Program-made: the position numbers and the translations under genes | From: Puniceicoccales bacterium Verruco_02 | GTDB taxonomy: Bacteria; Verrucomicrobiota; Verrucomicrobiia; Opitutales; Oceanipulchritudinaceae | NCBI GenBank assembly: GCA_001604585.1 | Contig: LVBW01000054.1 | Coordinates: 1 to 38,639, forward strand | Length of the DNA stretch: 38,639 nt | Direction: 5' to 3' | The notes under the pieces: generated by a model | What the model saw: the letters and a program-made list of their open reading frames with translations, nothing else | What the model was told of the DNA's origin: nothing | Databases searched by the model: none | Shown here: piece after piece, positions 1 through 38,639 of the stretch | Layout: every line of letters begins with the position of its first letter | How positions within the stretch are numbered: the stretch's first letter is position 1

Positions 1-1545
1 CGTCCTGCCCCCAAAGACAGATTCAAGGTCTGCTTTCTGTTCCTCAGATTGCCAAGTTGAGCCGAGATACGGCGGATTCCCGCAGATGTAGGTCTCGCCG
101 CCCTCGTTCGCGAAGTCGATTTCCGGCTGGTCGAGCGGCGTTGAAAAGAGGTCTTCGGCGCGATACTTCACGCCAGCCCCCGTCGGCGGACAAATGCTGA
201 GCCAGTCCAGCCGCAGCGCGTTGCCGCAGGTAATCCAGTTCGTCGCCTCAAGCGGCAGAAACTCCGCCAGAGCCTCCTTCTGGCCGCGATACAGCACGTC
301 GCACTGATACTCGGCGATGACAAGGGCGAGCCGGGCGATTTCGGCGGGGAAGTGGCGGATTTCGATGCCACGGAAGTTCGTGAGCGGAATCACCGTCCGC
401 TCGTGCGTCTCGTTGCGCCGCCTGTTGATTTCGCCCTCGATCTTCCGCATTTCCTTGTAGGCGATGACAAGGAAGTTGCCCGAGCCGCAGGCGGGGTCAA
501 AGACGCGGATTCTGGCCAGCCGGTTGCGGAGGTTCAGGAGCTTGCGCGCGTTGTCCCCTGCCTCCTCCAGCTTCGCGCGCAGGTCGTCGAGAAAGAGCGG
601 GTTCAGCACCTTCAGGATGTTCGGGACGCTCGTGTAATGCAGGCCCAGCGCGCCGCGTTCGGCGTCGTCCGTAATGGCCTGAATCATCGACCCGAAAATG
701 TCGGGGTTGATCTTCGTCCAGTCCAGTTGCCCGATGTGAACGAGGTAGGAGCGCGCGATTTTGCTGAAGTGAGGGATTTCCAGCTCGCCAGAAAACATGC
801 CGCCGTTGACGTAGGGGAACTGGTCGGCCCAGGAACGGAAGTTCCCTGCCGCGCGGTCAATGGGTTTCGTGTTCATCGCGCGGAAGATTTCCGCGATCAC
901 CTCGTGGGTGTTCGAGGAATCGTGCGCGCTCATCTGGTCGATGGTGTCCGTGAACAGGCCCTTGCCGTTGAAAATGTCGGTGTCTTCCGCAAAGAAGCAG
1001 AAGATCAGGCGCGCCATGAAGTGGTTGATGTCGTGCGGGCTGGCTGATGTGCCCCAATCGGGGTTTGTCTTGAGCAGCTCCACATAAAGCCGGTTGAGGC
1101 GGCTCGTGGCCTTGATATCAAAGGCGTTCTCGCGGATTTGCCTGACCGTGCTGATTCCGGCAAGCGGCAGGAAGAATCCGAAATGGTCGGAAAAATCGGG
1201 ATAGTTGCACGCGACCGTTTCGCCGCTTTCCAAATCCTCGGCCTCAAAGGAAACGCCGTCCGTGGCAAGGACAAACTGGGCCTTCTGCTTGGCCGTGGCC
1301 GGGCTGTTGCGGAGCGCTTCCAGCGTAGCCGTGACTTCGCCTGCGGCGCAGGCTTTGATGTGGATGTTGTTGCGCTGAAGGACGGCCCCCGGAATGTCGG
1401 ATTTGTTAGTCTCCCCGCTTTGCAGTCGCCGGATGGTGGTATCCTTGTTCCCAAAGGCCTCAAGAAACGCATAAGGGAACCGCGTCGCCTCAAAGGGCGC
1501 TTCCGCCAGCAAAGACACGGCTTCTTCAATTTCTACGGCATTCAT
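1..1545 (-). CDS. Class I DNA adenine methyltransferase, MmeI-like family (partial, C-terminus beyond window)
   Basis: The frame is open from an ATG at 1545 to the window edge (515 codons); an in-frame TGA lies just upstream, so this is the first possible start. Motif I DPACGSGNF is at residues 350-358 (SAM binding) and the catalytic motif IV NPPY at 490-493, the pattern of N6-adenine methyltransferases. The N-terminal 300 residues look like the helical spacer of MmeI-like enzymes (the stretch RLIFCFFAEDTDIF is typical). I see no PD-(D/E)XK nuclease motif before motif I, so this reads as a modification enzyme, or a restriction-modification enzyme whose nuclease is separate or lost. The C-terminal target-recognition part is not in the window. 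It is the largest gene of the island and shares its strand with the next three genes. There is no clear Shine-Dalgarno site. Function is inferred from motifs. Confidence 0.88.
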   Translation of the reverse strand, partial: MNAVEIEEAVSLLAEAPFEATRFPYAFLEAFGNKDTTIRRLQSGETNKSDIPGAVLQRNNIHIKACAAGEVTATLEALRNSPATAKQKAQFVLATDGVSFEAEDLESGETVACNYPDFSDHFGFFLPLAGISTVRQIRENAFDIKATSRLNRLYVELLKTNPDWGTSASPHDINHFMARLIFCFFAEDTDIFNGKGLFTDTIDQMSAHDSSNTHEVIAEIFRAMNTKPIDRAAGNFRSWADQFPYVNGGMFSGELEIPHFSKIARSYLVHIGQLDWTKINPDIFGSMIQAITDDAERGALGLHYTSVPNILKVLNPLFLDDLRAKLEEAGDNARKLLNLRNRLARIRVFDPACGSGNFLVIAYKEMRKIEGEINRRRNETHERTVIPLTNFRGIEIRHFPAEIARLALVIAEYQCDVLYRGQKEALAEFLPLEATNWITCGNALRLDWLSICPPTGAGVKYRAEDLFSTPLDQPEIDFANEGGETYICGNPPYLGSTWQSEEQKADLESVFGGRT

Positions 1546-1707
1546 GGGGAAGGGAATATCTCAGGGCTTGGCCAAGTTACGTATTGATCGCACGTTGCAA
1601 CTTCTACCAGCTTGCCAACAGATTATGAATACTATGGCCCAACAATTCAAACCGCAAGGATTTAGACTCGGGAGTGAATGCCGTTCAGGAGCGTTTCTTA
1701 CTGCCTT

Positions 1708-2205
1708 TCAGATTCCGAAATCCGCATCATATTGGACTGCGGTAACCGGCCCTACGAATTCTCGCACGTTCTGGACGAGAGCATCCCTGTCGATCGATGG
1801 CGGAAGCTCCATGAGCTTTCCATTCTTCTGCGGCTCGGTCAGGGATTTCAAAAGAAGATTTGCCGCCACTCGCGGGTCTCTGTCCGGTCGTTGCGCCTGT
1901 TCGAGTGTACAGGCATCGCGAAAGAAAAACGGCAGGATAGCGGCCAATAGCTCCAAATGTTCACCATCGTGCTTTTTTAGCTTCCCGTCATTGTTTTTTC
2001 GGTTTCTGCGTTCAATATCTTGGTATGCGGGCAACTTGGAAACAAACAGCGAGCAGGGGTCGAGAACGCTTACCGTAAGCTTCTTGTCGTATTTGCACGG
2101 GATCCGATAGGCTATTCCTTGTGCAATCGGCGTGTCCCGCTCCAATGTTGGAACCAATTTTATGACTTCAGCTTTGGCCTCCCCCTGTTTTAATTTGTGT
2201 TTCAA
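1708..2205 (-). pseudogene. 3' part of a split nucleotidyltransferase-like gene
   Basis: A 165-codon frame whose only start is a TTG (2205-2203) overlapping the stop of the upstream fragment. Its sequence (LDPCSLFVSKL, then a charged segment and HLELLAAILPFFFRD) resembles the C-terminal half of AbiEii-like nucleotidyltransferase proteins, where a conserved 'P..C..S+..N' segment and a helical domain follow the NTase core. The upstream 91-codon fragment carries the matching N-terminal half. The two are in frames related by one base at a run of four T (2204-2207 on the minus strand); five T would fuse them into one protein of about 255 residues. It is either a disrupted gene, a sequencing error, or less likely a programmed -1 frameshift. 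Family assignment is from remembered pattern only. Confidence 0.5.
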
Positions 2206-2477
2206 AACATAGGTAACACTATTGGATTATCATTATGAGCCATTGGTTTGCTCATTGTTGCAGGCCAATAATCCCTTAAGGTAAAGGCGACAGGATTTCC
2301 TTCCCCTTTTATGTCGATATCAACGCTGGTTAAATTCGTTATATATTTGTCCGAGTAGTATTTGTACCAATACTTACATCCATAGCCATCAATAAGGGCA
2401 TAATGCGCGCCCAGCCCATGCCTTTCCAAGACATAAATTGCCGGAGCGTATTTGCCAAAAAATAGACTGGCCTTCAT
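2202..2477 (-). pseudogene. 5' part of a split nucleotidyltransferase-like gene
   Basis: This 91-codon frame starts at ATG 2477, overlapping the stop of the upstream gene (ATGA), so it is translationally coupled. The stretch ALIDGYGCKYWYKYY followed by TSVDIDIKG matches the layout of nucleotidyltransferase-like proteins of the type GGQAVNFWAxxY ... TSKDIDFxG, in which the DxD carries the catalytic acidic residues; here the GG of the canonical loop is replaced by DG. The frame ends at TGA (2204-2202) just after VLPMF, and the downstream fragment continues the fold in the -1 frame. If active as a whole protein it would be a minimal nucleotidyltransferase of the toxin/antitoxin or abortive-infection kind, but the break makes that doubtful. 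Confidence 0.5.
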
Positions 2478-3025
2478 TTGAGCCTACACAACGGCTCAAA
2501 CAACTCTTTCTTTGAGAATAATTTTCGAAGGCTCTCCCCCAAAGCAGTAGCCCCATTACTACTGTGATCGACGTAGCTTCTATATTTGTCCTCGCTACCC
2601 GCCGTAAGAATAGATTCCTCGCCTTCGGGACTTATTCCGTAGTTACAATCAAAGCGCCAATCGATTTTGAGCTCGAAAGTGGCTTCCGCCAAATCCCAAA
2701 GCGAAAAATTCGCATCCGTGATTGCATGGATGCTTTCCTGCAACTTTTGAATCTCAGCCAACGTCGGAATGGATTCGCGAACGTGATTGCCTAACTCGTT
2801 ACCATAGTTCCCTTCCGTATAATAAAACACCTGTTCCGTCGCAGGTATCCGCTCCCTAATAGCGCGCAGCTTTTCTTCGGACGGGAATCCGGCAATAGAC
2901 AGGGCATCCGCCTTGGGTCGCCAAGGTTGCCAACCATGTGGAGTTTCCGGGGCCATGTCCGGTATATCTTCGCCGATGTCCATCATATTTACAACATACC
3001 TTTTTTTGAGGCCCCACGCCAGCAT
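2474..3025 (-). CDS. Hypothetical island protein, partner of the split nucleotidyltransferase gene
   Basis: A 183-residue soluble, acidic protein with no signal peptide and no transmembrane segment. I do not recognise the family. It has a proline- and tryptophan-rich N-terminal part (HGWQPWRP near residue 30), a central helical segment (IPTLAEIQKLQESIHAI) and a second helix set ending LRKLFSKKELFEPL. The stop overlaps the start of the nucleotidyltransferase fragment by ATGA, so the two form a coupled pair in which this gene comes first, an arrangement common for antitoxin-toxin or defence gene pairs. Alternative starts at the two adjacent Met codons (residues 14 and 15) are possible and have a weak AAGG upstream; the first ATG has none. 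Base composition is more AT-rich than the xylose genes to the right, as expected in an island. Confidence 0.6.
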   Translation of the reverse strand: MLAWGLKKRYVVNMMDIGEDIPDMAPETPHGWQPWRPKADALSIAGFPSEEKLRAIRERIPATEQVFYYTEGNYGNELGNHVRESIPTLAEIQKLQESIHAITDANFSLWDLAEATFELKIDWRFDCNYGISPEGEESILTAGSEDKYRSYVDHSSNGATALGESLRKLFSKKELFEPLCRLK

Positions 3026-3141
3026 TATTAATAAGACTTTACCATATGTAAAAACGCACCTATCTCAGTCTGTGCAAAAATTGCACGTACTGGCAACCCC
3101 ACGCGAATAGGCCTTTCGCAACTGCTCTGAACGCCCGCCGC

Positions 3142-3209
3142 CGACCATTTTGTTGACGCCAACAAAATGATGCAATGCGACCATCTTCCCGACACCGGCA
3201 AAATGGTCG
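3142..3209. repeat. Cluster of CGACCAT/CATTTTG inverted and direct repeats
   Basis: A perfect 10-bp inverted repeat with a 4-bp spacer (CATTTTGTTG 3146-3155, CAACAAAATG 3160-3169) lies inside a wider pair: CGACCATTTTG at 3142-3152 and its complement CAAAATGGTCG at 3199-3209. A further direct CGACCAT is at 3178-3184. Such clustered repeats a few hundred bases inside an element end are typical of recombinase arm sites or of an operator, but there is no protein here to match them to. Confidence 0.6.
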
Positions 3210-3292
3210 CTGGTAAGTGCCCTGTCATGTTACGTTTTAATATCATTTCTGCATAAGTGGAAATATTTCGTAACAACCCACAATCATGAGTA

Positions 3293-3309
3293 TGTCGGAA
3301 ATTCCGACA
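3293..3309. repeat. 17-bp palindrome
   Basis: TGTCGGAA-A-TTCCGACA is a perfect palindrome with 8-bp arms about a single central base. It lies in the gene-free stretch between the island genes and the tRNA-Ser fragment, about 85 bp from the CGACCAT repeats. It could be an operator for a dimeric regulator or part of a recombination site. Confidence 0.55.
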
Positions 3310-3332
3310 CACTCGCGACGAAGTTTTGCAAC

Positions 3333-3620
3333 TTACATCCCGCCCATCCCCGTTTCGTTCGATTGGATTTTCACTCCTGCGCTTGCCACAATCGCGCCAA
3401 TGGCGGCTTTGAGACTTTCGTTGAGTTTGGGCCAATTTATGATGACATTCGCCAGCTCGGGACTAACCTCGAAAACACCTTGGGTCCCATTCTGTGTCCC
3501 GTCGGTCAGGCAATTTTCCGTAACTGCCTGCTCATTAAGTTGTTGATTATCAGAGCATCCAGCTTCGAATCCCCCCCTCTCCGCCAGTTGGCTCTCTGTT
3601 GTGGTGCCGACTTTATTCCC
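3333..3620 (-). pseudogene. Start-less open frame reading through the tRNA-Ser fragment; island-end relic
   Basis: From just after a TGA (3623-3621) to a TAA (3335-3333) the minus strand is open for about 95 codons but has no ATG, GTG or TTG start before its last residues. The translation reads AERGGFEAG across the tRNA fragment and ends with ELANVIINWPKLNESLKAAIG and a short tail. The 'ELAxVIxxWPxLxxxxxxxI' pattern is one I associate with small peptides found next to tyrosine-recombinase genes at tRNA insertion sites in Planctomycetes and Verrucomicrobia (memory, not checked). It is therefore best read as an element-end relic, not a working gene. Confidence 0.4.
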
Positions 3621-3790
3621 TCACAAAGACGCGCTAGATGTTTGCGAGTATTAGCTTTCATATCTCGCGCAGCTCTTGATGACTCATCTTCAAACCCAGA
3701 CGGAGTTGCTTTCATTCGGCGTGTGCCGACATAAGCTCCTTTAGCGGATGGCAGAAGGCAGGCGCTTATGTGGCCACATAAAAACGGCAC
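3506..3790 (-). pseudogene. Possible integrase C-terminal relic crossing the tRNA-Ser fragment
   Basis: A 94-codon frame that enters the tRNA-Ser fragment from the xylose side. Its end reads RANWRRGGDSK across the fragment. WRRGxDSNP is the familiar tail of phage-type integrases whose genes run into a tRNA 3' end, because it is simply the translation of that tRNA end. The preceding ARDMKANTRKHLARLCEG is compatible with an integrase C-terminus but shows no catalytic residues. The ATG at 3790 lies inside the xyl terminator, so the true upstream part is missing. It may equally be a chance frame. Confidence 0.28.
3564..3586 (+). other. tRNA-Ser 3'-end fragment, probable att site of a genomic island
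   Basis: On the plus strand TTCGAAT (T-loop) is followed by five C (T-stem 3' strand), CCTCTCC (acceptor 3' strand), G73 and CCA. The segment lengths are exactly 7, 5, 7, 1 and 3, and the acceptor strand and discriminator fit a serine tRNA beginning GGAGAGG. The 90 bases upstream do not form the rest of a tRNA: there is no GGAGAGG, D-arm or anticodon arm. It is therefore a duplicated tRNA end of the kind left at attR by integrases. With this orientation the intact tRNA-Ser should lie to the left, outside the window, with the island between. Confidence 0.65.
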
Positions 3791-3816
3791 GCATCCATGA
3801 GATGCGTGCCGTTTTT
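3780..3816. terminator. Bidirectional intrinsic terminator after xylB
   Basis: A perfect inverted repeat: AAAAACGGCACGCATC (3780-3795), loop of five, then GATGCGTGCCGTTTTT (3801-3816). The stem is flanked by A5 and T5, so it ends transcripts from either side; on the minus strand it lies 32 bp after the xylB stop. It is the boundary between the xyl operon and the island end. Confidence 0.9.
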
Positions 3817-3847
3817 ATATAACTCAAGTGGCTCGTTGAGCTTTCCT

Positions 3848-5371
3848 TTACAGGGCTGCTATGTCCTTGAAGCTTTGCTTGAGGGCGGGATACAGGGCTT
3901 TGTAGCTCGGGTAGGCTTTGGCATATATTGCCACGTCCTTGCCCGGCTCTGCAGCTACCTTGGTCGCTATGCACTTGGCCGCCGCCGTCCTTACGTCTGC
4001 ATATGCCTTGGTGCCAACTGCGGCCAGTAGGGCGGCTCCGTAGGCTGCGCCTTCGGTAGCATTGACCATCGCAATGGGCGTATTGAATGCGTCGGCCATC
4101 ATCTGACGCCAGAGGGCGCTGCGCGCTCCGCCGCCGCTTGCCACGATTGTTCGGCTTACGATGCCAAGGTTGCGCATCAGTTCCACGCTGTCGAGCATTC
4201 CGTAGGTGATGCCTTCGAGGACGCTGCGGACTATTTCGGCATTGCCGTGACGCAGGGTGAGGCCGACAAAGGCACCACGGGCCAAGGGATCGGGGTGGGG
4301 CGTACGTTCGCCCGAAAGGTATGGTAGGAAGAACAGGCCTTCGCTACCTGCGGGCACTGTGGCGGCCATTTCGTCGAACAGTGCGTAGGGGTGCTTTCCT
4401 TCGGCCTTGGCCTTGGCTACTTCCGCCTGCCCGAGGGCATCGCGGAACCATTGGAGAGAACCCGCCGCGCTGAGCATGACGCCCATGAGGTGCCATTCGC
4501 CGGGCACTGCGGCGCAGAATGCGTGCAGCTTGCCCTGGGGTTCGCCGCGGTACTGGCGCGAGTGTGCGAACACCACGCCGGAGGTGCCGAAGGTGGCCGA
4601 GATGAGGCCCTCTTCCACAATGCCGCAGCCGACGGCCTGTGCGGCCTGGTCGCCGCCGCCGCCTGCTATTGGAAGGCCTTGGGCTAGGCCGGTAAGTTCC
4701 GCAGCCTGTGCAGACAGATGGCTCGAAATGTCGGGCGATTCGGATAGCTCCGGCATCCAGCTTTCGGGGATTCCGGCCGCTTCGAGCATCACCTTGGACC
4801 ACTTGCGCGCGGGCACGTCCAGAAGCGAGGTGCCGGATGCGTCGGATACTTCCGAGGCATAAACGCCGCTTAGACGGTAGCGTATGTAGTCCTTGGGCAG
4901 GAGCACCTTGGCGCAACGGGCGTACACTTCCGGCTCGTTCTGGCGCACCCACAGTATCTTGCCCGCGGTGAAGCCGGGCAGAATGGGGTTGCCGGTGATG
5001 GCGAGCACCTTTTCGGCGCCGACCTTCTCGGTCAGCTCGGCGCACTGGGCGGCCGTGCGCTGGTCGTTCCACATGATGCAGGGGCGAAGGACCTTGCCTT
5101 CGCTGTCCAGCATTACAAGGCCGTGCATCTGGCCGGAGAGGCCAATGCCTGCCACGTCCGAGGGCTTGACCCCGGCCTTGGCGATAACGGTGCGGATGCC
5201 TTCGATGGTGGCCTTCCACCAATCCTCCGGGTCCGCCTCGGCCCAGAGGGGCCGAGGCGTCCGGAAGGGATATTCCGGGGCGCAGGACGCGAGAACCGTC
5301 CCATTCAATTCCATAAGGAGCACCTTCGTGGAGGAGGTGCCTATGTCCAGTCCGAGATAACAGGTCGGCAT
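3848..5371 (-). CDS. xylB: Xylulokinase
   Basis: A 507-residue FGGY-family kinase that phosphorylates D-xylulose to xylulose 5-phosphate with ATP in the cytoplasm, feeding the pentose phosphate pathway. The N-terminal phosphate loop DIGTSSTK is at residues 9-16, GQMHG at 80-84, WNDQRT at 101-106 and GGGGDQAAQAVG at 237-248, where D241 is the catalytic base of the family. The C-terminal ATP-domain signature SGGGARSALWRQM is present. The start at 5371 was chosen because MPTCYLGLDIG is the normal N-terminus; the frame stays open much further upstream, but that part overlaps xylA and is low-complexity shadow. It lies 28 bp downstream of xylA on the same strand, forming a two-gene operon that ends at the hairpin at 3780-3816. 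Confidence 0.96.
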   Translation of the reverse strand: MPTCYLGLDIGTSSTKVLLMELNGTVLASCAPEYPFRTPRPLWAEADPEDWWKATIEGIRTVIAKAGVKPSDVAGIGLSGQMHGLVMLDSEGKVLRPCIMWNDQRTAAQCAELTEKVGAEKVLAITGNPILPGFTAGKILWVRQNEPEVYARCAKVLLPKDYIRYRLSGVYASEVSDASGTSLLDVPARKWSKVMLEAAGIPESWMPELSESPDISSHLSAQAAELTGLAQGLPIAGGGGDQAAQAVGCGIVEEGLISATFGTSGVVFAHSRQYRGEPQGKLHAFCAAVPGEWHLMGVMLSAAGSLQWFRDALGQAEVAKAKAEGKHPYALFDEMAATVPAGSEGLFFLPYLSGERTPHPDPLARGAFVGLTLRHGNAEIVRSVLEGITYGMLDSVELMRNLGIVSRTIVASGGGARSALWRQMMADAFNTPIAMVNATEGAAYGAALLAAVGTKAYADVRTAAAKCIATKVAAEPGKDVAIYAKAYPSYKALYPALKQSFKDIAAL

Positions 5372-5399
5372 CGTGGTCTTGCCCCGAGAAGCTGGGTTA

Positions 5400-6713
5400 T
5401 TAGCGGATGAAGCTGTTGAGTGTTGCCTGGAGCAGTTCCTGCCGGCCGCTCTTGACGGTGGCAAGCGGCTCGCCCTGCTTGAGCGCGTATTCGCTAAGGC
5501 AGTCAAAGCAGGCTTCGCCAGCTTCGATCTTGGCACCGATGCCGCTGTTCCAGCTTGCGTAACGGTCAGCAACAAACGCTTCGAGGAAACCGTCCTTCTT
5601 GATCTCGCTGGCGATCTTGAGGGCGCGGGCAAAGGTGTCCATGCCAGCGATGTGGGCGAGGAAGAGGTCGTCGGGCTGGAAGGACTCGCGGCGGCGCTTG
5701 GCGTCGAAGTTGAGGCCGCCCGTTGTGAAGCCGCCCATCTTGAGGACTGCCAGCATGACGTCAGTAGCCATGTAGAGGTTGGTGGGGAATTCGTCCGTGT
5801 CCCAACCGATGTTCTGCGTGCCGCTGTTGGCGTCGATCGAGCCGAGGATGCCGTTGTCAACGCAGACGGCCAGTTCGTGGGCCATCGTGTGCTGGGCCAG
5901 CTCTGCGTGATTGGTCTCGATGTTCATCTTGAACTCGCCGAGCAGGCCGTGCTCGCGCAGGAAGTTCATGCAGGTGGCCGTGTCGGTGTCGTACTGGTGC
6001 GTGGTGGGTTCTTTGGGCTTGGGTTCGATGTAGAACTGGCCCTTGAAGCCGATCTTGGCCTTGTATGCCACGGCCATTTTCAGGAGCTGGGCCAGGTGGT
6101 TCAGCTCGCGCTTCATGTCCGTGTTGAGGAGGGTGTTGTAGCCTTCGCGGCCACCCCAGAACACGTAGCCTTCGCCGCCCAGCTTGAGCGTGGCGTCCAT
6201 CGCCTTCTTCACATTGGCCGCTGCGTAAGCGAACACGTCTGCGCTGGGCGAGGTGCCAGCGCCTTGCATGAAGCGGGGGTGGCTGAAGAGGTTGGCGGTG
6301 CCCCAGAGGAGCTTCTTGCCTGTTTCCTTCTGCTTGGCCAGCAGCTTCTCGGTCACTGCGTCAAAGTTGTCGAAGGTCTCGGCCAGGTTGCGCCCTTCGG
6401 GGGATACGTCGCGGTCGTGGAAACAGTAGAAGTCCAGGCCGCACTTCTGGATGAATTCAAAGAAGACATCGACGCGCTTGAGAGCATTGGCAAGGCTGTC
6501 GGAGCCGTCGTCCCAGGGCATCAGGGCTGTGCCAGCGCCGAAGGGGTCGCTCGAAGTGCCGCGCATGGTGTGCCAGTAGGCGCAGGCAAAGCGGAGGTGG
6601 TCCTTCATGGGCTTGCCATCGACAAGCTCCTCGGGGTTGTAGTGCTTGAACGCAAAGGGATTGCGCGAAGCGGAACCTTCAAACTTGATTTCCGGTACGT
6701 CGAAATAGCTCAT
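5400..6713 (-). CDS. xylA: Xylose isomerase
   Basis: A 437-residue class II xylose isomerase (the longer form with an N-terminal extension) that interconverts D-xylose and D-xylulose using two divalent metal ions. FCFHDRD at residues 97-102 carries the proton-shuttle His99 and Asp102; IEPKPKEP at 229-236 carries metal ligand Glu230 and Lys232; NIETNHA and GSIDANSG are the later metal-site motifs. Length and ends match the family without gaps. The start ATG 6713 gives the usual MSYF-type N-terminus. It is the first gene of the xylAB operon. No xylose transporter or XylR-type regulator is adjacent; the AraC-type gene 3 kb away could be one but is better placed to control the starch locus. Confidence 0.97.
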
Positions 6714-6989
6714 TAGTATTCAGGGTTTCGGGTTAAATATTTACTGACCGTTCGATGAAGCATCCAAAAAGCACATCGGTCGAACAAAAATTGATTGGCT
6801 CTGCAAGGTATTGCAATTCAAACTTTAGAGCTATTCCCGCGCATTGGAGGATTGTTACGGAAAGGCGGAATACGGCATTTTCGTTAAGATTGGGCGCAGC
6901 GGTGGTTACGTGCTTTGACCGCTGGAATGCCTTCGTGTATGTTACAGGAAAACGAAGGAGATGGCAGTCTGCCAAGGCAGGCGCTGGCT
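6714..6989. promoter_or_regulatory. xylA leader / divergent intergenic region with a possible operator
   Basis: A 276-bp region between the divergent xylA and phosphoesterase genes holds no supported gene. About 35-70 bp before the xylA start there are two related segments, GACCGTTCGATG (6746-6757) and CATCGGTCGAAC (6774-6785), which share GACCG/CGGTC and TTCGA/TCGAA blocks in opposed orientation. They could be an operator or form a leader hairpin. I could not fix a convincing -35/-10 pair. Confidence 0.3.
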
Positions 6990-7895
6990 ATGAAAAAGAG
7001 TGCGCTCAAGTTCAGGACGGTGATAATTTCGGATGTGCACCTTGGTGCGCCCGACTGTCAGGTGGAGAAGGTCAACTACTTCCTTAAGCATGTGCACTGC
7101 GAGCGGCTCATTCTGAACGGAGACATCATCGACGGCTGGAGCCTCAAGCGCAAGGGCGGTTGGACGCGGGGACATACACGTTTTGTGCGTCTGGTGCTAA
7201 AGAAGATGGAAAAGAAGGGCACCGAGGTCATCTATATCCGTGGTAATCACGACGATGTGCTCGCCAAGGTGCTGCCCCTTTCATTCGATAATCTGCGCCT
7301 TGTCGAGGACTTTGTCCACGAATCGGCGGACGGTAAACGATACATCTGCCTGCACGGCGACGCCTTTGACGCAGTGACGCAGAATAGCAAGCTCCTGGCC
7401 GTCTTGGGTGACATTGGATATCAGGGACTTTTGAAGCTCAACCGCTACTACAACCGTTACCGTAGCTGGCGCGGAAAGGAGTTTTTCTCGCTGTCCAAGG
7501 CCATCAAGGCCCGCGTGAAAACGGCGGTTAACTACATAAGCCGTTTCGAAGATAGCGTGGTGAACTATACGCGAAGGCGCGACTGCGACGGCTTCATCTG
7601 CGGGCACATCCATTCGGCTGCCGACAAAATGATAGACGGCCTGCGTTACCTCAACTCTGGTGACTGGATGGAGTCCAACACGGCGATTGTGGAGCACTTC
7701 GACGGTCGCATGGAGGTGGTTGACTTCGATACCTTCCTTAGCTGGCTGGAGGATGTGGACAAGGCCAACAATCTGGCCCTTGCATCGGCTGCTGAAGGAA
7801 TGCGCAAGGTAGTCAGTATGCCTGACGAAGAGGACGAGGAAGAGCTACGCGAGAGCGAGAATGTCCTTATAAGGCGTATGGCGGCGCGGGGTTGA
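6990..7895 (+). CDS. Calcineurin-like metallophosphoesterase, UDP-2,3-diacylglucosamine diphosphatase-like
   Basis: A 301-residue phosphoesterase with the complete metal-site series: DVHLG (15-19), GDIIDG (44-49), GNHDD (85-89), HGDAFD (122-127) and GHIHSA (205-210). This order and spacing fit the LpxH-like COG2908 branch, which removes UMP from UDP-2,3-diacylglucosamine in lipid A synthesis or acts on related lipid diphosphates; membership is known-family inference, substrate is not proven. The C-terminal 50 residues are acidic (DEEDEEELRESE) and basic at the very end. The start at 6990 is chosen for MKKSALKFRTVIISD with an AAGGCAGG upstream; the frame is open further up and an AAGGAG precedes 6961, but that ATG is out of frame. 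It stands alone, between xylA and the tRNA. Confidence 0.85.
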   Translation: MKKSALKFRTVIISDVHLGAPDCQVEKVNYFLKHVHCERLILNGDIIDGWSLKRKGGWTRGHTRFVRLVLKKMEKKGTEVIYIRGNHDDVLAKVLPLSFDNLRLVEDFVHESADGKRYICLHGDAFDAVTQNSKLLAVLGDIGYQGLLKLNRYYNRYRSWRGKEFFSLSKAIKARVKTAVNYISRFEDSVVNYTRRRDCDGFICGHIHSAADKMIDGLRYLNSGDWMESNTAIVEHFDGRMEVVDFDTFLSWLEDVDKANNLALASAAEGMRKVVSMPDEEDEEELRESENVLIRRMAARG

Positions 7896-7896
7896 T

Positions 7897-7950
7897 CTGG
7901 ATTGCTGAGCCATCCCGGCCCTGTACCGCATAAAGCTGGCTGCAATCCCA
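7897..7950. terminator. Inverted repeat between convergent phosphoesterase and tRNA-Leu
   Basis: GGATTGC (7899-7905) plus AGCC pairs with GGCT plus GCAATCC (7942-7948), giving an imperfect 11-bp stem. There is no T-run, so its role as terminator for either side is only suggested by position. Confidence 0.3.
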
Positions 7951-7959
7951 GCGTGTGGA

Positions 7960-8045
<86 letters not shown>

Positions 8046-8090
8046 TGTTTCGCTGGAGCGCAAGAGTTTGCTTGTCGGCTGCGAACGCCT

Positions 8091-8120
8091 TAACAATCGG
8101 GATTACCCCGACCTTGTCAA
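8091..8120 (-). promoter_or_regulatory. Probable sigma-70 promoter of tRNA-Leu
   Basis: On the minus strand a perfect -35 TTGACA (8120-8115) is followed after 18 bp by TTGTTA (8096-8091). A start near 8084 would give a leader of about 40 bases before the tRNA. Confidence 0.5.
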
Positions 8121-8163
8121 CCGAACGCTTGCGCTGGGCAATACGTATATCATACGGCTTTGC

Positions 8164-9573
8164 CTATCGGTGCAATACGATGTAATCCCAGCTTCTTAGC
8201 GTAAGCTTGACGCTGTTTCCGTATAAGACGGCTGCTCCGCTGAAAGCGTCTGTCCACTCTCCTGCAAGGCGATGGGAGCCTATCTCAACCTCAACGTCCT
8301 TGGCACCAAGGTTTGTTACAACAAGCAGTTCGCCTTCCCCGCTCTTTCCACGAATAAACGAATACACCGACTGTTCCTCTGTGTTTGGCAGCTTTTCTGT
8401 TGCCGCACCAACTAGGAGGGCTGATGAAGAGGTTTTTAGCGAAATTAGCGTACGGTAAAATTGCTCCATTGGCGATGCCTTCCATTCTATTGGGTCTGGC
8501 TCGAAGAACTTGAGGCGTTTGTCCAGTCCGGCCTCCTGTCCGTTGTAGATGAGCGGCACTCCGTCGATTGTCATGGCTAGAACGGCAAACGCCTGTGCCC
8601 CCTTGCCGAAGCGTTCGAACACTGTGCCGTTCCAGCTGTTTTCGTCGTGGTTGGAGGTCATGTTGAGAAAACTGGAGCCGTTCGGGCTTCGCAGTATGCG
8701 CCTGTTGAGCGCAGAATCTATGGAGTTGGCTGGCAGGCGGCCTTGGGCCACCGATTCAAAGCAGTGCAGTAGATCCCAGCCGTAGCAGGTGTTGAAGGAG
8801 TGGAGCATCTGTTCGCCGATTTCGGCCTCCGCGAGCATGTATATGTCAGGCTTGTACTCTCGCAGGCGCTTAGTCAGCTCGTCCCAGAACTTGGTTGGCA
8901 CATTCCATGCCACGTCGCAGCGGAATCCGTCTATTGCGTATGTGTCCAGCCAGTATTTCATCGCGCTGTACTGGTAATTGCAGAGTCCGGGCGCGTCGAA
9001 GTTCAGTTGTATGACATCTGTCCAGTCGGTGCCTGTGGGCGGGGTGAAATTGCCTTGGCAGTCCTTGGCGTAAAACTCGGGGTTACTTACTGTCAGTGGG
9101 TTGTCCCATGCGGTATGGTTGGGCACCCAGTCCAGAAGCACGCGCATACCTAGTTCGTGCGCCTTGTTGACCAGACTGCGAAAGTCTTCGGCGCTCCCGT
9201 ATTCGGGGTTTATCCCGGTGTAGTCGCCTATCGCGTAGTAGCTGCCTAGTTCGCCCTTGAGGTTGAGCTTTCCGATGGGCTGCACGGGCATGAACCAGAG
9301 CGTGTTGATGCCGAGCTTGTGCAGACGCGGCAGATGTGCCTCTACACCTTTGAAGCTGCCTTCGCTGGAGAACTGGCGCACGTTGACTTCGTATATGACT
9401 TGGTTGCGCATCCATTCCGGTAAGGGGAGGGCCTGTTCTTGAAAGAGCAGCTCGCCGCCCGCCCTGTGGGTAGTGAGAAGTGCAAGGCAGACTATTGCGG
9501 ATGCAAGGCCGCTGATGCGGCGCATGGTTTGGATAGTGCTCCGGTGGGGATTGGTGCTGGGTATGGCGTTCAT
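8164..9573 (-). CDS. Secreted GH13 alpha-amylase
   Basis: A 469-residue glycoside hydrolase family 13 enzyme that cleaves alpha-1,4-glucan bonds. Conserved regions: DWVPNH (148-153, region I), GFRCDVAW with nucleophile D220, LAEAE with acid/base E249, and TSNHDEN with transition-state stabiliser D310. The usual (beta/alpha)8 barrel is followed by a short beta-sandwich C-terminus. A signal peptide is seen after the Met at residue 17 (MRRISGLASAIVCLALL), so the true start may be 9525 and not 9573; neither has a good Shine-Dalgarno site. It sits downstream of the AraC-type gene on the same strand, separated by a terminator, and probably supplies maltodextrins to the locus at 11.4-21.3 kb. Confidence 0.92.
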   Translation of the reverse strand: MNAIPSTNPHRSTIQTMRRISGLASAIVCLALLTTHRAGGELLFQEQALPLPEWMRNQVIYEVNVRQFSSEGSFKGVEAHLPRLHKLGINTLWFMPVQPIGKLNLKGELGSYYAIGDYTGINPEYGSAEDFRSLVNKAHELGMRVLLDWVPNHTAWDNPLTVSNPEFYAKDCQGNFTPPTGTDWTDVIQLNFDAPGLCNYQYSAMKYWLDTYAIDGFRCDVAWNVPTKFWDELTKRLREYKPDIYMLAEAEIGEQMLHSFNTCYGWDLLHCFESVAQGRLPANSIDSALNRRILRSPNGSSFLNMTSNHDENSWNGTVFERFGKGAQAFAVLAMTIDGVPLIYNGQEAGLDKRLKFFEPDPIEWKASPMEQFYRTLISLKTSSSALLVGAATEKLPNTEEQSVYSFIRGKSGEGELLVVTNLGAKDVEVEIGSHRLAGEWTDAFSGAAVLYGNSVKLTLRSWDYIVLHR

Positions 9574-9647
9574 ATTGGGCGCAATTGTATGCTGGCCGCA
9601 CTGGGCAAATCAGTATTGTAGGCCAGTGCATAGCCTGAGTGTTCAGG

Positions 9648-9687
9648 ACAAAACCTCGCCAAGCGGGAGCTTGCCTACTAGGCGAGG
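9648..9687 (-). terminator. Intrinsic terminator after the AraC-type gene
   Basis: On the minus strand CCTCGCC (9687-9681) pairs with GGCGAGG (9660-9654), and is followed by TTTTGTCC. Inside it a second hairpin, CAAGC-GGGA-GCTTG, can form. Position is 21 bp after the regulator's stop. Confidence 0.7.
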
Positions 9688-9707
9688 CGTAGAAGAAACG
9701 GCATGGC

Positions 9708-10724
9708 TTAACAGGTAAGGCTGTTTTTTGCGCCGTGCGGCTTGCCCATGGAGAAATCGTCGCGATCATGGTACACGGTCTTCGGGCGGGAATCAGTCAT
9801 GTGCCGTTTCTTTTCCAACATCTCGCGGTAGGACTGGGGCGTTTCCCCGGTGAACTTTCGAAACACTCGGGCAAAGTATGCAGGGTCCGAAAATCCGCTC
9901 GACCACGCAATTTCGGACACGTAGAGAGGAGTGGCTTCGAGCGCGAGTTTGGCTCCCTCAATACGCTTTCGCTGGATGTAGCTGACGAGTTTTTCACCCG
10001 TTGTACAGTGAAAGAGATGAGACAGGTAGTCCGCAGAGCATTGAAGCCGCTCGGCGAGGCTTTTGACGCTAAGCTTGGGGTTGGATATTTGCTCACGTAC
10101 AAACCACTTGGTCTGGAATACCTTGCCAGCCTCGGTGTTGAAGTTCTCGCTGCCGTGGGCCACAAGGTTTTGTAGTAGCGAGAAGAAGGCCATGACAAGG
10201 CCTCGCGTTGCTGCCTCGCGCGCCAAGGATTCGCTTCTTGCCACCTGCACGAGCAGGTTCATTAGTGATTTTATTTGTTCAATGTCTGGTGCGTAGAAGA
10301 ACTCGATAACTTCGATGTCTGGCTTTCCGGGGCTGACTTCGTTTGCAAAGTGTACGCTGATGGTGTCGTGGTAGAAGCCCACAACCATGTTGCGGAATTG
10401 TCCGTCGGGCTTACTAATGCGTTCTTTGTGCGGAACGCCTGCCGGAAGTATGCACACCTCGCCGGGCTTGAGCACGAGCTGATCTTTGGGGAACTGGAAT
10501 TCGGTGATCCCTTCCTGTTGCACGAATACCTCGGGGTTGAAGTGGTAGTGCATCTGGGGGAGCTTTTCAAAGCTGCTGCTTTCGGTGACAAACTTGGTGC
10601 GCAGAATGCCCTTCATGGAGCGTTGCACGCATTCTTCAAGTAGTCCATGCATCTCGGCCTTGTGGTTGTCCGAGAAGTTGCGCCGGAATTTCAGCAGGTT
10701 GCGCCCTGCCTTACTGTCGTTCAT
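9708..10724 (-). CDS. AraC-family transcriptional regulator with cupin sensor domain
   Basis: A 338-residue regulator. Residues about 45-130 form an AraC-type cupin (HYHFNPEVFVQ, PGEVCILPAGVPHKE), which normally binds a small sugar ligand. Residues about 210-315 hold the double helix-turn-helix: LSVKSLAERLQCSADYLS and then LYVSEIAWSSGFSDPAYF and the family tail FRKFTGETPQSYRE. An unusual basic 30-residue extension follows. The start at 10724 has a good ribosome site (GGAAGGA). It diverges from the TonB-receptor locus and sits upstream of the amylase, so control of starch or maltodextrin use is the natural inference; the 20-bp-spaced repeats upstream would suit it. Confidence 0.92.
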   Translation of the reverse strand: MNDSKAGRNLLKFRRNFSDNHKAEMHGLLEECVQRSMKGILRTKFVTESSSFEKLPQMHYHFNPEVFVQQEGITEFQFPKDQLVLKPGEVCILPAGVPHKERISKPDGQFRNMVVGFYHDTISVHFANEVSPGKPDIEVIEFFYAPDIEQIKSLMNLLVQVARSESLAREAATRGLVMAFFSLLQNLVAHGSENFNTEAGKVFQTKWFVREQISNPKLSVKSLAERLQCSADYLSHLFHCTTGEKLVSYIQRKRIEGAKLALEATPLYVSEIAWSSGFSDPAYFARVFRKFTGETPQSYREMLEKKRHMTDSRPKTVYHDRDDFSMGKPHGAKNSLTC

Positions 10725-11377
10725 TTGGCAGTCCTTCCGCTTGAATCCAAGGTAGAGTGATGACCAAGTCCCGCAGGCTTATGCGGGGGCTACGTTCCTT
10801 GGCGTTGTTGGGGTTAAGCAGGGGTTACTTCAGGGTACAACTTAGCATGAGTTGCGGCATCATCAAGGCTGAAGGCTGGGTCTTGATGTGTATCTAGGTT
10901 TTGTCCAAGTCTTGCAGGATTTGTCCTTATCGCCTGCACATAGAAGGTATCAGCCCTTGGGTGCCGATTATGTTGTGAACCTCGCGCCTATTGCCAACTA
11001 GCTTCGAAATCAGGGCAATTGTTGCCTGTTGTATTCGTTTGATTGTTAGTTGTTTGTGCTGGACTGGCGCGCTGTGGAGTTCTTCGCGCTGACTGAAAGC
11101 GTAAGCATGGCGTCGATGCGGAATTAAGCGCAGAGGTTATGGGGAACCCATCCGTATCTAGGTTTTGTCTGGTTCATCAAGGCTAAGTGCAAGATTGGCG
11201 CATGGCCGAATACTTGTGGCGAGGCTAGATTACTTCCGTTGGCATAACTCCGTACCAACAGTTTCAATACCCTAATCCGATCAAGGCCCGGACGAATACC
11301 CGCCAGCGCGACACAAAGCGTTCTTGGCATTCCCATCAATTCGTTTCGGCCTAGTCACACAAACTACCCTGTCACAC
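10725..11377. promoter_or_regulatory. Long divergent regulatory region with repeats, no gene seen
   Basis: A 653-bp region between the AraC-type gene and the TonB receptor. It contains a perfect 16-bp direct repeat GTATCTAGGTTTTGTC (10890-10905 and 11154-11169), a direct repeat of CATCAAGGCT (10861-10870 and 11175-11184), and TTTGTCC twice with 20-bp spacing (10900-10906 and 10920-10926). I found no convincing reading frame and could not place a promoter with confidence. Two helical turns between direct half-sites is the spacing expected of an AraC-family dimer. Confidence 0.5.
10890..10926. promoter_or_regulatory. Candidate AraC-type binding site (direct repeats 20 bp apart)
   Basis: TTTGTCC at 10900-10906 and again at 10920-10926, with the upstream copy inside the 16-bp repeat that recurs at 11154-11169. 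The site is 166 bp before the regulator's start, so autoregulation is possible; the second copy is about 210 bp before the receptor start. Confidence 0.4.
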
Positions 11378-14182
11378 ATGAAAACAAACATGCTGAACGG
11401 CCCCGCCGGACTGATGCTCGACAAGCGCAGTCCCCTCTGCTTGGCCTTGTTCGCCGCGGGTCTTGTACACCCGCTGTCCGCACAGATTGCCTCTGGCAAC
11501 GACCTCATAGACGACGAAGTGTATGTAATGGAATCCTTCGAGGTAAGGGGCGGCTTCGCCGGCAGTCTTGCTGCCGCGGCCCAGAAGAAGGAACTCTCGC
11601 CCCTGCTTGTTGAAATCATCTCCGCCGAGGACATCGGCAAGCTACCCGACACCAGCATCGCCGAATCCCTCGCCCGTCTGCCCGGCATCTGCACCCAGCG
11701 CATAAACGGCCGTGCCCAGATCGTCAGCATACGCGGCCTGAACGAAGACTTCAGCTCCGCCACGCTCAACGGACGCGAGCAGGTTACTACCGGCAGCGTT
11801 CGCGCCATAGAGTTCGACCAGTACCCGGCAGAACTTATGGCCGGAGCCATCATATACAAGACTGGCGACGCTAGCGTGGTCTCGCAGGGAATAGCTGGCG
11901 TTGTGGACCTGCGCACGGTGCGCCCTCTCGACTACAAGGAGCGCAAGGTCGTCTTCGGTGCCTATTACGAGTGGACCGAATACGATGCCCTCATTGGCGG
12001 CACAGAGCGCGGCGGCTGGCGCTACAACGCATCCTACATCGACCAGTTCATGGACGGAAAGCTGGGTATCGCCATCGGCTACGCCTACAACGACAAGATG
12101 GGGCAGGGCAAGCAGTGGAACAGCTGGGGCTATGCAGACTACACCGACACCGTCACTGACGAAACAAACAAGATTATCGGTGGTGCCAAGCCTTACGTAC
12201 GCTCCAGCGAGCTGGAACGTCAGGGCCTGATGTTCACTCTGGATTACAAGCCGACATCGAAGATTCGCAGCATACTCGACTTCTACTATACCAAGTTCAA
12301 GGAAGACCAAAGGCTTGTCGGCATAGAGTTGCCCCTGTACAGCTGGGGCTACAACGGCCTTCTCGGCTACGGCCCATCGCTGGACAACAGCAGCTATGTG
12401 GTGGAAAACGGTGTGATAACTTCCGGAACCCTGTCGGGTGTGCGCGGGGTGATGCGCAACGATATTGTGAGCCGCGATGCCGACATTTTCTCCGCTGGGT
12501 GGAACATTGAGGTAAAGGACGTTGCGGGCTGGAATCTGATGTTTGATGCCAGCCACTCCCGCATCGACCGCGAAGATCTGGTTCTGGAGAGCTATTCGGG
12601 CACCTCGCTTAGCGGAGCCTTTGCCACAGACACGATGAACTTCAGCATGTCAGACAGCGGGGCCATCTTCACTCATCTTGTGGACTACGGGAATGCTGAC
12701 AACATTGTCCTTACAAGTCCCGCAGGTTGGGGTAGCAACGTTGTTTCCGGTGGCCAGCTTGGTTATCTGAAAACGCCCGAGAGCAAGGACGAGATTACCC
12801 AGTTTCGCGCCACGGGTAAGAAAGATATGCACTACCTATGGGATGTGTTCAACAGCCTTGAGCTGGGCGCCAATAATACCCATCGCAGCAAGTATGAGTA
12901 CGAAAAAGGTTACTACCTAGCTGCGGCGAACGGAGGCACAGAGGCCGCCATTCCGGTCTCAACTTCAACGACAGACCTAAGCTTCATTGGCCTAGGCAGC
13001 ATGGTGACTTACGACCCCAAGGCAGTGCTCAACAGTGGCGTTTACGAGCGCATATCCAACCCGAATTCGGACGTTCTGGCCTCTGACTGGAGCATGAGAG
13101 AGAACGTGACTTCGCTTTACAGCAAGATGGGAATCCAGACGAACGTTCTTAGCCTTCCTCTTGATGGGGCGATTGGGATGCAGTTTGTGCGCGCAAAGCA
13201 GTCCTCATTCGGCATGATGGCGACCGGAAGCGGTGCAGACGGTTCGCTTGTTAGCGGACAGGTCACAGGCGAGGCCAGCTACTGGGACTTTGTTCCCAGC
13301 ATGAACCTTAATCTAACTCTGGGCGATGGACGTTACCTTCGTCTTGGCGTATCGCGCCAGATTGCACGCCAGCGCATGGACTATATGCGGGCAGGGACTC
13401 AGTTTGGCTTCGACGGGACAAAGGCCTCGTCCACCGACCTAAACAACAGCCCTTGGAGCGGAAGTGGTGGCAATCCCGAGCTTGAGCCTTGGAGGGCGAA
13501 CTCTGTTGACCTATCTCTGGAGCAGTACTTTGCCCAGAACATGGGTTATATGGCGCTTACCGGTTTCTACAAGAACCTGCTTAGCTACACCTATCAGAAG
13601 AACACGTTGACGGACTTCAGCAACTTTGCCTCGGCTGTGACTGGCATCCAGCCCGCTTTGTGGCAGGGCTATGTGACGCGCTGGGAAAACGGCGAAGGTG
13701 GAGAGCTGAAAGGCATCGAGGGGACACTCTCTCTGGCTGGTGAGATACTCAGCGACAACCTTGCAGGCTTTGGCGTGATTATGAGCGGTTCATACACGAC
13801 TAGCTCCGTCAGCCAGAGCGAGGGTGGCGACACACCACTGCCTGGCCTGTCAGAAAAGGTGGCAAATGCCACGGTTTACTTCGAGAAATGGGGCTTTTCC
13901 TCGCGGCTAAGCGTCACACACCGCTCCGAGTATCTCGCAACTGTAAGCACATTCGGCCCGCGTAACCGCACATTCCGCACAGCAGAAGCGGAGACTGTCG
14001 TCGACGCACAGATTAGTTACACATTCGAAAATGGTCCCATGAAGGGCCTCAGCATCATATTCCAGGCCTACAACCTGACCGACGAGCCGCTCTCCACGTA
14101 TCTGGACGGCAACACGCTTCAGGTCATCGACTATCAGGAATACGGACGCTCCTACGCCATAGGCATGTCCTACAAGTTCTAA
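11378..14182 (+). CDS. TonB-dependent outer-membrane receptor (maltodextrin type)
   Basis: A 934-residue outer-membrane transporter. The signal peptide is residues about 1-36, ending HPLSAQ; a TonB-box-like segment EVYVMESFEV is at 47-56. The plug domain follows (ISAEDIGKLPDTSIAESLARLPG, then VSIRGLNEDFSSATLNGRE), and a 22-strand-type barrel ends in the outer-membrane signature YAIGMSYKF with a C-terminal Phe. The N-terminal carboxypeptidase-like domain of Bacteroidetes SusC is absent, so this is closer to proteobacterial maltodextrin receptors such as Caulobacter MalA. The start at 11378 is preferred over the upstream ATG at 11324 because it places the signal peptide properly. It heads a co-directional starch locus; the substrate is inferred from the neighbours. 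Confidence 0.94.
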   Translation: MKTNMLNGPAGLMLDKRSPLCLALFAAGLVHPLSAQIASGNDLIDDEVYVMESFEVRGGFAGSLAAAAQKKELSPLLVEIISAEDIGKLPDTSIAESLARLPGICTQRINGRAQIVSIRGLNEDFSSATLNGREQVTTGSVRAIEFDQYPAELMAGAIIYKTGDASVVSQGIAGVVDLRTVRPLDYKERKVVFGAYYEWTEYDALIGGTERGGWRYNASYIDQFMDGKLGIAIGYAYNDKMGQGKQWNSWGYADYTDTVTDETNKIIGGAKPYVRSSELERQGLMFTLDYKPTSKIRSILDFYYTKFKEDQRLVGIELPLYSWGYNGLLGYGPSLDNSSYVVENGVITSGTLSGVRGVMRNDIVSRDADIFSAGWNIEVKDVAGWNLMFDASHSRIDREDLVLESYSGTSLSGAFATDTMNFSMSDSGAIFTHLVDYGNADNIVLTSPAGWGSNVVSGGQLGYLKTPESKDEITQFRATGKKDMHYLWDVFNSLELGANNTHRSKYEYEKGYYLAAANGGTEAAIPVSTSTTDLSFIGLGSMVTYDPKAVLNSGVYERISNPNSDVLASDWSMRENVTSLYSKMGIQTNVLSLPLDGAIGMQFVRAKQSSFGMMATGSGADGSLVSGQVTGEASYWDFVPSMNLNLTLGDGRYLRLGVSRQIARQRMDYMRAGTQFGFDGTKASSTDLNNSPWSGSGGNPELEPWRANSVDLSLEQYFAQNMGYMALTGFYKNLLSYTYQKNTLTDFSNFASAVTGIQPALWQGYVTRWENGEGGELKGIEGTLSLAGEILSDNLAGFGVIMSGSYTTSSVSQSEGGDTPLPGLSEKVANATVYFEKWGFSSRLSVTHRSEYLATVSTFGPRNRTFRTAEAETVVDAQISYTFENGPMKGLSIIFQAYNLTDEPLSTYLDGNTLQVIDYQEYGRSYAIGMSYKF

Positions 14183-14203
14183 ACTAAGTCAGTTTGGGAG
14201 ACA

Positions 14204-14231
14204 ACCGCCTGCCGTCCGATCCGGAGGCGGT
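14204..14231 (+). other. Hairpin between TonB receptor and GH97 gene
   Basis: ACCGCCT (14204-14210) and AGGCGGT (14225-14231) form a 7-bp GC-rich stem, extended by GAC/GTC outside, with a 14-base loop that can pair further. There is no T-run. It is 22 bp after the receptor stop in a 174-bp gap, so it may protect the receptor mRNA or attenuate the downstream genes. Confidence 0.5.
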
Positions 14232-14356
14232 CTGTCACAAGAACATATCGGCTAATCAGTGCGCAGCGCGAAATACGCGCCCCTGTTCTTTGTCAGCCGT
14301 TCGTATCCATTCACACTTTCTGTCCATATTTCACATCCACCCCGCACACCTTTTCA

Positions 14357-16444
14357 ATGACAAGACAGGCTTCCCCCCATTTCAGCCTCAGCACCATGCT
14401 GCTGCTTGGCGTTTTCAACAACTGCGCCACGATGGACGCCGCCAGCGTGAGTTCACCTTCTGGCGACATCGTCCTAAGCTGCAACACCGATGCAGAGGGC
14501 ATTGCCCGCTATGAGGTCCAGCACAAGGGCAGCCCGGTAATCCTGCCATCGGCGCTCGGCTTCAGCTTTACTGACGGTAGTACCATTGGCAAAGGGCTGA
14601 CCATTCTATCCGAGAAACAGAGCAGCTTTGACGAAACCTACGAGCTGCCCTGGGGAGAGCGCCGCCTTGTGCGCAATCATTACAAGGAGCTGGAGCTTGT
14701 GTTCGGCAAGGCCTCTGACGGAGTTAAGTCATTCAAGGTCCGATTCCGCGTCTATGATGACGGTCTTGGCTTCCGCTACGAGTTTCCCGAACAGGAAGGC
14801 GTGGACGCGCTGGAAATCGCGGACGAAAACACACAGTTTCACCTTGCCGGGAATCATACCAGCTGGTGGATACCGGCAGACTGGGACTGTTACGAACACC
14901 TTTATTCGCAGACGCGCATCGAAGGCATCGACGCGTTGGGCATGTACAAAGACAACAGGCCCATGAGTTCAACAATTGTCGAAAACGCCGTTTGCACGCC
15001 CATCACAATGAAGACAGATGACGGGCTGCTGATCAGTTTTCACGAGGCAGCACTGCTGGATTATCCTGAAATGACCCTGCGCGTAAACCCGCAGGAACAC
15101 ATGCTGCAAAGCTCGCTCGTAGGCAGCCGCCGCACAGAGTGGAAGGCCCGCTGCGAACTGCCCTTCAGCACCCCTTGGCGCACCATTCAGATTAGCGAAA
15201 CAGCGGGCGGTCTCATAGACTCCTGCCTCATCATAAACCTTAACGAGCCGAACAAGCTCGGCGATGTGTCCGACTACGTACGTCCGATGAAATACGTCGG
15301 CATATGGTGGGAGATGCACCTTGACCGCAACACCTGGGCCTACGAAGGAGGCCGCCACGGAGCAACGACCGAGAACGCCAAAAAGCTAATCGACTTTGCC
15401 TCGAAGAACAACATCGGGGGTATGCTCGTCGAGGGCTGGAATACGGGCTGGGAAAACTGGATAGACCCCGAGGCTCGCGAAGGCATCTTCGACTTTACGA
15501 CGCCATACCCGGACTACGACCTTGTCGAAGTAGCCCGCTACGGGAAGGAAAAGGGCGTGGAGCTTATCATGCATCACGAGACTTCCGCCGCGATAACTAC
15601 CTACATCGACCGCATGGATGCGGCCTTTGGCCTGATGCGCGACCTTGATCTGCACTGCGTAAAGACCGGTCATGTCGGCGACATCATTCCCGTGGGCGAA
15701 TACCACCACGGCCAGTGGATGGTGAACTTTTACCAGAGTGTGTATGAAAAGGCCGCAGAGTATCGCATAGCCATCAACGCGCACGAACCAATCAAGCCCA
15801 CGGGCATACGCCGCACTTACCCGAACGCCATTTCCCGCGAGGGAGCAAGAGGGCAGGAATACAACGCATGGAGCCCTGGCAGCAATCCGCCCGACCATGT
15901 GCCGAATCTAGTCTTTACGCGCCTTCTGGCCGGTCCGATGGACTACACGCCGGGCGTATTCAATATCAAGCTAAAGCCTTATCGACCCGACAACCAGCTT
16001 AACTCCACCCTCGCCAAGGAGCTGGCCCTGTACGTCGTCCTTTACAGCCCCATCCAGATGGTGGCTGACCTGCCCGAATACTACGAGGGCGAACCTGCCT
16101 TCCAGTTCATACGCGATGTTCCATGCGACTGGGAGGAAAGCCACACGCTAAATGGCGAAGTGGGGCAGTATGTGACAATCGCCCGCCGCGAGCGGGGCGG
16201 AGACGCTTGGTTCATCGGCAGCGTGAGCGACGAAAAGCCGCGCCACTTCGAGTTGAAGCTGGACTTCCTGCCCGAGGGCAAGAGCTACCGCATGGCGAAA
16301 TATGCCGATGCGGAGGACGCCCACTGGGACAAGAACCCCTGCGCCTACACGATTACGCGCAGCGTCGTGACGCGAGACAGCGTGCTTACTCTGGACCTAG
16401 CCCCCGGAGGCGGCGCGGCGGTGGCGCTGGTGCCTATCGACTAA
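14357..16444 (+). CDS. GH97 alpha-glucosidase (SusB-like)
   Basis: A 695-residue glycoside hydrolase family 97 enzyme that releases glucose from malto-oligosaccharides, acting in the periplasm. It has the three family domains: N-terminal beta-sandwich (about 30-300, with RVYDDGLGFRYEF), catalytic barrel (about 310-590, VGIWWEMHLD, MLVEGWNTGW) and a C-terminal beta-sandwich. Glu408 (HHETS), Glu477 (NAHEP) and Glu501 (GQEYN) keep the spacing of SusB Glu439, Glu508 and Glu532 as I remember them (constant offset of 31), so this looks like the inverting alpha-glucosidase type. The N-terminus has a hydrophobic segment and a Cys at 23, but no canonical lipobox. It is followed 33 bp later by the GH13 gene. 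Confidence 0.94.
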   Translation: MTRQASPHFSLSTMLLLGVFNNCATMDAASVSSPSGDIVLSCNTDAEGIARYEVQHKGSPVILPSALGFSFTDGSTIGKGLTILSEKQSSFDETYELPWGERRLVRNHYKELELVFGKASDGVKSFKVRFRVYDDGLGFRYEFPEQEGVDALEIADENTQFHLAGNHTSWWIPADWDCYEHLYSQTRIEGIDALGMYKDNRPMSSTIVENAVCTPITMKTDDGLLISFHEAALLDYPEMTLRVNPQEHMLQSSLVGSRRTEWKARCELPFSTPWRTIQISETAGGLIDSCLIINLNEPNKLGDVSDYVRPMKYVGIWWEMHLDRNTWAYEGGRHGATTENAKKLIDFASKNNIGGMLVEGWNTGWENWIDPEAREGIFDFTTPYPDYDLVEVARYGKEKGVELIMHHETSAAITTYIDRMDAAFGLMRDLDLHCVKTGHVGDIIPVGEYHHGQWMVNFYQSVYEKAAEYRIAINAHEPIKPTGIRRTYPNAISREGARGQEYNAWSPGSNPPDHVPNLVFTRLLAGPMDYTPGVFNIKLKPYRPDNQLNSTLAKELALYVVLYSPIQMVADLPEYYEGEPAFQFIRDVPCDWEESHTLNGEVGQYVTIARRERGGDAWFIGSVSDEKPRHFELKLDFLPEGKSYRMAKYADAEDAHWDKNPCAYTITRSVVTRDSVLTLDLAPGGGAAVALVPID

Positions 16445-16477
16445 TCGCCGTTTTATAAACAGCTTACACATTATCCT

Positions 16478-18328
16478 ATGAAACTGCACATCATTGCGCT
16501 TTCGCTGGCCTTTGCGCCGGTATCGGCTTCTGTTGCCGGAGAACTCTGGCATGTGGAACCCGCCAACTGGTGGGTCGGTATGAGGGAGCCGCGTCTGCAA
16601 ATCCTCGTTCACGGCGACAACATAGCCGAAACCACCCCGCGCATCGACTGCGTGGGCATAGGTCTCGAACAGGTCGTGCATGTGGAGAACCCGAACTACC
16701 TGTTCCTATACGTGCAGGTGGGCAAGTCTGCAACGAGTGGCAGCTTCGACATCGTCTTTGAAAAGGACGGCAAGGCCGAGGCCAGGTATGCCTACGAACT
16801 TCGCGCCCGCCGCGAAGGCTCTGCGCAGAGGCAGGGCTTCGACAACGCGGACGTCATTTACGAAATCGTGCCAGATCGCTTCGTCAACGGCGACCCGTCC
16901 AACGACAGCGTTCAGGGAATGCTGGAAATGGAAGTCAATCGTGCAGAGCCTTACGGACGGCACGGCGGGGATATTCGCGGCATAATTAACGCCCTGCCGT
17001 ATTTGGAAGACATGGGCTTTGGCGCACTCTGGCTTACGCCCGTCACCGAGAACGACATGCCCAATCAGTCCTATCACGGCTACGCTATTACGGACTTTTA
17101 CAAAATCGACCCCCGCATGGGCGATATGGATGATTACGTGGAGCTGTCCCGCAAGGGAGCCGAGCACGGCATCAAGATAGTGATGGACATGATTTTCAAC
17201 CACTGCGGCTCCGAGCACTGGTGGATGAAGGATTTGCCAACGGCGGACTGGATTAACGACTATCCGAACTACCGGGTAACGCACCACCGGCGCACGACTA
17301 ACCAGGACCCGCACGCCTCGGCGGAGGACATCGACCTGATGCGCCGCGGCTGGTTTGTGCCCACTATGCCGGACATGAACGTAATGAACCCGCTCTTGGC
17401 CGATTACCTCATCCAGAACAGCATCTGGTGGGTGGAAGCGGCGGATCTTGGCGGCATCCGCGTGGATACATACCCCTACCCGGACAAGCGTTTCATGTCC
17501 CGCTGGTGCGCACGTATCTTGGAAGAGTATCCGAAACTGAACATCGTGGGCGAGGAGTGGACATTTAACCCTGCCATCGTTTCCTACTGGCAGCGAGGCA
17601 AGCTGAACAAGGACGGCTACGAGGGCAATTTGCCTTCGCTCTTTGACTTCCCCATGCGTGGTGCGCTTGTGGACTCGCTAAATGGCGCGGGACATCAGGA
17701 CGGCGAATCGCTGACCAACCTCTACGAGATGCTGGCGAACGATTTTCTATATGCCGACAGTGACAACATGACAGTATTTCTGGGTAATCACGACATCCCG
17801 CGCTACTATATGGAGCTGGGCAAGAATACTGCCAAGGCGCGCAACGCCATGGTGTGGCTAATGACAATGCGCGGCATTCCGCAGTTCTACTACGGGGATG
17901 AAATCCTAATGACACACGACGAGTCGATGGAGCACGGGCATATTCGCAAGGACTTTCCGGGCGGCTGGGCTGGCGACAGCTCCGATGCCATTAGCGGTAA
18001 GGGTCTGAGCGACGAGGCACTTCAGTTCAAGGCATTCGTCCGCAATCTGCTAAATTGGCGAAAGAGCAGCCTTTGTGTGCAAGAGGGGCGCCTTGTCCAC
18101 TTCGCCCCGCGTGATGGAGTGTATGTATATTTCCGCACATACGGCGAGAATTGCGTGATGGTAGTAATCAACAACAGCGAAAAGACTGTAGCACTAGATA
18201 TGAATGAATACGCTTCCGTGGCCGGTATCTATACCAAGGGACGCGACATACTAAGTGGCAAGGAATATATCCTTGGTGAGGGGATAACGCTATATCCAAT
18301 GACGCCATGCGTTATAGAGCTTCGTTAA
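16478..18328 (+). CDS. GH13 neopullulanase / cyclomaltodextrinase (SusA-like)
   Basis: A 616-residue periplasmic GH13 enzyme that splits cyclodextrins, pullulan or maltodextrins. A signal peptide (1-20) is followed by the cyclomaltodextrinase N-terminal beta domain (about 22-110), the barrel, and the matching C-terminal domain (about 540-616). Catalytic residues: D330 in GGIRVDTYP, E359 in IVGEEW and D439 in FLGNHD; region I is DMIFNH at 237-242. Domain order matches Bacteroides SusA. It lies between the GH97 gene and malQ with short gaps, as in starch loci. The exact preferred substrate cannot be read from sequence. Confidence 0.93.
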   Translation: MKLHIIALSLAFAPVSASVAGELWHVEPANWWVGMREPRLQILVHGDNIAETTPRIDCVGIGLEQVVHVENPNYLFLYVQVGKSATSGSFDIVFEKDGKAEARYAYELRARREGSAQRQGFDNADVIYEIVPDRFVNGDPSNDSVQGMLEMEVNRAEPYGRHGGDIRGIINALPYLEDMGFGALWLTPVTENDMPNQSYHGYAITDFYKIDPRMGDMDDYVELSRKGAEHGIKIVMDMIFNHCGSEHWWMKDLPTADWINDYPNYRVTHHRRTTNQDPHASAEDIDLMRRGWFVPTMPDMNVMNPLLADYLIQNSIWWVEAADLGGIRVDTYPYPDKRFMSRWCARILEEYPKLNIVGEEWTFNPAIVSYWQRGKLNKDGYEGNLPSLFDFPMRGALVDSLNGAGHQDGESLTNLYEMLANDFLYADSDNMTVFLGNHDIPRYYMELGKNTAKARNAMVWLMTMRGIPQFYYGDEILMTHDESMEHGHIRKDFPGGWAGDSSDAISGKGLSDEALQFKAFVRNLLNWRKSSLCVQEGRLVHFAPRDGVYVYFRTYGENCVMVVINNSEKTVALDMNEYASVAGIYTKGRDILSGKEYILGEGITLYPMTPCVIELR

Positions 18329-18367
18329 TATATTATACCTAAACACGGCTTTCTACATAATATCATA

Positions 18368-19921
18368 ATGAGCACACCTCATACAAGCTGGCTTGATCGC
18401 AGGCTTTCAGGTCTTCTCGTCCATGTTACTTCAATGCCTGGGGACTTTGGTATTGGCAACATGGGAGAAGGAACTCGCCGCTTCATTGATATGATAGCGC
18501 AGGCGGGTTTTGCATACTGGCAGATTTGTCCCGTTGGGCCGACAGGTTACGGAGATTCTCCCTATCAGTCCTTTTCCACACACGCTGGCAATCCATACCT
18601 GATCGATCTCGGGGAGTTGGTTAATGCAGGTATGGTTGACGATTCAGAGTTGGATACCTTACGTGCCATCAACGGGAATTATGTTGACTATGGAGAGCTG
18701 TACAAGCGTTTCTGGCCGATAGCCCGGAAGGCGGCATCGCGATATGCATCCCTAGGATGCCCACGCTTTGGTCGTCAAAGCTTTGACGAGTTTTGTCAGG
18801 ATAATATCCACTGGCTGGACGGATATGCGTTATTTATGGCCTTGAAGGAGTTGCATGATGGCAAGCCTTGGTATCAGTGGCCTGACGAGTATAGAGACTA
18901 TGAGCGGGCAAAACGTTGCACATTGTTGGATGTGGTTAGCGAGGAGACGCGGCAGAAAATCTATCAGTATTGGTTCTTCTGCCAGTGGGAAAGAATTCAT
19001 GAATACGCACGTTGCAAGAATGTTGGTATCATCGGTGACATACCTATATTTGTTGCTCACGATAGTGCCGATGTGTGGCAGAACAGGGCGCTATTTCGCA
19101 TTGATTCCAGTGGTGGATTGAAGGTTTCTGCCGGTGTGCCGCCTGACTATTTTTCTGAGTATGGTCAGTATTGGGGTAATCCATTATATGACTGGGAATA
19201 TCTATCCAACACTGATTATACGTGGTGGAAGCAGCGATTCTACAGCTCTCTTAAGTTATTTGATGTCATTCGCTTGGACCACTTTAGGGCATTTTCGTCG
19301 TTTTGGGAGATCCCAGGCGGAGCATGCGATGCCCGCGCCGGGCGTTGGGTTAGGGGGCCGGGCATGGCCTTTTTCGATTCGATCGGCAAGGCCATGCCCT
19401 ATGTTAAGATTATTGCCGAAGACTTGGGTTATATTGACGAAGAAGTGTATAGGCTGAAAGTCGATAGTGGTCTTCCCGGAATGAAAGTGGTACAATTCGG
19501 CTTCGGCCACGATGCAAACAACGTTAATCTTCCTCACTTCTACCCTTTTAACAGCGTGGCATATACAGGAACACACGACAATGATACCACTCGTGGATGG
19601 TTGTCTAGGGTGGATGGATTCATAGCGGATAAAATCCGTGATTATTTTGCCTGTGATAGTTTGGATAGCGCATGGCCCATCGTTCGTGCAGCTTTTCTTT
19701 CTGTATCAAGACTTGCTGTTGCACCGGTACAGGATATTCTTGACCTTGGTTCTGAAGCACGCATGAACACCCCCGGCATTGCCAATGGTAATTGGAGATG
19801 GAGGTTGAACGCAGGGCATCTGGATGCATTTGCTTCTATGACATCGAAACTAGCAGCACTAAATAGCATTTCTGATCGCAACGGAAGGCATATGCAGACG
19901 CATTACAGCGTATCACCATAG
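18368..19921 (+). CDS. malQ: 4-alpha-glucanotransferase (amylomaltase)
   Basis: A 517-residue GH77 enzyme that transfers glucan segments between maltodextrins, freeing glucose; cytoplasmic, with no signal peptide. Key residues: nucleophile D304 in RLDHFRAF, acid/base E351 in IIAEDLG, and D404 in TGTHDNDT; the substrate loop region and PDYFSEYGQYWGNPLYDW are intact. Length equals the plain bacterial amylomaltase. It starts 39 bp after the GH13 stop. Base composition falls noticeably here: a sample line is about 48% GC against about 60% in the GH13 gene upstream. That may mean separate acquisition of malQ and the permease. Confidence 0.96.
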   Translation: MSTPHTSWLDRRLSGLLVHVTSMPGDFGIGNMGEGTRRFIDMIAQAGFAYWQICPVGPTGYGDSPYQSFSTHAGNPYLIDLGELVNAGMVDDSELDTLRAINGNYVDYGELYKRFWPIARKAASRYASLGCPRFGRQSFDEFCQDNIHWLDGYALFMALKELHDGKPWYQWPDEYRDYERAKRCTLLDVVSEETRQKIYQYWFFCQWERIHEYARCKNVGIIGDIPIFVAHDSADVWQNRALFRIDSSGGLKVSAGVPPDYFSEYGQYWGNPLYDWEYLSNTDYTWWKQRFYSSLKLFDVIRLDHFRAFSSFWEIPGGACDARAGRWVRGPGMAFFDSIGKAMPYVKIIAEDLGYIDEEVYRLKVDSGLPGMKVVQFGFGHDANNVNLPHFYPFNSVAYTGTHDNDTTRGWLSRVDGFIADKIRDYFACDSLDSAWPIVRAAFLSVSRLAVAPVQDILDLGSEARMNTPGIANGNWRWRLNAGHLDAFASMTSKLAALNSISDRNGRHMQTHYSVSP

Positions 19922-19960
19922 GCACCGCATAGTTATACATTCCCGAATACGTATTACCCC

Positions 19961-21283
19961 ATGAATCAACATACACTATCACGGATGTCATTTTGGCAAA
20001 TCTGGAACATGAGCTTTGGCTTTTTTGGTATCCAGTTCGGCTGGGGTCTGCAAATGGCCAACATGAGCGCCATATACCAATATCTGGGTGCCGAGGAAAG
20101 TGATATCCCTATTCTGTGGCTTGCCGCGCCTATGACAGGCTTCTTGGTCCAGCCAATTCTAGGTTATTATAGCGATCGAACCTGGACTCGTCTTGGGCGG
20201 CGGAGGCCTTACTTTCTTGTCGGAGCAATACTGGCCAGTCTGTCCTTGATAGTCATGCCGAATTCATCAACGCTTTGGATGGCAGCGGGTTTGCTATGGA
20301 TACTAGATGCTTCAGTAAATGTAAGCATGGAACCTTTCCGAGCTTTTGCAGCGGATCTGCTTCCTCCTGATCAGCGCAAACAGGGCTTTGCAATGCAGAG
20401 TTTGTTGATAGGTCTTGGTGCGGTGCTGTCATCATCGCTTCCATGGATTCTAAGTAATGTGTTTAATGTTGTAGGAAATGACGAAGGAAGTGCTATCCCG
20501 CGAACGGTTCACTACTCGTTTTACATAGGTGCCTTTGTGTTCTTTCTAGCAGTGTTGTACACAGTAGTGAAAACGACAGAACACCCGCCCTCAGATATGG
20601 AGGCATTTCTCCGAAATAAGCGAGATACGGCAGGCCTTGGCAATGCATTCAAGGACATTTTCAGAGGCGTGTTTCGTATGCCATTGGCTATGAAGCGACT
20701 CGCGTTGGTGCAGTTTTTTACATGGCTTGCTCTGTTCTCGCTTTGGATCTATTTTACTCCTTCGATTACGCAAACTGTATATAATGCCTCTCCCGGAAGC
20801 GTAGACTATCAAAAGGGGGTAGAGTGGGGTGGCGTCTGTTTTGCGACCTATAACGGAGTGGCGTTCTTTTTCTCCTTTGTGCTGTTGTGGATTACCCGTC
20901 GGTATTCCGCAAAACACATACATATGGTGTGTCTGTCCGTATGCGCCATCGGGCTTATCTCTGTATTGTTTATCAACACGCCTAGCCCGTTAATACTGTC
21001 TATGATCGCCGTTGGTATTGGCTGGGCCAGTATCCTGTCAATGCCCTATGCTATTCTCTCGAATGTTATACCGGCCGATAAAATGGGTTACTATATGGGA
21101 GTGTTCAACATATTTATCGTGCTCCCGCAAATGCTTGCAGCTCTGGGGCTTGGTGCAATACTCGACAGACTGTTGGGGGGGGATACTGTATATGCATTGG
21201 GTATTGGAGGAGCATCATTATTTCTGGCGGCGTTACTATTGCGATTTGTTCTAGAGCCGCAATCGTCTGTATCTGAGATATAA
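19961..21283 (+). CDS. MFS sugar (maltose/maltodextrin) permease
   Basis: A 440-residue inner-membrane transporter of the major facilitator superfamily with about 12 hydrophobic segments. YYSDRTWTRLGRRRPY near residue 68 is the loop 2-3 signature (D-R-x-x-x-R/GRRRP) shared by the sucrose/maltose branch (SLC45-like, GPH-like). FGFFGIQFGWGLQMANMS in the first helix is also typical of this branch. As last gene of the locus it probably moves maltose or glucose, released by the periplasmic hydrolases, into the cytoplasm for MalQ. Low GC like malQ. I see no clear terminator after the stop. Confidence 0.92.
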   Translation: MNQHTLSRMSFWQIWNMSFGFFGIQFGWGLQMANMSAIYQYLGAEESDIPILWLAAPMTGFLVQPILGYYSDRTWTRLGRRRPYFLVGAILASLSLIVMPNSSTLWMAAGLLWILDASVNVSMEPFRAFAADLLPPDQRKQGFAMQSLLIGLGAVLSSSLPWILSNVFNVVGNDEGSAIPRTVHYSFYIGAFVFFLAVLYTVVKTTEHPPSDMEAFLRNKRDTAGLGNAFKDIFRGVFRMPLAMKRLALVQFFTWLALFSLWIYFTPSITQTVYNASPGSVDYQKGVEWGGVCFATYNGVAFFFSFVLLWITRRYSAKHIHMVCLSVCAIGLISVLFINTPSPLILSMIAVGIGWASILSMPYAILSNVIPADKMGYYMGVFNIFIVLPQMLAALGLGAILDRLLGGDTVYALGIGGASLFLAALLLRFVLEPQSSVSEI

Positions 21284-21403
21284 CAGTTTGTGGACGCAAT
21301 AGGCCACTACCTGCGAGTGATTTGTGCTAGGGATCAAGGTTGTTGACGCAGGAGCGGTTATTAGAGATTTGTTGTAAGCAGGAACATCTTGTCCGTTCTG
21401 ACG

Positions 21404-21937
21404 TCATTTACTCGCGTAGGAATAGAGCTTGCCTTCCCCCTGCCCCTTGGGGTTCCATTCCATGACAATATGTGCCATGTTATCCTCTATATGGTAAAAT
21501 CCCAATGAGTAGTATAGCGCAAGTGCAGCGACGTTGGTCTTTTCTACGCATAGTAGCAATCTACGTCCAGTACGCGTACACTCCTGCATTGTTGTAGTTA
21601 TGATGATTTTGCCTATGCCCTTTCCACGCCACTCCGGCAATAGGGATATTTCCACAAGTCGCAACTCGCTGCGTCCTCCGCTTACGATGAATAGGCCCGC
21701 GGGAGAACCATCCATTTCAATGATGTTCTCTTTGGTTTCGGCGCGCGCTTTGATAGCGTTTTGGTGCGCATTGCGGGCGCGATACTGAAGGTCGAGTAGC
21801 TGCGTTTTCACCTTCTCGACTTGTTCGCTATGCCAATAATTCATGAATAGGCGCTCGGAGTCTATCTGTCCGCGAAGCTGCCTTATGAATGGTTCATCCT
21901 CCGCGCGAGGCGGACGTAGACTCATTATGTGACCCAT
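21404..21937 (-). CDS. GNAT-family N-acetyltransferase
   Basis: A 177-residue acetyltransferase. The acetyl-CoA loop is LLPEWRGKGIGKIII (the R/Q-x-x-G-x-G/A signature), followed by the usual TNVAALALYYSLGF segment. The N-terminus (LRPPRAEDEPFIRQL) is the standard first strand and helix. The substrate is unknown. The start could be 21937 or the Met at residue 5. It is divergent from the binding-protein-like gene with a 77-bp gap, so the two may be co-regulated; it may belong to the same functional group as the tail-collar gene, but that is inference. Confidence 0.85.
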   Translation of the reverse strand: MGHIMSLRPPRAEDEPFIRQLRGQIDSERLFMNYWHSEQVEKVKTQLLDLQYRARNAHQNAIKARAETKENIIEMDGSPAGLFIVSGGRSELRLVEISLLPEWRGKGIGKIIITTTMQECTRTGRRLLLCVEKTNVAALALYYSLGFYHIEDNMAHIVMEWNPKGQGEGKLYSYASK

Positions 21938-22014
21938 AAGAAACGCCTGTATGCAGAGATTTGCGTGGCAATTCGACCACGACGTTATTATCTACTCTCA
22001 TAAAGGAGTTCTGC

Positions 22015-23169
22015 ATGACAAGGAAATTCAGAATCGGCGTCTTCTTCTCACTGTCTAGCAATTTCCCGCAGGCGGAGCCGAATCTGTCCGCAGGTTTTCG
22101 TGCCGGGATTGGAGCCTGCGCAGGGACTGACATCGACGTAATGTTTTATGATACGCAAGGAAGCGTCAAAAGGCTGGGTATGGCAATATCGCGGGCCTAC
22201 CTTGTGGACCGCCTTGACATGGCCGTGGTCAATACTGCCTACGCAGGGCTTGAGGCCTTGTGCAATGCCTTGGCTCTGTATCGCAAGCCGCTCTTTGTAG
22301 TGAGCTCCGGCGCGGATATTGTACGCAAAGAAGAGCTTAACCCATATGTATTCAGAAGCTCATCTAATTACTGGCAGTGCGCGTTCGAGGCCGGCCGTAT
22401 GGCTGGCAAAACCATGGGTGGGCGCGTCATGTTGCTCTCGTCGATGTTCGACTGCTGCTTCGATTCGCACGCTGCCTTCATTGCTGGAGCAAGCGAAACT
22501 GGAGCAGAAGCCCTTACTCGCATTTGCGACGCTCCCGACTATATCTTTCATGCGGAGCCTCTCCTTGAAGCCATTAAACGGGAAAAGCCCGACGGGCTTG
22601 CTATCTACGCCTGCGGCAGCATAGCGGCGCAGATTCTTGATACGATCGCTTCGGATGAGTTTGCGGCTTCGATCCCCGCGCTCCACGGGCCGATGTTGCA
22701 CGAGGAGCCTCTTGCCTCGCGCCTTGGCGAAGCCCTTTCGGGCGGCAAGAGTGTTTTTTCCTCTTCAGGGACGCTTCTAAACAACGACACGGAAGAGTGC
22801 CGGGAGTTCAGGCACCGCTGGGCTGCGCAAGCAACTTCAGTGCCGGATTGTTTTGCGCTACTTGGCTACGAAACAGGGCTGTTTATACGCAAGGCGCTCG
22901 AAAAGTGCGACGGGACCAAGGTCGGCGCGGATTCGTTGCGTGCTGCCTTGGAAGGACTTGAAATATCCAGCCCGAGAGGGCGGATAATCATGGACGGAGA
23001 ATACCACATCGGCTGCGGCCCCGTATATCTTCGGGAGCTTGAATTCGCTAACGGCTCACTTGGCGAGAAATGCCAGATGCTTGGTGTTTCGGCAAAAGAT
23101 GGCGACGCTAGGTATCAGAAAATATTCTCGGGACACGTAAATCGTTGGTTGACTGATTATTTTCAATAA
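22015..23169 (+). CDS. Periplasmic-binding-protein-like (Peripla_BP_6 type) protein without signal peptide
   Basis: A 384-residue protein with the type I periplasmic-binding fold: KFRIGVFFSLSS at the first strand, DMAVVNTAYAGLEALCNAL, KPLFVVSSGAD, GGRVMLLSSMFDC and GYETGLFIRKALE are the recurring strand-helix units of LivJ-like ligand-binding proteins. The start is set by AAAGGAG eight bases before ATG 22015. The mature fold starts at once, so there is no signal peptide or lipobox and the protein should be cytoplasmic, unlike true ABC-importer binding proteins; no permease or ATPase is nearby. It precedes a tail-collar gene by 113 bp. It could be a ligand sensor or a structural relative; function unknown. 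Confidence 0.82.
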   Translation: MTRKFRIGVFFSLSSNFPQAEPNLSAGFRAGIGACAGTDIDVMFYDTQGSVKRLGMAISRAYLVDRLDMAVVNTAYAGLEALCNALALYRKPLFVVSSGADIVRKEELNPYVFRSSSNYWQCAFEAGRMAGKTMGGRVMLLSSMFDCCFDSHAAFIAGASETGAEALTRICDAPDYIFHAEPLLEAIKREKPDGLAIYACGSIAAQILDTIASDEFAASIPALHGPMLHEEPLASRLGEALSGGKSVFSSSGTLLNNDTEECREFRHRWAAQATSVPDCFALLGYETGLFIRKALEKCDGTKVGADSLRAALEGLEISSPRGRIIMDGEYHIGCGPVYLRELEFANGSLGEKCQMLGVSAKDGDARYQKIFSGHVNRWLTDYFQ

Positions 23170-23190
23170 TCATCGCGTGATGATTATTGA
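23163..23190 (+). other. Perfect 12-bp hairpin overlapping the stop codon
   Basis: TCAATAATCATC (23163-23174), loop GCGT, then GATGATTATTGA (23179-23190). The stop codon of the binding-protein-like gene lies inside the left arm. The stem is AT-rich and has no T-run, so it is not a standard terminator; it may set relative expression of the tail-collar gene. Confidence 0.75.
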
Positions 23191-23282
23191 TTATGCTTGC
23201 GAGGCAAACGTTTCCTGATTAGCTTTTCTACGCAGTGGACAGCTGCGTTTGGTCACGAACCCCCTACCTTGGCAGGACAGTA

Positions 23283-23939
23283 ATGATGGAATACTTTCTT
23301 GGAGAAATCCTTGCCTTAGCCTATTCGCGCATCCCGCAAGGGACAGCTCAATGCAATGGTCAATTAATGGCTATCCAACAAAATAGCGCCCTGTTTTCTC
23401 TTCTTGGAGTAGTATGGGGTGGGGACGGCCGCGCAACCTTCGGTCTTCCAAATTTATGCGGGCGAAGCATGTACGGTCTTGGTACGCCACGCACTAGCAG
23501 TGGCGTCGTCGTTGGTTCGCTCAATTGGGAAATCGGAAAACTCTACGGCACCGATCAGTACGCACTATCGTTGGCGAATCTTCCCGTTCACGACCACGCA
23601 GCCACTTTCACCCCCTCTTTCGCTGGCGGAAACGGAAGCGGTACGGCGGCCTATGTGAAAGTATCAAGCTTGCAGGCTACAACGAACGACCCAAATGGCA
23701 ACATCCTCGCCAAGGGCTGGGACCCTAGGACGCAGACAATCGACAACACATACATTGAACCCGACAAGGCTGGAACTCTTGGCAACCTTGCCGGAGTAGG
23801 CGGAGGAACGGGCGGCATGACAGGTGGCGTCGTGCAAATCGGCACATCAGGCGCAAGCTATCCGCTCACAGTGGACGGTCCGGGAGCAGGTATCAACTTC
23901 TGCATCGTGACATCGGGCGTGTACCCATCCTTTGACTAA
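23283..23939 (+). CDS. Phage tail-collar domain protein (microcystin-dependent protein family)
   Basis: A 218-residue protein. Residues about 3-60 are a tail-collar domain (FLGEILALAYSRIPQG, CNGQLMAIQQNSALFSLLG, WGGDGRATFGLPNLCGRS), the pattern of MdpB-type proteins in phage tail fibres and in many non-phage genomes. The middle is Gly/Ser/Thr-rich with HDH in LPVHDHAATF, where trimeric collar proteins bind metal, and the C-terminus INFCIVTSGVYPS is the usual end. ATG 23283 follows AGGACAG; a second ATG follows directly. No signal peptide and no other phage genes nearby. It lies between the binding-protein-like gene and the PEP-CTERM gene on the same strand. Confidence 0.92.
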   Translation: MMEYFLGEILALAYSRIPQGTAQCNGQLMAIQQNSALFSLLGVVWGGDGRATFGLPNLCGRSMYGLGTPRTSSGVVVGSLNWEIGKLYGTDQYALSLANLPVHDHAATFTPSFAGGNGSGTAAYVKVSSLQATTNDPNGNILAKGWDPRTQTIDNTYIEPDKAGTLGNLAGVGGGTGGMTGGVVQIGTSGASYPLTVDGPGAGINFCIVTSGVYPSFD

Positions 23940-23998
23940 CGTATGGCATTGGCAACCAGTAGTTAACGTAACAAAGACGTAACTCAACCCGTACAACA

Positions 23999-24556
23999 AT
24001 GAAGAAACAAATTATTAAGTCGTTTATGGCTATGCTCGCTCTGGTCCCATCAGTGGCCGCGGCAGACATTCTGATGCATATCGACGCAGTCAACGACCAG
24101 TTCTGGTTCTCTGGAAGCGCAACTGGAACTTTGACTTATGACGGATCATTTTCTCGGCTGATATGGAGCAATTCCTCGGGTGATTGGGGAGATGCATTTG
24201 CTGTAGGCCTTACCAACGCTTTCACCTTTGCAAGTCAGGGTATGGAAGTGGACATAGACCTGTTCGACTCTGACGACACCATCAAGATACAGCTGAGTTA
24301 CGACAGTGCTACGACATCGGGCACGCTTACTGCAAATTCCTCCACGGTATTTACATATACAGATGCCTTCGGTGGGCTGACACCCTCCCAGGAAGCTGCC
24401 TTCGAGTCGCTAATCGGACAAACGATTCCCATCGGTATATACGGCAGCGGCTTCGGTGGACTTCAAGTAGTTCCCGAACCTTCGGAAGTAGCTTCCGCGC
24501 TAGGCCTTGGCGCACTGGCAGCGGTCATGATGCTCCGCAGAAGAAAGACCACCTGA
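23999..24556 (+). CDS. Small PEP-CTERM sorting-domain protein
   Basis: A 185-residue secreted protein: signal peptide 1-22 (MKKQIIKSFMAMLALVPSVAAA), a beta-rich Ser/Thr/Gly body with DIDLFDSDDTI, and a PEP-CTERM tail with VPEPSE, a hydrophobic helix and RRRK at the end. The tail is cut by exosortase after export in organisms with that system; no exosortase gene is in this window. The body does not match a family I know. It follows the tail-collar gene by 59 bp and is closed by a terminator, so it may be part of the same transcript. Confidence 0.9.
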   Translation: MKKQIIKSFMAMLALVPSVAAADILMHIDAVNDQFWFSGSATGTLTYDGSFSRLIWSNSSGDWGDAFAVGLTNAFTFASQGMEVDIDLFDSDDTIKIQLSYDSATTSGTLTANSSTVFTYTDAFGGLTPSQEAAFESLIGQTIPIGIYGSGFGGLQVVPEPSEVASALGLGALAAVMMLRRRKTT

Positions 24557-24580
24557 AATTCCTGCCATCCTGAGCACTTT

Positions 24581-24616
24581 CAAGGGCATGTTCCCAAAGG
24601 ACATGCCCTTTTCCTT
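24581..24616 (+). terminator. Intrinsic terminator after the PEP-CTERM gene
   Basis: AAGGGCATGT (24581-24590), 9-base loop, ACATGCCCTT (24600-24609) then TTCCTTGTT. A perfect 10-bp stem 24 bp after the stop. Confidence 0.85.
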
Positions 24617-24678
24617 GTTATGAACGTACCAAGGGCATCGCTAAATAGCGCTATCATGGCAGTTGCCCCCGTGCTACT

Positions 24679-25503
24679 CTATGCCGTGGTTGGGCGGGGG
24701 CCTTTTACTATGCCCCTTTCCGCCCATGCGATGCCGCTACGGCGGGTCAGCTCTCGTATTTCGGCATTTTTCTCCAGTGCTTCGCCGCGGATATAGGCCC
24801 TTGCGTGGTCTAGGTGTATGCAAATGGCCAGGTGGCGGGCCTGTATTGGCGCTATGCCGTTGTTTATCAGGCGCTCGCCCATCTCGCGATCCTCGCCGCC
24901 GTATTCCATATCCTCGTTGAAACCGTTGACGGCCAGAATGTTCTTCTTCCAGCCCGAGGCATTGTGTCCGTTCCAAGTGGGGCTGGTAGGGGTGATGTAG
25001 TTTAGTAGCTTGGCGAAGGCGCCGCGCGCTCTAAGTTTCAAAGGGACATTCGGGCAGCCGTTTGCGCGCAGCCAAGCTGGGTCGAACGCGTTCTGGTTAA
25101 CGATGTCTTCGCGGGTGATTGTTTCGCTGGTCAGCATGGGTAGCTTGCAGTAGCCGCCCGATACAAAGTGGTCTTCCTGGCGCAAGTCCATGTGGACTTG
25201 CACAAAGTCCGCCCTCGGCACACAGTCCCCGTCGGAGATTATCAGATAGTCGCCCTCGCTGGCTGCGATGGCCTTGTTGAGTATCTCACACTTGCGGAAG
25301 CCCTTGTCCTCCTGCCATACGTGGCGGATGGGGAAGGGGCTGTGTGCGGACAGTTCCTCAACGGCCAGACGAGTGTCGTCGCGCGAACCGTCGTCGGCCA
25401 CTATTAGCTCAAAGTCCGTCCGCGTCTGAGCCTGATAGCCCCAGACTACTTTCCTCAGCCATGCTGGGCTGTTGTAGGTGCTGATGATTACGCTGGTGGA
25501 CAT
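24679..25503 (-). CDS. Family 2 glycosyltransferase
   Basis: A 274-residue GT-A fold enzyme that transfers sugar from a nucleotide sugar, probably in cell-surface polysaccharide or glycolipid synthesis. VIISTYNSPAWL at 5-16 is the start of the fold, VADDGS (35-40) and ISDGDCV (89-95, the metal-binding DxD) are the donor site, and NGFNEDMEYGGEDREMGERL near 210 is the GT7-C-like acceptor segment with the catalytic-type ED. No membrane segments. It precedes no other sugar gene, so the pathway is unknown. The DUF4282 gene is upstream on the same strand, separated by an inverted repeat. Confidence 0.92.
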   Translation of the reverse strand: MSTSVIISTYNSPAWLRKVVWGYQAQTRTDFELIVADDGSRDDTRLAVEELSAHSPFPIRHVWQEDKGFRKCEILNKAIAASEGDYLIISDGDCVPRADFVQVHMDLRQEDHFVSGGYCKLPMLTSETITREDIVNQNAFDPAWLRANGCPNVPLKLRARGAFAKLLNYITPTSPTWNGHNASGWKKNILAVNGFNEDMEYGGEDREMGERLINNGIAPIQARHLAICIHLDHARAYIRGEALEKNAEIRELTRRSGIAWAERGIVKGPRPTTA

Positions 25504-25538
25504 GGAGTTGCTTTTCAGCAGTCAGGCCATGCTACGCA

Positions 25539-25589
25539 GCGCAGCCTCGCCTATCAATCCCATTCGGGCATTGCCGGGCGAGGCTGCGC
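25539..25589. terminator. 13-bp inverted repeat between DUF4282 and glycosyltransferase genes
   Basis: GCGCAGCCTCGCC (25539-25551) and GGCGAGGCTGCGC (25577-25589) match perfectly around a 25-base loop. A short T-run follows only on the plus strand, whereas both flanking genes are on the minus strand, so it may be a weak terminator or a processing hairpin. Confidence 0.5.
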
Positions 25590-25608
25590 GCTTTTCGGGA
25601 GCTTTCCA

Positions 25609-25902
25609 TTAGCGACGGGCTATGTGCGCCACGTCGTCGCAGATGCGGAATATGACTATCAGCATCTCGCACCATACTCTGGACAGCATAACTGCCAGTA
25701 TCGTGAATATGGGGGTCAGGATCAGGCTCAACAGGCCGCTTTGGATACCGTTTGCAAAGCCGCCAATAAGGCTGGCAAGGGCGCCGATGCCGATGAATGC
25801 CAGTTGCAGTATGTAGATGAACTTGACCAGTTTGATGGTCAGGAAGTTCGTGAAGGAGAGATCTAGCAGGGCGTTTACGAAGCCTTTGGGGTCGTCAATC
25901 AT
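25609..25902 (-). CDS. DUF4282 small membrane protein
   Basis: A 97-residue protein with two hydrophobic segments: residues about 24-52 (TIKLVKFIYILQLAFIGIGA and on) and about 58-88 (LILTPIFTILAVMLSRVWCEM and on). FDxSFTxFLTxKxVKFIYIL and RVWCEMLIVIFRI are the hallmarks of DUF4282, a family of unknown function in the inner membrane. The start at 25902 has a clear AGGAG nine bases upstream. It is transcribed away from metY. Confidence 0.88.
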   Translation of the reverse strand: MIDDPKGFVNALLDLSFTNFLTIKLVKFIYILQLAFIGIGALASLIGGFANGIQSGLLSLILTPIFTILAVMLSRVWCEMLIVIFRICDDVAHIARR

Positions 25903-25950
25903 GGTGGTTGTCTCCTAATCGAGGCAGGTGTGTTTGATTAAGCCGGTATT

Positions 25951-25979
25951 TCCGCAGGAATAATTCCTTCGATTGCGGA
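25951..25979. other. Nested inverted repeat upstream of DUF4282 and metY
   Basis: TCCGC (25951-25955) and GCGGA (25975-25979) enclose the palindrome AGGAAT-A-ATTCCT (25956-25968). It lies 49 bp before the DUF4282 start in the 277-bp divergent gap and may be an operator. Confidence 0.4.
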
Positions 25980-26085
25980 TTCTTGCGAAAATGCCAAAGT
26001 ATGCGAGAGTAAACTGTTCCCGCTGAATGGCTCCTTTTCAAGGGAAGCGAGATATTTAGATTTTTTCAGGGCATAAAAATACATC

Positions 26086-26115
26086 TTGACCTTCTTGCCT
26101 TATATACATCATATT
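26086..26115 (+). promoter_or_regulatory. Possible sigma-70 promoter of metY
   Basis: TTGACC (26086-26091), an 18-bp spacer and CATATT (26110-26115) lie about 65 bp before the metY start. No SAM-riboswitch core is visible between this and the gene. Confidence 0.4.
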
Positions 26116-26179
26116 TAGGTCATCAACGACGGCAAAGACGTCCAAATCGACGCACTGCCACAGAAAAGAGAATACGACA

Positions 26180-27484
26180 ATGAGCCAGAAACAAGGTCCA
26201 GGAACACTCGCGGTGCACGCGGGGCAGGCCGCCGACAAGGCCACCCATGCGCGTGCAGTGCCGATATACCAGACGAGCAGTTACGTGTTCGACAGCACGG
26301 AACATGCGGCCAACCTCTTCGGATTGAAAGAGCTAGGCAACATCTACACTCGTCTTATGAACCCTACGACGGACGTGCTCGAACAGCGCGTTGCGGCACT
26401 AGAGGGTGGGACGGCGGGTCTGGCCATGTCCAGCGGCAGCGCGGCCATAACCTACGCCATCCTGAACCTCGCAAGTGCAGGGGATCACATCGTGTCTGTT
26501 TCCCAGCTTTACGGGGGAACATACAACCTCTTCCACAACACTCTGCCAAGACTTGGCATAGAGGTGAGCTTTGTCGATGCCGAAGACCCGGAGAGCTTCC
26601 GCAGGGCTGTGAAACCCAATACGAAGGCCTTCTACGGCGAAAGTCAGGGCAATCCGCGCCTGAACATCTTCCCATACGAACAGGTGGTGCCGATTGCTAA
26701 GGAGGCGGGTGTGCCTCTCATTATCGACAACACGGCCCTCACTCCGTACCTGCACAGGCCCTTCGACTTTGGTGCCAACATCGTCGTCCACAGCCTAACA
26801 AAGTTTATCGGCGGCCACGGCAACAGCCTTGGCGGTGCGATAATCGATGGCGGTAACTTCGACTGGGGCAGCGGCAAGTTCCCCGGCTTTACCGACCCGG
26901 ACCCGAGCTATCACGGCCTTGTCCACTGGGAGGCTTTCAAGGCATTCCCGCCTGCTGGTGGGGCCAACATTGCCTTTGCCCTCAAGGCCCGCCTGCAACT
27001 GCTGCGCGATACAGGCTCTTGTATATCGCCCTTCAACAGCTTCCTCATCCTGCAAGGGCTTGAGACATTGCACCTGCGTCTGGAGCGACACAGCTCCAAC
27101 GCTCTCAAGGTGGCGCAGTTCCTCGAGGCCAACGACAAGGTGGCTTGGGTAAATTATCCGGGCCTAAAGACGAGTCGCTCTTACGACGACGCCAAGAAAT
27201 ACCTTCTGCACGGCTCCGGCGGTGCGCTGGTTGGCTTTGGCGTAAAGGGTGGCGCGGAAGCTGGCAAGAGCTTCATTGAGAACCTCAAGCTACTGAGCCA
27301 TCTGGCCAATATTGGTGACGCCAAGAGCCTAGCCATTCATCCGGCCAGCACCACGCACAGCCAGCTCGAAGGTGACGAACTGCTCTCGACAGGTGTCACG
27401 CCGGACTTCATTCGCCTTTCCATAGGCATCGAAGACCCCGAGGACATCATTGCCGACATAGCGCAAGCTCTTGCGGCGGTATAA
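26180..27484 (+). CDS. metY: O-acetylhomoserine sulfhydrylase
   Basis: A 434-residue PLP enzyme of the Cys/Met metabolism family that makes homocysteine from O-acetylhomoserine and sulfide. The PLP lysine is K208 in [32 protein letters not shown] (56-76) and SSGSAAI (84-90) are the phosphate and substrate-pocket motifs; [14 protein letters not shown] near 380 is the C-terminal signature. The length of about 430 and the insertion around [15 protein letters not shown] separate MetY from the shorter cystathionine gamma-synthases. Single gene, ended by a terminator. A MetZ-type role with O-succinylhomoserine is less likely. Confidence 0.95.
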
Positions 27485-27567
27485 GGCTTCTCTATCCCAT
27501 ACATACGCATACGGTGGCAGTCGCGTTCACGGCTGTCATGATACTGAACGAGTTAGTAAATATACTG

Positions 27568-27607
27568 GCCTCCGCTCCTGAAATATGGGGCGGAGGCTTG
27601 TTGTTTT
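27568..27607 (+). terminator. Intrinsic terminator after metY
   Basis: GCCTCCGCTCC (27568-27578) pairs with GGGGCGGAGGC (27587-27597) with one G-U pair and an 8-base loop, followed by TTGTTGTTTT. It lies 83 bp after the stop. Confidence 0.85.
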
Positions 27608-27679
27608 GGGCAACGGGAATGGCTTTTCTTTTGTCCGATGTTGGATAGTATCCTGAGGTTGTAGGTCGCTACTTCGCTT

Positions 27680-28639
27680 ATGAAGCCACATATCACCCTG
27701 ATTTCGCGGCTTTGTGCTCTTGCCGCAGTGCTGTTTCTTGGGCCGGCGCGTTCGTATGCACTAATGGCAGGCTCGGCCAGTGGCAGCCCTGCCGATGCTC
27801 CAGGCTCCGAGGCAAGAGTTGACAGTGAGGACGTCTTTAGTGGCGTCGGAGCAGTAACTACGAGTGGGGCAGGCAAGGGGACTTGCACAGCGATATCTTC
27901 GCACTGGGTGCTGACAGCCGCCCATGTGGTCAACGGTGTAAGTTCCGTCACTCTGTATTTTAACGTGGGCGGAGCCACATTCACCTACACAAGCTCCAAC
28001 ATATACACCTACAACTACTTGGGGAAGAGTTACAATCCCTCTACGCACGACTACGACGTGGCTTTGATATACATACCCGAGGGGCTTGATGCGCTGATTG
28101 AAACTTACGCGCCCTACGATGGGGCCTGGACGGTAACGAGCGCCAGCGCCAATGGCACAAGGCTGGAGCTTGTCGGATACGGCGGCTCCGGCTATGGCAA
28201 TGTGGGTTACAGCTCTTCCTATCCCCTTACTCAGACCGTCCGCAGGGTGGGAGCCAATGTTGTGGATTCGCTGGGACATCTTCCCGATACCGAGTGCGTG
28301 TTCTACCTTATGGATTTCGACGACGACAGCAGTGCCGGAACAGTTGGCGGGAGCTTGGGCAACGATGTAGAGACCACTTTTACCGTGGGAGATTCGGGAG
28401 GTCCGGCCTTTGTAAAGGTTGGCGACGAGTATTATCTGGCCGGGGTTAACACCCTTGTCAGTTACGAGGGTTCGGTGATGGGCAAGTATGGCACCTATGC
28501 CCTTGGGATTGCCATTCCAAGTGTCAGCGACTGGATAGGGCATACGCTTACAACAGTGCCCGAGCCTTCGCAGGTGGCCTTTCTTGTCGCTGCCGCGGCG
28601 CTTCTGCCTGTACTTTGGCGCAAGAGGCGCCTCAGCTAA
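27680..28639 (+). CDS. Trypsin-like serine protease with PEP-CTERM tail
   Basis: A 319-residue secreted S1-family protease. The signal peptide is about 1-28; catalytic residues are H82 in LTAAHVV, D126 in HDYDVAL and S239 in GDSGGPAF, so the triad is complete. The N-terminus of the protease domain is not a typical activation site. The tail has VPEPSQ near 295, a hydrophobic helix and RKRR at the end, the exosortase-processed PEP-CTERM layout. It should be processed and released or anchored at the outer envelope. It is a single gene, convergent with pspF. Proteases with this tail are known in Verrucomicrobiota; a substrate cannot be inferred. Confidence 0.93.
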   Translation: MKPHITLISRLCALAAVLFLGPARSYALMAGSASGSPADAPGSEARVDSEDVFSGVGAVTTSGAGKGTCTAISSHWVLTAAHVVNGVSSVTLYFNVGGATFTYTSSNIYTYNYLGKSYNPSTHDYDVALIYIPEGLDALIETYAPYDGAWTVTSASANGTRLELVGYGGSGYGNVGYSSSYPLTQTVRRVGANVVDSLGHLPDTECVFYLMDFDDDSSAGTVGGSLGNDVETTFTVGDSGGPAFVKVGDEYYLAGVNTLVSYEGSVMGKYGTYALGIAIPSVSDWIGHTLTTVPEPSQVAFLVAAAALLPVLWRKRRLS

Positions 28640-28679
28640 GCTCTTGGCCCTGTTTAATATCTGCCGCGCGCTGTGTCTG

Positions 28680-28734
28680 CCCCGCTAGGGTCTTTGCACT
28701 GTACACATTTGAAAATAATGTAAAGACCCAGGGG
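28680..28734. other. Long structured inverted repeat between convergent genes
   Basis: CCCC (28680-28683) and GGGTCTTT (28688-28695) pair with AAAGACCC (28722-28729) and GGGG (28731-28734); a further ACATT/AATGT pair can form inside. The rest of the 297-bp gap between the protease and pspF shows no gene. It may be a two-way terminator or a small structured RNA. Confidence 0.55.
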
Positions 28735-28936
28735 TGATATTTATAAAAGCATGTCGGCCAATAACTTATCTTATTGCAGAACGCGCTGCTCCAAAGCAAC
28801 AAGTAGTTGTTCCCAAGTTATTCACATTCCGAAATAGCCCGGAAGCCGCTTGTCAGGCCACGTGAGGCGATATGTTCGGAAATGGTCTGTGCGCCGGTTG
28901 CGGATTTCGCGTGCTTGGTGCTTTGCGGAAGCTGAT

Positions 28937-29968
28937 TCAAGCCCTGTGCTTGCGAAAAAGTGCGCGAAACTGATTGTAACTGATTTTCAGCCTCTTGGCG
29001 GCCTCCTCCTGAGAGCAGTCTCCGGCCAGTGCCTCGTTCAGGGCACGACGTTCCAGCTCCAGCCTAGCCTCTTCAAGGCCCTTTTCGATGAGCACGCTTC
29101 CTAGGTCGTATGGCACTGCGGCATGTGATGAAATATCCAAACATGGTGTGGATTCCTGCCAAGGTGGGCGCAGGGGGCTGAAGTCAACATCGCGGATCGT
29201 TCTGCCCTCGCTCTGATAGACAGCCCTTTCCACGATGTTTTTCAGCTCGCGGACATTGCCGGGCCATTGGTAAGCCTCCAGCTTTTGCCGCGCCTGCTGG
29301 GATAATTCCGGCGTTCGTTCCATGCCAAGCTCTGCCGCCATTCGGGAAGCAAAGTGCCCGGCCAGCAGGGCTATGTCGCCGCGGCGCATCCGCAGCGGGG
29401 GCAGGTGCAGCACCTCGAAGCTGAGCCTGTCGAGCAGGTCCGCCTTGAAGCTGCCCTTGTCCACCATCTGCGATAGGTCGGCGTTAGTGGCGCCGATTAT
29501 TCGCACGTCAACCTGAAGCTCTTTTGTACCGCCAACTCGCTCAAATACTCCATACTCGGTCACACGGAGCACTTTTTCCTGTGCGCTTACGGGCATAAGG
29601 CCCAGTTCATCGAGGAAGAGGCTGCCTCTGTTGGCCAGCTCGAAACGGCCTGCACGCCGCTGTGCCGCACCGGTGAAGGCCCCGGCCTCGTGCCCGAACA
29701 GCTCGCTCTCGATAAGGCTTGGGGAAAGCGAGGCGCAGTTGAGCGATACGAGTGGCTGCTGCCAGCGTCGGGAAAGAAAGTGTAGGCGTGCGGCCGCAAG
29801 CTCTTTGCCCGTTCCCCGCTCGCCAATGATCAGCACCGGTCTTTCGACGGGGGCCACGGCTGCAAGGCGTGCCTGAAAGTCCAAAAATGCCTCGGATTGT
29901 CCAATCGCATCAGGTATGCGGCGCGGGTCCGTATCGGGAATATCTGGATTGTCGTAAGATTTCGCCAA
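28937..29968 (-). CDS. pspF: Sigma-54 enhancer-binding activator of the psp operon
   Basis: A 343-residue AAA+ activator without an N-terminal receiver or sensor domain, as in PspF, which is instead restrained by PspA. Walker A GERGTGKE is at 49-56, the sigma-54 contact loop GAFTGA at 96-101, Walker B SLFLDE at 116-121, and the WPGNVREL R-finger region near 233. The C-terminal 40 residues form a Fis-type helix-turn-helix (SQEEAAKRLKISYNQFRALF). The start appears to be TTG at 29968, since no ATG precedes the fold. It diverges from pspA over a 260-bp region with a palindrome and sigma-54 elements, the classical arrangement. Confidence 0.93.
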   Translation of the reverse strand: MAKSYDNPDIPDTDPRRIPDAIGQSEAFLDFQARLAAVAPVERPVLIIGERGTGKELAAARLHFLSRRWQQPLVSLNCASLSPSLIESELFGHEAGAFTGAAQRRAGRFELANRGSLFLDELGLMPVSAQEKVLRVTEYGVFERVGGTKELQVDVRIIGATNADLSQMVDKGSFKADLLDRLSFEVLHLPPLRMRRGDIALLAGHFASRMAAELGMERTPELSQQARQKLEAYQWPGNVRELKNIVERAVYQSEGRTIRDVDFSPLRPPWQESTPCLDISSHAAVPYDLGSVLIEKGLEEARLELERRALNEALAGDCSQEEAAKRLKISYNQFRALFRKHRA

Positions 29969-29983
29969 CTTGGTTATATGTTG

Positions 29984-29998
29984 TGGCGAATTACGCCA
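29984..29998. promoter_or_regulatory. Candidate PspF binding site (UAS)
   Basis: TGGCG-AATTA-CGCCA is a perfect 15-bp palindrome 16 bp from the pspF start and about 63 bp before the first -24 element. Related GCCAA/TTGGC half-sites flank it at 29964-29968 and 30002-30005. A near-match to the IHF consensus begins at 30018 (TATCAA). The position suits both activation of pspA and autoregulation of pspF. Confidence 0.5.
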
Positions 29999-30060
29999 AT
30001 GTTGGCAATCGAAAATCTATCAAACATTGTAATTCATTGTGCTATAGTGGCTTGAGAAAC

Positions 30061-30087
30061 TGGCACGCTGTTTGGCACGAGTCTTGG
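30061..30087 (+). promoter_or_regulatory. Two overlapping sigma-54 promoters for pspA
   Basis: TGGCACG-CTGT-TTGG (30061-30075) and, 12 bp on, TGGCACG-AGTC-TTGG (30073-30087). The -12 part of the first is the -24 part of the second. Consensus is TGGCACG-N4-TTGC, so each matches except the last C. Starts near 30087 or 30099 would give leaders of about 130-140 bases. Confidence 0.75.
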
Positions 30088-30148
30088 TATAAGTGGATTC
30101 GCAGGCCTGTTGGGAGCAGTCCTGCGGAGATGAGTGACAGGATCGTGC

Positions 30149-30188
30149 CCCGCCGCCCTCAAAGGAGTAGTAGGGTGGCGGGGTTTTC
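30149..30188 (+). other. Terminator-like hairpin in the pspA leader (possible attenuator)
   Basis: CCCCGCCGCCCT (30149-30160) pairs with AGGGTGGCGGGG (30173-30184) over 12 bp with one G-U, followed by TTTT. The 12-base loop contains AAAGGAG, a Shine-Dalgarno-like sequence. It lies between the sigma-54 promoters and the pspA start, so transcripts must read through it. Confidence 0.7.
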
Positions 30189-30228
30189 AAAAAGACTACG
30201 AATAACACTTAGGGAGATAGGAATACAG

Positions 30229-30891
30229 ATGAGCATTTTCACACGTTTCAAAGACATCGTCAGCAGCAACCTCAACTCGATGCTGGACAAGGCAGAGAAC
30301 CCGGAAAAGCTGCTGCGCCTGATGATTCAGGAGATGGAGGACACCCTGGTCGAACTGAAGGCGTCCTGCGCGCAGGTGATGGCCGACAAAACCCGCCTTG
30401 GCCGCAGTGCCGAGAGACTGTCCGGCGAAGTGGCGCTCTGGGAGGGCAGGGCGGCACTGGCAATGGAGAAGGGACGCGAAGATCTGGCCCGCGAGGCCCT
30501 GCTTCGCAAGCGCGAGATTCTGGCCGAGGTGACGCGCCTTGGGCAGGAGGTAGCCTCTGCCGATGAGACAGTGAGCCGTTACCGCGACGAAATAGGGCAG
30601 GTGGAGGAGAAGCTGACCCAGGCCCGCGAAAAGCAGCGCAACCTTGTGCGCCGCCACACACTGGCCCGCGAGCGCATCCAGAGCCAGGGCAATATCCGCC
30701 GCTTCGACCGTGGTGACGTAGTGCAGCGCTTCGACAGTTTCGAGCAGCGCGTGGACCGCATGGAGGCCGAGGCAGACCTCGTAAACATCGCCCGCAAGAG
30801 TAATCTTGAAGATGAGTTTGACCGCCTGCATCAGGATGAACAGCTTGAGAAGGAGCTTTCCGAACTGAAAAGCAAACTCGGCAACAAGTAA
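30229..30891 (+). CDS. pspA: Phage shock protein A
   Basis: A 220-residue ESCRT-III-superfamily protein that binds inner-membrane stored-curvature or damage sites and, in free form, inhibits PspF. The amphipathic N-terminal helix MSIFTRFKDIVSSNLNSMLD is followed by almost continuous coiled coil (KLLRLMIQEMEDTLVELKAS and on). The start at 30229 gives the conserved MSIFxRF end; the frame stays open to an ATG at 30130 through the leader hairpin, which is judged non-coding. A GGGAGATAGGA segment precedes the ATG. First gene of the pspA-pspB1-pspB2-pspC operon, expected to be switched on by PspF and sigma-54. Confidence 0.95.
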   Translation: MSIFTRFKDIVSSNLNSMLDKAENPEKLLRLMIQEMEDTLVELKASCAQVMADKTRLGRSAERLSGEVALWEGRAALAMEKGREDLAREALLRKREILAEVTRLGQEVASADETVSRYRDEIGQVEEKLTQAREKQRNLVRRHTLARERIQSQGNIRRFDRGDVVQRFDSFEQRVDRMEAEADLVNIARKSNLEDEFDRLHQDEQLEKELSELKSKLGNK

Positions 30892-30915
30892 GCGCGAAAC
30901 GGAGACTATCACACG

Positions 30916-31158
30916 ATGTGGCACGCACTCGAACCCGCAATTATCGTATTCAGCCTAGGCCTGGCCGCCGCCGGAATCATTCTGGTGATGCGGATTGCAA
31001 TCGGCCTGCCGCGCAAGGCCTTGCGCAAGCAGGAGGAGGACAGCGCGGGGGATGAGGCACGGATGATTCAGGAGATGTTCTCCAAGCTCAACCGGCTCGA
31101 AGCCCGCATCGAATCACTCGAAACAATCGTTGTGGAAACCCAGCGCCGCGCCCGCTAA
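30916..31158 (+). CDS. PspB-like membrane protein, copy 1
   Basis: An 80-residue protein with one N-terminal membrane helix (about 7-30, AIIVFSLGLAAAGIILVM) and a cytoplasmic leucine-zipper-like helix (MIQEMFSKLNRLEARIESLETIV). This is the layout of PspB, which together with PspC relieves PspA inhibition of PspF. Primary sequence similarity to E. coli PspB is low, so the name rests on shape and on place between pspA and pspC, 24 bp after pspA. Its last 35 residues are repeated almost unchanged in the next gene. Confidence 0.78.
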   Translation: MWHALEPAIIVFSLGLAAAGIILVMRIAIGLPRKALRKQEEDSAGDEARMIQEMFSKLNRLEARIESLETIVVETQRRAR

Positions 31159-31469
31159 AGGCCGACGATCAGAACAGAGGATCCTGTCATGATGATGCTA
31201 CTCGAAACAAGGTTGCCTGCCGACTATCTGGCCAGCAAGGCCCCTCATATGCCGGACATTGTCGCCACTCTGGCGCAGTTTCCACTACCCGTGTTGGTTG
31301 TGGGTATGGTTATGACAGCAATGGTCCTTCTGACCCTGCTTAAGCGTGGCTTCGACACGGTTGACAAGCTGATAGCCAAACGCAGCGAGGCCGGTTCCGA
31401 CGAACAGGCCCAGATCTTGCAGGAGGTATTCAACAAACTCACGCGGCTCGAAGCCCGCATCGAATCACT
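31093..31469 (+). repeat. 26-bp identical repeat in the two PspB-like genes
   Basis: Positions 31093-31118 and 31444-31469 are identical (starting CGGCTCGAAGCCCGC), at 351-bp distance, within the shared zipper coding region. It is a trace of a recent tandem gene duplication. Confidence 0.85.
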
Positions 31470-31509
31470 TGAAACAATCATCGTGGACACTCAGCGCAAA
31501 TCACGCTGA
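31189..31509 (+). CDS. PspB-like membrane protein, copy 2
   Basis: A 106-residue paralogue of the preceding gene. It has a longer N-terminal part (about 25 residues before the membrane helix, PLPVLVVGMVMTAMVLLTLL) and the same C-terminal helix (LQEVFNKLTRLEARIESLETI), with only conservative changes. It starts 30 bp after copy 1 and ends 38 bp before pspC. The different N-terminus and linker with a conserved zipper suggest the two proteins pair with each other or compete for the same partner. The first three codons are ATG, so the exact start among them is uncertain. Confidence 0.75.
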   Translation: MMMLLETRLPADYLASKAPHMPDIVATLAQFPLPVLVVGMVMTAMVLLTLLKRGFDTVDKLIAKRSEAGSDEQAQILQEVFNKLTRLEARIESLETIIVDTQRKSR

Positions 31510-31547
31510 ACAAAGCCCAAACTGGCTAGCATCGGAAAGCTACATAC

Positions 31548-31922
31548 ATGAATAGAAACTCACATACCCTTTATCGCTCGCGCAACGGCAAAATCTTTGG
31601 CGTATTTCAGGGCCTGGCAGATTACTTCGGCCTGAACGTCTTCTGGCTTCGCCTTGGCGCAGTGGTGCTGTTCTTCATGACGGGAGGCATCCCGCTCATA
31701 CCAATCTACGTCGTGGCGGCCATACTCATGACGCCGGAGCCACCGCAGGCTCTGCGCTCCGACGAGGAAGAGTTCTACAACTCTTTCACCAGCAATCGCA
31801 GACTGGCCCTGTCCCGCCTATCTGAAAAGCTCGACGGCCTGGACCGCCGCGCCCGCCGCATCGAGGACATCGTCACCGCCCGCGGCTACGACTGGGAGCG
31901 CCGTATGCGCGAAGGCTGCTAA
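31548..31922 (+). CDS. pspC: Phage shock protein C
   Basis: A 124-residue PspC-domain protein. Residues about 6-60 are the PspC domain (LYRSRNGKIFGVFQGLADYFGLNVFWLRL, then a membrane helix VVLFFMTGGIPLIPIYVVAAI), which senses membrane state with PspB. The C-terminal half is a charged helix (RLALSRLSEKLDGLDRRARRIEDIV) like that of E. coli PspC, unlike the short PspC proteins of Gram-positives. Last gene of the psp operon. Confidence 0.92.
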   Translation: MNRNSHTLYRSRNGKIFGVFQGLADYFGLNVFWLRLGAVVLFFMTGGIPLIPIYVVAAILMTPEPPQALRSDEEEFYNSFTSNRRLALSRLSEKLDGLDRRARRIEDIVTARGYDWERRMREGC

Positions 31923-31945
31923 AAGCTGCCGTTACAACACTATCG

Positions 31946-31983
31946 TTCCGGGTGCCGGGCTGAAACCGGCTCTGCACCCGGAA
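31946..31983 (+). terminator. Hairpin after the psp operon
   Basis: TTCCGGGTGC (31946-31955) and GCACCCGGAA (31974-31983) form a perfect 10-bp stem 23 bp after the pspC stop. No T-run follows, so termination may be weak. The rest of the 336-bp gap to the TolC-type gene has no gene. Confidence 0.6.
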
Positions 31984-32173
31984 CTGTATATGTGTGGCCA
32001 AGGTCACAGTTACCAGCCTTGTGACCACAATAAACGGCCGCTCGTTGATGATACACCGTTCATGGTGCGTGCTTGGCCGCATAACATTTTATACATCCAT
32101 TTGTGCAGTCTATTGAGTCAGGGTCGGACATGTTCCGCTAAAGTATAGTAGGAAGCAGTCCCTGCGATTGGTC

Positions 32174-32199
32174 GCCCAAAGATGTGCCTTCATCTGGGC
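32174..32199 (+). other. Leader hairpin before the efflux operon
   Basis: GCCC (32174-32177) and AGATG (32180-32184) pair with CATCT (32191-32195) and GGGC (32196-32199) with a two-base bulge. It is about 60 bp before the TolC-type start. A near-palindrome CGGACATGTTCCG lies near 32126 upstream and could be an operator. Confidence 0.35.
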
Positions 32200-32258
32200 C
32201 TGAAGAGGCGATGAGAAATTTTGATTGTCCCCAATAAAGAAGTTTCAGCTACACCTTC

Positions 32259-33719
32259 ATGCATTCAATAAAAACCACCATTTTGGCCCTGCTGCTGGCC
32301 CCGACTCTGCTCCAGGCAGAGGGCGAGGGCATGCTGACATTGCAGCAGGCAGTAAGCGAGGCGCTTGCCCGCAACATGGATCTGCGCATCCAGCGTTACG
32401 ACCCCTTCATTGCCCGTCAGACCCTTGGCGTGGAGGAGGCAGCATTTGACATTATTCTAAATGCCGACGCTGGTCTCTACAACGCCAACAGCGCCCTCGA
32501 TGGCTCCAGCACGACCAAGGGCAGCCTGAGCGCAGGGGCTACAAAGAAGACCGTGACCGGCGCTACGCTCGGCCTGACAACGACGCTGGACCACAATAGC
32601 GCCCTTGCAAAGGACAGCAGCTCTTCCATCACGGCCAGCATCAGCCAGCCCATTTTACGCGGGGCACGCAAAGAAGTGGTCCTTGCCGACCTTAACAAGG
32701 CGTCCAGCCAGCTTTCGCAGGCACAGCTCCAGCTCCGTTCCAACGCGCTGGACCTTGTCCTCGAAGTCAACACCCGCTACTGGAACCTTTCCTACGCAAA
32801 GCAGCAGGTGAGGCTACTGGAAAGCTCGGTCAAGTCCGCCGAGCTGCTCCTAGATGAGAGTCGGGCAAAGCTCAAAGCGGGCCTTGTGTCGGAAATTGAA
32901 CTATTGCAGGCGATGGCGCTGCTTTCTGAACGGCGCGAGGCGCTCACTAAGGCGCAGCTAGCCACAGCCAGCGCGGCCGACGAGCTGGCGCAGGGCATGG
33001 GAACGCTGCTTGAGCTTGGCGGGACAAGCTTTGAGCCCACGGTAGCAGAGCTGCCAACGAACATGGGCGCAGTTACGCCATTTGGGGAACTCTGGCCTCT
33101 CATCTTGGAGCGTGACCTAGCGAGTGCCATGCAGGAAGAGACCATACGCCGCGCCTATATCGATCATGTCAAAGCTGGCAACGCGCGCCTGCCCCAGCTC
33201 GACCTCATTCTTCAGGCGGGACTAAGCGGTGCCGACAAGAGCGAGTACGACAGCCTTGGCAGCCTAATGGATAGAGACGGGCGTGAACTTAACACACAGC
33301 TCAAGTTCTCCATGCCCCTGGGACGCAAGGCCGAGATTGCGCAGTCCCGTCAGGCTGCCGCCCGCCTTGAACAGGAGAGAATCCGCCTAGTGGCCGTAAA
33401 GGAGAGCCTATACAAGAATGCCCGCAACACATGGCGCGACCTCCAACTGGGCGTTGACCGCTGTTATTCCGGCAAGGCCCGCGTGGACTACCAGCTGATG
33501 GCCCTCGAAAAGGCCCGCAGCAGCTTCAGTGCTAACCTTATCAGCTTTCGCGAGCTAATCGATGCGCAGAAAGACTACGACGATGCGCAGCTCGTGTATC
33601 TGGACTCCTTGCGGGATCTGACCCTTGCACGGGCGGGCATGGCAAGGCTGGACGGCACCCTCTTTGATGAATCCCTGAACGCAAACTCTTTCAACCCTTC
33701 AGAAATCACTTCCGAATAA
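32259..33719 (+). CDS. TolC-family outer-membrane efflux protein
   Basis: A 486-residue protein with a signal peptide (MHSIKTTILALLLAPTLLQA) and the TolC repeat layout: two similar halves, each with long helices (LTLQQAVSEALARNMDLRIQ; SSQLSQAQLQLRSNALDL; and in the second half QSRQAAARLEQERIRL) broken by beta strands (SITASISQPILRG; TQLKFSMPLGR). It should form the trimeric outer-membrane channel of a three-part exporter. Together with the next four genes it makes a complete tripartite ABC export set; the next gene starts 9 bp after its stop. Confidence 0.93.
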   Translation: MHSIKTTILALLLAPTLLQAEGEGMLTLQQAVSEALARNMDLRIQRYDPFIARQTLGVEEAAFDIILNADAGLYNANSALDGSSTTKGSLSAGATKKTVTGATLGLTTTLDHNSALAKDSSSSITASISQPILRGARKEVVLADLNKASSQLSQAQLQLRSNALDLVLEVNTRYWNLSYAKQQVRLLESSVKSAELLLDESRAKLKAGLVSEIELLQAMALLSERREALTKAQLATASAADELAQGMGTLLELGGTSFEPTVAELPTNMGAVTPFGELWPLILERDLASAMQEETIRRAYIDHVKAGNARLPQLDLILQAGLSGADKSEYDSLGSLMDRDGRELNTQLKFSMPLGRKAEIAQSRQAAARLEQERIRLVAVKESLYKNARNTWRDLQLGVDRCYSGKARVDYQLMALEKARSSFSANLISFRELIDAQKDYDDAQLVYLDSLRDLTLARAGMARLDGTLFDESLNANSFNPSEITSE

Positions 33720-33728
33720 GGTCCCCCA

Positions 33729-35051
33729 ATGATGGCCAAACGCAAAAGTAAGAAGCTGCGCTACATAATTGCAGCAGTTGTTGTCATAGTTGTCTGCGCA
33801 GCGGTGTTCGCGCCGAAAAAGCAGCACTTTACCCAGGTAAGTACCGAAAAGGTAGTTAGGCGCGACATCACCAGCCAGGTGACAGCCTCGGGCAGCGTCA
33901 AGCCGAAGCTGGAAGTGGTGATAAGCTCCGAAGTGTCCGGCGAGGTTGTGGAGCTGCCCGTAAACGACGGCGACCGCGTCGAGAAAGGCCAGCTTCTTGC
34001 CCGCATCGACACCGAGATTCTGGAGCTTCGCGTGAAGCAGCAGGAAGCGGCCATATTGGCGGCCCGCGCCAGCGCCGAGCAGATGCGCGTCCAGATGGAG
34101 CGCGCCCAGCAGGTGCTCGAAGATCAGGAGCGCCTGCTTGCTGACAAGTTTGTCTCCGAGGATAAAGTGCGCGAGGCCCGCTCCGACGCACTTGCCCGCA
34201 AGGCTGCCTATGCGGCGGCAATGGCCCAGATTAGCCAGCAGCAAATGGAGCTGGATCAGGCCAAGAAGAACCTTAGCAAGGCAATCATCTACTCGCCTAT
34301 GGACGGTATCGTCAGCTCCCGCAGTGTGGAGCTTGCCGAGCGCGTCGTGGGCACGGGCGACTATCAGGGAACAGAGATAATGCGCGTGGCCGACTTTGGC
34401 GTCATGGAACTGGTCATCGACGTAAACGAGAGCGACGTTGTCAATGTGTCCGTCGGCGACGAGGCATCCATACTCATCGACGCCATACCGGACACCTCCT
34501 TCACCGGCAAGGTGGTGGAAATCGCCGCCTCTGCATCCAGCAGCTCAAGCAGCACAGACGCAGTCACCTTTCAGGTCAAAGTCCGCATTGATCAGACCGA
34601 CGCGCGCATACGCCCCGGCATGACGGCCACCGCCGACATCGACACAGACTTTGCCGAAGGGGTGCTCACCGTTCCGCTCCAGAGCGTTACAGTGCGCGAC
34701 AAGCAGACCGTGGCCAAGGCCCTGGGCAAGGCCGAGATACCCGAGATCCCGCCGCAGGTGGGCGAGGTCCGCTCCAGCCGCAAGGACAAAAAGCGCAGCC
34801 GTGCCGAACTGGACAACCTCCAGCGCATAGTGTTCGTCTTCAAAGACGGCAAGGTGCAGATACGCGAGGTCAAGACTGGCATATCCAGCAGCCGCTACAT
34901 GGAGATTAAGGAAGGGCTTTCCGATGGAGAAGAAGTCGTCAGCGGCAGCTACAACGCCATAGCCCGCGAGCTTAACCACGACATGCAAGTGAAGGTCCAG
35001 CCCAAGGGTGAGAACAACGGCAAGCCCGGTTCCAAGTCTTCCTCCAAGTAG
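33729..35051 (+). CDS. MacA-like periplasmic adaptor (membrane fusion protein)
   Basis: A 440-residue adaptor: membrane anchor at 13-27 (YIIAAVVVIVVCAAVF), biotinyl-lipoyl-like half (SGSVKPKLEVVISSEVSGEV), long helical hairpin (QQEAAILAARASAEQMRVQMERAQ), second lipoyl half (KAIIYSPMDGIVSSR) and beta-barrel with the RPGMTATADI signature. The C-terminal region has a lysine-rich insertion (SSRKDKKRSRAEL) and ends in a basic Ser/Gly tail. It joins the ABC permease to the TolC-type channel. The first two codons are ATG. The following ATPase gene starts 12 bp later. Confidence 0.93.
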   Translation: MMAKRKSKKLRYIIAAVVVIVVCAAVFAPKKQHFTQVSTEKVVRRDITSQVTASGSVKPKLEVVISSEVSGEVVELPVNDGDRVEKGQLLARIDTEILELRVKQQEAAILAARASAEQMRVQMERAQQVLEDQERLLADKFVSEDKVREARSDALARKAAYAAAMAQISQQQMELDQAKKNLSKAIIYSPMDGIVSSRSVELAERVVGTGDYQGTEIMRVADFGVMELVIDVNESDVVNVSVGDEASILIDAIPDTSFTGKVVEIAASASSSSSSTDAVTFQVKVRIDQTDARIRPGMTATADIDTDFAEGVLTVPLQSVTVRDKQTVAKALGKAEIPEIPPQVGEVRSSRKDKKRSRAELDNLQRIVFVFKDGKVQIREVKTGISSSRYMEIKEGLSDGEEVVSGSYNAIARELNHDMQVKVQPKGENNGKPGSKSSSK

Positions 35052-35063
35052 GGCCATACACAC

Positions 35064-35774
35064 ATGACACCTGTAATCGACATACGCGATGTCTGGAAGA
35101 CCTACGATCTAGGCGAGACCAAGGTCCACGCCCTGCGCGGGGTAAGCCTCCAGATAATGCCCAACGAGTACGTGGCCATCATGGGGCCTTCGGGCAGCGG
35201 CAAGAGCACGCTCATGAACATGCTTGGCTGCTTGGATACGCCAACGAGCGGTCACTACGAGTTCAAGGGGCAGAACGTGGCCGATATGAGCGACAACGAG
35301 CTGGCCCGCGTGCGCAACAAGGAGCTGGGCTTCGTGTTCCAGAGCTTCAACCTCTTGGCTAGGTCCACGACGCTCCGCAACGTGGAATTACCCCTTGTTT
35401 ACGCCGGACTGGACCCAGAGGAGCGCCGCGAAAGGGCCATGAAGGCCTGCGAACAAGTGGGCCTTGGCAACCGATGGAAGCACCGCCCAAACGAGCTTTC
35501 CGGCGGCCAGCGCCAGCGTGTGGCCATCGCCAGGGCACTTGTCAACGACCCCTCGCTCATCCTTGCCGACGAGCCCACGGGCAACTTGGACTCCAAGACG
35601 GGGCAGGAAATCATGGCCCTGTTGGAGGAACTGCACATGAAGGGCAACACAATCGTTCTAGTAACGCACGAGGACGACATTGCCGCACATGCGCACCGCA
35701 AGATACGCCTCTTTGACGGACAGGTGGTCGAGGATTCAATCACTGACAGGGGAATGCAGCACAAAAGCCGATGA
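35064..35774 (+). CDS. ABC exporter ATPase (MacB/LolD type)
   Basis: A 236-residue ATPase: Walker [10 protein letters not shown] (41-49), Q-loop FVFQSFNLL, signature LSGGQRQR (145-152), Walker [13 protein letters not shown] (165-176) and the H-loop VTHEDD. The TxTxGxxxFxG and [20 protein letters not shown] segments are those of the MacB/LolD/FtsE branch, which powers FtsX-like permeases by mechanotransmission. It is a stand-alone subunit, whereas in E. coli MacB the ATPase is fused to the permease. The stop overlaps the next start by ATGA. Confidence 0.95.
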
Positions 35775-37045
35775 AACATACCTTTAGAGAGCTTCTGCGC
35801 TTTCGCTACGAACTGTACGAAAGCCTGCGCATTGCCGTGGAGCAGGTGCTTCAGCACAAGACCCGCGCTGCGCTGACCGCACTGGGCGTAATGATAGGCG
35901 TTCTTGCCGTGTCGCTAATGGGCACTGCTGTGGCGGGCATTGACAAAGGCTTCAACGACAGCCTTGCCATGTTCGGCAAGGACGTATTCTACGTGGGGCG
36001 CTGGCCCTGGGGCAATGTGGGCGACGAGTGGCGTACATATAGGATGAGGCCACAGTTCCGTTTCGACGATGCGGTGAGGGTCAACGAAATCATTTCCCAG
36101 ACACCCAACAGCTTGCTGGAACTGGCCGTATCCCGCGACGAACGGCACCGCAGGGTGCGCTTTGGAAACAACTCTGTCGAAGGGGTGCAGATTGTTGGTA
36201 CCTCTCATACATATCCACAGGTTAGTCCGGCAGAGATGAAAGAAGGACGCTTCTTTTCCGAACACGAGGATGTGAGCGGCATCCGTGTTGTGGTCCTTGG
36301 CCATGACATAGCAGATGTGCTCTTTCCCGGAGTGTCGCCCATTGGCAAGAGCGTCATTATCCGCAATCAGCCTTTCGAGGTCGTGGGCGTGTTTGCACGT
36401 CAGGGAGAATTCCTTGGCCTGTTCAGCTTGGACGAGATGGTGGCCGTTCCGCAGAAAGCATCCCCTTCGGCCCGATGGGACCGTCGCGATGTGCAGATTA
36501 TGATCAAGATGCGCGAAGGTGCGAACAAGAATCTGGCCATGCAGGAGATAGAGGGTGCCATACGCCGTGTTCGTGGCCTTATGCCTGAATTTCCCAACGA
36601 CTTTGAGATCAACCGCACCGAACTCATCGAGGCAGAGCTTGGTCCGGTGAAAAAGGGTGTGACAATGGCTGGCATATTCATCACCGGGCTTTCGCTCTTT
36701 GTGGGAGCAATAGGAATCATGAACATAACCTTCGTCGCCGTGCGCGAAAGGACCAAGGAAATCGGCACTCGCCGGGCCATTGGTGCTCCGCGTCGGGCAA
36801 TCCTGACGCAGTTCCTTGTAGAAGCGGTGTTCATCTGCCTTATCGGAGGGGCCGTTGGCCTAGTCTTCACCTTCATTATTCAGGAAATGTTCAAGAACAT
36901 CATGCCCGCCTTCCCTTTGGTGTTCTCCTGGGATCTGCTCTTTATCGCCGTGATGGCCTCTGTAATCACAGGCATACTCAGTGGCTTTGCCCCGGCATGG
37001 ACGGCCGCGCGGCTGGACCCGGCAGAGGCTCTGCGCCACGACTAG
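35771..37045 (+). CDS. FtsX/MacB-type ABC permease, subunit 1
   Basis: A 424-residue permease with one N-terminal membrane helix ([19 protein letters not shown], residues about 37-60), a large periplasmic domain of about 220 residues (MacB_PCD type) and three C-terminal membrane helices. The [22 protein letters not shown] coupling segment that touches the ATPase is present (about 328-350). It is coupled to the ATPase gene by ATGA overlap. A second permease follows, so a heterodimer is likely. Confidence 0.93.
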
Positions 37046-37097
37046 GTTGCTGGGGTAACTTATATACAACTTTCACAAACTCTTTGCGGACAAGCGG

Positions 37098-38351
37098 ATG
37101 GAAAAGAAATTCACAGGCATACGGCGCAGGGACATCCTCGCGCTGGCCACAGGTTCGCTCGTGGCCAACAAGCTGCGCAGTGCGCTCACTGTAATGGGCA
37201 TTGTCGTTGGCGTATTCTCGGTTGTGGCGGTCATGACGGCTCTTTCAGCCATGCGCGAGAGCATCAATTCTGGCCTTTCACAGCTTGGTGCCAACACGTT
37301 CGAAATCAGCAAGACGCCCGCCATGACCGGCAATTGGTGGGAATACATGCGCCGCCCATCCATCAATTACGCCCAAGGGCGTCGCTTTGAACTATTGATG
37401 GCAGATCTATGCCCCGGTGCCCTCGTGTCTCTTACCGTTGGCGATGGCGGTTACAAGGCCAGTTACGCTGGCAAGACGATGGATAAGTCCGTCAACATGA
37501 TTGGGATCAACGAGAACTCGCTTATTGCCAACAACCGAAAGATAGCCCTTGGGCGCAATCTCTCCACCGACGATGTCATTTTTCGCCGTCCCTTCATCGT
37601 CGTCGGCAGCAAGGTTCGTGACGCGCTTTTCCCGAGCGAAGACCCCTTGGGCAAGCGCATAATGGTTTCCGGCAATTCATACACCATCGTCGGCGTTCTT
37701 GAAGAAAAGGGAGAGGTGTTCGGCAACGATCAGGACAACTTTGCAGTCATACCCGTGACGCTCTTCATTCAACGTTACTGGAATGATTTCTGGCGCAGCA
37801 TTGATATCGCCGTTCAGGCACCTTCGGATGTGGATATGGAAGAGGTGCAGAACATCGCCATTGGTGCCATGCGCGTAGTGCGCGGTCTGCCCCCGGAGGA
37901 ATTCAACAACTTCGAGGTGTATTCCAATGATTCGCTTAAGGCCACGTTTGACAAGATGGCCGTAATCGTGGGCCTGGCAGGGCTGATTATCAGCGCCATT
38001 GCCCTTGTTACAGCAGGCGTGGGCGTAATGAACATCATGCTCGTATCGGTCACGGAACGTACCCGCGAGATTGGCGTACGCAAGAGTCTGGGTGCCCGTT
38101 CAAAGGACATACTGATCCAGTTTCTTCTGGAGGCCATATTCATTGCACAGGTCGGGGCTGTAATTGGCATATTCTTTGGCGTTGCGGTGGGCAATGGCGT
38201 GGGGATGATGCTGAACGTCAAGCCCGTTATGCCTTGGTTTTGGATGAGCGTTGCGGTCATTACCTGCGCAGGCATCGGGCTGGTGTTCGGCGCGTATCCT
38301 GCATGGAGGGCCGCCAAGATGGATCCAGTTGATGCTCTGCGCTTTGAGTAG
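37098..38351 (+). CDS. FtsX/MacB-type ABC permease, subunit 2
   Basis: A 417-residue paralogue of the previous gene with the same layout: N-terminal helix (SALTVMGIVVGVFSVVAVMTAL), periplasmic domain, three C-terminal helices and coupling segment (TERTREIGVRKSLGARSKDILIQF). Its periplasmic domain differs clearly from that of subunit 1. It starts 52 bp after the stop of subunit 1 and is the last gene of the exporter operon. Two non-identical permeases with one ATPase suggest a heterodimer, as in several lipoprotein or macrolide-like exporters; the substrate is not known. Confidence 0.93.
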   Translation: MEKKFTGIRRRDILALATGSLVANKLRSALTVMGIVVGVFSVVAVMTALSAMRESINSGLSQLGANTFEISKTPAMTGNWWEYMRRPSINYAQGRRFELLMADLCPGALVSLTVGDGGYKASYAGKTMDKSVNMIGINENSLIANNRKIALGRNLSTDDVIFRRPFIVVGSKVRDALFPSEDPLGKRIMVSGNSYTIVGVLEEKGEVFGNDQDNFAVIPVTLFIQRYWNDFWRSIDIAVQAPSDVDMEEVQNIAIGAMRVVRGLPPEEFNNFEVYSNDSLKATFDKMAVIVGLAGLIISAIALVTAGVGVMNIMLVSVTERTREIGVRKSLGARSKDILIQFLLEAIFIAQVGAVIGIFFGVAVGNGVGMMLNVKPVMPWFWMSVAVITCAGIGLVFGAYPAWRAAKMDPVDALRFE

Positions 38352-38506
38352 GCCGATGTATGGCAGGCATCTGTCAATGTGAGGGCGACGTTGTACATTA
38401 TATGTCAAATCTGTGCCGGGGCGCATTGTATTGGTTCACAGCTTGAAATAACGGTGCTTCGGTGCTAGGTTTCCAAAACGTGGGAAACGCAGTGGACAGA
38501 AACCAC

Positions 38507-38639
38507 ATGCAGGCGCATCCATTTTTCTCTTCATTCGACAAGGAAGAGGCGAGGCGTCTCATGGACATGGCGATCATTCTTGATTTCAAGGGTGATGAAA
38601 TGGTCTATGACTCAGGCTCTACCTCTCTAGGGGTATATC
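38507..38639 (+). CDS. Probable cyclic-nucleotide-binding-domain (Crp-like) protein, 5' part
   Basis: An open frame from ATG 38507 to the window edge (44 codons). HPFFSSFDKEEARRLMDMAIILDFKGDEMVYDSG matches in layout the first helix and strand of the cNMP-binding domain (LFSxLxxxELxxLxxxxxxxxFxxGExIxxxG); it is given here as split motifs: FFSSFDKEE, then DFKGDEMVYDSG. GTG codons at 38462, 38480 and 38492 are alternative starts. It could be a Crp/Fnr regulator or a cNMP-domain signalling protein; what follows is outside the window. Confidence 0.55.
   Translation, partial: MQAHPFFSSFDKEEARRLMDMAIILDFKGDEMVYDSGSTSLGVY

Follow-up and report, generated by a model that had tools for sequence, protein, structure and literature searches.

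The 26-bp segment at positions 3564-3589 of the window (the whole 38,639-nucleotide stretch of DNA analysed here) is the right attachment site, attR, of a ~16.0-kb integrative, probably mobilizable, defence island in the 3' end of a tRNA-Ser(GCT) gene of a Verrucomicrobiota-type bacterium. Sequence comparisons make it very probable that the tyrosine integrase gene of this island (int) spans its own attP and that integration exchanges the int 3' end. The window is one entire contig (C2) of an assembly of 101 contigs and 2.70 Mb, and the left part of the island lies on a second contig, C22. The features that define the island and its integrase are as follows:

Window 3564..3589 (+): attR, a 26-bp copy of the tRNA-Ser(GCT) 3' end, from the T-loop (TTCGAAT) to CCA and a further GTT; attL, its direct repeat, is at C22:11522-11497.
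Window 1..3589 (no strand): island DNA up to its right end; C22:1-11522 supplies the left part, across an assembly gap estimated at ~0.94 kb.
Window 3333..3589 (-): detached int 3' end, 76 codons (3563-3336) past the att site and a stop codon at 3333-3335, with the tail ...GTQNGTQGVFEVSPELANVIINWPKLNESLKAAIGAIVASAGVKIQSNETGMGGM; in the int frame only if the island ends are joined.
C22:10215-11558 (+): int, tyrosine integrase of 447 aa (PF00589, 68.7 bits).

The first-pass annotation of this DNA described a tRNA-Ser 3' end copied without a tRNA body and took it for an island end, and both readings are borne out. TTCGAATCCCCCCCTCTCCGCCA is located at 3564-3586 on the plus strand, with no other match in the window when up to three mismatches are allowed, and none of 100 shuffles contained a match. 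ARAGORN detected no tRNA at 3564-3589, the window's only tRNA being a tRNA-Leu at 7960-8045. A BLAST search of positions 3450-3600 against the 2.70-Mb assembly returned one other copy, C22:11497-11522(-). This copy covers the stretch from T-loop to CCA of an intact tRNA-Ser(GCT) gene, C22:11500-11593(-), and 3 bp downstream of it. Position and match of the segment were thus correctly annotated, but its length was not, the identity running for 26 bp instead of 23. The intact tRNA-Ser that the annotation had proposed to look for, with the same terminal bases, the right orientation and a tyrosine integrase adjoining, is the one on C22. Intact tRNA and displaced 3' fragment form exact direct repeats, as in tRNA-targeting islands: read in the orientation of tRNA-Ser, the island starts after the tRNA 3' end and finishes at the window copy, which points the same way, the arrangement that attL and attR should show. 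Since tRNAs share conserved T-arms, a chance or decayed-tRNA match might be mistaken for an att site. The identity of all 26 bases, acceptor strand and 3 bp past CCA included, the correct orientation, the adjacent integrase and the lack of tRNA similarity upstream of 3564-3589 leave that explanation a negligible probability.

The two contigs are linked by a second line of evidence. A gene for an MmeI-type restriction-modification enzyme is divided between them: the window holds the 5' part and C22 the 3' part, whose MmeI_C domain, at the very end of the contig, is the only one in the assembly. These two halves of one gene connect C22 and the window independently of the repeat. Against an MmeI-type model of 912 positions, the window covers 27-509 and the start of C22 covers 824-911, from which we estimate the gap at ~0.94 kb and the whole island at ~16.0 kb. 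The N-terminal, spacer and methyltransferase domains are encoded in the window and the C-terminal domain on C22, and the position of the target recognition domain (TRD) falls in the gap. A search of the assembly for the middle of the gene did not recover it; a match on contig C57 belongs to another, 1430-aa ORF. The cargo recognized at the two contig ends comprises the following:

Window 1..1545 (-): MmeI-type restriction-modification enzyme, N-terminal 515 aa (MmeI_N, MmeI_hel and MmeI_Mtase profile matches).
C22:1-318 (+): C-terminal 105 aa of the MmeI-type enzyme (MmeI_C profile match).
Window 1708..2205 (-): 165-aa ORF, no profile match.
Window 2202..2477 (-): 91-aa ORF overlapping both neighbours by 4 nt, no profile match.
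Window 2474..3025 (-): 183-aa ORF, no significant profile match.

The DNA methyltransferase attributed to the island by the first-pass annotation is therefore real, and can be refined to a fused restriction-modification enzyme of MmeI type (type IIL/IIG) cut by the contig gap. The "nucleotidyltransferase-like pair" proposed for 1708-2205 and 2202-2477 finds no support, neither ORF matching anything in Pfam, PADLOC, NCBIfam or PHROGs; judged by eye, a frameshift may have split a single gene into the two, with 1708-2205 as its second half. Further cargo on C22 includes a DEAD/ResIII helicase, a T5orf172/MUG113 protein, AbiEi and a PDC-M19A/B candidate defence pair, together with a MOBF (TrwC/TraI) relaxase-helicase and an HTH_17/excisionase-type protein, the latter below the cut-off. 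At C22:3776-6149, the AbiEi antitoxin-type gene is followed by the PDC-M19A/M19B candidate pair (with DUF488 in M19A) and not by AbiEii. The relaxase gene is interrupted by an in-frame TAG at C22:9049-9051(-), the ORFs 9375-9049 and 9048-6541 on its two sides sharing one frame and matching adjacent parts of the profile. This TAG may reflect decay, recoding or an assembly error, and the present copy may not be mobilizable now. No transfer apparatus was recognised in C22:1-11522. The gene content suggests an integrative element that is loaded with defence functions and carries mobilization genes.

Beyond attR, the chromosomal flank starts with the following genes:

Window 3848..6713 (-): xylulokinase (FGGY domains) and a xylose-isomerase-type gene, with best relatives in Verrucomicrobiota.

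The xylose-isomerase-type product is 65-68% identical to those of the closest Verrucomicrobiota metagenome-assembled genomes, several of them labelled Akkermansia; the assignment to Verrucomicrobiota is inferred from this one gene. A near-perfect inverted repeat 3' of the xylulokinase gene (3778-3818, a self-match on the opposite strand) is probably its terminator. A comparison with a genome lacking the island, suggested at annotation, gave a divided answer. The orthologous tRNA-Ser is present at 94-96% identity in two congeners, G001 and G002, and the integrase is absent from it; relatives of the integrase sit on other contigs in G001, and G002 has none. Synteny of the right flank, in turn, is missing: the sequence beyond the tRNA-Ser of both congeners is unrelated to it, gene order right of the att site is not conserved, and the homologues of the flank genes in G001 lie elsewhere. 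No conspecific empty site was found, and the xylose-isomerase neighbourhoods of named genomes have no tRNA-Ser beside the xyl genes and hence no empty site. At the sequence level, the integrase-free tRNA-Ser genes of the congeners support an island boundary here, short of proof. G002 seems to hold two copies of a xylose-isomerase-type gene, since two of its contigs (C55 and C56) both start inside the 5' end of one.

The integrase gene runs towards tRNA-Ser(GCT) and terminates inside the tRNA gene, so that the last 11 residues of its product are read from the tRNA antisense strand. The catalytic residues are present (R213, K242, H310, R313, H336 and Y346), and Tyr346 lies 81 residues ahead of the att crossing. 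When the island ends are joined at the repeat in a computed circle, int stays open through the att site and encodes 512 instead of 447 aa, the 11 tRNA-read residues being replaced by 76 residues from window 3563-3336(-). The 230 bp just inside the att site, which the first-pass annotation passed over, thus encode the integrase C-terminus. A first search of the genome contigs returned no relative of the integrase protein, but relatives were found in genomes of the order; viral contigs, plasmids and phages yielded only distant integrases (24-30% identity), with no circular form among them.

To see whether chance could explain the open frame, integrase relatives were drawn from 372 genomes of the order, and up to 40 kb was fetched on the island side of each. 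Where several second copies of the tRNA end occurred, the best BLAST match was taken irrespective of frame. Among 34 integrase places, our own included, a second copy of the tRNA end lies on the island side in 21; 9 show no second att in the DNA fetched (some being at contig ends), and the other 4 have no tRNA beside them. The int frame reaches the att site in 20 of the 21, the exception (G159b) stopping before it; among related int ORFs beside a tRNA or tmRNA, 25 of 27 run into that RNA gene. The 20 elements with both ends are islands of 2.8-32.8 kb at 14 kinds of tRNA/tmRNA target. Past the att site, the int frame outlasts both other reading frames in every one of them (median 68 aa versus 8.5 aa for the other frames), which corresponds to a naive probability of (1/3)^20 = 3e-10 if relatedness among the elements is ignored. 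The catalytic domains are mostly 35-60% identical to our own. In the catalytic-domain tree, in which several deep forks are weak, the tailed architecture occurs on both sides of the midpoint root and sister elements sit at different tRNAs; the layout therefore appears to outlive changes of target.

The tails themselves are conserved. Sixteen of the 20 share LxxVVxxWxxLxxxxRxAI, with W and L invariant, whereas the subclades G223/G348 and G328 have other tails or none recognisable. A profile built from the 16 matches in 53 of the 372 genomes of the order and, with a stricter limit, in 22 of 387 genomes drawn from the phylum, the matches being weakest outside the class. T-arm antisense sequence occurs within 100 nt upstream of 12 of 15 examined tails outside the profile set, mostly at exactly 14 or 17 nt, versus a background of 11 in 696 windows. 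One candidate for an unsplit gene, chosen by ORF length (G622), was ruled out as a tail followed by an unrelated ORF. At that locus (L271, contig C47), the tRNA-end fragment and tail run without a stop into a ~400-aa ORF, replication-initiator-like by eye, to which int would be fused in a circle.

A naturally unsplit gene and related loci add to this picture. In G029, a 498-aa integrase gene (int2, L166:15774-17270) carries the catalytic domain, the tRNA 3' segment and the tail in a single frame. No tRNA of G029 ends in the 20-nt att segment of int2, which is an exact tRNA-Pro(TGG) 3' end in other genomes of the order; it has matches in 38 of the 372 genomes (37 besides G029), and 11 of 12 tested loci are tRNA-Pro. 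The same locus (contig C23, L166:15774-18681) holds two related integrases in tandem, the unsplit int2 and, directly after it, one integrated at tRNA-Met. G105 contains the 3' portion of an int gene with identical part order. On contig C18 of G114, the catalytic domain is joined directly to the tail, with neither a tRNA segment nor a tRNA nearby, which supports the tail as the native integrase C-terminus.

Together, the in-frame tails of all 20 elements and the unsplit gene argue for an attP inside int and for replacement of the C-terminus on integration. The excised circle would carry an int gene encoding the catalytic domain, a linker, a segment read antisense to the tRNA 3' end, and the conserved tail (512 aa). 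Crossover at the tRNA end would then leave the catalytic domain and linker at attL, with the frame stopping in the tRNA gene (447 aa), and a start-less tail at attR in the window; excision would restore the gene. The full-length enzyme may favour integration, and the tail-less form may be less active or dependent on the excisionase-like HTH protein, such that integration would alter the direction or activity of the enzyme. By analogy with Mx8, whose altered enzyme is less active and has been described as a switch, the chances are about even that the exchange works as a functional switch, with integration favoured and excision damped or re-regulated.

The same anatomy has other readings. int ORFs that read into tRNAs, commonly ending in "...GFEPP" read-through, are a familiar annotation effect, and the island could be an ordinary tRNA island with attP beside int, a chance read-in and, at the right end, the relic of an older, displaced integrase. 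The motif GTQNGTQ occurs in both the left and right segments of our own element, which would fit a partial duplication. A relic could lie in any frame, yet all 20 tails are in that of int, and the frame test largely refutes this explanation; the tails also keep a constant distance of 14 or 17 nt to the tRNA end, are conserved among elements with catalytic domains mostly 35-60% identical to our own, and have an unsplit counterpart with identical part order. We consider it quite improbable. An integration of the "suicidal" kind, in which loss of the tail would inactivate Int and the island would stay until another copy supplies the enzyme, is rated unlikely, though clearly less so. In archaeal SSV-type integrases, the att site does lie within the int gene and integration abolishes function (PMC8371274). 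SSV integration, however, cuts off the catalytic domain, whereas here the whole domain, Tyr346 included, stays at attL as in Mx8, and the island retains its excisionase-like HTH gene (a match below the cut-off).

The self-splitting int gene proposed here has its closest functional parallel in the Myxococcus phage Mx8 (IntP/IntX), in which attP also lies in the int coding sequence and the catalytic domain is left whole. According to PMC4701971, Mx8 integration swaps 112 C-terminal residues for 13 (here, 76 for 11), and the altered enzyme is still active but weaker (PMC4701971, PMC6070905), an arrangement described as a switch (PMC6070905). The int frame likewise runs through the att site in the computed circles of our element and 19 relatives and in one natural unsplit gene. 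Read by eye, Mx8 Int has a T-arm-like STGLEP at roughly the right place. Comparison of the two integrases gave a BLASTP E value of 0.097 and an hhalign probability of 9% for the catalytic domain, and 0.2% for the tail, so that neither part shows usable similarity. Judged on sequence, the working layout is that of Mx8, but the enzyme is outside the Mx8 integrase family; unlike the phage, most of these elements are small islands, and their targets are many different tRNAs. Archaeal SSV-type (type I, "suicidal") elements share the att site in int, the tRNA targets and the division of the gene by integration (PMC8371274). They differ in that their N-terminal and catalytic parts are separated, whereas here the catalytic domain stays with the N-terminal part and only the C-terminal tail is lost.

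Looser parallels exist. Mycobacteriophage BPs has attP inside a regulatory gene whose product changes its C-terminus on integration (PMC4557955), the altered protein being the repressor and not the integrase. In streptococcal ICEs inserted in rumA, att lies in the integrase gene and the C-terminus differs between integrated and excised states (PMC4701971), but the enzyme is a serine integrase and the target a protein gene. Our island fits the Islander class of tRNA/tmRNA islands, with intact tDNA at one end, a 3' fragment at the other and a tyrosine integrase inside (PMC4383910). Unlike here, int is not known to span attP in most of them, and the Islander description gives only Mx8 and SSV as examples that do (PMC4383910). 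No description of this layout in Verrucomicrobiota was found among the open-licence papers searched.

Integrases altered by their own integration are described as very few, with Mx8 named (PMC4701971), and the kind that disrupts its own gene is described as confined to archaea (PMC8371274). In our survey, the self-split layout is the rule in a diverse bacterial integrase clade, extending to 20 of 20 elements with both ends and to 14 tRNA/tmRNA targets. We tentatively propose, at somewhat less than even confidence, that these form a class of self-editing bacterial integrases spanning the lineage, whose attP is a translated cassette in int, exchangeable for almost any tRNA/tmRNA 3' end; a change of target would rewrite the middle of the enzyme, and the loss of the tail at each integration would act as a built-in directionality switch. 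The clade offers numerous naturally paired enzymes, with and without the tail, on which to study the bias of tyrosine integrases to integration. It also provides a practical marker, in that an orphan tail beside a tRNA 3' fragment indicates the far end of an island.
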